64,000 nt of DNA from Candidatus Meridianibacter frigidus (GCA_003243975.1 QHBJ01000005.1:1-64000); one strand, 5' to 3'; positions 1 to 64,000 are shown, counted from the first letter of the stretch. Notes: generated from the letters alone by a model not told the origin. Translations and numbers: made by a program.

Positions 1-69
1 CCTCTATTGTCACGTCGAGCTGTCGAGACGCCGCGAAAGTCGCTGCGCAAGCCATTTTTCGACTTCGGT

Positions 70-1644
70 TCAGTGTAAGAAATAGCGGTGGGTTGAGAAC
101 ACCAGTGCGATGCCGGCGTTGTCAGCGGCATCGATTACCTCCTGGTCGCGGATCGAGCCCTGCGGCGCAATAACCGCGCTGCAACCGGCTTGTGCCGCTT
201 CCTGCAAACCGTCGGCAAAAGGGAAGAAACCGTCGCTGGCGCAGGCGGAGTTGCGCGCACCCGCCCCGGCGCGAACCCCGGCAATGCGCACCGCGCTCAC
301 CCGATTGGTTTGGCCCGCGCAGATGCCCACAGTCACACCGTCGCGCGCCATCACTACTCCGTTGCTCTTGACGTGGCGCACGATATCCCATGCAAATGCA
401 AGATCGTGCCACTCCTGTGCTGTCGGCTGCTTCTTTGAGACGACATGCCAGCGTTCGGCTGCGCTGCTCGGCTCATCTTCTTCGGCGAGGACTCCACCGA
501 GCGCGCTGCGCACGCGTAATTCGTGTTGCAGCTGCTCGGGAACGCTGCGATCGTAGCGCATGATGCGCAGATGTTTCTTGCGTTTGAGCAGGGCAAGTGC
601 ATCATCGTCGAACTCTGGCGCGGCTACGATTTCAAGGAAGAATTCCGAAAGCGCCGCTGCGGCTTCAACATCCAAGCGTGAATCGACGGCGGCAATGCCG
701 CCGAAGGCCGAAACCGGGTCGGCCGCCAGCGCTTCGCGCGCCGCTATTCCCACGCTCGAGCGCTGCGCTACGCCGCACGGAACGGTATGTTTGACGATCA
801 CCGCGCGCACGTACTCTTCTGCGCGCGAGTGGATCTGTGCGCCAATGGGGGCGCGTGCCAGCAGACGCAGCGTCCCATCCAAATCGAGCATGTTGTTGTA
901 CGAGAGCGCCTTGCCCCAGAGCTGCTCGGGAAGATGGTTGGAGCCGCCGAGATAAAACGCAGCGCGCGACCAAGGGTTCTCGCCGTAGCGCAGGCGCTGC
1001 GCGAGCGGAAGCGTTAGCGTCAGGGATCCTGGCAGATCGCTCGGCAGCACCTCGCCTTCTCCCGAAAGATAATGGGCAATTGTTGCGTCGTACTGCGCAT
1101 TGCGTTCGAATGCCGCGATCGCCAGGCGCCGGCGCGCTTCAAGGTCGGGACCGGCGGGCAACGAGCCGATGAATGCATCGTACTGTGCCGGATCGCTTAG
1201 CACGCTGACGTGCGCGAAATTTTTGGCGCCGGCGCGTAGCAGCGAAACGCCCCCAACGTCGATCTGCTCGATGGCTTCAGCCAGCGTCGTCCCGGATTTC
1301 GCGATCGTGCTGGCAAACGGATAGAGATTCACGGCCACGGTCGCAATAAATGGAATGTTGTACTGTTCGGCCTCGCGAGCATGCTCGCGGCTCGAACGGT
1401 CCGACAGGATGCCGCCGAAGACTTTCGGGTGCAGCGTTTTCACGCGCCCGTCGAATAGCGCGGGAAACCCCGTCAGGTCCTCCACCTCGCGTGCCGCAAC
1501 TCCGGCACTTTCCAAATGCGCGCGCGTGCCGTCCGTTGCGTAGATCGTAACGCCTTCCGCGACCAGGGCTCGCGCCAGGGAGATTACCCCCGTTTTATCG
1601 GAGAGTGAGAAGAGGGCCGCGGCGCGCGCGACGGTATTAGGCAA
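70..1644 (-). CDS. purH: Bifunctional AICAR transformylase / IMP cyclohydrolase
   Basis: Catalyses the last two steps of purine synthesis: formylation of AICAR with 10-formyl-THF, then cyclisation to IMP. The 524 aa length is normal for the family. The N-terminal MGS-like cyclohydrolase domain (about 1-190) carries SLSDKTGV and KTLHPKVFGGIL. The transformylase domain carries LRYGENPWSRAAFY, the catalytic Lys-His pair in VKHTVPCGVA, and the C-terminal ASDGFFPFADG and GSIRDQEVI blocks. It is the last gene seen in the fabF-rnc-smc-purH run and its start overlaps the end of smc by 8 nt, which suggests translational coupling. The 69 bases beyond its stop hold no gene I can identify. Confidence 0.97.
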   Translation of the reverse strand: MPNTVARAAALFSLSDKTGVISLARALVAEGVTIYATDGTRAHLESAGVAAREVEDLTGFPALFDGRVKTLHPKVFGGILSDRSSREHAREAEQYNIPFIATVAVNLYPFASTIAKSGTTLAEAIEQIDVGGVSLLRAGAKNFAHVSVLSDPAQYDAFIGSLPAGPDLEARRRLAIAAFERNAQYDATIAHYLSGEGEVLPSDLPGSLTLTLPLAQRLRYGENPWSRAAFYLGGSNHLPEQLWGKALSYNNMLDLDGTLRLLARAPIGAQIHSRAEEYVRAVIVKHTVPCGVAQRSSVGIAAREALAADPVSAFGGIAAVDSRLDVEAAAALSEFFLEIVAAPEFDDDALALLKRKKHLRIMRYDRSVPEQLQHELRVRSALGGVLAEEDEPSSAAERWHVVSKKQPTAQEWHDLAFAWDIVRHVKSNGVVMARDGVTVGICAGQTNRVSAVRIAGVRAGAGARNSACASDGFFPFADGLQEAAQAGCSAVIAPQGSIRDQEVIDAADNAGIALVFSTHRYFLH

Positions 1645-4600
1645 TCGCCACTTGCGGCTCGCGCTCGAGAACCGCCGAAACCAGCGTGCTCACGCCCGGC
1701 TCTGCCATGGTAACCCCGTACAGTCGGTCTGCTAGCTCCATGGTCTTCTTGTTGTGCGTGACGATGATCATCTGCGAGTCGCTAGCGAGGTGGCGCACCA
1801 TCTTTGAAAAGCGGTCGACGTTCTCGTCATCCAGCGCCGCGTCAACTTCATCGAGCAAGTAAAAGGGCGACGGCCGCACACGGATCAGCGCGAAGATTAG
1901 GGCGGCGGAAGCCATTGCGCGCTCGCCGCCCGATAGAGCTGCCAGCGACATCATTTTCTTCCCGGGCGGCTGAATGGCGAGCTCGATTCCCGTTTCCGAT
2001 AGATTCTCCGGATCGGTCTGCCACATCTTTCCCTGCCCCCCCGGAAAAAGCTCGCCATAGACTTGCGCGAAAGCGCGCGCCACTTGCTCGAAGACTTCGT
2101 TGAACTGTGCTTGTGTGGACTGTTCGATCTCTTTGATGACATCCAGGAGCGTCGCTCGGGCGCGGGTCAGATCCTCGAGTTGGGTGCCCAGAAATGCTTC
2201 GCGATTTGCCAGCTCATCGCGGTCACTTTCGGCATTTAGATTGACGTTGAGCGACAAACGCGCCAGTTCTTCGCGCAGTCGTGGCAACTCCGCGGAGAAA
2301 TCGCCTTCCTGATTTTCATACCGTTGCTCGACTTCGCAGCACTCGTGCTCGGTGGCCGGATTCTGGGCAAACTGCGAAACCAACATGCCCAACTCCGCTT
2401 CGATCTCGGCTAAACGCGTGCGCAGCGTTTCGCCGCCGGACTGAACATCGCGCTCGTTCAATCCGGCCGAACGCACGTCGGACTCAAGCTGAAGAATGCG
2501 CGCGGATATTGCATCGCGCTCTTTTCGCGCCGTTTCGAACTGCACTTCGCTGGCAGCCATTCGTTCTCGACGCTCCGAAAGCGTCGCACTCGCGGCGTCT
2601 GCTTGCGCGCGCAAGGCGGCAATGTCTGCTTCCATCGACTCGCGGGCTGTCTGGGCGCGCAGCCGGTCGGCATCGAGTAATCCCAGACGCGCGACCGTTG
2701 CCTCGAGCTGGGCGCCCGACGCAGCTAGTTGCTCGCGAAGTTCGCTTGCGTGACCGGTGGCTTGCTGCTGAGCCTCCTCAGCGCGAGCGATTACCGCGCG
2801 CGCCTGGCTCAGCTCGGATTCCAAACGGTGGCGCTGCTGCGCGTCCTGGCCTTCGTCGCTCACTTGCCGGAATGCATTCTCGCGAACGCGTGCCTGCTGC
2901 GCCTGCGTCTGAAATTCCCGAACGCGCGTGCGCGCGTCTTCAAACTCTCGCTGCAGACGCTCTTGCTCGGTGTTGAGGTTAGCCATCTCCGCCCGCAGCT
3001 CGGCAAGCTCCAACTCCGTCTTGCCGAGGGCGTCGCGCGCGCCATCGCGCTGCCGACTCATGGACTCGCTGCGGGAGACTGCACGCGCTACGCGTTCCTG
3101 AAGCGCTCTCAGTTTCGTGCGCATTTCAGGAAGCTCTTCGCGCAGCGATTGCGCCTGTGCGCGGCGCGAAAGAATCGACCGCTCGCGTTTGTAGCGCCCG
3201 CCAGTGATCGCCCCACCGCCCAAGATCTGTTCTCCAAATAACGTGACGATCGTGTCCTTGAAACCGCTTCCGCGCACCAGCGCTATTCCCGTGTCCAGCG
3301 TGTCAACCACCAAAACGTTGCCTACCAGAAATGCAATTGCCCCCGCGTACGCGGCTTCGGTTCGCACGAGAGTATGCGCGTAGCCGATCACGCCCGAGAC
3401 GTTTGCAAGGGCGGGGGTCAGTGTGCGGCCAACCCGCGCCCCTAGCGTATCGAGTGGCAGAAATGTAGCGCGTCCGGCCTCGTGCCGCGTTAGGTGCTCG
3501 ACCGCCGCTTCGGCATCTTCGGACGTTTTGGTGATGATGTTTGAGAGCCGAGCGCCAAAGGCAACATCCAGCGCTCGGGCGTAGCGCTCGTCGGCGGTAA
3601 CCAGGTTTGAAACAATGCCTTCGATGCCGCGCAGCTCGCCGCGCTGCCATGCTTCAACCGTCGCGCGGGTACCGGGAACGTGTCCGTCGAGCGCCGCTTC
3701 GAGCTCTTCGATCGTATGCAAACGGGACTCGAGTGCAGCGACCTCACTCTGGTATTCGCGGTATTCGGTTTGAGCGCCGGCGAGTTCGGCGGTCGCAGCC
3801 GCTACCTCAAGCTCCGCATCCTCCAACCGTCCCCGTCGTTCCACCAGCCACGTTTCGAGCGATGTAAGGCGCGTTCCGCGCTCGGAGTACGTGTGCGCGC
3901 CGGCACCGGCGGCGATCTCCATCTGGTTGCAGTGGTCGAGCGCCTCTTCGGCTTGAGCATCGAAGCGTTCCGCTTCGATGCGCGCGTTATCGCGTTGCAC
4001 GCGGCGCTCTGCCAGTTTTGCGGCCGCCTCCGCACCTGCAGATTCTACTTCGCGCAGCGCGGTGAAGATGGCATCCAACCCGGAGCGCGCGCGGGCCAGT
4101 GCGCTCTGCGCCTCAAGCTCGCGTTCCCGCGCTGCTTCCACTTCGCGTTCCAAGGGTGCAATTCGCGCCTCCAGCTGCACGATTGCGCGCTGCACCTCGG
4201 AACGCTCTTGGGCGACGCGCTCCGCGTCCTGCGACGTAGCCGAACTCTGCGACTCCAATGCATCGCGGCGCGCGACGGCCGCCGCCAAAACCGCGTCCAA
4301 TTTTGCCAACTCGGCGCGTTCACTCTGGATCGAACTGCGCGACTCTTCGAGCTCCAGTTCCCGCTGGTACGCCTGTTGCCGTTCGGCCGCAAGCCGGGCT
4401 GACAAGGTTGCCGAAGCGGTCGCTGCCCCAGCCTGCGCCTCTTGGTTCTTTTGCAGTTCGGCGCGCAAAACGTCGCGTTCTGCGCGCCGGGACGCGCTCG
4501 CGCGTAGATACGAGAGAATTTCCAAATCGCGCAAGCGCGCACTAACTTTGCGGTAGCGCTTAGCGCGCCTGACTTGCGTTTCCAACTCGGGAACGCGCCG

Positions 4601-5197
4601 CTGCAGCTCGGTGATGAGATCGTTGACCCGAATTGCGTTGGTTTCCGTTTGCTCCAACCGCCGCAGCGACTCGGCCTTTCGCGCCAAGAACTTGGCGATA
4701 CCGGCGGTCTCTTCAAAGAGCCCGCGGCGGTCCTGCGGCTTGCTCGTCAGTATCGCATCAATCTGTCCCTGCGAAACGATCGCGTAGGAGCCGGGACCGA
4801 GCCCGGTACCCATGAGCAAATCCATGATGTCGCGCAACCGTACGTGATTGCGATTAATGTAATACTCAATTTCCCCCGCTCTATACGCGCGACGGGTGAA
4901 CTGCACTTCGCTGTATTCGATCGGCAACTGTCCGTCTGCATTGTCGAACGTTATCGAAACTTCGGCCAAGCCCAGCGGCTTGCGCGTTTCGTTGCCAGCG
5001 AAGATTACGTCTTCCATCCGCCCGGAGCGTAGACTCTTGGCACTCTGCTCGCCCAGAACCCAGCGAAACGCGTCGACGAGATTCGACTTTCCCGATCCGT
5101 TCGGGCCCACCACCGCCGTCACGCCATTCGAGAAATCCAGCGACGTCTGCTCCGCAAAGGTTTTGAATCCGAACGCCTTGAGGTTTTTGAGTTTCAA
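1637..5197 (-). CDS. smc: Chromosome segregation ATPase SMC
   Basis: Structural maintenance of chromosomes protein, 1186 aa, the usual length. The N-terminal head has the Walker A motif GPNGSGKSN, followed by GEQSAKSLR. A long coiled coil rich in Arg, Glu and Ala follows, then a hinge at about 510-670 and a returning coiled coil. The C-terminal head has the signature LSGGERAMASAAL and the Walker B / D-loop FYLLDEVDAALDD. It dimerises through the hinge and, with ScpAB loaded by ParB at parS, organises the newly replicated origin; parA, parB and parS-like sites are present in this window. It overlaps rnc by 4 nt upstream and purH by 8 nt downstream. Confidence 0.98.
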   Translation of the reverse strand: MKLKNLKAFGFKTFAEQTSLDFSNGVTAVVGPNGSGKSNLVDAFRWVLGEQSAKSLRSGRMEDVIFAGNETRKPLGLAEVSITFDNADGQLPIEYSEVQFTRRAYRAGEIEYYINRNHVRLRDIMDLLMGTGLGPGSYAIVSQGQIDAILTSKPQDRRGLFEETAGIAKFLARKAESLRRLEQTETNAIRVNDLITELQRRVPELETQVRRAKRYRKVSARLRDLEILSYLRASASRRAERDVLRAELQKNQEAQAGAATASATLSARLAAERQQAYQRELELEESRSSIQSERAELAKLDAVLAAAVARRDALESQSSATSQDAERVAQERSEVQRAIVQLEARIAPLEREVEAARERELEAQSALARARSGLDAIFTALREVESAGAEAAAKLAERRVQRDNARIEAERFDAQAEEALDHCNQMEIAAGAGAHTYSERGTRLTSLETWLVERRGRLEDAELEVAAATAELAGAQTEYREYQSEVAALESRLHTIEELEAALDGHVPGTRATVEAWQRGELRGIEGIVSNLVTADERYARALDVAFGARLSNIITKTSEDAEAAVEHLTRHEAGRATFLPLDTLGARVGRTLTPALANVSGVIGYAHTLVRTEAAYAGAIAFLVGNVLVVDTLDTGIALVRGSGFKDTIVTLFGEQILGGGAITGGRYKRERSILSRRAQAQSLREELPEMRTKLRALQERVARAVSRSESMSRQRDGARDALGKTELELAELRAEMANLNTEQERLQREFEDARTRVREFQTQAQQARVRENAFRQVSDEGQDAQQRHRLESELSQARAVIARAEEAQQQATGHASELREQLAASGAQLEATVARLGLLDADRLRAQTARESMEADIAALRAQADAASATLSERRERMAASEVQFETARKERDAISARILQLESDVRSAGLNERDVQSGGETLRTRLAEIEAELGMLVSQFAQNPATEHECCEVEQRYENQEGDFSAELPRLREELARLSLNVNLNAESDRDELANREAFLGTQLEDLTRARATLLDVIKEIEQSTQAQFNEVFEQVARAFAQVYGELFPGGQGKMWQTDPENLSETGIELAIQPPGKKMMSLAALSGGERAMASAALIFALIRVRPSPFYLLDEVDAALDDENVDRFSKMVRHLASDSQMIIVTHNKKTMELADRLYGVTMAEPGVSTLVSAVLEREPQVAIA

Positions 5198-5898
5198 ACT
5201 GACCCCTGACGCGAATGCAGGACGGCAAACGCTTGCGCGGCGGCTTCTTGCTGCGCTGCTTTCTTCGAAACACCGCTTCCGGTTCCCAGCAGCTCACCCT
5301 TCACGCAAACGAACGAGGTAAACCGGCGCTGGTGGTCGGGACCTTGGCCCTCTTCGCGGTAGCGTGGCATGCAGGCGTAGTGCTGCTGGGTGAACTCCTG
5401 CAGCGAGGTCTTGGGATCCAAGATCGCCTCTGCGCTAAAGTCGGTGTGCCCGATATGCATGCGCTCGACAAACTGCGCGACGGCATCCATCCCGGCATGC
5501 AAATAGAGCGCCGCGAGAAAGGCCTCGAAAGCGTCGGCCAGGATCGACGAGCGCTGGGCGCCTCCGCTCGCGCGCTCCCCGGTACCGAGCTCGACCAAAT
5601 CCGAAAAGCCGAGGCGCCGCGCGCTGGCGGCCAGTGCCAAGTCGCTCACGATCGCGGCCTTACGACGCGCCAGTAGGCCTTCCGAGTCATCCGGAAACGA
5701 AACGTACAACCAGCGGGCGACGGTGAACCCCAAAACCGCATCACCCAGAAACTCCAGTCGCTCGTTCGAGCTTGTATCGCGTTCGCGGGCTGCACTCGGA
5801 TGAACGAAGGCCGCATCAACGCGCTCGAGGAGAGCAGCGGAAACGCCCGCGTTCTCGAGCAAGGCGCGCAGGCGCCCGCGGCGTTTCTCGCCGGGCAC
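5194..5898 (-). CDS. rnc: Ribonuclease III
   Basis: Double-strand-specific endoribonuclease that matures rRNA precursors and mRNAs. The catalytic domain holds the signature NERLEFLGDAVL, and the second acidic pair lies in ADAFEAFLAALY. A C-terminal double-stranded RNA-binding domain begins near DPKTSLQEF and contains GSGVSKKAAQQEAAAQA. I chose the GTG at 5898 (234 aa), 4 nt after the fabF stop. A longer in-frame start at 5973 would overlap fabF by 71 nt and add a tail with no family similarity. The rnc-smc order is common in bacteria. Confidence 0.95.
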   Translation of the reverse strand: MPGEKRRGRLRALLENAGVSAALLERVDAAFVHPSAARERDTSSNERLEFLGDAVLGFTVARWLYVSFPDDSEGLLARRKAAIVSDLALAASARRLGFSDLVELGTGERASGGAQRSSILADAFEAFLAALYLHAGMDAVAQFVERMHIGHTDFSAEAILDPKTSLQEFTQQHYACMPRYREEGQGPDHQRRFTSFVCVKGELLGTGSGVSKKAAQQEAAAQAFAVLHSRQGSV

Positions 5899-5902
5899 GG
5901 AA

Positions 5903-7150
5903 CTACTGCCTGATCTTCTTAAAAACGAGAACGCTATTGTGTCCGCCAAACCCGAACGAGTTCGAACACGCAATATTCACGGTTGCGCGTCGCGCGACGT
6001 TCGGAACGTAGTCGAGCGTGCACTCGGGGTCGGGCACTTCATAGTTCATGGTTGGCGGAATGGTGTCGTTATAGACGCTCAAGGTCGTGGCGACGCCCTC
6101 AACTGCAGCGGCCCCGCCGAGCAAGTGCCCGAACATCGATTTGTTCGAACTGACGGGAACGCGCTTGCCGAAGACGCGCTCGATGGCCTGAGATTCGGCC
6201 GCGTCTCCCTGGGGCGTCGAGGTTCCGTGCGCATTGATATAGTCGACGTCGGCGGCCTCGATGCCCGAGTTCCGAAGCGCCCGCCGCAGCGCGGCTTCCG
6301 CTCCATGACTGCCCGGGTCGGGCGCCACCAAATTGTACGCGTCGGCCGATTGCCCGAAACCCAGAATCTCGGCATACATGTGCGCGCCGCGTTTTCGGGC
6401 AGATTCGTACTCCTCGAGCACTAAAACAGCGCCGCCTTCGCCGAGAACAAAACCGTCGCGTTCCTTGTCCCATGGCCGGCTGGCCTTCGATGGCTCGTCG
6501 TTGCGGGTAGATAGCGCTTTCATCGAGCAGAACCCGCCCACCGAAAGCGGTGAAATGGCGGCTTCGCATCCGCCGCTGATCATCGCTCGCGCTTCGCCGC
6601 GCGCAACAAATGAATAGGCGGTGGCGATGGCATCGTTGGAACTTGCACACGCGCTGGCCGTGGTGAAAACGGGGCCGCGCAATCCGAAGTGCATGGAGAT
6701 GTGCGCGGGGGCGGCATTGCCCATCAACATCGGAATGAAGAAAGGCGAAACCTTGCTCCAGGTGCCGTCCTTGTGCGCCTTGTTTGATGCGGCTTCGAAC
6801 GTAAGAATGCCGCCGATCCCGGTCCCCACAATGGCCCCCACCTCGGCTCGGAAACCGGGTTCTTCGGGAAGGGCAGCGTCCTGGATCGCTTGCATCGCCG
6901 CCACGAAAGCAAACTGCGCGAAACGGTCCATGCGACGCGCCTCCCGCTTGCCGATGATCGCTTCGGCATCGAAATCCTTGGCTTCAGCCGCAAAGCGCGT
7001 TGGAAAACCGGTTGGGTCGAATGCGGCGATGGGTGCCACGCCATTTTGGCCGGCCACCAAGTTCTTCCAAAATTCTTCGGGGTTGTTGCCAATCGGAGTG
7101 ACGGCTCCCAGGCCGGTCACGACGACGCGCCGCTTGTTCGTAGAATCCAA
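5903..7150 (-). CDS. fabF: 3-oxoacyl-[acyl-carrier-protein] synthase II
   Basis: Condensing enzyme that elongates acyl-ACP with malonyl-ACP in type II fatty acid synthesis. The Cys-His-His triad is visible: Cys in TTASACASSNDA (about residue 168), His in NAHGTSTPQGD and His in SMFGHLLGGAAAVE. The C-terminal SNSFGFGGHN glycine loop is present. The TTG at 7150 gives 415 aa, the usual family length, and begins just before the conserved KRRVVVTGLGAVTP. A GTG at 7198 would add 16 residues without homology. No acpP lies next to it: upstream is a divergent secreted-protein gene. It leads the fabF-rnc-smc-purH run. Confidence 0.95.
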   Translation of the reverse strand: MDSTNKRRVVVTGLGAVTPIGNNPEEFWKNLVAGQNGVAPIAAFDPTGFPTRFAAEAKDFDAEAIIGKREARRMDRFAQFAFVAAMQAIQDAALPEEPGFRAEVGAIVGTGIGGILTFEAASNKAHKDGTWSKVSPFFIPMLMGNAAPAHISMHFGLRGPVFTTASACASSNDAIATAYSFVARGEARAMISGGCEAAISPLSVGGFCSMKALSTRNDEPSKASRPWDKERDGFVLGEGGAVLVLEEYESARKRGAHMYAEILGFGQSADAYNLVAPDPGSHGAEAALRRALRNSGIEAADVDYINAHGTSTPQGDAAESQAIERVFGKRVPVSSNKSMFGHLLGGAAAVEGVATTLSVYNDTIPPTMNYEVPDPECTLDYVPNVARRATVNIACSNSFGFGGHNSVLVFKKIRQ

Positions 7151-7330
7151 AACTTCTACGAAGTTAGGGCGCCTCGCGCGCGGGCCCTGCCCCGACACCC
7201 GGGGACGAGAGCAAGCCTCCCATCTGCCCTACTGCCCAGCGGCACGGGCGTCCGCCCTTTTGCTAATTTTCGCGGACCGTGGCTCGTTCTCAGCGTGTTC
7301 TCATTCTCTCATTTTTAGGAGGCAACCCGA

Positions 7331-7993
7331 ATGCAACGACTCACTACGGCCGCGCTCGCAAGCGCATTCGCCATTACCAGCATGTTGGCAGTCTTCGCCG
7401 GCAGCGCACGGCACGCAGCGCTCGGCTCGGCTACGATCATGGGCGGTGGCGCTCTCGCAGCGCTCGCCGACAAGGACGACCATCGCGATAAAGACCAAGG
7501 CGGCGATAAGAATTGCATCAATCCCGCCGGCAAGGTACGCGGCTTCTGCAAGCACGGCGATAACGACAATGGTCGCGGCCATCTCACGTTTGTCACCGGC
7601 ACCGTGGTAAGCGTAAGCGGCAACATCGCCACGCTACGTGTGGATAACGGCAGTATCGTTCAGGTCAACGAGCAGTCGCTGCTCAACCGCGGAATCGCCT
7701 TGGCCCCCGGCCGGCATTACACACTGCGCGGTAGCTTTAGCGGCGGCGTTTTCATTGCCACCGGGGTAACCAGCGTCTTTGGCGGACCGTATTCGGGAGC
7801 GAGCATCCGCGGCATCATCGTGTCAATCAACGGAAATACGGTGCGAATCGCTCAAGGGTTGAACCTGATCACGATCAACGATTCGCGCGCCGCGGCCCGC
7901 GGAACGATCTTCGGATCGCTCTTTATCGGGCGTACCATCACCGCGTTCGGCAATTGGAGCGGCAGCGTGTTTCTCGCAAACCGCATCCAATAA
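7331..7993 (+). CDS. Secreted protein with DUF5666-like beta repeats
   Basis: Unrecognised 220 aa exported protein. A signal peptide spans about residues 1-28, with a basic N-terminus and a hydrophobic run. A charged Asp/Lys/His-rich stretch (about 47-80, with DKDDHRDKDQ) follows; it could bind metal but this is untested. The rest is two similar beta-rich units, each with a V(S/I)-x-N-G/N-x-A/V-x-(L/I)-R-V pattern (about 86-130 and 155-220), like the OB-fold DUF5666 family. A perfect AGGAGG at 7317-7322 lies 8 nt before the ATG, much stronger than at neighbouring genes, so high expression is likely. The gene is monocistronic and ends at a strong terminator. Confidence 0.75.
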   Translation: MQRLTTAALASAFAITSMLAVFAGSARHAALGSATIMGGGALAALADKDDHRDKDQGGDKNCINPAGKVRGFCKHGDNDNGRGHLTFVTGTVVSVSGNIATLRVDNGSIVQVNEQSLLNRGIALAPGRHYTLRGSFSGGVFIATGVTSVFGGPYSGASIRGIIVSINGNTVRIAQGLNLITINDSRAAARGTIFGSLFIGRTITAFGNWSGSVFLANRIQ

Positions 7994-8012
7994 AACCGCA
8001 GACCGCCCATAT

Positions 8013-8043
8013 AAAAACCCCCGGGCCAGCCCGGGGTTTTTCT
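8013..8043 (+). terminator. Rho-independent terminator after the secreted-protein gene
   Basis: A GC-rich inverted repeat (CCCCGGGC / GCCCGGGG, 2-3 nt loop) is flanked by A5 on the left and T5 on the right, so it can act in both directions. It starts 20 nt after the stop codon of the 7331 gene. Confidence 0.9.
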
Positions 8044-8090
8044 TGTGGTCCTTGCCAATCGGGAGGAACTTCTGATAGACTCTCCCAGCA

Positions 8091-8369
8091 ATGTTCCATT
8101 TCGATCTCCAGCTCTTCGCATCCAAGAAGGGCGCCGGCTCCACTCGGAACGGCCGCGACTCGAACGCGCAACGGCTGGGCGTCAAGCGCTTCGGCGGTCA
8201 GTCGGTGCTGGCTGGCAATATTTTGATCCGCCAGCGCGGTACCAGGTTTTATCCGGGTACCGGCGTGGGCATGGGCAAAGATCACACGCTATTCGCTCTG
8301 GTCAGCGGCACTGTCGAGTTCACGACGCAGCGCAATCGTCAGCACGTCCACGTGCGCCCGGCCGCATAA
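8091..8369 (+). CDS. rpmA: 50S ribosomal protein L27 with cleavable-type N-terminal extension
   Basis: L27 sits near the peptidyl-transferase centre, where its mature N-terminus reaches the tRNA acceptor ends. The core is typical: [31 protein letters not shown] and a basic C-terminus. The first ten residues ([10 protein letters not shown]) precede the SKKG start and resemble the Firmicutes L27 extension removed by the Prp protease. rplU and prp, which often precede rpmA, are not here. The ATG at 8091 is the first possible start because an in-frame TAG lies 13-15 nt upstream. The only Shine-Dalgarno-like GGGAGGA is about 23 nt upstream, too far for normal use. Confidence 0.97.
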
Positions 8370-8389
8370 CCCAGCTTCACCACTTTCTC

Positions 8390-8418
8390 AAAAAAAGGGC
8401 GCCTCGGGGGCCTTTTTT
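8390..8418 (+). terminator. Rho-independent terminator after rpmA
   Basis: An A7-GG left arm and CC-T6 right arm enclose a short GC stem (GCC / GGC with a TCGG-type loop). It lies 21 nt after the rpmA stop and only 23 nt before the obgE ATG. Confidence 0.75.
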
Positions 8419-8441
8419 CCTTTTTCGGGTCAGTCGCTAGA

Positions 8442-9704
8442 ATGCAGTTCATCGATGAAGCAACCCTGACGGTGGCCGCGGGCAATGGCGGCGACGGCAT
8501 CGTCGCGTGGCGGCGGGAGAAGTACGTACCCAAGGGTGGCCCGGCCGGTGGTGACGGGGGCCGCGGCGGAAGCGTCTATCTGCTAGCCGACCCCGAACTT
8601 TCGACGCTGGTCGAGTTTCGCTACAAACGTCAGTTCGGTGCGCCGGCCGGTCACGCCGGTTCTACTTCCAACAAATCGGGCCGGGCGGGTGAGGATCTCG
8701 TTATCCCGGTACCCGTCGGAACGCTGGTCTACCGAACGACCGCGGCCGAATCCGAGGTGCTTATCTCCGACCTCACGCAACCGGGGACGCGCATGTTGGT
8801 CGCCAAAGGCGGGCGCGGCGGGCTGGGCAATCAACACTTTGCAACCAGCGCCCGCCAAACGCCGCGCTTCGCCGAAAAAGGTGAGCCCGGAGAGCACTGC
8901 GTTTTGCGTCTCGAACTGCGCTTGCTTGCCGATGCGGCGGTGATCGGTTTGCCGAATGCCGGCAAGTCGACCCTCCTTTCGGTCGTGTCGGCAGCGCGTC
9001 CGAAGATCGCCGATTATCCGTTCACGACCCTTGAGCCGCAACTCGGCGTGGTCCGCGTTTCGGAAGACGAATCATTTGTAATGGTTGACGTTCCCGGGCT
9101 TATCGAAGGTGCGCACGAAGGCGCCGGACTCGGCGACCAATTCTTGCGCCACATCGAGCGCTCGCGCGTGCTGATCCATCTCTTGGATGGCGCCAAAGCC
9201 GCGGACGAAATTCTGCAAGACAAAGAAACGATCGACCGTGAGCTGGCGGCGTGGAATCCGAAGTTGACGCAGCGCCCGACGCTGCTCGTCATCTCAAAGC
9301 TCGACGTGCCGGATGCGCAGGAACGGTTGCGCGAGCTTAGCGTGCGATTTCCCGATCTGCGAGGCGTCTCATCGGCCACCGGGCAGGGCGTGCGCGACTT
9401 GATCTACGCCGCCTGGCAAACCATTCAGTACACGCCCCTTCCTGAAATCGCCGCGGCAGAACCGCCGCGCATCGTCCTTTCCCCCAAAGAAGCGTTTCGC
9501 ATCGAGAGAGTTGACGATGCGTTCGTCATATCGGGCGAGCGTGTCGAACGACTAGCGGCAATGACCGACTTCGATTCGGATGAAGGACTCGGACGTTTCG
9601 AGCAAATCCTCGCAAAGATGGGCGTTGACAAGAAGCTGCGCGAGATGGGCGCGCTAGAAGGCGATACGGTGCGCATCGGCGCAACCGAGTTCACCTATTC
9701 ATGA
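8442..9704 (+). CDS. obgE: Obg family GTPase
   Basis: Essential ribosome-associated GTPase acting in 50S maturation and stress control. The glycine-rich Obg fold (1-158) shows GNGGDGIVAWRREKYVPKGGP. The G domain has G1 GLPNAGKST, G2 in YPFTTLEP and G3 DVPGLIEGAHEGAGLG. A C-terminal OCT domain (about 345-420) ends RIGATEFTYS. The G4 position reads ISKLD where NKxD is canonical, so Ser replaces Asn at the guanine-specificity residue. Length 420 aa is normal. Its stop overlaps the nadD start by 4 nt. Confidence 0.97.
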   Translation: MQFIDEATLTVAAGNGGDGIVAWRREKYVPKGGPAGGDGGRGGSVYLLADPELSTLVEFRYKRQFGAPAGHAGSTSNKSGRAGEDLVIPVPVGTLVYRTTAAESEVLISDLTQPGTRMLVAKGGRGGLGNQHFATSARQTPRFAEKGEPGEHCVLRLELRLLADAAVIGLPNAGKSTLLSVVSAARPKIADYPFTTLEPQLGVVRVSEDESFVMVDVPGLIEGAHEGAGLGDQFLRHIERSRVLIHLLDGAKAADEILQDKETIDRELAAWNPKLTQRPTLLVISKLDVPDAQERLRELSVRFPDLRGVSSATGQGVRDLIYAAWQTIQYTPLPEIAAAEPPRIVLSPKEAFRIERVDDAFVISGERVERLAAMTDFDSDEGLGRFEQILAKMGVDKKLREMGALEGDTVRIGATEFTYS

Positions 9705-10315
9705 AGATCGGCATTTTCGGCGGAACGTTTGATCCGTTACACAACGCCCATCTCTTTATCGCTGAATCCGCGCGCGTACTCGAGAAGCTTGATAAAGTGC
9801 TCTTCGTGCCGACTGACCGCACGCACTACCGCACGCCGGCAACCGCTACCGCCGAAGACCGCTGCGCGATGATCGCGCAGGCGATTGCGAGCAACGTTCA
9901 CTTCGGGCTCGACCGCACAGATTTGCGCGAGGATGCAACCGGCTACACGGCCGATCTGCTTCCCAAATTACGCGCGCGATATCCCGCGGATGGTTTCACG
10001 CTGATCATCGGGGCAGACTCGCTTGCAAGCAACGCCTGGGTGCGCTTAGACGAGATCCTCCAGCAACTCGAAACCTTCGCGATCGCGCCGCGGGCGGGAG
10101 TGAACGAAGCGGCCTTTTCCAATGCGATTGCGGCTATGCCCAGCGCCCTGCGCGGCCGGGTACGAACGCTGAACCTTCCGGAGCTGCCCGAGTCCGCGAC
10201 GCTCATTCGTAGGTTGCTCTCCGAGGGCAAGAGCATCCGCTATCTGCTTCCGGAAGCCGTCTGGCGTTATATTGCCGACCATAATCTCTACGGACTCAAG
10301 GATGAAGTGGCTTAG
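9701..10315 (+). CDS. nadD: Nicotinate-nucleotide adenylyltransferase
   Basis: Adenylates nicotinate mononucleotide with ATP to deamido-NAD in NAD synthesis. The nucleotidyltransferase motif GGTFDPLHNAH is at the N-terminus. The C-terminal region reads SATLIRRLLSEGKSIRYLLPEAVWRYI, here cited in parts: SATLIRR corresponds to the ISSTxIR motif and the rest to the usual GxSIRYLVP block. At 204 aa it has normal length. The obgE-nadD neighbourhood is common, and the ATGA overlap with obgE indicates coupling. Confidence 0.95.
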   Translation: MKIGIFGGTFDPLHNAHLFIAESARVLEKLDKVLFVPTDRTHYRTPATATAEDRCAMIAQAIASNVHFGLDRTDLREDATGYTADLLPKLRARYPADGFTLIIGADSLASNAWVRLDEILQQLETFAIAPRAGVNEAAFSNAIAAMPSALRGRVRTLNLPELPESATLIRRLLSEGKSIRYLLPEAVWRYIADHNLYGLKDEVA

Positions 10316-10694
10316 CGCGGCGCTTACAGTTGTGCTTAGCGGCTGCGGCGCGGCGACCGGTACGTTGTCGCAAGCGCAGGCCGCATGCCAGCGTGGCGCC
10401 TCACACGTAGAAGTGACCTTCAATGGAACGGTCGGCCGAATTTTAGGCGTGAGGCGCGGCCCCAGTGGCACGCATGAAGGGTTTCTTATCCGCCCGGACG
10501 GCGCAGCAACGTCTGAACTCCACGTTGAAGACAACATCGACATAACCGGCTTCATTCCGCTACATCGTTCCGAACGGATCGAACTGCAAGGGCAGTATGA
10601 ATGCAATGACGGCGTTATTCACTGGACACACCGTGACACGCGCGGGCGGCACCCTGCCGGATATATCAAAGCCAACGGCATCACGTATCAATGA
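10302..10694 (+). CDS. DUF3465 family lipoprotein
   Basis: Small (130 aa) protein of unknown function. The ATG at 10302 gives a short lipoprotein signal with lipobox LSGC, so the protein is probably anchored in a membrane facing the periplasm. The C-terminal half carries the DUF3465 pattern: a GRILGVRRG-THEGFLI segment, a DNIDIT block and the hallmark HWTHRDTRGRHPAGY near the end. It overlaps nadD by 14 nt and maf by 4 nt, so it is embedded in the operon. The conserved His/Trp cluster suggests a ligand site, but no activity is known to me. Confidence 0.8.
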   Translation: MKWLSAALTVVLSGCGAATGTLSQAQAACQRGASHVEVTFNGTVGRILGVRRGPSGTHEGFLIRPDGAATSELHVEDNIDITGFIPLHRSERIELQGQYECNDGVIHWTHRDTRGRHPAGYIKANGITYQ

Positions 10695-11305
10695 ATCGTG
10701 AGCTGACCTCGATTACGCTCGCGAGCGCATCGCCGCGCCGCTTGGAACTGCTGCAGTCGCTCGGGTTGGATGTGCGGGTCGTCCCAAGCACCTACGCCGA
10801 GCCCCCTTACGAAGGCTTCAATCCAAAAAACTTAGCAGTCACGCACGCCCGCGAAAAAGCACATGAGGTGGAAAAGCGAGTCGAAGGCGACACGTTGCTC
10901 GTCGCCGCCGATACGGTCGTGGATTTAGACGGCACGGCTCTGGGCAAGCCGTGTGACCTCGCCGAGGCGCGCAGAATGCTGCACTTGCTCTCAGGGCGCG
11001 ATCACGTCGTCCACACCGCGTTCACGCTGATCTCAACCGGGGCCGGGCGATTGGAGCTCTCCGATCTTCAATCGACGCGCGTTCGCTTCTTCAAGCTCCC
11101 CGCCGAGGACATCGAAAGCTATGTGGCCACCAGCGAACCGATGGATAAAGCCGGGGCCTACGGCATTCAGGGCATCGGAGCAACCTTGGTCGAACGAATT
11201 GATGGAGATTTTTATACCGTCATGGGCTTTCCGATCGCACGCTTCGCGCGCTGCCTTCCGCGCATGGGTTTTGCACTGCACGGAGCGAAGAAGCCGGCCC
11301 CCTAA
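10691..11305 (+). CDS. maf: Maf family nucleotide pyrophosphatase
   Basis: House-cleaning nucleoside triphosphate pyrophosphatase (dTTP/UTP type in the best-studied members) linked to septation control. Family motifs are LASASPRRLELL at the N-terminus, VAADTVVDLDG with the catalytic Asp, GKP, and DKAGAYGIQG. Length is 204 aa. The start overlaps the previous stop by 4 nt, and the mreCD-mrdA shape genes follow directly, the same Maf-Mre association seen in many bacteria. Confidence 0.94.
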   Translation: MNRELTSITLASASPRRLELLQSLGLDVRVVPSTYAEPPYEGFNPKNLAVTHAREKAHEVEKRVEGDTLLVAADTVVDLDGTALGKPCDLAEARRMLHLLSGRDHVVHTAFTLISTGAGRLELSDLQSTRVRFFKLPAEDIESYVATSEPMDKAGAYGIQGIGATLVERIDGDFYTVMGFPIARFARCLPRMGFALHGAKKPAP

Positions 11306-11325
11306 GATAGTGCGCGGGAGATACT

Positions 11326-12132
11326 TTGTTTACGTACCGCTATGAGCGCCGGTTATTCGCGTTACTCAGTGTGATTATCGTCGCGGCGCTGGTGGCCCTT
11401 ATTCAAGGGGGTGCCGCGCGCATGGGGTCGATGAGCCCACTGACAGCGACGTTCGGTTCGGCCGGGGCGCTGTTCGAGAACCTCACGGGTGCCGCGAGTT
11501 TGGGCATGCGCAGTGCACTCAAAGGCGCGGCGCGAACCCCGCACCTCACTCGGGAAAACGCAGCGTTGCAGGCTAAAAACGCTGCGCTCGCGCGCGAGAA
11601 TGCGATGCTGCAAGAGCAACTCGCCGCGGCCCGCGGCGCAGCCTCGATCACCTCAGAGATGGCCGACTATCCGCACGCCGTCCCCGCTCGCGTCATCGGC
11701 TATCCTCCGGAGAATGAATCGCTCTCGGTCACGGTCAATCGCGGATCGCGCGCCGGCATCAGCCGCGACGATGGCGTAATGACCGACCGTGGCGCCGTCG
11801 GGCGCGTGTACGAAGCGGGACCGATCGCCAGTAAGGTGGTTCTCATTACCGACTACACGAGCAGCATTCCGGCCATGGTCCAGCGCGGGCGCTGGTGGGG
11901 CGTTGCCAAAGGAAACCTCACCAGCGTCCGCTTGGAGTTCGTTTCCCAAGACGCACCCATTCGCGTGGGCGACCAAGTGGTAACGGGGGAAGCCCGCTCG
12001 TTCCACTCCGGCATCCCTATCGGCACGATCGTACGGGTCGATCGCAGCGCAACCGGATTGTACCAAACCGCCATCGTCAAGCCGGCCGCCGATCTCGCCA
12101 GCCTCGATCATCTTGTCATTCTCCCGAAGTAG
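11326..12132 (+). CDS. mreC: Rod shape-determining protein MreC
   Basis: Bitopic scaffold of the elongasome that links MreB to PBP2. A basic N-terminus and one membrane helix (about 9-28) precede a coiled coil with repeated LTRENAALQAKNAAL-type heptads (about 75-105). The beta-rich C-terminal MreC domain includes VNRGSRAGISRDDGVM and VITDYTSSIPAMV. The start is TTG at 11326, with GGGAG about 10 nt upstream; no ATG fits. It overlaps mreD by 20 nt. mreB is not in the window. Confidence 0.94.
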   Translation: MFTYRYERRLFALLSVIIVAALVALIQGGAARMGSMSPLTATFGSAGALFENLTGAASLGMRSALKGAARTPHLTRENAALQAKNAALARENAMLQEQLAAARGAASITSEMADYPHAVPARVIGYPPENESLSVTVNRGSRAGISRDDGVMTDRGAVGRVYEAGPIASKVVLITDYTSSIPAMVQRGRWWGVAKGNLTSVRLEFVSQDAPIRVGDQVVTGEARSFHSGIPIGTIVRVDRSATGLYQTAIVKPAADLASLDHLVILPK

Positions 12133-12643
12133 AACCCAAGAGGCGCCCTTTGCGGGACCATCGTGGCAGCGGGCCGCAATTTTTTTGGCTGCGGCCCTCT
12201 TAGCGCAGGTGTCGTTTCTTCATTACATCACCGTGCGCGGCGCGACGCTGAGCCCGGTTTTGGTCGTCGTTGTCTGGTACGCCATCGCGGCCGGGGCAGA
12301 GCGAGCGGCGATCTTCGGGCTGGTCGCGGGGCTCTGTGAAGACATGCTCGGCACGTATACTGGTGGCGCGTGGACGGTTGCGACCACGCTCACGGCGATC
12401 GCCGCCGCGCTCCTGTCGCGCGGCTTCTTCGGCGATTCGATCCCGCTAGTTGCCGGCATCGTGATCCTGGCAACGCTCTTACACAAGCTGATCTTTTGGA
12501 TGATGATGCAGGCACAAGGCTACCCTCCCGGCTTGGGCTGGGTACATTTTCACGCCGCGCTGTGGCAGGCAGTCCTCAACGCACTTCTCGTAGCGGCCGT
12601 CATGTTGGTCTTGCGTTACCGAGAAAACGTAGCCCTATCGTGA
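12113..12643 (+). CDS. mreD: Rod shape-determining protein MreD
   Basis: Small polytopic membrane protein (176 aa, about five helices) of the elongasome. Most of the sequence is hydrophobic; the pattern AGLCEDMLGTYTGG in the middle matches the family's conserved G-x-x-x-D segment. Start is TTG at 12113 inside the mreC 3' end. The identification rests on size, topology and its position between mreC and mrdA. Confidence 0.88.
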   Translation: MSFSRSRTQEAPFAGPSWQRAAIFLAAALLAQVSFLHYITVRGATLSPVLVVVVWYAIAAGAERAAIFGLVAGLCEDMLGTYTGGAWTVATTLTAIAAALLSRGFFGDSIPLVAGIVILATLLHKLIFWMMMQAQGYPPGLGWVHFHAALWQAVLNALLVAAVMLVLRYRENVALS

Positions 12644-14478
12644 AGCCGCGCACGCGCTTCGAACGATCGCCGTGGCGGATCGGCGGCTTCATCGCTTTCG
12701 TCGCGTTGGTGGTGCTCATGCTGATCCTGCGCCTCTTCTGGGTGCAGATCGCGCACGGCGAAGAGTATCATGCAGCGGCAACCGCAAATCAGATTCGGCT
12801 TATTCCGGTAGCCGCGCCGCGCGGTATCATCTTCGACCGCGCCGGCAAGGTGTTGGTGCGAAACCGACCCTCGTTTGTGCTTGCGCTCATTCCCTCGGAA
12901 GTGAAGAACATTCGCACCGAGCTGGCACAGATTGCGAGCACGCTTGACATCGGCGAGCAAACGTTGTGGCAGCGCCTGCTGCACCACCGCGGAATAAACT
13001 ACCGCAGCTTCGACGAAGTCCAAACCTACGAGCCGTACGGACCGGTACTTCTAGCTGCCGAACTGACGGTAGCGCAGGCCGCCCGCTTGGCCGAGTTGCA
13101 GAATGATCTGCGGGGCGTCGACCTCGAGGTGCAGCCCGTACGCGACTATCCCTACCACCGTGAGGCATCGCATCTCATCGGTTTCGTGGGCCAGATCACC
13201 GAAGATGAGTACAAAGACCTCAAGTCGCAAGGATACTCGCCCAACGACGTCATCGGCAAAGACGGCTTGGAGTCGCGCTACGACCGTTTCTTACGCGGAA
13301 CACCGGGTGGCGATCAAGTCGAAGTCGACGCGCAAGGCAGCGTCTTCAGGCACTTGGCCAAGCGCGCCGGCGTTCCGGGAAATAGCTTGGTACTCTCTGT
13401 GGACTGGCGGCTTCAGGAGATCGTGGAGAGTGCGCTGCGCAACGGGCTGAAATCCTGGGGGCGCGGCCGGCCGCTTTCGGGGGCGGTCGTCGTTGAAGAT
13501 CCCTGGGACGGCGGGATTCTGGCATTGGCTAGCTACCCCGATTTCGATCCGGGCGACTTTGCCGTGGCCATCTCGTCAAAGAAATTCTCGCACTACATTT
13601 TGGATCCGGGCCGTCCGCTCTTCAACCGCGCGATCGGAGCCGCCACCCCAACCGGTTCCACGTTTAAGATGGTCACCGGTTCGGCGGCTATTACCGAACG
13701 CAAGGTCGGCATCAACGAAGTCGTCTACGACAGCGGCGCGTGGAACTGCGGCGGCGCGCTCTTTCGCGATATCGCCTCCGGCGGACTGGGAGCGACGACA
13801 TTCGTGCCGGCGCTGGCGGCCTCCAGCGACGGATACTTCTATCAAATGTCTTGGCGCCTGGGGAACGCTCTGTTACGCAAGTACGCGTTGGCGTATGGTC
13901 TTAACAAACTCTCGGGCATCGATCTCCCCGGCGAGTATCCGGGCAATTGGCCCACCAACGCATGGTCGATGAAAGTAACCGGCTTGCCGCTGGAGCGCAG
14001 CGATGTGTGCAGCTTGGGCATCGGTCAAGGAGCGATGCAGGCCACACCCTTGCAGATGGCCGGTATCCTGTCAACCGTAATCAACGGTGGTACGCTCTAC
14101 CGGCCGCTCGTCGTGCGCGAAGTGCGCGACCCGCATGGGCTTATCATTCAAAGGTTCGGTGTGATCGTCAACAAGCGCGTTCCGGTAACCAAAGAAGCGC
14201 TGGTCGCGGTGCGCGCCGGCATGGCGAAGGTTACCGACCCCGGAGGCACCGCCTACGGCCTTGCAATCAGCGGGCTGCGGTTCGGGGGAAAGACCGGCAC
14301 GGTCGAAACCGACAATGGCCGCGGCCCGAACACGACTTGGTTTGTCGCCTACGCCCCAAGCGACAAGCCGAAGCTCGCCATGGCGGTATTCGTCGAGCGT
14401 TCGGGCGGATACGGCGCGCAAGTGGCGGCGCCGATTGCCCAGCGCATTCTGGCCGACTACTTTAACAAGAAGCTCTAG
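12640..14478 (+). CDS. mrdA: Penicillin-binding protein 2, elongasome transpeptidase
   Basis: Class B PBP that cross-links peptidoglycan during rod elongation. One N-terminal membrane helix (about 12-32) precedes the dimerisation domain with APRGIIFDRAGKVL. The transpeptidase domain has the SxxK motif in PTGSTFKM (Ser at about 340), SSD in ASSDGYFYQM where SxN is canonical, and KTG in GGKTGTVET (about 551). Start is GTG at 12640, overlapping the mreD stop as GTGA, giving 612 aa, the usual length. It closes the mreC-mreD-mrdA unit. A RodA gene is not adjacent. Confidence 0.95.
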   Translation: MKPRTRFERSPWRIGGFIAFVALVVLMLILRLFWVQIAHGEEYHAAATANQIRLIPVAAPRGIIFDRAGKVLVRNRPSFVLALIPSEVKNIRTELAQIASTLDIGEQTLWQRLLHHRGINYRSFDEVQTYEPYGPVLLAAELTVAQAARLAELQNDLRGVDLEVQPVRDYPYHREASHLIGFVGQITEDEYKDLKSQGYSPNDVIGKDGLESRYDRFLRGTPGGDQVEVDAQGSVFRHLAKRAGVPGNSLVLSVDWRLQEIVESALRNGLKSWGRGRPLSGAVVVEDPWDGGILALASYPDFDPGDFAVAISSKKFSHYILDPGRPLFNRAIGAATPTGSTFKMVTGSAAITERKVGINEVVYDSGAWNCGGALFRDIASGGLGATTFVPALAASSDGYFYQMSWRLGNALLRKYALAYGLNKLSGIDLPGEYPGNWPTNAWSMKVTGLPLERSDVCSLGIGQGAMQATPLQMAGILSTVINGGTLYRPLVVREVRDPHGLIIQRFGVIVNKRVPVTKEALVAVRAGMAKVTDPGGTAYGLAISGLRFGGKTGTVETDNGRGPNTTWFVAYAPSDKPKLAMAVFVERSGGYGAQVAAPIAQRILADYFNKKL

Positions 14479-14480
14479 CG

Positions 14481-14846
14481 CTACGTCAACAGCGAGACCA
14501 TTTGCAGGAGTTCCGCGGTGCGCGCCCCTTCGTGCGAGCGCGCATACCCCTCCAGATCCTTCAAGCAGCCGTTGCGCGCAAGTACGTGCGCCGCGGCCAG
14601 CGCAACGGTAGGTGATGGGTCGTCCAGTGCGGCGATCAAGAGCGTTCGCGACCGCTCGCCTTCCAAATCCCCCATTGCAAAGATCACATCGCACCGTTGC
14701 GCTTCGGAGAGCGCTGCGAAGTCCTCACTCTCCGCCGCAACGGACACAGGGACCACAGCGGCCGATGCCTTTCGCGCAATGAGTGCGTACACGCCGGCCG
14801 CCACGCAGACGATAAAAAGGACCACCAGCGCAAAGATTGAGAGCAC
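14481..14846 (-). CDS. Membrane-anchored small HEAT-like repeat protein
   Basis: Unrecognised 121 aa protein. Residues about 3-25 form one membrane helix. After an Ala/Val-rich linker, residues about 45-120 form alternating helices with the HEAT-like pattern of DPSPTVALAAAHVLARNG, indicating a protein-interaction surface on the cytosolic or periplasmic side. It is 3 nt downstream of the helical reading frame that follows the large repeat protein, so the genes form one minus-strand unit. It converges with mrdA, 2 nt away. No function is proposed. Confidence 0.6.
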   Translation of the reverse strand: MLSIFALVVLFIVCVAAGVYALIARKASAAVVPVSVAAESEDFAALSEAQRCDVIFAMGDLEGERSRTLLIAALDDPSPTVALAAAHVLARNGCLKDLEGYARSHEGARTAELLQMVSLLT

Positions 14847-14849
14847 GCC

Positions 14850-15356
14850 TTAGACCGCGGTGAGTAGGCTGCGCTTCACGCCTTCGAGGGCTCGATCGAG
14901 TTCAGGAAAACGGCCCTGCTGCAGCGCGTTCAAAAAGTCATGCTCGTCGACGTTAACGTAGGGCTCGACCACCGCGAGGAGCGCCGTTCGATACGCGCCC
15001 AAACCCGCGGCAGAATCGCCGACGATCAAAGCGCACGCAGCGAACCACGACGCAGCGGATTCTACTGCGCGCTGCTGTAGGTAATCCGCAGCACGCTGCA
15101 AGCTCGGTACATCCAGAGGGCCGCGCAAACGAGTCGAGCTCAGCGCGGGCGGCGCATTGTCTTGATCGCCCATGAGCTGTGAAACGACGGTTTGCAGCCC
15201 GAGGCGCAACTGAGTGGTGACAATATCGCGCGCGGTAATGCTGTAATCCGGCAACCGCCGTTTAATGAACAGCCGATCCAAAATGTCGCGCGCTTCTTCT
15301 TGTACCACCTGAAGCGCAGCATTCGATTCCGAATGCGCGTCCACGCCGGTGGCCAA
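14850..15356 (-). CDS. Helical C-terminal module, probably the detached end of the repeat protein upstream
   Basis: An open frame of 168 codons predicted to be almost all helical and rich in Ala, Leu, Arg and Gln. A TTG at 15356 could start it, but the coding sense continues upstream in the same frame (SGLARHLFAVRAFLATG) up to about 15400, where the frame of the 18084 gene loses protein-like sequence. The upstream limit is a TAA at 15417-15419 in this frame. I therefore read it as the C-terminal domain of the large repeat protein, separated by a one-base frameshift. It could instead be a separate gene. No family recognised. Confidence 0.5.
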   Translation of the reverse strand: MATGVDAHSESNAALQVVQEEARDILDRLFIKRRLPDYSITARDIVTTQLRLGLQTVVSQLMGDQDNAPPALSSTRLRGPLDVPSLQRAADYLQQRAVESAASWFAACALIVGDSAAGLGAYRTALLAVVEPYVNVDEHDFLNALQQGRFPELDRALEGVKRSLLTAV

Positions 15357-18084
15357 GAAAGCGCGAACCGCGAAAAGATGCCGGGCAAGGCCTGAAATGC
15401 GCTTGCTCCAGGAATTTTAGCGACCGTGCCAACGCCTCCGGAGAGATTTCGAGCACGGAGTCGATGGTTGCTGCCGCTACGTCCCCATTTGTCGCGGAGC
15501 CGCTTTCCAACGACAAGTACGTCGGGCTTGCAAACTGACCGACGCTTGCGCCATTTTCCGCGGGCGTCACGGGCGTGGCGGGCGGCAGCTCAAGGTACCG
15601 CGCGCCGGAATCAGAGAGCGCGCGCTGGCTGCCGGGCGCAAGCAAATAGCCGACCATGCCGTCCAGTCCAAAGGGCAAGCCCGGAACGTTATTGGCGAAG
15701 GCCGGGGAGGAGCGTACTTGCAGCTCCGGCGCGCGGATTTCGTCGTGCCGGTTGCCCTGGTAACTTACGGACGCGACGCGCGCGATGGATTCGCCGGCGG
15801 CCGAGCCACTGTGTACGACCTCCCGCCAGACAACGACCGCTTCAATCCCCGGATCGACGTCCTTGAGAATAATGCCCGGTGCCCCGGCGAAGGGAGCCGC
15901 CGCGCCGACGTCGCGAATTGGGACCCCGTTTACCGTGGTCGTATTGGGCACGTAAATCAGCGCTGGGCTCGAGTCTATACGAATCTCCACTTTGCGAGCA
16001 GCGCCGTCGCCGCCGTTGCGAACGTGCAGCGCGTACTCGACCGTTTCGCCGGCGTCCACGAAGTCCGCCGGCCGGCTTTGCAACAACCCAACAGAGAAGT
16101 CGGGCTCAGCAGTCGTAACGATCGTCAGCGGCTGCAACGGGACCGGTAAAATGGACGTGGCGGTCAGAATTGCGTCCACCGTAACTGGATACTCGCGCGC
16201 GAGACTGCGCAGAAGCCGCAGTCCGAGACGCGCCTCTACCGATGCGCCTGAGGGGATTTGCCCGAAGACGATCGTGGATTTCTCGCGCGTCGCGCCGTCT
16301 ACGCTGTCCAAGCGCGCTTCCGCGGAGATATAGAGCCGCAAGCGCACATCCTGCGCCGTGTCGGTGCCGTCGTTAACGATCTGCACGTACGCATCGGCCA
16401 CCTCGTTTGGGCGCAACGCCTGCGCGCTCATCAAAGAGAGCGTGCAGCGGCCGGCAGAGAATGCCGGGTGCGAATCGACGCGATAGATCGCTGCGCCCAA
16501 TTGCGTTTGCCCGAGTTCCAATGAGTGAAGCGAGGCAGCCAGTTTGAGCTCGGCGCCGTCCCGGAAGGGGGAACGAACGCGTCCGCGCACCGTAAAGCGG
16601 CGCGTGGCGTACGGATCCAGCTGCCCGATCTCGGCAGCGTCATCCGCCAAGACGACTTTCGCATTCTTCTCGAGCAGAACCAAATCTTCAATCGCGGGAT
16701 CGGATTGCACCTCGAGAACCGCGTCGGTGGCCGCAGCACTTCCATCGTTGCGCAACGTTATGAGTGCTTCAACCTCATGGCCCGGCCGCACAGTCGCCGC
16801 GGAAACACGCTCGATCGAATTCCGAGCCATCGAAAAAAACGGTTGCGAAATAACTCTGATCTCCGGCTCCATGCGGCGTGTTTGCGTGCCCGGACTCCAT
16901 TGCAGCTCGAACGCCGGTCGAAGGACCGTTCCGTTTTGAACCGGGGAGGCGACCATCGCAGCGACGCTCAGCTCCACGCTACTGCGAGCATCGACGCGGC
17001 CGAGCTCAAGGGCGACGCTCTCTTTCTTGTGCTTTTCCTTCACCGGCAGCCCGTCCAGCCGGCTTGCACCCCGCACCAAGAGCAGGCCCTCGGGAACATA
17101 AACCGCCGCACTCACATTTTGTGCGGCCATCGTGCCGGAGTTATGCAGCTTCAACCGCATGGTCAGGAGTTCTCCGGGCTGTACCTCACGCGCCGGTTCG
17201 ATGCTGCACGCGTTCTGATCGTCTCGAAATTCAGGCGCCGATGCGATCGCAAGTGTTGCCGGTGGCAATTCGAACGCGGGCGCTTCATGCGATCCGATAC
17301 CGGCTTTGACAACAATCGCAGTCCCGTCGTCGAGCGGATCGTCGATGCGGACGCGGTACGTCAACGTCGCCGTCGCGCTGGCCGGAAGCGAGCGAACGAT
17401 CACCGGCGCATAGATGCGATCGAAAGGTGCGCGCAGTTCGGCTTCGATTTCGCGGCCGTTCACCCGGGCAGAGTTCGCGATGTAGACGGTATGGTCGGGG
17501 ATCGGCGCAAGTACGACCACGTCGTGTGCGCTGGATTCGCCCGCGTTGTGAACGCGCAGCGTTATCACCGCTTCTCCACCGGGTCGCGCCTGATGCGAAC
17601 GCGATTCGATGTCCACATTTGTCAGTGCGTTGGCCAACACCGGGTGCGAGCGGACGACGAAGCGCGCGATGTTCGATCCAACCGGCGATATCTCGAAGGC
17701 GGCGACGGCGGCCTGCAATTCTACTACCGTGCCGTTCTCGATGGCGCCCGCGACGCTATAAGCGATTCCGGCGCAGCGCTCTTCTCCCGGCGCAACGTCG
17801 CCAATATGGGCACCATTGGACGAGAGGAAGGGGCAGTTTCCGCGCTCGTCTTCGAGGGGATCGCCGTCGAGTTGCGCGCTGCCAACCAGGTACACGAGCC
17901 CATCGGGCATATTCATGCGAACGCGCACGCCGGTTGCCATAGCACCGCCTTGGTTGCGGAAAGTAAAACTCGCACGCACGGTCATTCCAGGTTCGAGCGC
18001 GCGCTCGGGAGAAATGACCAGGGTTCGGAGACCCTCGGGTAGAGTCGGTGCTCCCGGCGTGAAGACTTCCGTCAGGGTGCGCAT
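15262..18084 (-). CDS. Six-repeat DUF11/CARDB-like protein, frameshifted near its C-terminus
   Basis: Large beta-rich protein of unknown function. Six Ig-like units of about 120-135 aa each have the DUF11 pattern (RPGGEAVITLRVHNAGES-type strand, then V-P-D, then a G-x-x-x-G segment). Units are separated by a recurring linker SxPxF: residues 146, 282, 413, 538, 659 and 792 begin SHPVL, SAPEF, SQPFF, SHPAF, AEPDF and SSPAF. There is no signal peptide, membrane helix or sorting motif, and an in-frame stop lies just before the ATG at 18084, so the N-terminus is real; the protein seems cytosolic. Coding sense ends near residue 895 (about 15400) and resumes one frame over. Confidence 0.65.
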   Translation of the reverse strand: MRTLTEVFTPGAPTLPEGLRTLVISPERALEPGMTVRASFTFRNQGGAMATGVRVRMNMPDGLVYLVGSAQLDGDPLEDERGNCPFLSSNGAHIGDVAPGEERCAGIAYSVAGAIENGTVVELQAAVAAFEISPVGSNIARFVVRSHPVLANALTNVDIESRSHQARPGGEAVITLRVHNAGESSAHDVVVLAPIPDHTVYIANSARVNGREIEAELRAPFDRIYAPVIVRSLPASATATLTYRVRIDDPLDDGTAIVVKAGIGSHEAPAFELPPATLAIASAPEFRDDQNACSIEPAREVQPGELLTMRLKLHNSGTMAAQNVSAAVYVPEGLLLVRGASRLDGLPVKEKHKKESVALELGRVDARSSVELSVAAMVASPVQNGTVLRPAFELQWSPGTQTRRMEPEIRVISQPFFSMARNSIERVSAATVRPGHEVEALITLRNDGSAAATDAVLEVQSDPAIEDLVLLEKNAKVVLADDAAEIGQLDPYATRRFTVRGRVRSPFRDGAELKLAASLHSLELGQTQLGAAIYRVDSHPAFSAGRCTLSLMSAQALRPNEVADAYVQIVNDGTDTAQDVRLRLYISAEARLDSVDGATREKSTIVFGQIPSGASVEARLGLRLLRSLAREYPVTVDAILTATSILPVPLQPLTIVTTAEPDFSVGLLQSRPADFVDAGETVEYALHVRNGGDGAARKVEIRIDSSPALIYVPNTTTVNGVPIRDVGAAAPFAGAPGIILKDVDPGIEAVVVWREVVHSGSAAGESIARVASVSYQGNRHDEIRAPELQVRSSPAFANNVPGLPFGLDGMVGYLLAPGSQRALSDSGARYLELPPATPVTPAENGASVGQFASPTYLSLESGSATNGDVAAATIDSVLEISPEALARSLKFLEQAHFRPCPASFRGSRFLGHRRGRAFGIECCASGGTRRSARHFGSAVH

Positions 18085-18138
18085 AATTTTCTAGCCAGGG
18101 TTCGCCGCCGCCACTAGTCACTCTGGAGATCCAACGCG

Positions 18139-19329
18139 ATGATCGCAACGTCCGCCGATCGCATCTGTGAGGCCGTCTCGCGCCTGGGCAGCGAGAGTGC
18201 TTTTGAAGTTCTCGCGCGTGCGCGCGCGCTGGAAGCCAAGGGTCGTAAGATCGTGCATATGGAGATCGGCGAACCCGACTTCGAAACGCCCGAACATATC
18301 AAGGAAGCGGCGATCAAAGCCATTCGCGAGAACCATTCGCATTACACGCCTTCGGCGGGCATCGTCGAGCTGCGCGATACCATCGCCGATTACGCGAGCA
18401 ATTTCCGCAAGATGCCCGGTGCGTTCACGCGCGAGAATGTGGTCGTGGCGCCGGGAGCCAAACCCATCATTTGGAATACACTGTCGGCGCTGCTGAACCC
18501 GGGCGACGAACTCATCTATGCGGATCCCGCGTATCCCGCATATGCGTCCGCTGCGAGCTACTTGGAAGCTAAAGTCACGCCTATTCCGCTGCTCGAGAGC
18601 AAGAACTTTCGCCTGGACCTCGACGAACTCGAGAACAAAGTATCCGCGCGCACGAAAGTGCTGGTCATCAACACTCCCCACAATCCGACCGGCGGTGTCC
18701 TGCTGCGCTCAGACCTCCAGCGCATCGCCGACCTTGCCCACAAGCACGATTTCCTAGTGCTATCCGATGAAATCTACAGCCGTAATTTCTACGAGAGCGA
18801 GTTCCTTTCGATCTCCGAGCTACCTGGCATGAAAGAGCGCACCATCATCGTGGACGGGTTCTCAAAGGCGTACGCGATGACCGGATGGCGTTTGGGCTAC
18901 GCGATTCTTCCACCGGAATTGGCGCCCGTTGTGACGCTCTTCAATAACAACACGTTCTCGTGCGTTGCTACGTTCGTGCAGATGGCAGGCATTGCCGCAC
19001 TCACCGGGCCAGACGAGCCGGTGCGACGCATGAACGATATCTTCCGCGAACGCCGGGACCGGCTCGTCAGAGGACTCAACCGCATCCCGGAAATTTCATG
19101 CACCATGCCCGAGGGGGCGTTCTACGCTTTTCCCAACGTTTCGCAGATCACTCACGACGACAAAGCGCTCGCCGCCTTTATGCTTAATGAGGCGGGGGTT
19201 GCGTGTTTGGGCGGATCCGCGTTTGGTTCGGCGGGAAGAGGGTATCTGCGCTTCAGCTACGCGGCATCCCTGGACGACATCGACCTTGCGCTGGAGCGCA
19301 TTGCCGAACATACACCAAACTTTCGTTAG
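18139..19329 (+). CDS. PLP-dependent class I aminotransferase (aspartate aminotransferase type)
   Basis: Fold-type I aminotransferase, 396 aa. The PLP lysine is in VDGFSKAYAMTGWRLGY (Lys 243), with the partner Asp in LVLSDEIYSRNF (Asp 210) and Asn in NTPHNPTGG. The overall pattern (GEPDFETPEHIKEAA, SHYTPSAGI) matches the aspartate aminotransferase Ib subgroup. The exact amino donor cannot be told from sequence; alanine or aromatic specificity is possible. It is divergent from the repeat-protein gene with a 54 nt gap, and two VOC genes follow it on the same strand. Confidence 0.9.
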   Translation: MIATSADRICEAVSRLGSESAFEVLARARALEAKGRKIVHMEIGEPDFETPEHIKEAAIKAIRENHSHYTPSAGIVELRDTIADYASNFRKMPGAFTRENVVVAPGAKPIIWNTLSALLNPGDELIYADPAYPAYASAASYLEAKVTPIPLLESKNFRLDLDELENKVSARTKVLVINTPHNPTGGVLLRSDLQRIADLAHKHDFLVLSDEIYSRNFYESEFLSISELPGMKERTIIVDGFSKAYAMTGWRLGYAILPPELAPVVTLFNNNTFSCVATFVQMAGIAALTGPDEPVRRMNDIFRERRDRLVRGLNRIPEISCTMPEGAFYAFPNVSQITHDDKALAAFMLNEAGVACLGGSAFGSAGRGYLRFSYAASLDDIDLALERIAEHTPNFR

Positions 19330-19339
19330 GAGACTTTCA

Positions 19340-19711
19340 ATGGATACGAAAACCATGGTAACCGGAATGGACGCAACCTACTACACGGTCGCCGACTTGA
19401 AAAAAACGACCGAGTTCTACAAGCAAATGCTCGGCGAGCCGACACAGCAGATGGAAGATTTTGTCAGCGAATGGGAACTGGGCGACAAGTCCGCGTTCGG
19501 CCTATATAAAGGCGGCAACGCCGGCGGCAACGGCAGCGCAATGTTCGCGGTCGACGACATCGACGCCGCGCTTGCCAAGCTCAAAACCATCGGTGCCTAT
19601 ACAGGGGATGGCGAAGAAGACATCACCGATACGCCGGCGTGCCAAATGGTGTTCGGCAAGGATCCCGAGGGCAACCATTTCATCCTGCACAAACGCAAAT
19701 CAGCTTCGTAA
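19340..19711 (+). CDS. VOC (glyoxalase-fold) family protein, copy 1
   Basis: Single-domain VOC protein of 123 aa with two beta-alpha-beta-beta-beta halves. The first half opens with GMDATYYTVADLKKTTEFY and the second with SAMFAVDDIDAALAKL, ending FGKDPEGNHFILHKRK. Start ATG at 19340 has AGGAGA 7 nt upstream. A longer in-frame extension back to 19187 overlaps the aminotransferase and is not family-like. The glutamate near the end of the first half and the PEGN turn fit the fold, but metal ligands are not complete enough to name an enzyme. It is 50-60% alike by eye to copy 2. Confidence 0.85.
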   Translation: MDTKTMVTGMDATYYTVADLKKTTEFYKQMLGEPTQQMEDFVSEWELGDKSAFGLYKGGNAGGNGSAMFAVDDIDAALAKLKTIGAYTGDGEEDITDTPACQMVFGKDPEGNHFILHKRKSAS

Positions 19712-19736
19712 ACTACAATAAAGAGGAGTTCGCGTA

Positions 19737-20111
19737 ATGGAAATGACCGCAACCCGCGTTAAGGGTATTGACGCCACCTACTATACCGTTGAGGATCTAG
19801 ACGGCTGCACGAAATTTTACTCGCAAGTGCTCGGGCTTGAGCCGGCCGTCACCGTCTCGGGCATGTTCGCCGAATGGACCTTCGATGACGATTCGTCCTT
19901 CGGGTTATACAAGTCCGAACAGAAGCCGGCATCGCGCAGTGGAAGCGCCATGTTCCGCGTGGACGATCCGTACTCCGCCGCGGAACATCTCAAATCGATG
20001 AAAGCCCACATTGCGCATGGCGAAGATGCGGTTGGCGACTTTCCAACCTGCTTCATGGTTTTCGGCGAAGACCCCGAGGGCAATCAATTCATCATCCACA
20101 AGCGCAAGTAG
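19737..20111 (+). CDS. VOC (glyoxalase-fold) family protein, copy 2
   Basis: Second VOC protein, 124 aa, 25 nt after copy 1, with a strong AGAGGAG before the ATG. It repeats the same landmarks: GIDATYYTVEDLDGCTKFY, SAMFRVDDPYSAAEHL and FGEDPEGNQFIIHKRK. The shared KGIDATYYTV / GMDATYYTV opening indicates tandem duplication. Such proteins often act as homodimers or heterodimers; a heterodimer of the two products is possible but not shown. Confidence 0.85.
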   Translation: MEMTATRVKGIDATYYTVEDLDGCTKFYSQVLGLEPAVTVSGMFAEWTFDDDSSFGLYKSEQKPASRSGSAMFRVDDPYSAAEHLKSMKAHIAHGEDAVGDFPTCFMVFGEDPEGNQFIIHKRK

Positions 20112-20123
20112 CCCGCCCCCGAA

Positions 20124-21140
20124 CTACGCCAATTTCATCGCGCGCCGGACCTCGCGCAGCGTTTGCGCGGCAATCTCACGCGCTTTTGCTGAGCCGTCGG
20201 TAATAATCTTCTCCACCTGAGCCATGTCCGCGCCGAATTCACGGCGACGCTCCCGAATGGGACGCAAATAGGCGTTGAGCGCTTCGGCAAAGTCAGCTTT
20301 GTCCTGCACGCAACCCAGCGCTCCCGAGCGGCAGCCTTCTTCGACGACCGGTACATGCCCGGGCTTAACGAATTTCCACATGAAGAAAACGGGGCACACC
20401 TCCGGGCGGCCCCGATCGTTGCGCCGAATCTTCAACGGATCTGTCACCATTGAGCGCACCTTCTTGGTGGTCGTTTCTTCGTCGTCCGAGATCAGGATTG
20501 TGTTGCCGTACGACTTGGACATCTTGCGGCCATCAGTACCTGGCACTTCCGGAAAGTCCGAAAGTGTGGCTTGCGGCTCGATCAAGATCGTTTCGCCGTC
20601 CCCGTAAAGATAGTTGAAGCGCCGCACCACTTCACGCCCAAACTCTAGATGCGCCACCTGGTCGCGGCCCACCGGCACAAATTCACCGCGAAAAATGGCG
20701 ACGTCGCATAACTGCAGCAGCGGATAACCCAAGAATCCATACGTCGCGATCTCCTGGCCAAGCTGTTCGATTTGACTCTTCCACGTAGGCACTCTTTCGA
20801 GCCACGAAAGCGGAGTAATCATCGAGAGCAGCAGCTGCAGTTCGGAGATCTCGGGGATGTCGGACTGCAGGTAGATTGTGGAGCGCTGGGGATCGACGCC
20901 TGCTGCGAGCCAATCCAATACGAGCTCGTTGCGCGCCTCGCGGATCGATTGCGGTTCCATAAAGCCTGTCGTGTACGCGTGCAGATCCGCGATTTCGAAA
21001 AAGGCGTCGGCCGTCTCGCAGTACTGCGCCCACTGGTTTAGGACCCCGATAAGATGTCCGATGTGAAGGCGCCCCGTAGAGCGCATGCCCGACATAACGC
21101 GCGGGCGCGTGTGCGTGGGGTTCACGAACCCGAGGGGCAT
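20124..21140 (-). CDS. trpS: Tryptophanyl-tRNA synthetase
   Basis: Charges tRNA-Trp. Class I motifs are HIGH as RLHIGHLIG and KMSKS as GRKMSKSYGN. The core also shows WLAAGVDPQRSTIYLQSDIPE in parts (AAGVDP, QSDIPE) and the PVGRDQVAHLEF block. Length 338 aa is usual for bacterial TrpRS. It is divergently oriented from the zinc-ribbon gene across a 60 nt gap and converges with the second VOC gene. Confidence 0.97.
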   Translation of the reverse strand: MPLGFVNPTHTRPRVMSGMRSTGRLHIGHLIGVLNQWAQYCETADAFFEIADLHAYTTGFMEPQSIREARNELVLDWLAAGVDPQRSTIYLQSDIPEISELQLLLSMITPLSWLERVPTWKSQIEQLGQEIATYGFLGYPLLQLCDVAIFRGEFVPVGRDQVAHLEFGREVVRRFNYLYGDGETILIEPQATLSDFPEVPGTDGRKMSKSYGNTILISDDEETTTKKVRSMVTDPLKIRRNDRGRPEVCPVFFMWKFVKPGHVPVVEEGCRSGALGCVQDKADFAEALNAYLRPIRERRREFGADMAQVEKIITDGSAKAREIAAQTLREVRRAMKLA

Positions 21141-21200
21141 CGAGGATGTGGCATGCGCTCCATCCTATATAACGGAAGCATTCGGTGAGGAGAAATCGCA

Positions 21201-21479
21201 TTGTACACAGACGAAACGCTGACCTGCACGCAGTGTGGCAACGAATTTACCTTTACGGCGGGCGAGCAAGAGTTCTTTGCTGCCCGCGGCTACGCCAACA
21301 AACCTAGCCGCTGCAAGGACTGCCGCGGCGCACGGCGTTCTCCAAACGCAACGCAAGCGCGCGAGATGCATCCCGTAACCTGTGCGCAATGCAACAAGCA
21401 GACCGAGGTGCCGTTCTTGCCGCGCAACGACAAACCGGTCTACTGCCGGGAGTGCTTTCAGAAGATGCGCTCCGCCTAG
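21201..21479 (+). CDS. Small zinc-ribbon protein with two CxxC pairs per module
   Basis: A 92 aa protein with two zinc-ribbon modules. The first has CTQCGNEF and CKDCRGAR, resembling the probable zinc-binding domain (zf-trcl) family. The second has CAQCNKQTEV and CRECFQKM, like the CxxC-x20-CxxC proteins. Start is TTG at 21201 with GAGGAG about 9 nt upstream. Such proteins are abundant in deep-branching bacteria, often cold-shock or ribosome related, but no function is established here. It overlaps thiD convergently by 4 nt. Confidence 0.8.
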   Translation: MYTDETLTCTQCGNEFTFTAGEQEFFAARGYANKPSRCKDCRGARRSPNATQAREMHPVTCAQCNKQTEVPFLPRNDKPVYCRECFQKMRSA

Positions 21480-22234
21480 AACGCGACCTGTAGCGAACCG
21501 AGCATAATGCGGGCTTCGATTTTGCGCCGCACGTATGCGCGCGCAGCTTCAACGGCCGCGACAACGTCACGGCCTGCTGCGAGCTCGCACGCCAGCGCCA
21601 TCGCAAGAGTGCAGCCAGCGCCGCGCATGCTGCCCGGCAGGCGCTCCTGACGGTAGATTTTTACTCCTTGCTCCACAACGAGCACATCTACAACCTCGCG
21701 CATTTGCAGATCGGCCCCTTTTAGGAGCACGGCCCGGGGCCCCATCGATCGCAACTGCTCGGCCGCGGCGATCATTTGCTCTTCGGTTTGGACCTCGGCC
21801 ATCGTCAACCGCGCGGCTTCTTTGGCATTGGGTGTGAGCACGACGCGCGACTGCAACAGGTTTTCACGAAAAGCCAAAACGGTACGGTCGTTCGAAAAAC
21901 TACCACCTAGGGTCGCAGAGAACACCGGATCGACAACCGCAACCCCGCTTTGCTCGACGTAGCGTGCCACCTCGCGCACATTCTCTTCATCGAAGAGTGC
22001 GCCGATGCGCAACGCACCAATGTCGTCGCGCGGAAGCGCCTCAAGCTGCGCGCGTACCATTCTAACCGGCACCGTATGCTTTAAATGAAGGCCGGCTGCA
22101 TCTTGAGCCGTTGTGCCCGTAAGGACGGTAAGGTTGCGCACGCCGTATTCGCAAGCGACGCGCGCGTCCAGTCCGACGCCAGCAATATTCCACGGATGCG
22201 ACGTTCCAATTGAGACGACAAAGGCTCTGCTCAT
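21476..22234 (-). CDS. thiD: Hydroxymethylpyrimidine / phosphomethylpyrimidine kinase, divergent
   Basis: Ribokinase-fold kinase that phosphorylates HMP and HMP-P in thiamine synthesis. The core is recognisable: VVDPVFSATLGG, VLTPNAKEAARL, AVLLKGADL and the anion-hole/catalytic SMRGAGCTLAMALACELAAG region, quoted in part as RGAGCTLA. The usual N-terminal GSDPSGGAG substrate loop is replaced by GTSHPWNIAGVGLD, so substrate range may differ. thiE lies 4 kb away on the same strand. It overlaps the upstream small membrane ORF as ATGA. Confidence 0.8.
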   Translation of the reverse strand: MSRAFVVSIGTSHPWNIAGVGLDARVACEYGVRNLTVLTGTTAQDAAGLHLKHTVPVRMVRAQLEALPRDDIGALRIGALFDEENVREVARYVEQSGVAVVDPVFSATLGGSFSNDRTVLAFRENLLQSRVVLTPNAKEAARLTMAEVQTEEQMIAAAEQLRSMGPRAVLLKGADLQMREVVDVLVVEQGVKIYRQERLPGSMRGAGCTLAMALACELAAGRDVVAAVEAARAYVRRKIEARIMLGSLQVAF

Positions 22235-22395
22235 CGCTTGGCCGTGCGATTGCTCTCAGCGCCTAAGCGCCAGAGCACGAGCAGCAATCCCACCAAGCCG
22301 ACGGCTGCCACCAACGGCGACCAAAGGACCCCGATCAGAAAGACGAAGACGCCCAAGGCGGCGGCCAGCGGCCAAATCGTATCGGTCGTAAACAC
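22231..22395 (-). CDS. C-terminal half of a CtaF-like cytochrome oxidase subunit IV
   Basis: A 54 aa reading frame beginning GTG at 22395 with two membrane helices (about 8-28 and 30-46) and a short basic tail. It resembles the second half of actinobacterial CtaF, which normally continues from the segment in the adjoining frame: IWPLAAALGVFVFLIG matches the family's WWPLALA-type third helix. It ends ATGA-overlapping thiD. Either it is the C-terminal part of one protein broken by a one-base frameshift at 22395-22400, or it is separately translated. Confidence 0.6.
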   Translation of the reverse strand: MFTTDTIWPLAAALGVFVFLIGVLWSPLVAAVGLVGLLLVLWRLGAESNRTAKR

Positions 22396-22619
22396 TCAAG
22401 GTCGTCGCGGACGGAGCGTGCATCCGGCTTCTTTTGATCGCCGCTTAGGCGCGCGTTCCGTTCGGCAAAGAAGACGAACCCGGCTGCAAAACACATTGCG
22501 GCGCCCATGAAAGCCAGCAGGATGGTACCACCCGGATCCCGGCTGCAAAACCAATACACAAGCGCGATGGCGACGCCGAAGATGGCCGAATTGAGAAAAA
22601 CGCGCACTCCCGTCTTCAT
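22335..22619 (-). pseudogene. N-terminal half of CtaF-like subunit IV, frameshifted
   Basis: Begins ATG at 22619, overlapping the coxA remnant stop as ATGA. The first 75 codons hold two membrane helices (FLNSAIFGVAIALVYWF and TILLAFMGAAMCFAAGF) and a charged loop ending VRDDLE, as in CtaF of actinobacterial-type aa3 oxidases. After about 22398 the frame becomes unlike the family, while the frame one base over continues with the missing helices. One extra G in GAGTG near 22395 would restore a single protein of about 130 aa. Confidence 0.65.
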
Positions 22620-23245
22620 TTGACCGCGGCAATCGCCATCTCCGGATGATGCAAATCGAAAACCGGGCGCTCCGATCGAATCGGCGGCAGCGACGTAAAG
22701 TTGAATTCGGGCGGCGGGCTGCTGGTGGCCCATTCCAAGGTATATGCGTCCCAGGGATTGTCGCTCACCGGCTCGTGTGCGACGGCACTTCCAATGACGT
22801 TTCCGATGAAGACAATCACACCGACTGCCATGATTGCGGCCCCAATGCTGGCAATCAAATTTAGCACCGCCAAATCGCCGGTGTTTGCGTAGGTGAACAC
22901 ACGGCGCGGCATCCCTTCCAGCCCCATGATATACATCGGAAAGAAGGTCGCATTGAACCCGCTGAAGAGCAGGGCGAACGACCACTTGCCCGAGCGCTCA
23001 CCCAATTTGATCCCGAAGATCTTCGGAAACCAGAAGAAGAGCGCGGCAAAGACCGCAAAGAGACTTCCGCCCGCCAGCGTGTAGTGAAAGTGGCTTACCA
23101 AGAAGTAACTGTCCTCGGCGTGAAAGTCGATCGGCGGGGAAGCCACCATGACCCCGGTGATACCGCCGATCAGGAAGTTGAGCATGAAGCCGATCACGAA
23201 AAGCATCGGCGTCGTCAGCGAAATGGAGCCGCGCCACCAAGACAT
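22616..23245 (-). pseudogene. ctaD: C-terminal remnant of cytochrome c oxidase subunit I
   Basis: Homology starts abruptly near 23236 with WRGSISLTTPMLF and runs through the heme-ligand motif SHFHYTLAGG (heme a and a3 histidines), FFPMYIMGLEGMPRR, and the usual C-terminal helices to the stop. About 320-340 N-terminal residues are absent, including the GHPEVY loop with a CuB histidine and the His-His CuB pair, so this piece cannot form a working oxygen-reducing site. The in-frame ATG at 23245 belongs to the upstream coxB sequence. Immediately upstream in another frame is the start of coxB. Confidence 0.85.
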
Positions 23246-23339
23246 AGACGATGGCGGCAATACCGAGAGCAACAAGAACAAAAATCTGCCAGTCACCCAG
23301 CGTTTGACCCTGCGATGTTGCGACCTCGGGCAAGAGCAT
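23229..23339 (-). pseudogene. ctaC: N-terminal remnant of cytochrome c oxidase subunit II
   Basis: An ATG at 23339 with a good AGGAG 5-7 nt upstream begins LLPEVATSQGQTLGDWQ followed by the first membrane helix (IFVLVALGIAAIVYVLVA). This is the normal opening of subunit II. After about 36 codons (near 23236) it runs out of frame into the subunit I sequence; the second helix and the CuA domain are missing. The join gives an out-of-frame product ending at 22998. Confidence 0.75.
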
Positions 23340-23394
23340 ATCGCTCCTATTCCCACCGCAAGAATCTTCTACCCGGCGCGCGCTGCACCGACGT

Positions 23395-24576
23395 TTAAGG
23401 CACTTCCAATTCCATCTCTTCGGGCTCCTCGCCGGGCTTGAAAAGCGTCTGCGCAACCCACGTGGGCACAATGGCGGTGAGAATGACCACGGTCACCAGC
23501 GCCGTGTATTGGGCCCGCGTAATATAGTGGTGCGTCAACCCGTACAGACTCGAAATCGTTCCGAACGTCAGCCCGGTCGCCATCATGAGGGTCAGATAGT
23601 TGCTGTTTGCAGGCGAATATTTGAAAGCGAAGCGTGCGAGCGGAAAGACTCCGAACATTTTTGCTATCATCTTCACGAAGAAGAGTGCAGCAATTAAGCC
23701 CGCACCGTTCGCGGCCGCGGCCAGTGAAACGTACGTGCCGGCCTTCAAGAAATAGAACGGCGCAAGCAACGCCATGGTCAAAGACTGCAGCCGGCGCTTG
23801 ATGTCTGGGTACGTCAACAACATGCCCGCGCAGGCCAAGCCCATGAAGTAAGCCGGCAGAACGCCTTCGCTGCGCGCCGAAGCGGCAAGTGCGGCGAGCA
23901 CGAAGATCACCGCGAATAGGATGCGCAGGCCCGGTTCGCTCACGTAACGCCGCGTACGCTCGATGATCGGCGGCAGGACCTTGGGCACGATTAGCATCGC
24001 GCAAAGGATTGCCACGCAAAGCAAGACGAGCCAAGCATTGTAGTTTGCAAACAGCAGCCCCAGCGCGACGACGGTCCCTACGTCGGTAAAGAAGCATGCT
24101 GCAAGAATGAGCTGACCGAACTCTTCGGCAGCGAGTCCGGACTCGATCATGACCGCATAGACAACGGCCACCGAGGTTGTCGACATGGCTATGCCGGCGA
24201 TCTTTGCGGCATCCGGTGACCAATGCGCGACGAAGTGCGCGTAGGCCATTGCAGCCAGAAATGGGGCTGCGAATGACGCACCGCCCAGCACGGTAGAAGG
24301 TATAATCTGGCGACGCAAAACAGCCGGGTCGATCTCGGCGCCCGCCAAGAACGTCAAGAGAATGCTCCCGAATCCGGCGACGAAATCGATCCACGCGTTG
24401 GTGCGAAGCGCGATGAGGTTGCCGGCAAGGATTCCGGCGATAATCTCCACCAAGGCGGCGGGCATTTTGATACGAATCGCGGCAATCGCGCTCAGAGCGG
24501 CCAAAAACATCCATACGCCTGCGATGAGCCACATGTTCGCCGAGTCAAGATGCAACAAAAGAGAAACTCCCGTCAA
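23395..24576 (-). CDS. CPA2-type cation/proton antiporter
   Basis: Integral membrane protein (393 aa, 11-12 helices) of the KefB/NapA-like monovalent cation:proton antiporter family. The family's GxLLGNL-type segment reads GILAGNLIA, and LTFLAGAEIDP corresponds to the conserved LxFLxGLExD block with its acidic residue. There is no C-terminal RCK/TrkA domain. TTG at 24576 is used; Met 15 is an alternative. It lies just upstream of the coxB remnant on the same strand and is divergent from ctaE. The ion (Na+ or K+) cannot be read from sequence. Confidence 0.85.
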   Translation of the reverse strand: MTGVSLLLHLDSANMWLIAGVWMFLAALSAIAAIRIKMPAALVEIIAGILAGNLIALRTNAWIDFVAGFGSILLTFLAGAEIDPAVLRRQIIPSTVLGGASFAAPFLAAMAYAHFVAHWSPDAAKIAGIAMSTTSVAVVYAVMIESGLAAEEFGQLILAACFFTDVGTVVALGLLFANYNAWLVLLCVAILCAMLIVPKVLPPIIERTRRYVSEPGLRILFAVIFVLAALAASARSEGVLPAYFMGLACAGMLLTYPDIKRRLQSLTMALLAPFYFLKAGTYVSLAAAANGAGLIAALFFVKMIAKMFGVFPLARFAFKYSPANSNYLTLMMATGLTFGTISSLYGLTHHYITRAQYTALVTVVILTAIVPTWVAQTLFKPGEEPEEMELEVP

Positions 24577-24709
24577 TCTGCGCGTTGACAGGAGCCATCA
24601 GCCGGCACGCGGCGGTTCTCGGGGAGCTCCATCCCCATCCGCGCCCTCTTCGTAGAAGCGCGAATGCGATTCCTTCCCCGCGGACTGGGTAGGAAGCAAT
24701 GCGCGTCCA

Positions 24710-25258
24710 TTGGCCGTTCGCGCGCACCCGCTCGTGTTTGGGGTAGCACTTTTTCTGGCTTCCGAGCTGATGTTTTTTGCCGGGCTCTTCGCCGCGTACT
24801 TCGATCTGCGCAGCGGCTCGACACTATGGCCGCCGCCGGGCCTTCATCTCGATACACTTCAATCAGCATTTGGGACGTTGATGCTGGGCATTTCAAGTTT
24901 CACAATGATCGGCATGACGCGAGCCCTGGCCCGCGCAGCCCCGTCGCGCGCGTACGCCTGGCTCTTCTCGGGGATTCTCGCGGCCGTCGCCTTCGTCGTG
25001 ATCGCGGTGAGTGGTTGGCAGAGCGACGGTTTTACCATCGCCAGCCACGCGTACGGTTCGCTCTTTTTTGCCATGACGGGATTCCATCTGCTGCACGTTA
25101 TCGCCGGCATCGTGCTTCTTTTGGCACTCTTCTTTGGGTTACGCACCGCCGCGCTGACGGCGGACCATCGTGCCGGAGCGGAAGCGATCATGTACTACTG
25201 GCACTTTGTTTTTATCGTGTGGCTCGGCATTTGGGGAACGATCTACTTTCTACGATGA
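24710..25258 (+). CDS. ctaE: Cytochrome c oxidase subunit III
   Basis: Short-form subunit III (182 aa, five helices) of a heme-copper oxidase. Family features include FLASELMFFAGLFAAYFDLR with its conserved Glu, the SSFTMIGM helix and HLLHVIAGIV, and the C-terminal YYWHFVFIVWLGIWG. Start is TTG at 24710; a weak AGGAAG lies 14 nt upstream. It overlaps qcrA as ATGA. The catalytic subunits expected beside it are present only as remnants on the opposite strand at 22.6-23.3 kb. Confidence 0.9.
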   Translation: MAVRAHPLVFGVALFLASELMFFAGLFAAYFDLRSGSTLWPPPGLHLDTLQSAFGTLMLGISSFTMIGMTRALARAAPSRAYAWLFSGILAAVAFVVIAVSGWQSDGFTIASHAYGSLFFAMTGFHLLHVIAGIVLLLALFFGLRTAALTADHRAGAEAIMYYWHFVFIVWLGIWGTIYFLR

Positions 25259-25992
25259 AAGGCGAGCCCGCGGTTATAGCATCTTTGTTCGTCGCGATTC
25301 TCGGCGGCATCGTCTTCGCGGTTGCGTATGCAGTGCGTGCGCCGATCGGCGCGCAGGGCTTTGGCGTGTTTCTCGCCGCAGCCGGGCTGTGCGCCGCTTT
25401 CGGTATTTGGGGCCTAGCGCTGCTGGCGCCCGAAGAAAGGGTTGAGCAGCGCAAGAGTTTCGCGCAAGGCCGGCATTTAGAACTGCCGGTGCTCGGGCGG
25501 CCGCTGCTCGTGCGGCTTCTTGCGAGTGCGATCGGCCTACTGGGCATTGCTGCGCTGTTTCCAATCCGATCGCTCGGACCGGCGCCAGGCGATACCCTCT
25601 TCAAGACCAAGTGGCGCCGGGGTTTGCGCGTTGTGCGCGAGGATGGCCGCCCAATTAAACGCGGCGATTTGAACGTCGACTCGATTATCACCGCATTTCC
25701 CGATGGGAGCGTGGGCGATGCGGCGTCACAGATCGTGCTGGTGCGATTGCCGCCGGGCACTCAGATGCTGGCTCCCGGCAAATCCGAATGGGCACCAGAA
25801 GGATACGCCGGTTTCTCGAAAGTCTGCACCCATGCGGGATGTCCCGTTGCGTTGTACCGGGCCGCCGAGCATCAGCTGATGTGTCCCTGTCATCAGTCGC
25901 TTTTCGACGTAACCTCCGGTGCGCAAGTGATCTCAGGCCCCGCCGACCGTGCACTTCCGCAGCTGCCCCTGCACTTCGACGACGACCGCTAA
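25255..25992 (+). CDS. qcrA: Rieske iron-sulfur subunit of a bc1-type complex, short C-terminus
   Basis: Actinobacterial-type QcrA with three predicted N-terminal helices (about 7-27, 35-57, 84-104) before the Rieske domain. Cluster ligands are present: CTHAGCP (Cys 191, His 193) and CPCHQS (Cys 210, His 213), with the disulfide cysteines 196 and 212. It moves electrons from quinol to cytochrome c. The conserved GPADRALPQLPL strand is followed by only six residues, whereas family members usually extend 20-30 residues more. qcrB and qcrC, which normally accompany it, are absent; thiE converges with a 4 nt overlap. Confidence 0.88.
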   Translation: MKGEPAVIASLFVAILGGIVFAVAYAVRAPIGAQGFGVFLAAAGLCAAFGIWGLALLAPEERVEQRKSFAQGRHLELPVLGRPLLVRLLASAIGLLGIAALFPIRSLGPAPGDTLFKTKWRRGLRVVREDGRPIKRGDLNVDSIITAFPDGSVGDAASQIVLVRLPPGTQMLAPGKSEWAPEGYAGFSKVCTHAGCPVALYRAAEHQLMCPCHQSLFDVTSGAQVISGPADRALPQLPLHFDDDR

Positions 25993-26630
25993 GCGCTCGG
26001 CGAGAGCCGCCAACGCGCGACCAACTGCGCAGCCATCTGTGCGGGATCCTTTGCGCGCGCAAAGGCCGAGATCATGGCGGCCATCGCTGCACCCGTAGCG
26101 CGGACATCCGCGATATTGGTTTCGTCGAGTCCACCGATCGCGCACACCGGAAGTTTCACGGCGCGCACGATCTCTGATAAAGTGGCCAAGCCGATCGCAT
26201 CGCCGGCGTCGAGCTTGCTGCCGGTTGCGAAGACGCTGCCGACGCCGATATAGTCCGCTCCAACGAGCTGGGCGCGCCGTGCTTCTTCAAGCGTGCCGCA
26301 TGAGAGGCCGAGAATCTTGCCGCGCATTCGGGCTCGAACCATCGGTAGCTCCGAGGGCTGCGCATCACCAGGTCCGAGGTGCGCGCCGTCGGCATCTAAC
26401 TCGAGGGCGGCGTGCCAGTCGTCGTTGACGATGAAAATTCCACCGCGTTGGGCAGTGATCTCGCGCAGCGCGCGGGCATGCTCGAGAACGATCCCTTTCT
26501 TGGCACGATACTGAAGGATACACACGCGCCCGTCAACGATGGCCTGCGCCAAGCGCACCGGATCGGGTCCTTCTTCATTGACGATTGCATAAACGCCGCT
26601 CAGGCGGTGGTTAACGCGCGCCGCCTTCAC
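25989..26630 (-). CDS. thiE: Thiamine phosphate synthase
   Basis: TIM-barrel enzyme joining HMP-PP and THZ-P to thiamine phosphate. Landmarks are LQYRAKKG, FIVNDDWHAALELDADGAHLG (quoted in part: VNDDWHAAL), GLSCGTLEEARRA, DYIGVGSVFATGSK and VCAIGGLDETN. The usual motifs ILRDK, DG(V)HLG and G-P-(I/V)-F-T-K are recognisable. GTG at 26630 gives 213 aa, the family length, and overlaps parB by 20 nt. Longer in-frame starts lie deep inside parB. Confidence 0.92.
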   Translation of the reverse strand: MKAARVNHRLSGVYAIVNEEGPDPVRLAQAIVDGRVCILQYRAKKGIVLEHARALREITAQRGGIFIVNDDWHAALELDADGAHLGPGDAQPSELPMVRARMRGKILGLSCGTLEEARRAQLVGADYIGVGSVFATGSKLDAGDAIGLATLSEIVRAVKLPVCAIGGLDETNIADVRATGAAMAAMISAFARAKDPAQMAAQLVARWRLSPSA

Positions 26631-27468
26631 CCAAGAGCAGGTCGGCCAAGCGCATGAGCTCATCGTCGCCGCCGAAGCGAATTTCGATCCGGCCGCCCTT
26701 TCCGGCGCGACGTAGCGCGACGTGCGTGCCGAGCCGAAAGCGCAGCTTCGACTCAAACTCTTGTTCGTCGGCCGAGAGCGGCTTTTCGGCAACCGGGCCG
26801 AAACGTTCGGGCGTCGCAGCCGCGCCGGCTATACGCTCGAGCGCGCGCACGGAGAGACCTTCGGCCACGGCGCGCTGGGCCAGGGTGAACCGCTCCGATT
26901 CGGGAGCCGCCAGCAGCGCACGCCCGTGACCCGCCGAGAGGCGCCCGTCCGCCAGCATTGCCTTTATTGGATCGGAGAGCGAGAGCAGTCGCAGGGTGTT
27001 TGTAATTGCGGGCCGGCTTTTCCCCAAACGTTCCGCGACCTGTTCTTGCGTGAATGCGTACTCTTGCATCAAATAGGCAAAGCCTGCGGCTTCCTCGAGC
27101 GCGCCTAAGTTCTCGCGTTGAAGGTTCTCGATGATTGCTACCTCCAGCGTGTCGCGATCGTCGGAAGCGCGGATGATGGCGGGTACGGACGGTTTCTGCA
27201 GGGCCGCCGCCGCGCGCCACCGGCGCTCGCCCGCAATTAACTCGAATCCATCCCCCTTTTCGCGTACGATCAGCGGCACCAGAATACCGTACTCCGCAAT
27301 CGACGTGCGCAGCTCTCGCATGGTTTCTTCGTCGAATTTCTTGCGCGGCTGAAATGGATTGGGGCGAATCTTATCGACCGGAATCTGCTGTAGCTGGTCG
27401 CTCGCCGCTTTGGGCTCACCCAAGAGAGCCGCGAGCCCACGGCCCAGTCCGCGCTTGTGCGCGCTCAT
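26611..27468 (-). CDS. parB: Chromosome partitioning protein ParB
   Basis: CTP-dependent DNA clamp that loads at parS and spreads. The N-terminal GLGRGLAALLG is the ParA-contacting motif, IRPNPFQPRKKFDEE and the GERRWRAAAAL box form the CTPase domain, and a helix-turn-helix (EQVAERLGKSRPAITNTLRLL, here in part) binds parS. The C-terminal dimer domain ends LLGEGGAR. ATG at 27468 follows AAGGA at a good distance and gives 285 aa. It is 10 nt after parA. Confidence 0.97.
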   Translation of the reverse strand: MSAHKRGLGRGLAALLGEPKAASDQLQQIPVDKIRPNPFQPRKKFDEETMRELRTSIAEYGILVPLIVREKGDGFELIAGERRWRAAAALQKPSVPAIIRASDDRDTLEVAIIENLQRENLGALEEAAGFAYLMQEYAFTQEQVAERLGKSRPAITNTLRLLSLSDPIKAMLADGRLSAGHGRALLAAPESERFTLAQRAVAEGLSVRALERIAGAAATPERFGPVAEKPLSADEQEFESKLRFRLGTHVALRRAGKGGRIEIRFGGDDELMRLADLLLGEGGAR

Positions 27469-27478
27469 CGTGCGTCCT

Positions 27479-28282
27479 TCATGCAACGACTTCCGTCGGC
27501 GCCAGCAGTTCCTTTGCCAACGCAAGATAGGCCTGTGAGCCGCGGCTTTTCACGTCAAACAAGATGACCGGCTTTCCGTAAGAAGGCGCCTCCGAGAGAC
27601 GGATGTTGCGTGGAATCTGTGTCTTGAACATTTGTCGCGGAAAATATGCGTGAAGTTCTTCGAGCACTTCCATCGCCAGCTTCGTGCGCCCGTCGAACAT
27701 CGTGACGAGCACGCCCGTAATTTCAAGCGGCGGGTTAAGCGCCTCCTTGATGCGGCGTACCACGGTGGTCAGCTGCGAGAGACCTTCGAGCGCGTAGTAC
27801 TCCGCCTGCACCGGAATGATGATTTCATGGGCGGCCGTCAGCGCGTTAATGGTCAGCAGCCCGAGCGACGGCGGGCAATCGATCAAGGTGAAGTCGTACT
27901 GCGCAGAAACCGACGAAAGCACCGTCTTCAAACGGTTCTCTCGCGACAGCGCCGAGACCAATTCGATCTCCGCGCCCGCCAAATTGATCGTCGCGGGAAT
28001 CAGCGCGAGGCCCGGAATCTCGGTCGTACGAACCACGTCGTCGATCGCGGAGTGGTGCAGAAGCAGATCGTACACGTCTCGCTTGAGCTCGCGCTTGTCG
28101 ACACCCAGGCCGGTCGTGGTATTGCCCTGAGGGTCCAGATCAACCACCAGCACTGCTTTACCCAACACCGCCAGCGCGGCCGCGAGATTTACCGTCGTCG
28201 TGCTCTTGCCGACGCCGCCTTTTTGGTTGACTAGGGCGATAATGCGCGACAAGCGTGGATTCTCCGAGCGATGCACGTACAT
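27479..28282 (-). CDS. parA: Chromosome partitioning ATPase ParA (Soj)
   Basis: Walker-type ATPase that moves ParB-parS complexes along the nucleoid. The deviant Walker A box is NQKGGVGKSTTTVNLA, the Walker A' / B region includes VLVVDLDPQGNTTTGLG and the TLIDCPPSLGLLT switch. The 267 aa length is typical of the chromosomal Soj type, without an N-terminal DNA-binding domain. It is 2 nt after cca and precedes parB, the usual origin-proximal order. Confidence 0.98.
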   Translation of the reverse strand: MYVHRSENPRLSRIIALVNQKGGVGKSTTTVNLAAALAVLGKAVLVVDLDPQGNTTTGLGVDKRELKRDVYDLLLHHSAIDDVVRTTEIPGLALIPATINLAGAEIELVSALSRENRLKTVLSSVSAQYDFTLIDCPPSLGLLTINALTAAHEIIIPVQAEYYALEGLSQLTTVVRRIKEALNPPLEITGVLVTMFDGRTKLAMEVLEELHAYFPRQMFKTQIPRNIRLSEAPSYGKPVILFDVKSRGSQAYLALAKELLAPTEVVA

Positions 28283-28284
28283 CG

Positions 28285-29688
28285 TTATGCGCGCGCTTTT
28301 TCGGCAGCGTCGAGATAATCGTTCAGCAGTGCGAGCAGCGACGTGCGCTCGTTACGCTCGGGCGCTTCGGTAACCTGCTCGAAGAGCCACTCTAGCGCAT
28401 CGCCGACACGCCGGTCGCCACGGTAGTGAGCGTCCGCCGCGCCGCGTGCTTTCAGCGCTTCCATCACCGCGGTGCCGTCGACGGCCAAATCGCGCACGCT
28501 GAAGGCGGGTTTGCGCTGCACCTCAGCCCAGACACGCCTCTCAAATTGTGCGTTTCCGTCCTCACGCTTCGGCAAGCCGCTTCCGGCTGCATCGGCGGCG
28601 CGCAACGCAAATTGATGCTCCAAATTGGCCGGCCCGATGCGGCGAATGAAGCGCCGGATGCCGGCATCGCTCAAATAGGGATCGGCCGAGTACATGTGCT
28701 GGCATACCAAATGCGCGACGCGGTCGATAATGCCGTTGGAGAAGCGGACGCGCCCCAGCATCTCGCGCACCAGGTCGTGACCCACGTGCTCGTGGCGATA
28801 GAAATGCGGGCCCTCTTTGGTGCGCGGCTTTCCCACGTCATGAAAGAGCGCGGCTAAACGCAACACGAGGTCACCCGGCGGCGTTGCGTCCACCGTCGCC
28901 AGCGTGTGGCGGTAGACATCGTAGGCGTGCCACTCGTTCTGCTCCACGCCCACGCCCTCCAAGAGTTCGGGCCAGATCTCGCGCAAGACGCCGGTTTCGC
29001 GCAATAGCTCAAGGCCATTCGACGGTCTCGCCGCATCCCGGCAGAGCTTCGCCAGTTCTTCGGCGACGCGTTCGCCAGAGACGCTGGTCACCATCGGCGC
29101 CGACGCCTCCATGGCAGCGCGCAGATTCGGCGAAACGTCGTACTCGAACCGAGCCGCGAACTGCGCGGCGCGCAACATTCGCAGCGGATCTTCTTCGAAA
29201 GCGTGCGCGCTCAAGATATCGATGCGATGCGCAGCAAGGTCGTCTCGACCGCCGTACGGATCGACTAACTCGTCGCCCGGCAAACTACGCGCCATCATGT
29301 TCATCCGAAAATCGCGCCGCGCAAGGTCGTCACTCAAGGGAATTTCCGGCCCGCTTACGACTTCAAAATCGCGGTGGCCAATGCCGGTGGACCGTTCGCG
29401 TCGCGGAAGCGCGACGTCAACCGTATGTTCGGCGATCGTGACCTTGAAGATCGAAAAGGAGGCGCCGACAAAATTAACAGGGCCCAGTTTTTGCAAGCAT
29501 TTGCGCAAATCTTCTTCGTGCACGCCGCAGACGACGTAATCCAAATCTTTTTGGGCGGGCGTGAAGTTTTCGATTTCTCCGCGCACCTGATCGCGCACCC
29601 GCCCCCCGACCGCAAAGAGCGAATCGGGCGGCAACGCATTGACAAGCGCCGTGTCGATTTCGTGCACCTCAACTGCGGACTTGCTCAT
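28285..29688 (-). CDS. cca: CCA-adding tRNA nucleotidyltransferase / poly(A) polymerase family, with HD domain
   Basis: Adds or repairs the 3' CCA of tRNA. The class II nucleotidyltransferase head shows FAVGGRVRDQVRG and the catalytic DxD as KDLDYVV, followed by the RDFRMNMMA motif. An HD phosphohydrolase domain follows (LAALFHDVGKPRTK; HEHVGHDLVREM), as in E. coli-type CCA enzymes. Length 467 aa. It could instead be restricted to A-addition; only one nucleotidyltransferase is seen here. It overlaps the LAGLIDADG gene by 4 nt and is 2 nt from parA. Confidence 0.9.
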   Translation of the reverse strand: MSKSAVEVHEIDTALVNALPPDSLFAVGGRVRDQVRGEIENFTPAQKDLDYVVCGVHEEDLRKCLQKLGPVNFVGASFSIFKVTIAEHTVDVALPRRERSTGIGHRDFEVVSGPEIPLSDDLARRDFRMNMMARSLPGDELVDPYGGRDDLAAHRIDILSAHAFEEDPLRMLRAAQFAARFEYDVSPNLRAAMEASAPMVTSVSGERVAEELAKLCRDAARPSNGLELLRETGVLREIWPELLEGVGVEQNEWHAYDVYRHTLATVDATPPGDLVLRLAALFHDVGKPRTKEGPHFYRHEHVGHDLVREMLGRVRFSNGIIDRVAHLVCQHMYSADPYLSDAGIRRFIRRIGPANLEHQFALRAADAAGSGLPKREDGNAQFERRVWAEVQRKPAFSVRDLAVDGTAVMEALKARGAADAHYRGDRRVGDALEWLFEQVTEAPERNERTSLLALLNDYLDAAEKARA

Positions 29689-30026
29689 GCGAGAAGCAGC
29701 CCGTATCGCAGCTTCATTTGCGCGTAGCGTTCGTAGGTATGCGGATCAATGCTGCGCCATTCTAAAGAATCCAAGAGCGGCACGAGCATATTGCGCAACG
29801 CGGGATTGCGTACCATTAATTGATAGTAGTGGCGCTGCGCGTGATGGTAGGGGCCGTACAAACGCGATCCGATGATCAGCGCGTGCAGCCAGCGCAGCAG
29901 CGGTTCATGCCGAACGTGCATGCGCAGGGTAATCTGCGGCTGCCGAGCGTCGCCGCCAAAGTGCGCTTCGCCCACGAGCAATCCCAGTAAGACCCCCTTC
30001 TCGAACTCCGACACCGGCCCGATCAT
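29685..30026 (-). CDS. Stand-alone single-motif LAGLIDADG-like protein
   Basis: A 113 aa protein with one LAGLIDADG-type helix near the N-terminus: GVLLGLLVGEAHFGGD, where the GE position keeps the acidic metal-binding residue (Glu 20). It is followed by the typical saddle strands (PQITLRMHVRHEPLL; HYYQLMVRNPALRNML). A single motif implies a homodimer if it cuts DNA. There is no intron or intein around it. It sits between rsmG and cca with 4 nt overlaps at both ends, so it is co-translated with housekeeping genes. It may be a domesticated regulator or nuclease; its role is unknown. Confidence 0.7.
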   Translation of the reverse strand: MIGPVSEFEKGVLLGLLVGEAHFGGDARQPQITLRMHVRHEPLLRWLHALIIGSRLYGPYHHAQRHYYQLMVRNPALRNMLVPLLDSLEWRSIDPHTYERYAQMKLRYGLLLA

Positions 30027-30709
30027 CGAGAACCTTTATTTGCTGTTTCACCGTTATGTTCCCCGTGAAACCTTGCCCCGAGGGGCCGCTTGCTCGGTAT
30101 GCCGGTTCGGCGCGGAAAGCGTTGGGGCGTTTTCCCGATTTTCCTGAGAAGTAGCAGGCGGCTGCCGGAGGGAGCCATCTTTTCCTCGACGGCGGCTCCC
30201 AGCATCAGGGCGGCCGCCTCCACTGCCTCGCGCTCGCCGGCCACGAGCTGCCCCCGCTGGAGAATGGCCAGCCCGCCGGTCCGCAGGAACGGGACCGTCA
30301 GTTCCGCTACTACCGGTGCCGCTCCAACCGCCCGCCCCGTGGCAGCCGCGAAGTGACCCCGCAGCGCTGGATCGTGCGCGGCCGCCTCGGCGCGGTCGGC
30401 GACCACGGATCCCGTAATATCAAGCTCGCGGACAATGGCCTGTAGAAACTTGGCCTTCTTGGAAGTCGCCTCAATCAGCGTTACCTCGAGCCCGGCCGCG
30501 ATGGCGAGCGGAATGGCTGGAAATCCGCCTCCCGAGCCCACATCCACCAATGGCGATTCGACGAACGGCAGAAGCTGCAACGAGTCCTCGATGTGGGACC
30601 AGACGGCTTCAGGGCCTTTGGCGCCGGTAAGATTGATCCGCTGGCTGGCTTCTAGAAGCCGCACCGCGTAGAGCTCGAGGCGCTCGCGATCTTCGGCGGC
30701 GAGCTTCAT
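30023..30709 (-). CDS. rsmG: 16S rRNA (guanine527-N7)-methyltransferase RsmG
   Basis: SAM-dependent methyltransferase modifying G527 of 16S rRNA. The family sequence [21 protein letters not shown] appears near the N-terminus (quoted in part as [11 protein letters not shown]), and the SAM motif is [17 protein letters not shown]. The downstream [13 protein letters not shown] block matches the catalytic A-R-A region, with Thr-Gly-Arg-Ala-Val spacing. Length 228 aa. It overlaps mnmG by 4 nt upstream; the gidA-gidB pair next to parAB is one of the most conserved orders near bacterial origins. A parS-like repeat lies inside its 3' end. Confidence 0.95.
30044..30072. promoter_or_regulatory. parS-like inverted repeat
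   Basis: A perfect 7-bp inverted repeat GTTTCAC (30045-30051) / GTGAAAC (30065-30071), each identical to a parS half-site (TGTTTCAC / GTGAAACA). Read as one 16-mer, 30057-30072 matches parS at 13 of 16 positions (TGTTCCCCGTGAAACC). It lies inside the rsmG 3' end, about 3 kb from parAB and 9.4 kb from dnaA. The half-site spacing in the longer repeat is abnormal, so only the 16-mer reading would be a standard ParB site. Confidence 0.45.
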
Positions 30710-32535
30710 CCGGCCGCAGCGACCGGGCTGCGGCTCACGTAGAGCGAGAGGATCGCGACGTCGGCCGGAGTGACGCCCGGAATTCGGGCTGCGGCTCCCA
30801 GCGTGCGCGGGCGTTGGGAGTTGAGCTTTTCGCGGCCTTCAGTCGAGAGCGCTCGCATGAACCCGTAGGCGAGGTCGTTTGGAATGACGGTTCCTTCGCT
30901 GCGAGCGGCTCTCTCGACAGCGATCTGCTGCCGGTGCACATATCCCTCCACTTTGATCTCGATCGCGAGACGCTCGCCAACGTCGGCGGCAACTGGGGGG
31001 TCGAAAGCGGCAGCCACGTCTGAGAACTCAACGCCCGGGCGGCGCAGGGCCTCGGTTACGGACGCTCCGCTCTCTCCCCAGCGCTGGGAATGGGCTCGCT
31101 GGCCGGCCTGCGCGAGCGCCTGCTGGCGCTCCCGGAATGTTTCGAAATCCTCATAGGTCACCAAGCCCGCCTCGCGCCCGATCGGCGTGAGGCGTGCGTC
31201 CGCATTGTCGTGACGCAGCAGTATGCGGTGCTCGGCGCGCGAGGTCAACATGCGGTACGGTTCGTCGACGCCTTTCGTAACCAAATCGTCAATCATGACG
31301 CCAATGTAGGCATCACCGCGGGCTAGGCGCACCGGTTCTTTTCCAAGGGCGGCGCGGGCCGCGTTCATACCGGCTATGAGGCCCTGAGCCGCCGCCTCCT
31401 CGTAGCCCGAGGTTCCATTGAGCTGGCCACAGTGGTAGAGGCCCGCGACCCGTTGCGTTTCCAGTGTGTCCCCCAATTCCGTCGGCGGCACCATGTCATA
31501 TTCAACGGCATACCCAGGGCGCACCATCTCGCAGCTCTCCAGGCCCGGCAGCGTGCGCAGCATCTCAAGTTGCACCTCCGCCGGTAGCGAGGTCGAGAAT
31601 CCGCCGACGTAGAGCGTCGCCTCGTTCCAGCCCTCGGGCTCGATAAAGACTTGATGGCTTGGATTATGCGCAAACTTAACGACCTTGTCTTCGATTGAGG
31701 GGCAGTAGCGCGGGCCAATTCCCTTGATAAGATCTAGGCCGTAGAGCGGGGAGAGATGCAGGTTCTCGCGCACCAGCGCGTGCGTTCGCTCGTTCGTCAA
31801 CGTGATGTAGCACGGAAGTTGCGGCCCGGCGAAGCGCGGCGTGCTGCGGTACGAGAACGGCAGCGGCACCCTGCTCGGCGGTTGGATTTGCATCCTTTCC
31901 GGGTCTATTGTCGTGCGCTCGACGCGCGGCGGCGTGCCGGTTTTCAGGCGGCGCGTGGGAAAGCCCGCGGCTTGCAGCGCCGCGGACAAGCCGACGGCGG
32001 GAGCTTCGCCGAAGCGCCCCTCCGCCTGAACGAGGTCGCCACGGAAGGTCTTGCCGCCTAGAAATGTTCCAGTCGCCAGGACGATGCGGCGTGCGAAATG
32101 CCGTGTGCCGTCCGCACAGACCACGCCTCGCGCGGCCCCAGTCTCGAGGATGAGGCCTTCGACCATCCCCACCACGATTTGCAGATTTGGCTGCTGGGCT
32201 AACGCCACACGGGCCAAACGCATATAAGTGGGTTTATCCGCTAGCGCCCGTAGCGCTCGCACCGCCGGCCCTTTGGATTCATTGAGAATTCGCACGTGCA
32301 GCTCACTGCGGTCGATCAGGCGGCCCATTTCCCCGCCCAGCGCGTCAATTTCGCGCACGAGCTGGCCCTTTGCGCTCCCTCCGATGGAGGGGTTGCACGG
32401 CAGCGTGCAGATGCGCGAAGGGTCGCCGGTCAGCAGGATCGTTGGCACACCCAAGCGCGCGGAAGCCAAGGCTGCCTCCAGCCCGGCGTGGCCGCCCCCC
32501 ACGACGATGACGCCCGCGTCCTCGCGCAAATCCAT
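30706..32535 (-). CDS. mnmG: tRNA uridine-34 5-carboxymethylaminomethyl modification enzyme MnmG
   Basis: FAD-dependent partner of MnmE in wobble-uridine modification. The Rossmann motif [19 protein letters not shown] opens the protein; [29 protein letters not shown] and [16 protein letters not shown] are hallmark segments (each quoted in part). ATG at 32535 (609 aa) places the FAD motif at the family's normal distance; a TTG at 32577 would add 14 residues. No clear Shine-Dalgarno is seen. It leads the mnmG-rsmG-LAGLIDADG-cca-parA-parB-thiE string, all with overlaps or gaps under 11 nt. Confidence 0.97.
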
Positions 32536-32577
32536 CGCACTTATCTTAGCAGAGAGCGGCAGTAGCAGCGTGTGCAA

Positions 32578-32899
32578 AAAGGTGTTATGACCCTTGAGGT
32601 GCTCTCAACGCTCACGGTGGTCTGCACATTCGCGTTGTGCGAAGAACTGTATCTCTGCGCAGTTTTTCGATCACCTCGGCGGATACGCCGCCTTGAAAAG
32701 GACGTGCCGACGAAGGCGCTGTGGCATGCCGTTGGACTCTAATGGTCGCTTCTGAAGCCGTGATCAAGGTCGCCAGAAACAAGCGTCCGTTCGTCTTTGA
32801 GAATTTTTGAATACCTGGGCGTGCGTGCAACCCGCAACATAAAAATTCCGATTAAAGGGAACGTTTTGGTAACCGCCCCCCGATAAGGAGAAGCAATCG
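32578..32899. other. Intergenic stretch between mnmG and the third VOC gene
   Basis: This divergent gap must hold the promoter of the mnmG string and that of the VOC gene. I see no convincing -35/-10 pair. A 72-codon minus-strand frame at 32612-32830 lacks a ribosome site and family similarity and is not called. The right end holds AAGGAG before the VOC ATG. Confidence 0.4.
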
Positions 32900-33259
32900 A
32901 TGGCTGCCGTGAAAGATGTTGCGTTTCTTGCCTATTCCGTGCGCGATTTGCCGCGTGCGGAGATGTTTTACCGCGACGTGCTCGGATTGACGCCCGCGGA
33001 ACGCTTTGGCGACCACTGGATGGAATTCACGGTAGGTTCTACGACGTTCGGAATCGGCAATGGCGAGGCGCTAGGTTTCATTCCCGGCAAATCAAACGGC
33101 TTGAGCCTTGAAGTTGACGACATCGAAGCAATGCGTCAGCGCCTGGTTGACGGCGGTGCGCAAGATGTCACCGAAATCCAAAACTGGCCGAGTTGCTCGG
33201 CGTGTTTCGCTTCCGATCCCGAGGGCAATCGCTTTGCCTTGCATCAGAAGAAGAGCTGA
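32900..33259 (+). CDS. VOC (glyoxalase-fold) family protein, copy 3
   Basis: A 119 aa single-domain VOC protein opening VAFLAYSVRDLPRAEMFY and ending DPEGNRFALHQKK. The second half begins SLEVDDIEAMRQRL. The AAGGAG at about 32885 is well placed for the ATG. It shares the Y-x-V-x-D-L and DPEGN landmarks with the two VOC genes at 19.3-20.1 kb but is more distant from them than they are from each other. It stands alone on the plus strand between minus-strand operons. Confidence 0.85.
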   Translation: MAAVKDVAFLAYSVRDLPRAEMFYRDVLGLTPAERFGDHWMEFTVGSTTFGIGNGEALGFIPGKSNGLSLEVDDIEAMRQRLVDGGAQDVTEIQNWPSCSACFASDPEGNRFALHQKKS

Positions 33260-33308
33260 GTCGGTTTCAAGTAACCCCGTAGGCGCGCAAGTTTTGTAGC
33301 TTCCATCG

Positions 33309-33521
33309 TCAAGCGGCAGCCGTCGCGAAACGTCCCTTCGTACCGAAATCCGCGCGCTGGCTCAAAGTCGCGACAGTGCCGACGCGCTGTACGCCGTCCA
33401 CGACGATGTAATCTTCATGCTCGTGGGAATTCTTGCGTATGTTTTTGGCTTTCGGCATGCGCACGAACGGTCGCGCATGGTCGAGCGCAAACAAGCTGAC
33501 GATGAACTCCGCGTCGCCCAA
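33309..33521 (-). CDS. Possible small protein, uncertain
   Basis: Open frame of 70 codons downstream of mnmE on the same strand; an internal ATG at 33458 would give 49 aa. The stretch KAKNIRKNSHEHEDYIVVDG looks protein-like (quoted at its limit), with a short beta-strand pattern after it, but no ribosome site or family is evident. It may be a small gene, a remnant, or chance. The 283 nt region 33260-33542 holds nothing else I can support. Confidence 0.25.
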   Translation of the reverse strand: MGDAEFIVSLFALDHARPFVRMPKAKNIRKNSHEHEDYIVVDGVQRVGTVATLSQRADFGTKGRFATAAA

Positions 33522-33542
33522 GCTCGCTTTACGAATCTCGAA

Positions 33543-34892
33543 TCATTTCCCCACGCAGAAGCGCGAAAAGATTCCGGTGAGCAGTTCTTCGGTGACGCTC
33601 TCCCCCGTGAGCTGGCCCAGCGCACCGTAGGCCTCTTGCAGATCGGGTGCCAGCAGATCGAATGGCATCTTCGCATCGAGCGTGCGCTGCGCATGTGTTA
33701 ACGACTCCAGCGTCCCCGCGACCGCATTCACTTCGTGCAGCGACACCAAGTGTGGCCGCTGCAAATCGGGCGTTTCCCCGTGCCACACGCTGCCTGCGAT
33801 CGCGTCGCGCAATCGTTGGAGGGTCGCACGATCGCGCACGCTGCCGAAGATCGCATCGCGCTCGGCTTCACCTCGATGCCTGAACCCTTCGTCGCCAAGA
33901 TCCGACTTGTTGAAGAGAACGACGCGGTCGCGCGCCCGCGTATCGCCAAGCACCCGAAGCGCTTCATTGGAAAGCGGCTGCGCGCCGTCGATAACGACAA
34001 GTAACAAGCGGGCCGTTGTAATGGCACGCTGCGCCCGCTTGATACCCGCGCGTTCCACCGCATCGTCGCCGCTTCGCAGACCCGCGGTGTCGGTAAGGCG
34101 CACCAAAACTCCCTCGATTGCGATGGCTTCTTCGATCGTGTCGCGCGTGGTACCGGGAATTTCGGACACGAGGGCGCGTTCTTCGCCTAGCAGCGCGTTG
34201 AGTAGCGACGATTTCCCGGCGTTCGGCGGCCCAACGATAGCGACGTCGACGCCTTCACGCGCCAATTTGCCAAACTCCGCTTCCCGCAGTAGGTGCTCGA
34301 GGGCTGCGGCGGTTGCCTCAAGCGTCGCGCGCACGCGCAGCGGATTGGGATCCGGCACCTCGTCGGGGTAATCGATCGAGGCGGCAATTTCTTCCAATAA
34401 GCCGCCGAGCTGGGCGCGCAGGCGCCGCACTTCGGTTGCCAAGGCGCCATCGAGATTGGCAAGAGCCGCTTGGGCCGCCCCGCGGTGTTCAGCATCGATA
34501 ACATCCGCTACCGAGGAGGCAGCGTGCAGGTCGAGTTTTCCGTTCAGGAATGCGCGCCGCGTAAATTCGCCGGGCCGCGCGTAGCGCGCCCCGCTGGCCA
34601 GCATGGCACGTAGCACTTCGCGCACGATGACCGGCGAGCCGTGCACGTGAAACTCGAGCGTATCCTCACCGGTGTAACTGCGGGGCGCGTGCGCAAGAAC
34701 GGCCATCGCGCGGTCGATCGGATTACCCGCTTCATCCACGACTGTTCCGTACACCAGCGTGCGCGGTGACAGTGGTTGCTTTGAAACGAAAAGCTGTTGC
34801 GCGATACTCCTGACGTGAGGGCCGCTCGCGCGCACGATGGCGATGGCGCCCCGACCCGGCGGCGTCGCCGGTGCCGCGATAGTGTCGGGCAA
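33543..34892 (-). CDS. mnmE: tRNA modification GTPase MnmE
   Basis: GTPase partner of MnmG for wobble-uridine modification. The N-terminal THF-binding domain begins DTIAAPATPPGRGAIAIVRASG (quoted in part: ATPPGRG). The inserted G domain shows GPPNAGKSSLLNALLGEERA (G1), the GTTRDT switch, DTAGLR (G3) and NKSD (G4). The protein ends with the catalytic FCVGK tail, matching the family C-(I/V/L)-G-K. TTG at 34892, next to the jag stop, gives 449 aa; a TTG at 34910 would overlap jag by 17 nt. Confidence 0.97.
   Translation of the reverse strand: MPDTIAAPATPPGRGAIAIVRASGPHVRSIAQQLFVSKQPLSPRTLVYGTVVDEAGNPIDRAMAVLAHAPRSYTGEDTLEFHVHGSPVIVREVLRAMLASGARYARPGEFTRRAFLNGKLDLHAASSVADVIDAEHRGAAQAALANLDGALATEVRRLRAQLGGLLEEIAASIDYPDEVPDPNPLRVRATLEATAAALEHLLREAEFGKLAREGVDVAIVGPPNAGKSSLLNALLGEERALVSEIPGTTRDTIEEAIAIEGVLVRLTDTAGLRSGDDAVERAGIKRAQRAITTARLLLVVIDGAQPLSNEALRVLGDTRARDRVVLFNKSDLGDEGFRHRGEAERDAIFGSVRDRATLQRLRDAIAGSVWHGETPDLQRPHLVSLHEVNAVAGTLESLTHAQRTLDAKMPFDLLAPDLQEAYGALGQLTGESVTEELLTGIFSRFCVGK
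34639..34654. promoter_or_regulatory. Weak parS-like half-palindrome
   Basis: CACGTGAAAC at 34644-34653 is identical to the 10 central-to-right bases of parS; the full 16-mer has 11 of 16 matches. It lies inside mnmE coding sequence about 4.8 kb from dnaA. Coding constraint could explain it. Confidence 0.25.
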
Positions 34893-34893
34893 A

Positions 34894-35541
34894 TTACTTC
34901 GGAAAGACAACCACGCGGCGTTCGGGCTCGACGCCTTCGGATTCGGTGCGAACTAATTGGTTTTCGGCGAGCGCTAGGTGCACGATCTTGCGTTCGGAGG
35001 GTAGCATGGGCTCCAGTTTCTGCGGAATCTTTTCGCGGATGCAGCGTTCGAGCGTCATCAGCGCCAGATTCTTGAGTTGGTCCGCGCGCCGGGCACGGTA
35101 CCCTTCGGCATCAATCGTGAAGTATTTCCGGTTTGTCTTGACGCCGGCATTCAAGATGTTGTTGAAGACCAAATTAAGAGCTTCCAGCGTGTTGCCGTGG
35201 CGTCCGATGAGCATCGCTAGGTCGGGTCCGTTGATCTCAAAATACTCTCCCTCACTGCGAGGAATGTAGCGGATGTCAGTGTGCGTCATCCCCATGCGCG
35301 CGAGGATTTCCTCAAGCAGCGTCCGCGCCGGCTTGACCGATTCGGGCTCGGCTACCTTTTCGCGCGGGGCGACCGGTTCGGAACGGCGGGCGTATCCGCC
35401 GCCTTCGCGGCGCGGTCGGCCGCGCGGACGCGCACCGGCCACGCGGGGGCTGACATCCTCGGGCGCATTACGCCCTGGAATTGTGCGGTCACGAATCTCT
35501 TGCGGCTGTTCCTCGGGCTCGAACTCGGAGTCTTCGTTCAT
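34894..35541 (-). CDS. jag: Jag/KhpB-like RNA-binding protein (KH + R3H)
   Basis: RNA-binding protein of the Jag/SpoIIIJ-associated family. An acidic/basic disordered N-terminus (1-70, rich in Pro, Glu and Arg) replaces the usual Jag_N domain. A KH domain follows (MLIGRHGNTLEALNLVFNNI, quoted at its limit) and an R3H domain near the end (LPSERKIVHLALAENQ, with Arg and His spaced as in R3H). Length 215 aa. It lies between yidC and mnmE, the standard place, and probably acts in cell-envelope or division-linked RNA regulation as in Firmicutes. Confidence 0.93.
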   Translation of the reverse strand: MNEDSEFEPEEQPQEIRDRTIPGRNAPEDVSPRVAGARPRGRPRREGGGYARRSEPVAPREKVAEPESVKPARTLLEEILARMGMTHTDIRYIPRSEGEYFEINGPDLAMLIGRHGNTLEALNLVFNNILNAGVKTNRKYFTIDAEGYRARRADQLKNLALMTLERCIREKIPQKLEPMLPSERKIVHLALAENQLVRTESEGVEPERRVVVFPK

Positions 35542-35556
35542 TGCGTCCTTTTTTTG

Positions 35557-36384
35557 TTAGCGGCGCTGGCGTTTGCGGCGCCGCGAGCTGCGAGAACCGT
35601 TGCTGGTAACGGACGCCGACTTGGCCGGTTCTGGCACGGCAGGCACATTCTCGGTGATCGCGTGTTCGGAGTCCAGCGCAGAAAGCGGTTGGTGATACTT
35701 CCGCAGGAGATATAACTGCTGCGCCATCGTAAATACGTTCAAACTAATCCAGTAGAGCACCATCGCGGCTGGCCACTGCGCGCGAAATCCAAAGTACGCT
35801 AGCATGGCCGGCGAGAAGAGCTGCATGATCTTCTGCGTTTGCGCCTGTGCCGGATCGGTCGATGGCATGGTCGTGTACCGCATGCTCAGGTACATGGTGA
35901 TGATGTACAGCACGAGCAAAACCATATCGGAAGCCGCCAAGCTCGTGCCCAGGATTTTCGGGTGCGCCGCTGCGGCGCCCGATCCGATCCATAACCACGC
36001 AGTTTTTTGATACGGCTCGATGTGGTTTTTCACCGCATAGTACACGCTAAAGATGATCGGCAACTGAACGACCATCGGCAGGCAGCCGGCCAATGGATTG
36101 ACGCCTGCCTCTTTAAAGAGTTTGGTCTGCTCCTGCTGCATGCGCTGCGGCTCGCCTTTGAATTTGGCTTGCAGCGCTTTGATCTTCGGGCCGAGTTTCT
36201 GCATGCCGATCATCGTTTTGAATTGGGCGGTGTTGAGCGGCCAAAACGCTACGCGCACCAACAATGCGAAGATGATCAAGCTCCAGCCCAAGTTGTGAAT
36301 TGGAATGTTGATCGCATTGACGATGAGCGTGGTCAAATTGACGAATGGGTCCAGCCAGCTCGTCAGCAGTACGAAGTGCACCAA
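35557..36384 (-). CDS. yidC: Membrane protein insertase YidC, short form
   Basis: Oxa1/YidC insertase, 275 aa, with five predicted helices and no large periplasmic P1 domain. The helix with RVAFWPLNTAQF contains the conserved hydrophilic-groove Arg, and the cytoplasmic hairpin has KALQAKFKGEPQRMQQEQTKL (quoted in part: KFKGEPQRMQQEQ) and EAGVNPLAGCLPM. The very basic C-terminal tail suggests ribosome contact. No cleavable signal is seen. It is 19 nt after yidD in the rpmH operon. Confidence 0.95.
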   Translation of the reverse strand: MVHFVLLTSWLDPFVNLTTLIVNAINIPIHNLGWSLIIFALLVRVAFWPLNTAQFKTMIGMQKLGPKIKALQAKFKGEPQRMQQEQTKLFKEAGVNPLAGCLPMVVQLPIIFSVYYAVKNHIEPYQKTAWLWIGSGAAAAHPKILGTSLAASDMVLLVLYIITMYLSMRYTTMPSTDPAQAQTQKIMQLFSPAMLAYFGFRAQWPAAMVLYWISLNVFTMAQQLYLLRKYHQPLSALDSEHAITENVPAVPEPAKSASVTSNGSRSSRRRKRQRR

Positions 36385-36403
36385 AAACCTTTCAGCGTTC
36401 CGG

Positions 36404-36613
36404 TCATGGAACGGGGTCGAAGCCGGCAGAATGCCACGGATGGCAGCGGCCCAGCCGCCGCATTGCCAGCAGTACTCCGCGAAGAGCTCCGTGTTTCGCG
36501 ATTGCCTGGCCCGCGTACTGCGAGCAAGTTGGCTCGAAGCGGCACGCCGGAGGCAGCAGCGGCGAGATCAGAATCTTGTAGGCATTCAAAGCAAACAACA
36601 ACGCGGCCCGCAT
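36404..36613 (-). CDS. yidD: Membrane protein insertion efficiency factor YidD
   Basis: A 69 aa amphipathic protein with the family core: [23 protein letters not shown] (quoted in part: [14 protein letters not shown]), the internal KHGALRG and the terminal [13 protein letters not shown]. It helps YidC-dependent insertion. It overlaps rnpA by 1 nt and precedes yidC as in most bacteria. Confidence 0.95.
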
Positions 36614-36936
36614 CAGCCCAGCGCCCTCACGAGCTCTTCCCGCAACTCCGCATATGGCGTTCCCGCGGCGCGCGGGCGCGCGATAATCAGCAAGCGCATT
36701 CGTTGCGGACGAGCCGAGAAGTGCTCGTCGAGGATGCCGGCGAGGCGGCGGCGCACCAGATTTCGCACGACCGCGGCGCCAACCGAGCCACCAACGGTGA
36801 TGCCGACCACCGCGGCTTGGTCGCCTGGGGCGGCCGGCGCCGTAAAGAGGGTCAAGTTCGGGGATGCCTGGCGGCGACCGCGCTGGCGTAGACGGGCAAA
36901 CTCGTTGCGGCGCCGCAGACTGACGTACCGGCGCAT
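36613..36936 (-). CDS. rnpA: Ribonuclease P protein component
   Basis: Basic 107 aa subunit that assists RNase P RNA in 5' tRNA maturation. The signature [14 protein letters not shown] corresponds to the RNxxKR RNR motif, with the N-terminal [16 protein letters not shown] and the central TLFTAPAAP strand. ATG at 36936 shares a base with the rpmH stop (TGATG overlap), the usual coupled arrangement. A longer frame back to 37203 covers rpmH and is not used. Confidence 0.95.
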
Positions 36937-37070
36937 CAGACCGTCAGGCGCTTGCGCCCTTTCTTGCGGCGCGCCGCAAGAACGCGGCGGCCATTCTTGG
37001 TCGACATGCGCTCCAGAAAGCCGTGAACGCGCTTGCGCCGGCGATTGTGCGGCTGAAACGTCCGCTTCAT
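36936..37070 (-). CDS. rpmH: 50S ribosomal protein L34
   Basis: A 44 aa highly basic ribosomal protein with the full family sequence: [18 protein letters not shown], then [15 protein letters not shown] and a KGRKRLTV end. TAGGAG precedes the ATG at 37070 by 6 nt. It is the first gene of rpmH-rnpA-yidD-yidC-jag-mnmE. Confidence 0.98.
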
Positions 37071-37096
37071 GAGTTCTCCTAGCGGTGAAATAAGGA

Positions 37097-37116
37097 GCCG
37101 GCCACAAGAGGCCGGC
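37097..37116 (-). other. Hairpin in the rpmH leader
   Basis: Perfect 7-bp inverted repeat GCCGGCC / GGCCGGC with a 6-nt loop, lying between the promoter and the rpmH ribosome site. It has no T-run on the minus-strand side. It could stabilise the leader or regulate rpmH. Confidence 0.5.
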
Positions 37117-37128
37117 ACACAGCGCTTC

Positions 37129-37157
37129 AGTATAAAACCGGCTCGGAGCGTCGTCAA
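37129..37157 (-). promoter_or_regulatory. Sigma-70 type promoter for the rpmH operon
   Basis: On the minus strand, TTGACG (37157-37152) is followed after 17 nt by TATACT (37134-37129), five of six matches in each box with optimal spacing. It predicts a start near 37122 and a leader of about 50 nt before rpmH. Confidence 0.75.
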
Positions 37158-37209
37158 GCGCAAAGGCCGCCGGCAGGGCCGCGATACCGCGAGAACTTAC
37201 CACCCTGCC

Positions 37210-38703
37210 TTGGACTCAAAGGTACGCGCCGCGTGCTCGCTCGCGGCCTTTCTCGTTCCGCTTGGAGTGTATACCGCCAGCTTGACTCCCGGCGTCGGAT
37301 TCTGGGATACGGCTGAAATGCAAACCGTGCCCTACATTTTCGGCGTGGCGCATCCGCCCGGTTTTCCGGCTTTCGTGATCCTCGGCTTCATCTTCTCTCA
37401 CGCCTACGCCGTCGGGCCGATTGCGTGGCGCATATCGCTATTCAGCGCCATTGCGGTCGCAGCGGCCACGTGGTTTGCATTTCGCACGATGGAAGATGCC
37501 GGGGTTCATCCAGTGCCGGCCGCCCTCGCTTCGTGGACCTTCGCGTTCGGCCCCATCGTTTGGACTCGCGCAACGCGCGCCGAGGTCCACGCGCTGGCAA
37601 TTCTCTTTATCTCGGTCGCCGTCTGGGCCGCTCTTCGTGCGCGCACCACGGGCCGACCGGCATTCTTGTATACGTGCGGCGCGTTCGTTGGACTGGCAGC
37701 GGCGACGCATCCGATCATCATCTGGGCGCTCCCCGGAATTGCATTGCTTGCGTTCTACGCGCGCGCGCCATGGTCTAAGAAAACCGTACTGCTTGCTATC
37801 CTTGCGGCGATTGCGCCGTTGCTGTTGTACCTGTATATGCCTCTGCGCAGTTTCATTCTTTCGCGGCAGCGACTTGATCCGACGCTGGCGATCGGCCTTC
37901 CGCCCGGACAGCCGTTCTGGGATTACGGGCACACCGTGAATTGGTACAACTTTTTTCGTCATCTTACCGGCGCGCAGTTTCCCACCAAGGGGCACGCCCT
38001 CACGGCGATTCTGCACCTATCCTCCTATCCGGCATTCGCAAGCAGTTTTAGCGCGCACGCGGTCTTGGAGTTCGGAATACCGGTTCTCGTTTTAGCGCTC
38101 GTTGGATGGCTGTGGCTGGCGTTTGACGATCGCGTCACTGCGCTAGCGCTCTCGCTCATCTGCCTGTGCGGAGTTCCGTTTGCGGTCAGCTACATCATCG
38201 AAATAGACTACGACCGTTATTTCTTGACGGCGTTCTGGTGCATCGCGGTGCTCGCCGGCGCGGGAGCGCAGGCGGTCGTATCTCTGGCAGCGCGCCGCTT
38301 CCGAAGCGCTGCCGTCATCGGGATGCTTTCGCTCGTGCTCCTGGCTGCCGTCGGCGACACTGTGTACGCAAATCGTCAGATCTTTGCCCAACGCAACGAC
38401 CATTCTGCCGATCAATTCGTCGACCGCATCGTTCGCGAAACGCGTCCTAACGGCATCATAGGCGCGCCTTGGGTTTTTGCGGCTCCACTCGCCTACGCCG
38501 CATATGTCGAGCGGCGGTTGGATGAACGCGTAATCGAATCGGCAGAACCGCCGCTGGTAGCGAGCCGCCTCGCAAGGTGGGCCAAGCAACGGCCCGTTTA
38601 CGTCATCTACTATGAAACGGGCCCGCAGCCGATTCCAGGAGCGCGGCAGGTGCCTATAGACATCGTGGCTCCGCCTTTACTCTACCGCGTCGTTCCTCGT
38701 TAG
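37210..38703 (+). CDS. DUF2723 multipass membrane protein, putative glycosyltransferase-like
   Basis: Integral membrane protein of about 497 aa with about 10-12 helices. The N-terminal loop LTPGVGFWDTAEMQTVPYIF, quoted in part as FWDTAEMQ, and GVAHPPGFP are hallmarks of DUF2723, related to GT-C glycosyltransferases: the Asp/Glu pair after the first helix is the usual catalytic position. A soluble C-terminal part follows. TTG at 37210 is preferred because a start at 37069 would run through the rpmH promoter. No clear ribosome site. Substrate unknown; protein or lipid mannosylation is possible. Confidence 0.75.
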   Translation: MDSKVRAACSLAAFLVPLGVYTASLTPGVGFWDTAEMQTVPYIFGVAHPPGFPAFVILGFIFSHAYAVGPIAWRISLFSAIAVAAATWFAFRTMEDAGVHPVPAALASWTFAFGPIVWTRATRAEVHALAILFISVAVWAALRARTTGRPAFLYTCGAFVGLAAATHPIIIWALPGIALLAFYARAPWSKKTVLLAILAAIAPLLLYLYMPLRSFILSRQRLDPTLAIGLPPGQPFWDYGHTVNWYNFFRHLTGAQFPTKGHALTAILHLSSYPAFASSFSAHAVLEFGIPVLVLALVGWLWLAFDDRVTALALSLICLCGVPFAVSYIIEIDYDRYFLTAFWCIAVLAGAGAQAVVSLAARRFRSAAVIGMLSLVLLAAVGDTVYANRQIFAQRNDHSADQFVDRIVRETRPNGIIGAPWVFAAPLAYAAYVERRLDERVIESAEPPLVASRLARWAKQRPVYVIYYETGPQPIPGARQVPIDIVAPPLLYRVVPR

Positions 38704-39116
38704 CGGTAGGTGACCGGCACGCGCACTTCGGTCGCCTCGCCCGCAGCGTTGCGTGCGATGACCTGAACCGTGTACGAGCGGTGCAAAAAAGCCGGAACCC
38801 ACGGAATCCGATAACTTCCTTCGAATTGTCCGAACGTTGTGCGGCGCATGTTCGCCGTTCGAGGGCCCAGCCGCACCTCCAGACTGGCTACATTCGTGCT
38901 GGTAGTCACATGCCCGCGCAGAAAGTCGCCTTGGGTGACGCTATCTTGTGAGAGCCAGATGCGTACGATCTGGGGGGTTGCCTCCGGCGAGGCAACCGGC
39001 GCCGGCACGGAGGCCGCGACGCCCGGCCCGACGGCAACGCTCATTTCATTGGGCTGCGTGCGCGCGCACGCGACACAGAGAAGAATTGCTGCAAGCAATG
39101 CCGGGCGCAGACGCAT
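38700..39116 (-). CDS. Small exported lipoprotein with Ig-like domain
   Basis: A 138 aa protein starting at ATG 39116 with AAAGGAG upstream. The signal ends CVACARTQ, a weak lipobox. After a Pro/Ala/Val-rich linker, residues about 55-138 form a beta-sandwich (QIVRIWLSQDSVTQGDFLRG; EVRLGPRTANMRR; VQVIARNAAGEATEV) like bacterial Ig-like domains. Unrecognised family. It converges with the DUF2723 gene (4 nt overlap) and its upstream side is the origin region. Confidence 0.65.
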   Translation of the reverse strand: MRLRPALLAAILLCVACARTQPNEMSVAVGPGVAASVPAPVASPEATPQIVRIWLSQDSVTQGDFLRGHVTTSTNVASLEVRLGPRTANMRRTTFGQFEGSYRIPWVPAFLHRSYTVQVIARNAAGEATEVRVPVTYR

Positions 39117-39159
39117 CGGCCACTCCTTTTGCGCGTTGGCGGGCGGTCCTGCCCGCTGC

Positions 39160-39335
39160 TTTCCACACGTGTGGACAAGGTTGTGGAGAAGAAAGCCACG
39201 CGACACGCGCTCGCGTGGCGGAAAACCGCATGAACAGTACCTTTTGCGTGCTTCTCGAGGGGCGAATTTTCACGGTGGAAAGGTGCCTTTTTTTAACGGA
39301 AAACCGTGGAGATTTTCCTGTGGATAAGTGGATAA
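39160..39335. other. Left half of the replication origin with DnaA boxes
   Basis: A perfect DnaA box in reverse, TGTGGATAA, is at 39319-39327, followed directly by AGTGGATAA (39327-39335, one mismatch). One-mismatch boxes TGTGGACAA (39170-39178) and TGTGGAGAA (39182-39190) and a weaker CTTTCCACA (39159-39167) form a second cluster. All lie upstream of dnaA. Function as oriC or as a dnaA autoregulation site is inferred. Confidence 0.7.
39195..39219. repeat. Inverted repeat in the dnaA upstream region
   Basis: GCCACGCG (39195-39202) and CGCGTGGC (39212-39219) form a perfect 8-bp stem with a 9-nt loop between DnaA-box clusters. No T-run follows, so it is probably not a terminator. Confidence 0.5.
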
Positions 39336-39466
39336 AAAACTGCACTCGCAGCGCAGGATACACACTTGTTAGGGCCAACAGACGGCCTCTGCACGAAGGT
39401 CCGATTCACGACATATGTCCTATGAAACGGGCCGGATGAAATTGCTGAAGGACGGTACGATCGAGA

Positions 39467-40834
39467 ATGGCGCTAGTCATCGGCAACTCCGACATTTCCA
39501 GCGAACTCTGGCGCTCGGCGCTAGGAGCCCTCGAGCAAAAGTTTTCCAAACCGATCTTTGAAATGTGGATCAAGCCGATGCGCCTCGCGAGTCTCTCCGG
39601 TTCCGAGATGACCCTCTCCGTGCAATCCAATTTCGCGCGCGACTGGGTTGAAAATCGTCTCAAAAATCAGATCGCCGAGGTACTAAGCGAACTGTTCGGG
39701 GCCGAGCTGCAGTTGCAATTCCTAGTCGCAGAAACCGCGAGTGGCAGCGATCTCGCACCGGCGGCTCCCACTCCCGAGCAGCCCTTACGGGCAGGCGACG
39801 AATTCCGCCCCGGAAACCTCAATTCTCGCTACACTTTTGAAGAGTTTGTCGTGGGGAACAGCAACCGCTTTGCGCATGCGGCCGCCCAGGCGGTAGCTGA
39901 TAAGCCGGCGCGTGCCTACAACCCGCTTTTCCTCTACGGCGGCGTGGGCTTAGGCAAGACGCACTTGATGCATGCCATCGGGCACCGAGTCATGCAAGAT
40001 AGCCCGGGCGCTAACATCGTCTACGTTTCCAGCGAAAAGTTCACCAACGAATTTATTATCGCCATCAAGAACAACCAAACGCTCGAGTTTCGCAACAAGT
40101 ACCGCCACGTCGACCTCCTCTTGATTGACGATATCCAATTCTTGGAAGGCAAAGAGCAAACGTTAGAAGAGTTCTTTCACACCTTTAATACGCTGCACGA
40201 ATCCGGCCGCCAGCTCGTGATCTCGAGCGACCGCACGCCGAAGGAAATCCAAACGCTCGAAAACCGCCTGCGTTCGCGTTTCGAACAAGGACTTCTCACC
40301 GACATACAACCGCCGGATCTCGAAACGCGCGAAGCGATTCTCCGCAAGAAGGCGGAATCGGAAAAGATTCCAGTGCCCGACGAAGTCACGTCTTTTATCG
40401 CCAAGATCATTCCGTCGAATATCCGCGAACTGGAGGGGGCTCTCATCCGCGTAGTGGCTTTTGCCTCCCTTACTAAATCGTCTATTACCATAGATTTAGC
40501 CGCCGAAGTACTCAAAAACGCGGTGGCACAAGCTCCTTTACGCCGCGTAACCATCGCGTTAATCAAAGAAAAGGTGTCTAAGGCGCACGGTTTGACCGTC
40601 AAGGAGATGGACCATCAACGGCGCGATCAGCGCTTAGCGGCGCCCCGTCAGATTGCGATGTATATCGCAACCGAGCTTACCCAGTGTTCCCTTCCGCACA
40701 TCGCCCGCGAGTTTGGCAAGAAGGACCATACGACCGTCATGTACGCGCGCGACAAAGTAAAGGATCAAATGCAGCGTGACGAGGCGTACCGCAATAAAGT
40801 GCGCTCTTTGATAGCCCTCTGCCAGAACGACTAA
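39467..40834 (+). CDS. dnaA: Chromosomal replication initiator DnaA
   Basis: AAA+ initiator that binds DnaA boxes and melts the origin. Domain I (1-80) has SSELWRSALGALEQKF and FEMWIKPMRL; domain II is short. Domain III shows Walker A GGVGLGKTHLMHAIG, Walker B LLLIDDIQFLEGKEQT and the RFEQGLLTDIQPPD block with the arginine finger area. Domain IV has the HTH DNA-binding signature KKDHTTVMYARDKV. Length 455 aa. ATG at 39467 is chosen by domain I alignment; the nearest AAGGA is about 15 nt away. It divides the two halves of the origin. Confidence 0.98.
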   Translation: MALVIGNSDISSELWRSALGALEQKFSKPIFEMWIKPMRLASLSGSEMTLSVQSNFARDWVENRLKNQIAEVLSELFGAELQLQFLVAETASGSDLAPAAPTPEQPLRAGDEFRPGNLNSRYTFEEFVVGNSNRFAHAAAQAVADKPARAYNPLFLYGGVGLGKTHLMHAIGHRVMQDSPGANIVYVSSEKFTNEFIIAIKNNQTLEFRNKYRHVDLLLIDDIQFLEGKEQTLEEFFHTFNTLHESGRQLVISSDRTPKEIQTLENRLRSRFEQGLLTDIQPPDLETREAILRKKAESEKIPVPDEVTSFIAKIIPSNIRELEGALIRVVAFASLTKSSITIDLAAEVLKNAVAQAPLRRVTIALIKEKVSKAHGLTVKEMDHQRRDQRLAAPRQIAMYIATELTQCSLPHIAREFGKKDHTTVMYARDKVKDQMQRDEAYRNKVRSLIALCQND

Positions 40835-41135
40835 ACTCTTCGTCCCCGAGATGCACCGCGTTCTCCACGCGCTCCCCACAAGGTGAACCTTCCCTATTCG
40901 CGATCTTCGCCAATTTCATCACAGCTTGCGTGTACACAGGCGAAATACGTGTGTGTGCCTTCGTTCGGTGCAAATGTGTATAGCGGTCGGTCGTCCACAC
41001 ACAGCTTATACTTTCAAAAAATGCTTGATCTGACGCAGTATCCCGGGCTTGTGCGCAGAATACACCGCCCTACTACTACGACTACTATCTTATTTATCTA
41101 TAAGGAGACGGCCCAGGGGGCGGACCGGTGTATCG
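40835..41135. other. dnaA-dnaN intergenic region, likely unwinding half of the origin
   Basis: This 301 nt gap has several imperfect DnaA-like boxes (TCGTCCACA near 40990, TGTGTATAG near 40975) and ends with a DnaA-trio-like run and AT-rich tract. The only ribosome-site-like sequence, AAGGAG at 41102-41107, is about 28 nt before the dnaN ATG. A small minus-strand frame (40737-41000) is not protein-like. Confidence 0.55.
41066..41100 (+). other. DnaA-trio-like element plus AT-rich tract
   Basis: After a GC-rich CGCCC, the plus strand reads consecutive CTA triplets (CTACTACTACGACTACTA, 41070-41087) followed by TCTTATTTATCTA. In Bacillus subtilis the basal unwinding site has the same order: box, GC cluster, TAC/CTA triplets that DnaA uses to strip a single strand, then AT-rich DNA. 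Only one triplet (CGA) departs from the pattern. Confidence 0.65.
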
Positions 41136-42251
41136 ATGAAATTCACATGTAATACCAAGGATATCGGGGCCGCCGTTGGGGCCGCCAGCAAGGTGGTAAA
41201 CGCGCACACTACCGTCCCGATACTCTCGAACGTTTTGCTGACCGCAGACGGCGAGAAGATATCGGTTCGCGCCACGGATCTCGAGGTGACCCTCGAACAC
41301 GCCTTTCCCGCCGAGGTGGCCGAGAGTGGCAGCGTAACGGTGCCGGCTAAACTCTTTAGCGGCTATCTCTCCAATTTGCCGCCGGGCCTGCTCGAGCTAA
41401 CCGGAACGCCGACGCGGGCCAGCGTGAAGTGCGAGCGCTCGAACTACGATTTTCACGCGCTTCCCGCGGACGAATACCCGCCGTTGCCGGCTGCGCAAAA
41501 AGGCCAGCGTTTCAGTATCTCGGCCAAGCGGTTTCGCGACGGGGTGAATGCCTCGATCTTCGCCGCATCGGGTGAAGAGGCGCGCGGCGCCGTTCTCATG
41601 GGCACCTTGTTGGAGTTGGAAAACGATTCGCTAACGATGGCGGCGACCGACGGATACCGCCTGGCAAAGTGGCAAACAACTTTAGAGCAAGGCATCTCAG
41701 GTACCGAAAAATACATCGTGCCCTCGCGAGCGCTGGCCGAAGCCGCTCGCAACCTGGGGAGCGCGGACCGCATCGAGGTGTGCGCCCTAGGCGCGCAGAG
41801 TAATCAACTCTCGATATCGGCGCAGGATACCTCGATCGTGGTGCGTCTGGTCGATGGGCAGTATCCCAACTACGGGCAAGTAATTCCGCCCAAGTTTGAT
41901 CGCAACGTTAATGTAAGTACGGCGCAGCTCATCAGCGCATTGAAGCGCGCCGAATTGGTTGCGGGCGATCGCGCATCGATGGTGAAGCTTGCAGTTTCTA
42001 ATCAAACTATGATCGTCACGGCAAACTCGGACGTTGCCGGTAACGCTTACGAAGAGTTGGAAGTCGAACAACAAGGCGAAGATCTCACCATTGCGTTTAA
42101 CGCGCGCTATCTCGTCGAGATCCTCAACCACATCGACAGCGCTCAAACGCTGATGGAGTTTTTAGGGCCGCTTTCCCCAGCGGTAATGCGACCACTGGAG
42201 CCCGCCGAAGGCGCCAATCAAATGTACGTGTTGATGCCTCTGCGCCAGTAA
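41136..42251 (+). CDS. dnaN: DNA polymerase III beta sliding clamp
   Basis: Ring-shaped processivity factor of 371 aa, three repeats of the clamp fold. Landmarks are KVVNAHTTVPILSNVLL, LEVTLEHAFPAEV, DGYRLAKW and VDGQYPNYGQVIP, with a C-terminal YVLMPLRQ like the family's (Y/H)-x-x-M-P-(M/L)-R. ATG at 41136 matches the family start; longer frames extend into the origin. No ribosome site within normal spacing is seen. The recF reading frame begins 1 nt after its stop. Confidence 0.97.
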   Translation: MKFTCNTKDIGAAVGAASKVVNAHTTVPILSNVLLTADGEKISVRATDLEVTLEHAFPAEVAESGSVTVPAKLFSGYLSNLPPGLLELTGTPTRASVKCERSNYDFHALPADEYPPLPAAQKGQRFSISAKRFRDGVNASIFAASGEEARGAVLMGTLLELENDSLTMAATDGYRLAKWQTTLEQGISGTEKYIVPSRALAEAARNLGSADRIEVCALGAQSNQLSISAQDTSIVVRLVDGQYPNYGQVIPPKFDRNVNVSTAQLISALKRAELVAGDRASMVKLAVSNQTMIVTANSDVAGNAYEELEVEQQGEDLTIAFNARYLVEILNHIDSAQTLMEFLGPLSPAVMRPLEPAEGANQMYVLMPLRQ

Positions 42252-42252
42252 C

Positions 42253-43358
42253 ATCCAGCTCACGAGTCTAGCGCTCTCCAATCTGCGAAACTATTCCGTG
42301 CTGGACTTCCGGCCGCAGGCGGGATTGAACGTACTGGTGGGACAGAACGCTCAAGGCAAGAGCAACCTGCTCGAGGCCATTTGCCTGCTGGGGACGGGAA
42401 AATCGTTTCGTACCAACCGCGAGAGCGACCTTATAAAGAGTGGCTTGGACGTCGCCAGCGCGTCGGGCGAGGCCACGCTGCGGGCAGCGGGCACCATTCG
42501 TCTGAGTTGCACGATTAGCAGCACCCCGCGCGGAACGCGCAAGATCTATACGCTGAACGGCGAGCCCGTAAAGTATGCGAAGTTCTTAGGGTCCGCCAAA
42601 GTGGTCACGTTTGTGCCGGCCGACCTGCAACTGGTCACCGGGCCGCCGTCGCTGCGGCGCCACCTCCTCAACATGGCGCTCTCGCAAGACCAACCGCTGT
42701 ACTACCGTAACCTTGCGCGCTACCAAAAGGTGCTCGTGCAGAAAGCGGCGCTTTTGCGCGGTGCGGTCGCGCCCGATCCCGACCTGGTGAACATCTACAA
42801 TCAGACGCTTGTCGAAACGGGCGCCGCCATTATGCTCGCCCGGGCGCACTTCGTTTCGGCGCTCGGACGGGAGGCGCGGCGAGTGCAAGACCAATGGATA
42901 TCAGATGGCGGAGCTTTGCAAGTCCAATACGACGCAAACGTGCCGTTCGAAGTAGCGACGCAGGATGCCGTTACCGCTGCGTTCGAGGCGCGGCTGCGGG
43001 AGCGCGCGGAGGCGGAATCCGCGCGTAAGGCATGTTTGGTCGGGCCGCACCGTGACGATGTGATGCTGTTGCTAGCGGGCGCCTCGCTAGCGGCCTTCGG
43101 GTCGCAAGGCCAGCAGCGCACGGCGGTACTTGCGGTAAAAGCCGGCGAATACACCGTCATGCACGATCGCTCCGCTGAGGCACCGCTGCTGCTGCTAGAC
43201 GATGTGCTCTCCGAACTGGATCCATCTCGCGCGCGCGCATTCATGAATGGAATCGGCCACTACGAGCAGGCTTTTCTCACCACAACGGTTATGCCGCCGG
43301 ATCTGCGCAGCTCTGCTTTGTACGAGGTCAGCGCAGCCCAGCTGAAGCGCGTAGCATA

Positions 43359-43359
<1 letters not shown>
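42253..43359 (+). CDS. recF: DNA replication and repair protein RecF, apparent AUC start
   Basis: SMC-like ATPase that loads RecA at gaps with RecO and RecR. Walker A is GQNAQGKSNLLEAICLLG, with the LGTGKSFR continuation; GPHRDDVMLL and SQGQQRTAVLAVKAGE precede Walker B LLLLDDVLSELD. The first strand QLTSLALSNLRNYSVLDF aligns to the RecF N-terminus only if translation begins at ATC 42253, 1 nt after the dnaN TAA. The first canonical start is GTG 42298, which would remove that strand. No other start exists between an in-frame TGA (42232) and 42298. Length from ATC: 368 aa. Confidence 0.93.
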
Positions 43360-46102
<2,743 letters not shown>

Positions 46103-46131
46103 CTCCGCTACGGCCTGCGCTGCGACACTTG

Positions 46132-46145
46132 CGCGCCGCGGCGCG
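46132..46145. repeat. 14-bp perfect palindrome after gyrB
   Basis: CGCGCCGCGGCGCG is its own reverse complement and lies 30 nt after the gyrB stop, followed by TTCTT. It may act as a weak terminator or protein-binding site, or be chance in GC-rich DNA. Confidence 0.35.
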
Positions 46146-46217
46146 TTCTTCCAAAGGACCGCGTGAGCGGGGCAAGCCTGGGTAAGAGAAGGGCGTAAAC
46201 AGCCGCATGGGGGTTCG

Positions 46218-49200
46218 TTGCTAGCAAGACGTCGATTCTGGGCCGCCATTGGGCTAAGCGTTGTTGCGCTCGCGCTGCTCGTTTCGTTCCGGCACCAGGT
46301 CGGACGCGCCCTTGTCGCGCAATCGCTAAGCCTCGCCACCGGCTATCACGTTTCGTTTGGCGAAATGCGACTGCAGATCGATCACGGCGCCTTCATCAAC
46401 GCGCGGGTCAGCCGTCATGGCGAGCCGCTGCTGGCTGCCGACCGGATCGACATCTACTATCATCTGCGCGACCTGCTGCCCGCCAGCGCGCACCGGTTCG
46501 GCTTCCTGGGCATGACCATTAACCGCCCCGTGCTCACGATTATCCATCATAAGGATGGCAGTTACAATATTGCCCCAGGCCGCGGCGGCGTCGCCGGGGG
46601 GGCCGGCGGAGCCAATCCGACCCCACTGTCGTTCTATGCGCGCATACGCGACGGATCGGCGTCGCTGATCGACGATAATCAGTATTATAAGGAAGCGCGG
46701 ACGCTGGGCATTCGCGCGATCAATGCGGACCTATCGGTAAAATCCGATGCGCGCACGCACTATACTCTGAGCGCACTGATCGACGACACGCGGCCGGAGC
46801 CGCTCTCCGCTACGGGAACGATCGATTATCTGCGCGGGTATGCCATCCATCACGTGCGTGCCAAGACCATTCCGATCAAAGCCATCGGGAATTATGTCAT
46901 CAACTCGCCCGCGGCGCGGATTCTAACCGGCACGGCACGCGACTTCGACGCGCGCATCTATGCGCTCGGCATCAGCCCGGCGTTGCCGGTGAACTACCAT
47001 GTGAGTGCACGAGCGCATTTGGGCGACGGGCAATTCTTTATCAATGGCCTCGCGCGCCCGCTGGACAATGTACGCGGTACGTTGCAGGTTTTCGACGGCG
47101 GTCTGGCCGCGCAATCGTTAGATGCAACCATCGCCGGAGTTCCGCTCAAAGTGGCGGGTGCGATCTACAACTTTTCAGATCCGCAGTTCGAGCTGGGCGT
47201 TACCGGCACGGGCCCCCTGCCGGCGCTCAAGCATATTCTGGCGTTCGGATCGCGCTATCCGCTGAAGGGGGCTCTCAGCGCCGCGACACTCATCGAAGGG
47301 CCGATCGCCACGCCGGCGGTTTTGGTACGCTTCACCTCCGCACGCGTGCAATACGCTGCGTTTCCGCTGACTGATGCGACCGGCGTCATCGCGCTCTACA
47401 GAAACAACGCGCTGATCGTACCACTGCGCGCCCGCTACGCCGGGGTCGCGCTCTCGCTACGCGGCTTGCTCACGCTGGGCAAACACGTGCATTCCGAGTT
47501 GGCGCTCCACTATGATGCGAACTCCGAGAACCTTCCATTGCTTGCATCCTTGCTCCCCGGACGCGGCCTCACCGGCGATGCGGCGTTAGGCGGAACCGAT
47601 GCCGCGCTTGCGGCCAGCGGATACATTGCCGACGCGCGCGACCTGAGGGTTCTGGCGGGACTCTTTAATTTTTCTTCGTCGGGCAGCGGGACGATCGGCC
47701 CGTTTTCGATGCACGCGCGGACCGGAAGCATGAGCGGAAGTTATCTGCTCGACCGCCCAGGCAACTCCAGCGCATTCTGGATTGCTGCGAATGACATCGG
47801 TCTTGCGCGCGCGCGCCGTCTCTCGTTACCGGGAGTCACGCTGCCGCAGCTGCCGGCAATAGATGGAACGCTCGACTCGGTCTATGCAGCAGGCGGCGGG
47901 TCGGGAGCGCAAATGGTTCTGGCCGGGCGCGCGCGAGCGCACGGCTTGCATGTCAATGGCGTTCCCGTCGATGCACTTGGCGCGTCCTTTGCAGGACCGG
48001 TCGCCGATCTCGCCCTGCCCGAGTTACGTGTGAGCGGTCCCTGGGGCAGTTACAGCGGCAACGCGGCTTACGATTCAGGTGGATTCGCAACCCGGGGAGT
48101 TGCGGATGCTTCGCTCGGCGCGCTCTCAGCATTGGCGGGCAACCTCCCGATGAGCGGCCGGATCGAGGGACCCGTCGCCTTCGCGGTGCGCGGCGGACAG
48201 ATGATCGTGCAATCCGAAGGCGCCCAGTTCAACAGTGTAAGCGTACGCGGCATACCGGTTCAGAGCGCCGGGGGAACGCTCGCAATTGCGAACGGCAACG
48301 TTCGTATCTATGCCGCGCACGCGACGCTTGCCGGTGCGGATGCGGTTGCCGCTGGCTCTTTGGCTGCTGGTTCCGAAGTCGCCGTCGCTACCTCCAACGC
48401 GGGACCGCAAGCCGCGCGGGCCTTTGGTTTGCCGCTGCAAACCGGTGCAGTCGCGATGGTTGGCACCTTCGGGATGCGGCAAAGCCAACAGACGTTTCAC
48501 GGGGGCGTGGCGATATCAGACGGCCGGGCAAGCGGGTTCCCAATCTCCGGAAACTCCGATGTTGACTTGAATGGCGATTCGGTCGCGCTAAGCAACGCAA
48601 CTGTAATCGTCGGCAACACGTTCGGCGCCGTCGATGGCACCGTGTCAGCGCTGCATAGCGGAAACCCGGCGTATCGCTTGACGGCTTCCGTCCCGGCGGC
48701 CGACGTAAGCACTGCAGCGCACACGCTGCATCTTCCCACGTACCGCACCGTGGGGAGCTTCTCGGCCGACTTGTCCATTGCCGGACGGGGTGCCAAACCG
48801 TTTGTCAGTGGACCGTTTACGATCGCCGCCGGGGCGATCAACGGGTTGAATTTCGAAAACGCGCGGGCGTCCATTACCGCCGACAGCCGCGGAGTTACCG
48901 CGCAAAACGGGCACGTGTTGGTCGGCACCACGGCGGCCGCTTTTTCCGCCAGCGTGCACGGACCAAACAGCAGCATCGCCCTACGCGCGCCCCGAGCCGA
49001 CCTGTCTGACTTCAACGATTACTTCGACACAGGAGATACGCTGGCCGGCCGCGGCAGCATCGCCGGCTCGGTGTCGCGCTCACCGGCGTGGATCGCCACT
49101 GCCGGAGATGTAAATGTCGCGGATTTTCGTTACCGGCGCTTGCCGATCGGCAATACCAATGCGCATTGGTCCAGTCGCAACGGCGTCGCTCAGGGAAGAA

Positions 49201-51437
49201 TGCAAGTCGGCGGCGCACACGGAGAGCTGGGAGTCATCGGCAACGTCGGCCTGGCGCCCTCCGTAAGCATCGCACGCATCGTTACAAATTCCAGCTATCA
49301 CGTGCGCGCGCATTTGCGAGAGCTGGATCTTTCAACCTGGCTGCCCGCCTTTGGCTTTCAAACGATTCCCGCGACAGGGCGCGTGAACGCGGATGCATCG
49401 GTGAACGGTCGCTACCCCGCGCTGGCAATTTCCAGCAATGCAACCATGGCCAGCGGAACCTTGGGGCGCATTCCGGTCGACCGCTTGCGCGTTAGCGCGA
49501 GCTCCTCCGGATCTCGCGTGCGCCTGACTTCAATGGCCGTGCAGATTCCGGCGCTCGCCGCCTCTGGAAGCGGTGCCTTCGGGCTGCGCCCGAATGATCC
49601 AATCGATCTCGATGTCTACGCGCAAAGCGATAACCTTCCGCAGCTCGCGTCGAACTTTACCCGAACACCGCTCGACGTGCACGGTTCTTTGGAAACCTCC
49701 CTAAAAGTCGGCGGAACGTGGCATGCTCCGACAATCGGCGCAACGATTGACCTCACCAAAGCATCAGTGCATGGATTGCAAGTACCTCAGCTGATCGCGG
49801 CCCTGGCTTTCGCGCACTCCGACATCGTGGTGAAGAATGCGGAACTGACCCTAGCCAAAGGACGCGTCGCCGTCGCGGGGGCGTTGCCTTTAGAGTTGTC
49901 GCCGGCCGGTATCGGCCCCCCGGGCGCGCCGTTCTCGTTCGACTTCTTCTCGCAAGGCGTCGACCTGTCCGATTTCGACGTACTTCTGCCGAAGGGGACC
50001 AAGCTCGGCGGCTTGCTCGATGGTCACGTCGGCATCAACGGCACAGTTCGCTCGCCGAAGATTCGCGGTGCGCTCGCATTGGCGCGTGGCAGCTACGTCG
50101 GGCCCCTGGAAACGGTACCGATTTCGCAAACCGTCGCGCAGTTGGTTTTTAACGGCAATTCGGCGACCATTCGCAGTCTGCACGCACTGTTGGGCCGCGG
50201 AACGCTCGATGTGAAAGGCGAGGTTGCATTCAGCCGAGGGGCGCACGGCAACGAAGTTTCTTACACCGCCGACGCGACCACGCGCGGCGCTTCGTTGAAC
50301 TTCCCCGCGTACGGGTCGGGCACGCTGGACTCGGCATTGCATTTGCGCAAGGATGCGCGCCGGCTGGGGTTGCTCTCCGGAAACGCCACGATCAGTAACG
50401 CGGTCATTCCGTTTGCAGCGCTCGTCCCGCAAGGCGGCGGCGGAGACTCGGGAATCGGTGCGGGCCCCTCGCGTCTTCCATTTAATCTGGCGTTCGATCT
50501 GGGGGTAACGGCGGCCAAGAACGTGGCCGTACGCGCGAACGCGCTGGGCTTCGGAGTGGATATCGGTGGCCAGGGTCACGTGAAGCTGGCGGGCACTTTG
50601 GCGGATCCGACCTTGGCCGGGCGCTTCAATTCATCGGGCGGTACGCTTACGTTCGTCGGCACCGTGTTCAAGATTCGTAAGGGCTCGGTCGCCTTCGACC
50701 CGGCCAACGGGGTCGTGCCCGACTTGTACGCGGTCGCAACCGCTCACGTGCAGAATCCCGACCCCGATCCAGCACGTAATCCAACGGGTGCCACCGACGT
50801 GACCATAACGCTGACCGGGCCTGCCTCCAACCCAAACTTGGCCTTCGATTCGAACCCTGGCGGCTACTCGCGCGACCAAATCATCGGCCTGCTTACCCCG
50901 CTGGGCGCCATCTCGGGCATTGCTTTCGACGAACAGGGCAATCCCGTTCAGCCGGATCAGTTGCGGGGCGCGCCAGCCGCCGTTTCCGCCCAGCCGTTAC
51001 CGCCCGGCGCCGTGCGGCGTTCGAACGGCTCGTTCAGCGTGGGCCAAGAGGCCTTCAACATTTTGAACGCGCAGTTCACGCGCAGTCTGTTCGCACCGAT
51101 CGAAAATATTCTGGGCGGCGGCCTGGGCCTCTCCGACTTTAACCTGACGCTGGACTACTCCGGCGCCGTGGGCGTGAGCTTTCGCCGGCCGCTACGCGAT
51201 AAGCTGTACGCGCTCTACGCCACCACTTTCGGGTACCCGTCCCGCTCGACGTATGGACTTGAGTTCCAGCCGAATGAGTTCACGGCCGCAACCTTGACCT
51301 TTTTCCAGCAGAACACGCCTGCGTCGGTTTTCGGCAACCAGTCCACCCTCATTTCGACGAACCAGAGCCTGACGGTCGGGCAGCCGCTGACCGGCACGAC
51401 CGGCTTCAGCGCCACCGTCCGCCGCCTCTTCTGGTAG
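46218..51437 (+). CDS. tamB: TamB-like inner-to-outer membrane lipid/protein transport protein
   Basis: Very large (1739 aa) AsmA/TamB-superfamily protein. One N-terminal helix (about 7-25) anchors it; the next 1350 residues are repeated short beta segments forming a long groove, with an early AsmA-like part (IDHGAFINARVSRHGEPLLAA). The C-terminal 330 residues match the TamB domain (DUF490): RKGSVAFDPANGVVPDL, VTITLTGPASNPNLAFDSNP, SRDQIIGLL and the terminal beta-barrel-facing DYSGAVGVSF to RRLFW. TTG at 46218 is the start. bamA follows in 108 nt, the normal pairing. Confidence 0.9.
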   Translation: MLARRRFWAAIGLSVVALALLVSFRHQVGRALVAQSLSLATGYHVSFGEMRLQIDHGAFINARVSRHGEPLLAADRIDIYYHLRDLLPASAHRFGFLGMTINRPVLTIIHHKDGSYNIAPGRGGVAGGAGGANPTPLSFYARIRDGSASLIDDNQYYKEARTLGIRAINADLSVKSDARTHYTLSALIDDTRPEPLSATGTIDYLRGYAIHHVRAKTIPIKAIGNYVINSPAARILTGTARDFDARIYALGISPALPVNYHVSARAHLGDGQFFINGLARPLDNVRGTLQVFDGGLAAQSLDATIAGVPLKVAGAIYNFSDPQFELGVTGTGPLPALKHILAFGSRYPLKGALSAATLIEGPIATPAVLVRFTSARVQYAAFPLTDATGVIALYRNNALIVPLRARYAGVALSLRGLLTLGKHVHSELALHYDANSENLPLLASLLPGRGLTGDAALGGTDAALAASGYIADARDLRVLAGLFNFSSSGSGTIGPFSMHARTGSMSGSYLLDRPGNSSAFWIAANDIGLARARRLSLPGVTLPQLPAIDGTLDSVYAAGGGSGAQMVLAGRARAHGLHVNGVPVDALGASFAGPVADLALPELRVSGPWGSYSGNAAYDSGGFATRGVADASLGALSALAGNLPMSGRIEGPVAFAVRGGQMIVQSEGAQFNSVSVRGIPVQSAGGTLAIANGNVRIYAAHATLAGADAVAAGSLAAGSEVAVATSNAGPQAARAFGLPLQTGAVAMVGTFGMRQSQQTFHGGVAISDGRASGFPISGNSDVDLNGDSVALSNATVIVGNTFGAVDGTVSALHSGNPAYRLTASVPAADVSTAAHTLHLPTYRTVGSFSADLSIAGRGAKPFVSGPFTIAAGAINGLNFENARASITADSRGVTAQNGHVLVGTTAAAFSASVHGPNSSIALRAPRADLSDFNDYFDTGDTLAGRGSIAGSVSRSPAWIATAGDVNVADFRYRRLPIGNTNAHWSSRNGVAQGRMQVGGAHGELGVIGNVGLAPSVSIARIVTNSSYHVRAHLRELDLSTWLPAFGFQTIPATGRVNADASVNGRYPALAISSNATMASGTLGRIPVDRLRVSASSSGSRVRLTSMAVQIPALAASGSGAFGLRPNDPIDLDVYAQSDNLPQLASNFTRTPLDVHGSLETSLKVGGTWHAPTIGATIDLTKASVHGLQVPQLIAALAFAHSDIVVKNAELTLAKGRVAVAGALPLELSPAGIGPPGAPFSFDFFSQGVDLSDFDVLLPKGTKLGGLLDGHVGINGTVRSPKIRGALALARGSYVGPLETVPISQTVAQLVFNGNSATIRSLHALLGRGTLDVKGEVAFSRGAHGNEVSYTADATTRGASLNFPAYGSGTLDSALHLRKDARRLGLLSGNATISNAVIPFAALVPQGGGGDSGIGAGPSRLPFNLAFDLGVTAAKNVAVRANALGFGVDIGGQGHVKLAGTLADPTLAGRFNSSGGTLTFVGTVFKIRKGSVAFDPANGVVPDLYAVATAHVQNPDPDPARNPTGATDVTITLTGPASNPNLAFDSNPGGYSRDQIIGLLTPLGAISGIAFDEQGNPVQPDQLRGAPAAVSAQPLPPGAVRRSNGSFSVGQEAFNILNAQFTRSLFAPIENILGGGLGLSDFNLTLDYSGAVGVSFRRPLRDKLYALYATTFGYPSRSTYGLEFQPNEFTAATLTFFQQNTPASVFGNQSTLISTNQSLTVGQPLTGTTGFSATVRRLFW

Positions 51438-51545
51438 CTGCGGCTCGGGCAGGGTGTCCACCTGGGGTCTAGAACCTGCGGCCTGGACAGAAACAATGCG
51501 CAATCCCGGCGCGTTACAACTGCTGACCGGTAGTCGGCGATCTTC

Positions 51546-53837
51546 ATGACGTTAGGGAAAGAAATATTTTCGATGACCTCTAGCCTTTGGCGTGCGCCGC
51601 GTGCGCTTGTCCGGTGCGCAGGCCTCACGCTTGCAATCCTTACCACCCTGGCATTGCTTGCACCGATGGTTTCGGTGGCGGCGGGAACCGCGCCGCGCAT
51701 CGTTTCCGTGGACGTGTCGGGGAACGTCCACGTACCGGCCGATCGCATCTTGGCCGTCGTCAAGTCGCGTCCGGGCGATCCCTTCAACCCACAGCTTGTC
51801 CAAGAAGATCTGCGGAATATTTTTGCTTTGGGATACTTTGCCGATCAGGTGCCGCCGTTAATTCGCCAGCGCCCAGACGGTGTTGCGATCACCTATCGCG
51901 TGATCGAGAACCCGGTCATCACGCGTGTGGTGTTTACCGGCAACGCCCACGTTCCGAGCGACACGCTATCGGCGCTGATGGACACATCGGTCGGGCAGGT
52001 CCTCAACACCAACACGTTCCATCAAGACGTGCTCAAGATTAACTCGTACTACGAACGCATCGGCTACGCCGGCCAAGTCCCCACGCATGTCGCGGACCTG
52101 AACATCGAACCGTCCAGCGGCGTACTGACAATGAAGATTCAGGAAGGGCTTACGGTTCGGCGCGTGGTCATCGTCGGGGATCCCTTGCTGCCGCCGGCAC
52201 TGATTCTCCCGGTGCTCGCCGTCAAGCCGGGAACCGTGTACTCCGACGAAGCGAAATCCAAGGACGTCGATGCCGTCAAAGCACTGTACGACAAGTACGA
52301 CGTGATCTTGGGTGACTTCGAGGGCGGCATTGATCCCAGCAGTATCGATCTAAAGGCAGGCACGGCGGACGTGCGTTACGACCTCACCGCGGCACGGGTA
52401 GGCGCGGTCCAGATTACCGGCAACACTCGCACCAAGGATGAGGTCATTCGGCGCGAGCTGCGCTTGCGGCCGGGCATGTACATCACCAACAGCGCGCTGC
52501 GCCGAGACTACGAGCGTTTGAATTCCACCGGTTTCTTTTCGAAAGTGGACCCGCAGGTCAAGCCGGGACCGGATCCCAAGAAGCCCGCGATCGTTACCAT
52601 AGACTGGAATGTTACCGAGCAGCGCACGGGCACGGCCAGCGTTGGCGCCGGGTACTCCGGCGGGCTTACCGGGCAAGGCCTTTTCGGCACGGTTTCATTC
52701 TCGAATACCAACATCAACGGTACGGGAAACGGCGGTTCGATTCAGTTGCAGCGCGGCTCGCGAGACTATTTGGCGTCGCTTTCTGTGACGGTGCCGTACG
52801 TCGGAAAAACGAAGCAGTCGCAAAAATACAGCTTCGGAGCGACGCTCTTTGCGAACGGGCAGACCAATTACTACCCAATCTATGCGACCTCCGCGAACGG
52901 GCTGATTAGCCCGACTCCGACCGGAACCAGCGCCCCTATTCCGGTGACGATCTTCCCCTCGCAGGCCCAAGCGCCGATCGCGGGAGCCCTTTCCACCAGT
53001 ACGGCGCGTTCGGCCGGGCTCTCGATGCAAATTGGCCGCCGCCTTACCGATTATTTACGCGCTAGCGCCGGGCTGAGCGTTTCGCGTGTGGCAACGCAAA
53101 CCACCGTGCCGATCCCGTACTTCTTCCAATCCGGGCAGCCAAGCGTGCTAACGGGTCCAACTCCCAATCCCATTCTGGGCGGGACGCCAGGCAACGGCAG
53201 CTTCGGTATCAACGCGCCCTCCATCGCGAACATCAATACGGGCCTGCCGTACAAGCTGAACGCGACAACATTCGGCGTGGCATACGATACGCGCGACGAT
53301 GTCTTCAACCCGCATCATGGGCTCAATCTTTCGATTGGCACCGAGCTCTCAGGCAAACCGATTGGCTCGGACTTTACCTACTCGAAATCGACCATTGACC
53401 TCGCGAAGTTCTTACCGCTGCGCAAGGCCGCAGTTTTGGCACTGCACGGACAAGTCGGCACGACCACCGGCGCAGTTCCGCCGAACTCGCTGTTCACGTT
53501 CTCCGACCAAACCGTGCGGGGCTACAACCAGGTCTTCTACGGAACCGACATTATTTTGGGCCAAGCAGAGTACCGGCGCCCGATTCTGGCCGATCAGAAG
53601 ATGCAGTTGGCCGCATTCGTGGATGAACTGGGCTTTCGCATCCGCGGGGCCACGCCGCTGCTGGACCCCTTCACGAACCGCATCGTTGGTTACCCTGGAA
53701 AGTTCTCGTACCGCGGCGACTTCGGCTTAGGGATACGGTTCGATCTCCCGGCACTGAATCTGCGCACCATTCGTATCGACATCGCGCATGGCAGTGCCGG
53801 CACGCATACCAGTTTCGGCATCGGCCAGAGTTTCTAA
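51546..53837 (+). CDS. bamA: Outer membrane protein assembly factor BamA
   Basis: Omp85 insertase, 763 aa. The signal peptide (to about 45) ends VSVAAG. Four POTRA-like domains follow (about 47-118, 121-198, 205-275, 283-365), each with the beta-alpha-alpha-beta-beta pattern, e.g. IVSVDVSGNVHVPADRI and VGAVQITGNTRTKDEVI. The barrel carries the substrate-lock motif QTVRGYNQ and ends in phenylalanine (GQSF), as outer-membrane barrels do. Typical proteobacterial BamA has five POTRAs. A second ATG at 51573 is an equally plausible start. Confidence 0.95.
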   Translation: MTLGKEIFSMTSSLWRAPRALVRCAGLTLAILTTLALLAPMVSVAAGTAPRIVSVDVSGNVHVPADRILAVVKSRPGDPFNPQLVQEDLRNIFALGYFADQVPPLIRQRPDGVAITYRVIENPVITRVVFTGNAHVPSDTLSALMDTSVGQVLNTNTFHQDVLKINSYYERIGYAGQVPTHVADLNIEPSSGVLTMKIQEGLTVRRVVIVGDPLLPPALILPVLAVKPGTVYSDEAKSKDVDAVKALYDKYDVILGDFEGGIDPSSIDLKAGTADVRYDLTAARVGAVQITGNTRTKDEVIRRELRLRPGMYITNSALRRDYERLNSTGFFSKVDPQVKPGPDPKKPAIVTIDWNVTEQRTGTASVGAGYSGGLTGQGLFGTVSFSNTNINGTGNGGSIQLQRGSRDYLASLSVTVPYVGKTKQSQKYSFGATLFANGQTNYYPIYATSANGLISPTPTGTSAPIPVTIFPSQAQAPIAGALSTSTARSAGLSMQIGRRLTDYLRASAGLSVSRVATQTTVPIPYFFQSGQPSVLTGPTPNPILGGTPGNGSFGINAPSIANINTGLPYKLNATTFGVAYDTRDDVFNPHHGLNLSIGTELSGKPIGSDFTYSKSTIDLAKFLPLRKAAVLALHGQVGTTTGAVPPNSLFTFSDQTVRGYNQVFYGTDIILGQAEYRRPILADQKMQLAAFVDELGFRIRGATPLLDPFTNRIVGYPGKFSYRGDFGLGIRFDLPALNLRTIRIDIAHGSAGTHTSFGIGQSF

Positions 53838-53838
53838 C

Positions 53839-54630
53839 GTGCGCACCAGCATTGCCGCGCTTTTCGCGCTCGGCGTTCTGGTCGCAATGCCGCTTGCGTT
53901 GGCCTCCGACCTGGGCGACGTCGGAACGCTCGATCAAGCTGCGGTCAGCAACCTTCCGCGGTTTGTCGAAGCCAACCGGCAGGTCGTTGCCTTCAAGACC
54001 GGCTTGGACAAGCAATTCACCGCGCGCATGAAAGCCGCGCATTCGCAAGCGGACCAGCAGCGTATCATCACCGAATTTCGCGGACGCCTACAGGATCGCC
54101 AGCGTGCACTCCTAGGCCCGCTCTTCGGGCGCGCGCAAACCGCCATTGCCTCGGTGAGTTCGAGCAAGAATCTTTCGGTCATTGTGGACAAAAGCATCGT
54201 GATATTCGGAGGCCAGGATATAACCAAGGCCGTTATCGATCTAATGCAGAGTCCCGGCCCGATCGCAGCGCCCGTCAGCACGCCGCCGCCCTCGGAGATC
54301 GGTTTTGTGGACAACGACCAAATCGACGCCATCCCTAAACTCAAGACGGCCAACGACGACTTCCTGCGCTTCAACGAGCAGCAGAAGCGCATCGCGGCGC
54401 AAAAGATGAGTAAAGCCAAAACGGATGCCGAGCGCCAACAGGTTCTGCGCGATTATCAGAAGACGGTTTCGGATCGGCAAGATCAGCAGCTTAAACCGCT
54501 GGCCGATCAAACCAAGAGTGCCATCGCGGACATCGGAAAAAAGAAGAATTTGGTCCTGGTCATCGACAAAGGCCACTTGATCTATGGTGGCACGGACATC
54601 ACGCCGGATGTCCAAAATGCGTTCAAATAG
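53839..54630 (+). CDS. Tandem OmpH/Skp-like periplasmic chaperone
   Basis: Exported 263 aa protein with two Skp-like units. The signal peptide ends ALASDL. Unit 1 (about 20-135) ends IVDKSIVIFGGQDITKAV; unit 2 (about 150-263) repeats this as VIDKGHLIYGGTDITPDV, the family's D-I-T signature. Between each start and end is a charged coiled-coil hairpin (KAKTDAERQQVLRDYQKT). GTG at 53839 follows the bamA stop by 1 nt. It probably chaperones outer membrane proteins to BamA. Tandem duplication is unusual; Skp is normally one unit. Confidence 0.85.
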   Translation: MRTSIAALFALGVLVAMPLALASDLGDVGTLDQAAVSNLPRFVEANRQVVAFKTGLDKQFTARMKAAHSQADQQRIITEFRGRLQDRQRALLGPLFGRAQTAIASVSSSKNLSVIVDKSIVIFGGQDITKAVIDLMQSPGPIAAPVSTPPPSEIGFVDNDQIDAIPKLKTANDDFLRFNEQQKRIAAQKMSKAKTDAERQQVLRDYQKTVSDRQDQQLKPLADQTKSAIADIGKKKNLVLVIDKGHLIYGGTDITPDVQNAFK

Positions 54631-55942
54631 GCAAATACTCCGGCCCACCCGTCTGACGCGCATTCTCGCGGTTGCCGTTCTGGGCTGTGCGCTCGGTGCG
54701 TGCGTGCAGCGCGTGGATGTAAACGCCCCGAGCGTGCGCGGAATCGGTTACGTGCGCCTCGATGACGTCGTGAAGAAGCACCCGCTCTACAGCGAGCTCT
54801 CCCAGATTGAATCGAACATGGCCGCGCTCAGTTTGCAGTCGCTAGGCCCCGCGGTACCGAAGACCGGTGCCGAGATCTCGCGCGAAACCATTCAGCTTAA
54901 CCGCGAACTCGACGCAGCTCGCGACCGCGCAAATCATATCCTTCAGCAAAAACAGGTAGACTACGCGCAAAAAGAGCAGGCGGCGGTGCGTGCCGCCATC
55001 GTCGCCAGCGGCGAGAACCCGGGCGCAGCTCCGGGCCAAGAGATGCAGAATACGGCCGCTGCCCAAGTGGCGCAGATTTCTGCGTCGGCCAACCGTGACT
55101 TCGCGGCGTATCAGGAAACCTTGATGCTACAGGACCGAGCGGCCACCCAGAACGTGGCCGGCGCACTGGAACAACGCGCCGATCGCCAGTACCATCAGCG
55201 ATTGGATGCCCTCAACGCGCGTGAATCGCAGGCCTCGCTCGAAATGGTGAGCCGCGACTCGGCCCAGCGGTTGGCGCTACGCACCAAACTCAACAATCTT
55301 GCGCTCGACGATGCATTGCGTGCTCAAACCAAAGCCCAACTCGCCGCCCTCGACAGGAAAGAGGCCGACGCGGTAAACGCGATGCGCGCCGCTGACGCGG
55401 CGGAACTTGCGACATATCAACGACAGCTGCGCGCACAAACCAGCGCGGAGATCGCCGTGCAAACCAGCAAGATTCACGCACAAACGGCCGCCAAGCTCGC
55501 GCAGAGGCGCTCATCGGTAAGTTCGCAAGCCAGCGCGCAGATTGGTGGTCTCGCGCCTGCCGCCCCCGCCTCCGCGCACATGTCGGCGGCAACCCAGGCT
55601 AAGATCGCGCAGATCGACCGGGAGTACCGCACGCGGTTCAAAGCGGATGTCAGCAAAACCGTTGCGGACTTCAATCGAACCCGCACGGACCTGGATGCGC
55701 GCTTTTCGGAGCTGCGTGGCGTCGATACCGCTTCGCGCGGCAGCGTGGGCAAACAACTTGGCGCCCTACGCGATCAGCACGACAAACTTTACAATCAGAT
55801 CGTCGCTCAAGTTCAGCATGAGGTTCAAAATCTTGCCAATCAGCGGGGATTGAAGGTCGTGTTCATCAATATCGTGGCTCCTTCGGGCGGCGTAGATCTG
55901 ACAGAGGACGCCCAGAAAGACATCGAGAGTTTGCACGAGTGA
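54608..55942 (+). CDS. Coiled-coil OmpH-related lipoprotein
   Basis: About 444 aa. The signal ends LGALG-C-like: ALGAC lipobox. Nearly all the rest is long Ala/Gln/Arg-rich coiled coil (about 60-385). The ends match Skp: GYVRLDDVVKKHPLYSELSQ at the N-terminus and VVFINIVAPSGGVDLTEDAQKDIE at the C-terminus (both quoted in part: YVRLDDVVKKHP, GGVDLTED). ATG at 54608 or 54617 lies inside the previous gene end. It is likely an outsized holdase or spacer facing the outer membrane. The 54584 start is not preferred. Confidence 0.8.
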   Translation: MSKMRSNRQILRPTRLTRILAVAVLGCALGACVQRVDVNAPSVRGIGYVRLDDVVKKHPLYSELSQIESNMAALSLQSLGPAVPKTGAEISRETIQLNRELDAARDRANHILQQKQVDYAQKEQAAVRAAIVASGENPGAAPGQEMQNTAAAQVAQISASANRDFAAYQETLMLQDRAATQNVAGALEQRADRQYHQRLDALNARESQASLEMVSRDSAQRLALRTKLNNLALDDALRAQTKAQLAALDRKEADAVNAMRAADAAELATYQRQLRAQTSAEIAVQTSKIHAQTAAKLAQRRSSVSSQASAQIGGLAPAAPASAHMSAATQAKIAQIDREYRTRFKADVSKTVADFNRTRTDLDARFSELRGVDTASRGSVGKQLGALRDQHDKLYNQIVAQVQHEVQNLANQRGLKVVFINIVAPSGGVDLTEDAQKDIESLHE

Positions 55943-56352
55943 AAACCTCAACCGCCATTTCGATCGCGCTTATATTTCTTGGCCTGGCGGGGTGCAACGC
56001 TGGTAAGCCGCAGAGCCCCGTCGCCGTGGTAGATACCGAGCGAATCAAAGCCAACTGGCCGAAGTTTCAAAACTACAACAACCAGCTTAGTGTGGATATG
56101 ACCGCCATCAACTCGGCGCGCATGGACGATGCGCAGAAAGCGCGCGCGCGTGGCGCCCTCCAAAAAAAGTATGTCGGCATCCAAAGCGAGTTGGTAAATG
56201 AGGTACGCACCGCAACCACCCAAGCGGCGCGCGATGGCCACTTCGCTATGGCGGTAACGCGCGAGTTCGTCCCGTACGGCGGCGCAGATATTACCGCCGA
56301 GGTTGAAAAGAACCTCAAGATCACCGCAGCGTCGCCCTCCGCCAGCCCCTAA
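55939..56352 (+). CDS. OmpH/Skp-like lipoprotein, short
   Basis: A 137 aa lipoprotein (lipobox GLAGC) with one Skp-like unit: VAVVDTERIKANWPKF, a short coiled coil, and the C-terminal FVPYGGADITAEVEKN signature. GTG at 55939 overlaps the previous stop as GTGA. It is the third OmpH relative in a row between bamA and lpxD, where most diderms have one skp. Confidence 0.82.
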   Translation: MKTSTAISIALIFLGLAGCNAGKPQSPVAVVDTERIKANWPKFQNYNNQLSVDMTAINSARMDDAQKARARGALQKKYVGIQSELVNEVRTATTQAARDGHFAMAVTREFVPYGGADITAEVEKNLKITAASPSASP

Positions 56353-57387
56353 ATGGCGCTGACGCTTCAGGCCCTGGCCGAGCAGACCGGCGGCCGCGTT
56401 ATCGGTGATGCGGCCACGCGCATCGAACGCGTCAGCGCGACCGAGGATGCCGCCGCCGGATCGCTGACCTTCGCGACCGACGAGCGCTATCTTCAGGCGG
56501 CGCTCAAATCCCGAGCGTCGGGGGTACTGGCGGATGAAAAACTCGTTGTCGGCGAGCGCGAGTTCGCCATTCCGGTATTGTGTGTTCCGGACGCGCGCGT
56601 CGCCCTTGCGCGAGTGCTGCAAAACTTCGAGCGCGCGATTCCCCGCGGACCGTTCCGCCACGCAAGCGCCGTGGTGGAACCCAGCGCAGCGATTGGCGAA
56701 GACGTCTTTATCGGACCGCTGGTGTACGTTGGCGAGCGGGCCACGATCGGCGCGCGCACGACGCTGCAAACCGGCGCTTTCGTTGCCGCTGCCGCGCGCG
56801 TCGGCGAGGAGTGCGTCTTGCATCAGCATGCGCGCGTGCTCGAAGACTGCGTGCTCGGTGACCGCGTGGTGTTGCACCCCGGCGCGACCGTCGGGGGCGA
56901 AGGGTTCGGCTGGGCGATCTCCGAGGGCCTCTTGCAGAAGATTCCGCAAGTCGGCAACGCCGTGCTCGGCAACGACGTCGAGGTCGGCATTAATTCGTGC
57001 ATCGACCGCGCGCAAACCGGAAGCACCACGGTGGGTGATGGAACCAAGATCGACAACTTGGTGCAAATCGGGCACAACTGCCGCATCGGCAAGCACTGCG
57101 CATTCGCCGCCCAAGTAGGGATGGCTGGAACGACCATTATCGGCGATTATGTGCAAGTCGGGGGTCAAGCCGCATTCAAAGGGCATATCACTGTCGGTTC
57201 GCACGTCATCGTCGCGGGAGCGAGTCACGTTTGGGGAAACGTCGAGGACAATGCGTTTATCAGCGGGCGTCCCGCTCGCGCTCACAAGGAAGAGTTGCGG
57301 TGGCAGGTCATGCGTCGCAAGCTGCCAAAGCTCTTTGCCCGTGTGGACGCCCTCGAAGGCAAACGCTCCACCGACGCGGATGAATGA
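56353..57387 (+). CDS. lpxD: UDP-3-O-acylglucosamine N-acyltransferase LpxD
   Basis: Third step of lipid A synthesis: transfers an acyl chain from ACP to the 2-amino group. The N-terminal uridine-binding domain (about 1-100) precedes a left-handed beta-helix of hexapeptide repeats. The catalytic His is in IGHNCRIGKHCAFAAQVGMA (quoted in part: GHNCRIGKH), with VGGEGFGW nearby. A C-terminal helix (about 320-344) trimerises. Its ATG immediately follows the upstream stop, and it overlaps lpxC by 4 nt. Confidence 0.95.
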   Translation: MALTLQALAEQTGGRVIGDAATRIERVSATEDAAAGSLTFATDERYLQAALKSRASGVLADEKLVVGEREFAIPVLCVPDARVALARVLQNFERAIPRGPFRHASAVVEPSAAIGEDVFIGPLVYVGERATIGARTTLQTGAFVAAAARVGEECVLHQHARVLEDCVLGDRVVLHPGATVGGEGFGWAISEGLLQKIPQVGNAVLGNDVEVGINSCIDRAQTGSTTVGDGTKIDNLVQIGHNCRIGKHCAFAAQVGMAGTTIIGDYVQVGGQAAFKGHITVGSHVIVAGASHVWGNVEDNAFISGRPARAHKEELRWQVMRRKLPKLFARVDALEGKRSTDADE

Positions 57388-58232
57388 GCGCTAACTATCA
57401 AAGCACGCTGGCCGCCCCGGCAAGCTTTGAAGGCCTTGGAATTCACACGGGATTGCAATCCCGAGCCGACGTCCTCCCCGCCGATCCGGGTTCCGGAATT
57501 CGATTCGTGTTGGCCGATGGCGCGGTCGTACCCGCTACCGCCGAATACGTCGTAGAGACCGCGCGCGCAACGGTGCTGGGGAAGGATGGTTCGACGGTCT
57601 CTACCGTCGAGCACTTGCTGGCTGCGCTTTTCGGAATGGGAATCGATAATGCCGCGATCCACGTCAGCGGCCCCGAGGTGCCCGTCGTCGACGGGAGCGC
57701 GCGAGCCTTTGCAAACGCATTCGCTGAGATTGGCACGGTTCGGCAACACGCTGCCCGCGCGCGCTACGTGCCGGTGAGCCCGAAGTTCTTCCGCGACGGG
57801 GGGCGCACGGTGATCGTGCTGCCCGCGTCCAGTTTTCGCGTCAAGTTTTTGGCCGAGTTCGCGCCGCCCATCGGAACGCAGTATTTGGACGCTGAGGTTA
57901 CGCCGGAGTTCTTCGCTCGCGAGATCGCCGGCGCGCGCACCTTCGGCTACCTGGCCGAAGTGGAGGCCTTGCTCAAGCGCGGGCTGGCGCAAGGCGGCAC
58001 GATGGAGAACGCAATCGTCTTTGCACCCGATGGGCCGCTGCAGCCGCTACGCTGGCCGGATGAGGTGGTGCGTCACAAAGTGCTCGATTTGATTGGTGAC
58101 TTTGCCCTCCTGGGCGCCTACCCGCAATGCGAAGTGATCGCCATCAAGAGCGGCCACCGCTTACACTGCCTCGCGACGGTCGAGCTACGCAAGGATTTTG
58201 CCGGTTCGCTCCCCTCCGCGAACGCGCGATAG
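57384..58232 (+). CDS. lpxC: UDP-3-O-acyl-N-acetylglucosamine deacetylase LpxC
   Basis: Zinc deacetylase, the committed step of lipid A synthesis. Zinc ligands: His in STVEHLLAALFGMGIDN, and His/Asp in RHKVLDLIGDFALLG. Other landmarks are GIHTG, EVPVVDGSARAF and the C-terminal KSGHRLH. Length 282 aa is slightly shorter than the usual 300. No FabZ fusion, unlike Bacteroidetes. It overlaps lpxD as ATGA. Confidence 0.95.
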   Translation: MSANYQSTLAAPASFEGLGIHTGLQSRADVLPADPGSGIRFVLADGAVVPATAEYVVETARATVLGKDGSTVSTVEHLLAALFGMGIDNAAIHVSGPEVPVVDGSARAFANAFAEIGTVRQHAARARYVPVSPKFFRDGGRTVIVLPASSFRVKFLAEFAPPIGTQYLDAEVTPEFFAREIAGARTFGYLAEVEALLKRGLAQGGTMENAIVFAPDGPLQPLRWPDEVVRHKVLDLIGDFALLGAYPQCEVIAIKSGHRLHCLATVELRKDFAGSLPSANAR

Positions 58233-58247
58233 ATAGTAGCCGGGCCC

Positions 58248-58721
58248 ATGGCTCAACTCGACATACGGCAGATCATGGAGATCTTACCGCACCGTTATCC
58301 GATTCTGCTGATTGATCGCATCATTGAGCTCGAGCCGGGAAAGCGAGCAGTCGGCTACAAGAACATCACCAACAACGAGCCGGTTTTTAACGGGCACTTT
58401 CCGGGCAACCCACTCTTTCCGGGCGTTTATATGATCGAAGCACTCGCACAATTGGGCGGTGCCACGGTGCTCGAACCCGGAGAAATCTCGCGCAAGACGC
58501 CGTACCTCGCGGCGCTCGACAAGGTAAAGTTTCGCCGTCCGGTCATTCCCGGAGACTGCCTGATGATGGAAACCAAAGTGCTCAAGGTTCGCAAGAACAT
58601 CGGCTGGATCTCGGCGGTTGCGAAAGTGGACGGCCAACTGGTCTGTTCGGGAGAGTTGATGTTCAGCATCGCCAGCGACCCGCGTCTCTTCGGGTACGAC
58701 GCGGCCGTCCTGCATGCCTAA
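58248..58721 (+). CDS. fabZ: 3-hydroxyacyl-ACP dehydratase FabZ
   Basis: Hot-dog-fold dehydratase competing with LpxA for hydroxyacyl-ACP. Catalytic His and Glu are in FNGHFPGNPLFPGVYMIEAL (His then Glu 14 residues on). ILPHRYPILLIDRI and KFRRPVIPGD are also family blocks. Length 157 aa. It lies between lpxC and lpxA, the conserved order; lpxA is in the same reading frame 7 codons after its stop. Confidence 0.96.
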   Translation: MAQLDIRQIMEILPHRYPILLIDRIIELEPGKRAVGYKNITNNEPVFNGHFPGNPLFPGVYMIEALAQLGGATVLEPGEISRKTPYLAALDKVKFRRPVIPGDCLMMETKVLKVRKNIGWISAVAKVDGQLVCSGELMFSIASDPRLFGYDAAVLHA

Positions 58722-58742
58722 GAGTTCCCCGAGGGCGCACTA

Positions 58743-59510
58743 ATTATACATCCGAGTGCGATTGTGCATCCGAATGCGCAGATTGAACGCGGGGTCGAGG
58801 TCGGCCCATTTTGTTTGGTGGGCGAGCACGTGAAGATCGGCCGCGGAACGGTACTGCAAGGACACGTCGTGGTCAACGGTTGGACCGAGATTGGTGAGGA
58901 TTGTCAGATTTTTCCTTTTGCCACCATCGGTAGCGCGTCGCAAGACCGAAAGTACCGAGGGGAACGCGCGTACGCCCGGATTGGAAGCCGCACCACGCTG
59001 CGCGAGTACGTGAGCGTGCAGCGCGGAACCGGGGAAGAGTCGGTTACCTCAATCGGCGATGACTGCCTGCTCTTAGCCTACGTACACGTCGCGCACAATT
59101 GCACCGTCGGAAGAGGCGTTACCATGAGCAACCTCGCACAGCTTGCCGGCCATGTGGAGATCGGTGACTATGCGGGCATTGGCGGTATGGTGGGCATGCA
59201 CCAATTCGTGCGCGTTGGCAAGTATGGTTTCGTGGGGGGATACACGAAGCTCTCGCGCGATCTTCCCCCTTTCTTTCTGTGCGATGGGAATCCGCCGAAG
59301 CCATACGGTCTTAACAGTGCCGGGCTAAAGCGCGCCGGTTTCTTGCCGGAGGGCATTGCGGAGCTCAAGCGATTTTACCGGCTCATCTACGGATCGAAGC
59401 AGAGTTTCTCACAAGCGCTGGCGGAGATGGAACAAACGGTAACGACGGATGCCGGGCGTGAGTTGATTGCGTTCTTGCAGACACCCTCGGACCGCGGAAT
59501 TCTTAAGTAG
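58743..59510 (+). CDS. lpxA: UDP-GlcNAc O-acyltransferase LpxA, apparent AUU start
   Basis: First step of lipid A synthesis. Left-handed beta-helix repeats (VHPNAQIERGVEVGPF; VLQGHVVVNGWTEIG) include the catalytic His in AYVHVAHNCTVG and the helical C-terminus (AELKRFYRLIYGSK). The conserved opening (Met)-Ile-His-Pro-Ser-Ala-Ile-Val-His-Pro aligns to E. coli Met-Ile-Asp-Lys-Ser-Ala-Phe-Val-His-Pro only if initiation is at ATT 58743. GAGGG lies 7 nt before that ATT. No ATG, GTG or TTG occurs between the fabZ stop and GTG 58764, which would remove the first 7 residues. Length 255 aa from ATT. Confidence 0.93.
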   Translation: MIHPSAIVHPNAQIERGVEVGPFCLVGEHVKIGRGTVLQGHVVVNGWTEIGEDCQIFPFATIGSASQDRKYRGERAYARIGSRTTLREYVSVQRGTGEESVTSIGDDCLLLAYVHVAHNCTVGRGVTMSNLAQLAGHVEIGDYAGIGGMVGMHQFVRVGKYGFVGGYTKLSRDLPPFFLCDGNPPKPYGLNSAGLKRAGFLPEGIAELKRFYRLIYGSKQSFSQALAEMEQTVTTDAGRELIAFLQTPSDRGILK

Positions 59511-59519
59511 CCGGCGCGC

Positions 59520-60632
59520 GTGCGCTATTTTTTCGCTACCGGCGAGCTCTCCGGGGAAACCAGCGCCGTCCTGTTGTCCGGCGCCATTCGTCAACTGGAC
59601 GAGCGTGCAGTTTTCGAAGGCTTGGGCTCGGAGCGCATGCGATCGGCGGGATTCAACGTTTGGCGCGACACGCGTGGCTGGGGAAGCATGGGCGTCGTAA
59701 GCGCGCTCGCCAAAGTGCCGGGACTGTATGCAATAATGCTGCAGGTCGCGCTCCGTCTGCGGCAGCGGCCGCCCGACTTGGTCGTATTAGTGGATTTTGG
59801 AGCGTTCAATCTACGCCTGGCTCGCACGCTGCGAGCGTTCGGATATCGCGAACCCATTCTGTACTTCTTTCCGCCCGGTGCATGGCTGGATAATCCCAAA
59901 CAGGCGCGCCTTGTCGCAAACAGCACCGTACCGCTCACGCCGTTCAAACATCAAAGAGATTTTTACCGTTCCCTCGGGCTGCCCGTGCACTGGTTCGGCC
60001 ATCCCTTAACGGCTGCATACGGCATGCGCGCCGCGCGCGCCGCGCCTCCGGCAGGCGCTGGCCGAATCGCCGTTTTGCCTGGCAGCCGCGCCGGCGAGTT
60101 GCGCTACCATCTACCGGCGCTGCTCGCTGCCTTTGAAATCCTATTGCAATCGCGCCCCAACGCGGGCGCCATCTTTGGCGCCGCCGACTCCGCCGCCGCG
60201 AACGCAATCAGGAGGGAAATCCATGCACGACAGGTGGCCAATGTGGAGGTGGTTGCCGGCGGACATGCTGCGTTGCTCGGCGCGGATGCCGCTTGGATTG
60301 CGTCGGGCACGGCGGTGCTGGAGGCGGCGCTCATGGGCGTTGCGACAGTTGCTCTTTACATCTTGTCCGCGCCGCAAGCGCGCATCGCTCGGCGCATCTA
60401 TCGCGGCGCGTACATAACTTTGCCTAACATCATTTTGAATGCCGAGGTCATTCCCGAGTACATGCAAGAGGCTGCGACCCCGCAGCGCTTGGCGGCCGCC
60501 ATGAACTCCGTCTTGGCAGATCCGCATTCGCAATACGTTGCTTTCTGCGAACTGCGCGAGCGGTTGGGACCGCCTGATGCCCTCGCGCACTGCGCGCGTT
60601 TCGCCGTCGGTCTTGCGGGCACGTCGTGCTGA
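59520..60632 (+). CDS. lpxB: Lipid-A-disaccharide synthase LpxB
   Basis: GT19 glycosyltransferase joining UDP-2,3-diacylglucosamine and lipid X. Family blocks are ATGELSGE near the start, PDLVVLVDFGAFNLRLA, YFFPPGAWL, IAVLPGSRAGELRYHLP and ASGTAVLEAALMGV. GTG at 59520 gives 370 aa, the usual length. It follows lpxA by 9 nt and overlaps the metallophosphoesterase by 7 nt. Confidence 0.92.
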   Translation: MRYFFATGELSGETSAVLLSGAIRQLDERAVFEGLGSERMRSAGFNVWRDTRGWGSMGVVSALAKVPGLYAIMLQVALRLRQRPPDLVVLVDFGAFNLRLARTLRAFGYREPILYFFPPGAWLDNPKQARLVANSTVPLTPFKHQRDFYRSLGLPVHWFGHPLTAAYGMRAARAAPPAGAGRIAVLPGSRAGELRYHLPALLAAFEILLQSRPNAGAIFGAADSAAANAIRREIHARQVANVEVVAGGHAALLGADAAWIASGTAVLEAALMGVATVALYILSAPQARIARRIYRGAYITLPNIILNAEVIPEYMQEAATPQRLAAAMNSVLADPHSQYVAFCELRERLGPPDALAHCARFAVGLAGTSC

Positions 60633-61348
60633 TTTACCATACGTCCGACTTGCACGACCACCGCGGAATTGCACAGCCGTTGCAAGCATTGCGCGCAGCC
60701 GCCCCGGGCCTGCTCCTCGACTGCGGGGATGCCTTGCGCGGCAGCCAAACCGTGTACCATCGTTCGGAGCCGATCATCGCGGAAATGGACGCGGCCAAAT
60801 ACGATGCGCAAGCCGCCGGCAACCGCGAATTTCACTACCTTTTCGGCGCGATGGCCGCCCGCGCGCGGCAGATGCACCATCCGCTCATCTGTACGAACGT
60901 GGTGGATATCAAAGCGCGGCCCTTACCCTTCATCGATCATCTGCGATTGGATTACGATGGTGTGCGGTTGTACCTGACGGGGCTGCTGATCATGCAGTAT
61001 CCAGTGGGCAGCCCGTGGGAACGTCTCTTCGGGTGGCGGTTCCTGGATCCGGATCGAGTAATCGAGAAACACGCCGCGCGCGTTCTCGACGGCGAACTCT
61101 TTGTCGTGCTCTCGCATTTAGGGTTGTCGCTCGACCGAAAACTGGCAGAGCACGTGCCGCGCATCGATCTCTTGCTGGGCGGCCACAGCCACGACACGCT
61201 GCACGAGCCGCAGTTCGTCAACGGTGTGCCGATCGTTCATGCGGGACCGTACGGGCGCTACGTTTCGCGCAGCGATCTCCGTCGTGACTCGGCTGCAAAG
61301 CGCCCGCGTTTGCACGCGTTTGCGTTGCTTCCGCTGTTGCCGACGTGA
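60626..61348 (+). CDS. Calcineurin-like metallophosphoesterase, 5'-nucleotidase type
   Basis: A 240 aa two-metal phosphoesterase. Metal and catalytic motifs are DLHDHRG, DCGDALRGS, AGNREFHY, VLSHLGLS and GGHSHDT, the set of the UshA/5'-nucleotidase branch. There is no signal peptide, so it is probably cytosolic, unlike most 5'-nucleotidases. It sits in overlap between two LpxB-type genes. The pathway step UDP-2,3-diacylglucosamine hydrolysis, done elsewhere by LpxH, LpxI or LpxG, has no other candidate in the window; LpxH and LpxG are of the same superfamily. That assignment is an inference only. Confidence 0.8.
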   Translation: MLIYHTSDLHDHRGIAQPLQALRAAAPGLLLDCGDALRGSQTVYHRSEPIIAEMDAAKYDAQAAGNREFHYLFGAMAARARQMHHPLICTNVVDIKARPLPFIDHLRLDYDGVRLYLTGLLIMQYPVGSPWERLFGWRFLDPDRVIEKHAARVLDGELFVVLSHLGLSLDRKLAEHVPRIDLLLGGHSHDTLHEPQFVNGVPIVHAGPYGRYVSRSDLRRDSAAKRPRLHAFALLPLLPT

Positions 61349-62502
61349 GCAAGCGAGTGCTCTTCGTTACGAACGGCCACGGCGAGGTCGCGATCGGCGC
61401 GCACTTGGCGGCGCAGCTCGGGTTAACGTGCGACGTCCAGTGCGACCACCTGGCGCTCGTCGGGGACTTTGCGCACGGCTCGGCAATGTCCGATGTCGGA
61501 CCGCGCCGGGTCATGCCCAGCGGCGGACTGCTTGCAATGGGCAACCTTCGCAACTGGTGGGCCGACCTGCGTGGCGGCCTGCTCGGCCACCTCTTGGAAC
61601 AACTCCGCTTTGCGCGGCGTGTACACGGGCAATACGATGCGGCCATCGCAGTCGGAGACGTTACCGTGCTGCTGCTGGCGCGCATGACGCGAAGCCGGCG
61701 ATTGGTTTTCGTCGGTACGGCGAAAAGCGTTTTCGTCGCGCCCTACGGGATGTTCGAAGAGCGCGTGCTCGCCGGCGCCGATCTCGTTTTCGTGCGCGAT
61801 GAACCGACGGCCGCGCGTTTGCGCGGACACCGCGTACCGGCGCGGGCTCCCGGTAACATCATCGCCGATCTCTTTGGGCTAGAAGAACTGCCGCGCGTCG
61901 CTACGCCCTTTGCCACGACCGTCGCGATCTTTCCCGGAAGCCGCGCGGACGCGTACGGGCAAGCGCGGTTTCTCTGTGCGGTGGTCAGGTCGGTGGCGGC
62001 GCTACGCCCGGGCTTTGGCGCTTGGCTCTCGATCGCTCCGGGACTTCGAGCCGAACGGTTCGCAGAGGTCTTTGCGGCTGACGGATGGGAAGTCCATCCG
62101 GTGAACGACCCTCAATCGCCGTTTGCGTTGCATAGCGGCAAGGTCGAAGTCCTCCGCGCGTGGACGGGCGAGCCGGGCTCCCTCTTGCATTCCGCAGCGG
62201 TCGTCCTAGGCCAAGCCGGAACGGCAAACGAAGCGGCGGCCGCCGCGGGCATTCCGATTCTGGCATTCGAGCATTCTGGGAACCGCGCTCATCCTTGGTA
62301 CCGCAAGCGCCAGCGCGGATTGCTCGGAGACGCGATGATGGTGGTGCGCGGCGAAAGGGAAGAGGCAGCAGCTGCTCTGCTGCAGCTGCTCGACGACCCG
62401 CACCGGCGCGCACGCATGGGCGATGCCGGGCGCGAGCGCATGGGCGCGCGGGGCGGCACGCGGCGCGTCGCGCAGGGAATCGCCGAGCTCATCGGGTGCT
62501 AA
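61345..62502 (+). CDS. LpxB-related glycosyltransferase-like protein
   Basis: A 385 aa GT-B protein like the lipid-A-disaccharide synthase-related family known from cyanobacteria. TNGHGEVAIGAHLA is the N-terminal nucleotide-side loop, AIAVGDVTVLLLA and FVGTAKSVFVAPYG are central, IFPGSRADAYG starts the C-terminal domain, and GQAGTANEAAAAAGIPIL is the donor-binding end. It differs from true LpxB in the SGE loop. GTG at 61345 overlaps the phosphoesterase as GTGA. It may attach a sugar to lipid A or another lipid. Confidence 0.78.
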   Translation: MSKRVLFVTNGHGEVAIGAHLAAQLGLTCDVQCDHLALVGDFAHGSAMSDVGPRRVMPSGGLLAMGNLRNWWADLRGGLLGHLLEQLRFARRVHGQYDAAIAVGDVTVLLLARMTRSRRLVFVGTAKSVFVAPYGMFEERVLAGADLVFVRDEPTAARLRGHRVPARAPGNIIADLFGLEELPRVATPFATTVAIFPGSRADAYGQARFLCAVVRSVAALRPGFGAWLSIAPGLRAERFAEVFAADGWEVHPVNDPQSPFALHSGKVEVLRAWTGEPGSLLHSAAVVLGQAGTANEAAAAAGIPILAFEHSGNRAHPWYRKRQRGLLGDAMMVVRGEREEAAAALLQLLDDPHRRARMGDAGRERMGARGGTRRVAQGIAELIGC

Positions 62503-63695
62503 AGAAGCAAATCGGGCCCGCGCTGGGCATCACGTTTTTTGTGCTGCCGCTCTTTCCGTCGTTCATCACGTTGACGGGGGCCAGCGTTCCAGGCATCTCG
62601 CTGCTGCCGAAGTCTGTCACCCTGCTTCTTCTGGGCGTGGTGTTCTTGGCGGTGGTCTATGGCATCGCCACGCTGTGTAGTGAGGCCTGGCATCCCGGAC
62701 CACTTTTCGGACCCCTTCTCTGGTGGCTCGGAGCGGCGATCGTTAGCGCGCTCCTCGGATTTGATCCCGCAGCGGGAGCACTCTTCATCGCCATCTTCGC
62801 GTTCGGAGTGGTGTGGCACGCGGGCGTCATGCGTTTCTATAATGAACCCGGAGTCGCGCGGATCATCTTTGGAAGCTTTCTGCTTTCGGGCGCGCTGGCC
62901 GCCGGCGCAGCGATCGCCATGGTGCTTGCGAAATGGCCGGTCGCGCAGTACACATTTCAGCACGGCCGTGCGACTGGCACGTTCATTTTACCGGGAGAAC
63001 TCGCCGGCTACCTGATCATCTACCTGCCGGTCGCGTTTGCCGTGCTGCGCACGGCGCCTACGAAATTGCTCCGCGGTCTCGCCTCCGCCGGGCTTCTTCT
63101 GGGTTCTATCGCCTTTCTGATGACGGTATCGCGTGCGGGCTGGATTGGCATGGCCGTCGGCGTCGCATTCTTGGCTGTAGTCATTCGGCAACGGGCGCGC
63201 TTGCGGACCGCGGCGAGCATTCTCATCGTCGCGGGCGCGGCGGTTTTATTGTTCTTTAACGCCCGCCATAATCCGTCGGAGAACTATACGCGCATCTCTA
63301 TTTGGCAAGCCGCGGTGGAGATGATCGAGCGCTTTCCGTTGACCGGCGTCGGGCCGTTTGATTTTGCACGCGTCTACGCACTCGTGCGACTCCCGGGCGG
63401 GGAGGCAAGTGCATTTCACGCGCATAGTTTCTTACTAACGGTTGCTGCCGAAACCGGCTTGCTTGGACTCGTAGCCGTGTTGTATACCTGGTGGCGCTTT
63501 ATCGTTCTCTTGCACCAGCGCTTGCTCGCGGCCGGTACGCCGGCGCGTTCGCTGGCGCTCGCGGTCGCGGCGGGACTTCTCGGAACCTGGGTGCAAGGGC
63601 TGATCGACACCGTGAGCGTTGTAATTTTCGGTTTATGGCTGCCGTTTCTGGCGGTGGCTCTCTCGAGCGCGCAGTATGGTTGGGGCGAAGCGTGA
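62496..63695 (+). CDS. O-antigen ligase / polymerase-like membrane protein
   Basis: Polytopic protein (399 aa, about 10-12 helices) of the Wzy/WaaL (O-antigen ligase-like, PF04932) type. TGTFILPGELAGYL, SRAGWIG, and RISIWQAAVEMIERFPLTGVGPFDF, quoted in part, and AFHAHSFLLTVAAETG (with the catalytic-type His) are characteristic. GTG at 62496 overlaps the previous stop by 7 nt. It could ligate O-antigen to lipid A core or polymerise a polysaccharide; sequence alone cannot decide. Confidence 0.8.
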   Translation: MLKKQIGPALGITFFVLPLFPSFITLTGASVPGISLLPKSVTLLLLGVVFLAVVYGIATLCSEAWHPGPLFGPLLWWLGAAIVSALLGFDPAAGALFIAIFAFGVVWHAGVMRFYNEPGVARIIFGSFLLSGALAAGAAIAMVLAKWPVAQYTFQHGRATGTFILPGELAGYLIIYLPVAFAVLRTAPTKLLRGLASAGLLLGSIAFLMTVSRAGWIGMAVGVAFLAVVIRQRARLRTAASILIVAGAAVLLFFNARHNPSENYTRISIWQAAVEMIERFPLTGVGPFDFARVYALVRLPGGEASAFHAHSFLLTVAAETGLLGLVAVLYTWWRFIVLLHQRLLAAGTPARSLALAVAAGLLGTWVQGLIDTVSVVIFGLWLPFLAVALSSAQYGWGEA

Positions 63696-64000
63696 AGCGG
63701 CGCGTTCTCTTCAGCGTGGCGCTTGCGCTACTGTGCGCATGCAATCCGAAACCCGCGCAACATCCCCGAGAGCTCGCCTCGGCCGCGCCCTCCGTCAGCC
63801 CATCGGGACTGCCGCCTTTTCGCATTTCGAGCAAAGGGAGCTCCACGCAACCGGTACGCATCGTCGAGCAACAAGGCAATCGGAAACTTTATGAGCTCGT
63901 GGCGCGTTCCACCGAATCGACCGTGCAATCGCAAACGAACTTTCGCGGAACCTTCCGCCAAACACAGGTGACATTTTACGCGGCCGACGGCGGCCGCCTT
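63692..64000 (+). CDS. lptC: LptC-like LPS export lipoprotein, cut by the window end
   Basis: The first 103 codons of a gene starting GTG at 63692 (GTGA overlap with the ligase gene). Residues 1-17 form a lipoprotein signal ending LLCAC. From about residue 45 the pattern VRIVEQQGNRKLYELVA then VTFYAADGG matches LptC, the bitopic bridge between LptBFG and LptA. LptC proper usually has an uncleaved helix; a lipoprotein form is known in some phyla. The C-terminus is missing, so this is tentative. Confidence 0.55.
   Translation, partial: MKRRVLFSVALALLCACNPKPAQHPRELASAAPSVSPSGLPPFRISSKGSSTQPVRIVEQQGNRKLYELVARSTESTVQSQTNFRGTFRQTQVTFYAADGGRL

Follow-up and report, generated by a model that had tools for sequence, protein, structure and literature searches.

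A protein of six Ig-like repeats and its membrane-anchored HEAT partner in Candidatus Eremiobacterota: a candidate cytoplasmic module of type IV pili

The tandem Ig-like repeats of the DUF11/TIGR01451 (B_ant_repeat), CARDB and NPCBM_assoc (NEW3) types are usually extracellular, and DUF11 surface proteins are marked by an export signal together with a surface anchor. Long cytoplasmic rods of Ig units are found in the Ig-repeat proteins of the eukaryotic ciliary central apparatus. The parts and regulators of type IV pili (T4P), such as PilM, PilN, PilO and proteins of the FimX/FimV type, and the proteins of the HEAT_2 family (PF13646) provide further points of reference for the present work.

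We report the analysis of a locus from Candidatus Meridianibacter frigidus that resembles each of these systems in part. The window, by which we mean the whole stretch of DNA analysed (64,000 nucleotides; QHBJ01000005.1:1-64000 of GCA_003243975.1), comes from a genome of 1.95 Mb in 43 contigs, 96% complete, of Candidatus Eremiobacterota, to which all the named relatives of the repeat protein also belong, the remainder being bins. This protein, REP, clearly matches the DUF11, CARDB and NEW3 proteins in its six Ig domains; unlike them, it has neither a signal peptide nor a wall or membrane anchor, it ends in a helical domain (CT) with no match to a known fold, and it is accompanied by a HEAT protein predicted to face the cytoplasm. 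The HEAT partner resembles the HEAT_2 proteins by a match that is weak for the window copy (20.3 bits against a curated cut-off of 27.7 bits) and above cut-off for a relative of family f2 (33.9 bits against 27.7 bits), and it differs from them in being short, in its N-terminal membrane anchor, in always adjoining CT and in having no enzyme partner. With the T4P parts and regulators the CT-HEAT pair shares a place, in two lineages, in operons of pilM-N-O-P-Q and pilB/T/C genes, the adjacency of GGDEF and HD-GYP genes, and a predicted position on the cytoplasmic face of the inner membrane. It differs from them in that no sequence similarity was found to any known pilus protein, and in that CT is absent from f3, a sister family with classical pili, and present in some genomes without pili.

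The features of the locus, in window coordinates, are as follows.

15262..18084 (-): REP gene frame as read in the window, 940 aa by translation (orthologues 1,056-1,255 aa without stops); from the N-terminus, a tail, six Ig domains of DUF11 type, the Pro-rich linker, the first part of CT and about 35 out-of-frame residues
15712..18063 (-): the six Ig/DUF11-like repeats together, from linker positions, Pfam/NCBIfam and the AlphaFold model of an orthologue
17650-18063, 17242-17649, 16849-17241, 16474-16848, 16111-16473 and 15712-16110 (-): the Ig repeats singly
15463..15711 (-): Pro-rich, low-complexity linker; the corresponding stretch of the orthologue model, residues 795-858, is disordered
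15394..15397 (-): frameshift site, at which the window has one base too many or two too few for the frame of the orthologues
14850..15416 (-): CT, the C-terminal helical domain, in the shifted frame (match of a CT-model profile to the window, E 1.2e-53)
14850-15356 (-): extent over which CT can be annotated as a 168-aa ORF with a TTG start
14481..14846 (-): HEAT gene, 121 aa, with a GTG start 3 bases past the CT stop; N-terminal membrane helix (predicted N-out/C-in) and HEAT-like repeats
12640..14478 (+): mrdA (PBP2), flanking the insertion site in convergent orientation, outside the unit
18139..19329 (+): aminotransferase of the aspC type, flanking the insertion site in divergent orientation, outside the unit

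Elsewhere in the window, the space between nadD and maf is taken by a DUF3465 protein (10272-10694), a position kept across the family. At 22616-23356 (-) only the C-terminal third of COX1/CtaD is present (Pfam profile positions 295-436 of 436), abutting a Na/H exchanger gene at 23395-24576; the truncation may reflect deletion, recombination or a chimeric assembly. The same genome has a complete COX1 on contig C38 and a frame-broken COX1 on contig C32.

The six Ig-like repeats of the original prediction are borne out by the linker positions, by matches to DUF11/TIGR01451 at E 1e-25 to 1e-27 in Pfam and NCBIfam (PF01345, E 3.8e-25; TIGR01451, E 1.3e-26 in an orthologue and E 2.2e-26 in the window), which identify tandem DUF11-type Ig domains, and by the orthologue AlphaFold model, in which six beta-sandwiches are followed by the disordered stretch and a folded C-terminus. 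The regular SxPxF linker proposed to recur about every 125 residues stands in part. The linkers begin at aa 146, 282, 413, 538, 659 and 792, giving spacings of 136, 131, 125, 121 and 133, and the motif [SAT]xPx[FLW] occurs seven times against 2.0 expected in shuffled sequences, 0.25% of which reach 7; the fit is, however, loose (SHPVL and AEPDF, for example), and each linker is simply the strand with which a DUF11/CARDB unit ordinarily opens, not a dedicated spacer. When the whole REP model was searched with Foldseek, the best matches were the Ig-repeat chains of the ciliary central apparatus (E 1.7e-24), with PrgB, complement and integrins, tandem-Ig proteins in general, among the further matches. 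The resemblance to the ciliary proteins is one of fold only, at 10-13% identity and low TM-scores, a tandem-Ig likeness common to complement and integrins from which we claim no kinship. A REP profile gave a sole match among PDB sequences, at E 0.2.

The helical C-terminal module was also correctly foreseen, but not its standing as a separate gene. REP orthologues (50-58% identity) are single frames of 1,056-1,255 aa without an internal stop, so that the 168-aa helical ORF of the window is the REP C-terminus in a shifted frame; judged from these orthologues, the module is the C-terminal domain of one REP protein of about 1,060 aa, and the architecture as a whole is supported by orthologues in some 20 genomes. 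The last 35 or so residues of the 940-aa ORF are accordingly an out-of-frame translation. Among the orthologues compared, a frameshift near 15,394-15,397 occurs only in the window copy, and since no stop interrupts the shifted CT frame before its natural end the break is either recent or an error. Sequence error is plausible because COX1 on contig C32 of the same assembly also changes frame; the REP frameshift thus represents either early decay or an error of sequence. It might instead be that the split is real and functional in this genome, the Ig part and CT being two proteins, as the open CT frame and the CT-only genes that adjoin HEAT in some relatives would allow; this we regard as quite improbable, because no other orthologue is split at this place, the break falls inside the first helix region of CT, and the broken COX1 points to sequence errors. 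A programmed frameshift was rejected, since no other orthologue has one.

The CT model of an orthologue is very confident (pLDDT 95.6, pTM 0.92), and a fold search of the PDB with it found no match, the best being at E 0.9 with a probability of 0.04. A fold search of a viral structure library likewise returned no match, and CT gave no family above cut-off in Pfam or NCBIfam and no match among PDB sequences.

The original prediction placed REP in the cytosol, noting the lack of a signal peptide and an in-frame stop just before the start, and the comparison with relatives agrees. In the window the REP frame has a TAG three codons ahead of its ATG, the N-terminus LTEVFAPGxPxLPEGLRTL is conserved, and the orthologues of about 20 genomes align from residue 1. 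Over their first 60 residues, 30 orthologues were without a hydrophobic segment, no 19-residue span exceeding a hydropathy of 1.38. A signal peptide, which would have counted against the original prediction, was looked for in the orthologues and none was found, so that the export signal and surface anchor of the DUF11 surface proteins are lacking from REP in these 30 orthologues.

The small membrane-anchored HEAT-like protein described in the same unit is indeed there, as the gene of 121 aa that begins 3 bases downstream of the CT stop. Its N-terminus is uncharged and is followed by one hydrophobic helix and then by positive charges (Arg/Lys), from which the HEAT domain is predicted to lie inside. 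The HEAT gene is co-inherited with CT, and REP-HEAT is duplicated as a pair in relatives; in genus g24, HEAT and CT are fused into one TM-HEAT-CT polypeptide, and the two are therefore predicted to share one side of the membrane, which on the sequence evidence is most likely the cytoplasmic side. The fusion gene stands directly after REP in g24, at 11362-12741 of locus L030 and also in L062, L063, L065 and L069. Taken together, the predicted HEAT topology, the HEAT-CT fusion and the absence of signal peptides support the idea of a cytosolic scaffold tethered to the membrane. That REP might be exported as a surface protein or adhesin by a route without a Sec signal, as the usual location of DUF11, CARDB and NEW3 repeats would lead one to expect, we consider very improbable: the signal peptide is absent from every REP orthologue, CT can be fused behind a membrane helix and a HEAT domain with an inside-positive flank, and the CT proteins of the pilus operons described below have neither Ig repeats nor a signal.

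In most members of family f1 the unit, frequently in a duplicated form (REP-HEAT-REPB), lies between mrdA and aspC; some carry a second HEAT, and in others REPB has shrunk to roughly CT alone. The position beside mrdA had suggested a relation to the elongasome, in which the unit would work with MreC, MreD and PBP2, a suggestion that the relatives do not sustain. In many of them mrdA directly adjoins aspC without the unit, no stable association with mre or mrd genes was found across them, and other lineages carry the unit elsewhere: beside a flagellin gene in the sister family f2, and beside a SpoIIE-type regulator in G007, whose single contig of 3,508,363 bases holds two REP-HEAT units. In g8, too, the unit has another site, and in lineages other than f2 its neighbours are unrelated genes. 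Genomes of f2 and of g8 have more than one copy, in different contexts. The unit is, moreover, convergent with mrdA, and elongasome genes persist where REP has been lost. The elongasome neighbourhood is therefore a chance of the insertion site, and we give a working link to the elongasome hardly any credence. Three T4P-less genomes keep scars of 23-34 N-terminal REP residues at the mrdA-aspC junction; these, all within residues 1-46, lie at 2054-2155 of L195, 2031-2102 of L194 and 9606-9674 of L187. The f2 loci L036, L034 and L037 have a conserved neighbourhood in which REP-HEAT is followed by the flagellin gene and a large protein of CarboxypepD_reg repeats. A third conserved gene after HEAT in g8 and f2 was considered and set aside, the frames of about 600 aa being mostly antisense artefacts or unrelated secreted proteins.

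The functional neighbour that does recur is the T4P machine: two lineages outside the window encode the unit with pilus genes, although the window locus does not. Long REP is missing from one clade of f1 (G003, G013, G015, G016, G022, G078 and G101); here a pilM-N-O-P-Q operon has, after the secretin, a CT protein of about 340-440 aa. HEAT comes next in G003, G013, G015, G022 and G078, so that both genes lie between the secretin and the pilus ATPase, while for G016 and G101 CT was recorded; the pilus ATPase and GGDEF genes come after HEAT wherever the contig could be read that far, and mrdA lies directly next to aspC wherever that locus was read. In the f2 genome G026, a REP-HEAT copy sits inside an operon with pilB, pilT, pilC, a prepilin peptidase, a PilN protein, a secretin, GGDEF and HD-GYP. 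The HEAT gene of this operon is followed by a protein of 586 aa (L108, 4344-6104) with no Pfam match, the N-terminus of which looks prepilin-like by eye. Homology of CT to a known pilus protein was found neither in Pfam, NCBIfam and PDB sequences nor by fold search, and we found no paper on DUF11 or HEAT proteins as cytoplasmic pilus parts; contact of CT or HEAT with a pilus protein is putative.

To follow the unit against the presence of pili we used PilT (E below 1e-30), T2SSE, the secretin and T2SSF as markers; PilM was rejected as a sole marker, its weak hits spanning only profile positions of about 142-236 in frames of about 420 aa, as FtsA-like proteins do. Counting the genomes of the order that are at least 90% complete, with states transcribed by hand and G078 added after its pilus operon had been read, CT is present in 40 of 40 PilT-positive and 11 of 20 PilT-negative genomes (naive Fisher p 1.1e-5), and all 9 complete-enough genomes without CT are also without T4P. 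On a tree of 50 genomes built from aspC, mrdA and trpS, there are 10 changes of T4P state and 8 of CT, which is missing solely in T4P-less tips; of the phylogenetically independent pairs, 4-5 agree and none disagrees, an underpowered comparison (p 0.06-0.125). One PilT-positive genome of 84% completeness, G093, showed no CT.

A strict dependence of REP on the pilus was rejected, as T4P-less genomes keep REP mostly intact and under purifying selection, with dN/dS of 0.06 between G024 and G105 and 0.22 in pairs from genus g37; REP can therefore be useful without this pilus, and may have another or a broader role. The presence of CT in 11 good T4P-less genomes, and the distance of the mrdA-locus unit from pilus genes, count against a pilus reading. 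They may be explained if REP-HEAT at the mrdA locus is a pilus-independent cytoplasmic scaffold of its own, organising for example the envelope or general secretion, with the pilus-operon copies a related branch that keeps the same CT-HEAT coupling. The intact, constrained REP of T4P-less genomes, including the whole of g37, the conserved chromosomal site with no pilus genes beside it and the multiple copies in different contexts in f2 and g8 would all fit; the lack of T4P in every complete-enough CT-less genome, and the REP deletion scars in T4P-less genomes, do not, and we judge this explanation rather unlikely.

In the pilus reading, REP would be one cytoplasmic protein composed of a six-Ig rod, a flexible linker and the folded CT, which the small inner-membrane HEAT protein would bind and hold at the membrane, near the inner-membrane pilus complex. 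The CT-HEAT pair would then be a lineage-specific cytoplasmic T4P platform in this order of Eremiobacterota, with a role in the assembly or regulation of the pilus, and other components would be reached or spaced by the N-terminal part, which varies from six or three Ig domains to two short repeats. This reading is built on the domain architecture, the co-inherited and once fused CT-HEAT pair, the places within pilus operons of two lineages and the co-occurrence of CT with PilT. In the window genome we found no homologue of the secretin, T2SSE/pilus ATPase, PilT or T2SSF/PilC, and REP therefore cannot serve a pilus there; the window copy would be an orphan in a genome that has lost every pilus marker searched, and this orphaning together with the frameshift suggests that the window REP is decaying, if the break is not an error of sequence. 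We put the chances of this best-supported reading, a membrane-tethered T4P module with an orphaned and perhaps decaying window copy, at about even, our confidence being no more than moderate because some pilus-less genomes keep the unit under purifying selection. It is a more tentative suggestion that CT with its new fold, held by HEAT, and the intracellular Ig rod constitute a new class of cytoplasmic T4P platform within one order of the Eremiobacterota. We know of no precedent among bacterial Ig repeats for an intracellular Ig rod with a HEAT-held CT.

The pilus idea can be tested, since a relative, Vulcanimicrobium alpinus WC8-2, is in culture, bears visible type IV pili and is phototactic (PMC9758169). 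Should the link to pili fail, CT and HEAT remain a sound new pair of domain families, with gene fusion as evidence of partnership. If the link is true, the pilus machine of an entire order, in a phylum with hardly any cultured members, would include an additional cytoplasmic module, the central domain of which is without a match among solved structures or in Pfam and NCBIfam, and REP would clearly exemplify the use of long DUF11-type Ig repeats as an intracellular scaffold.
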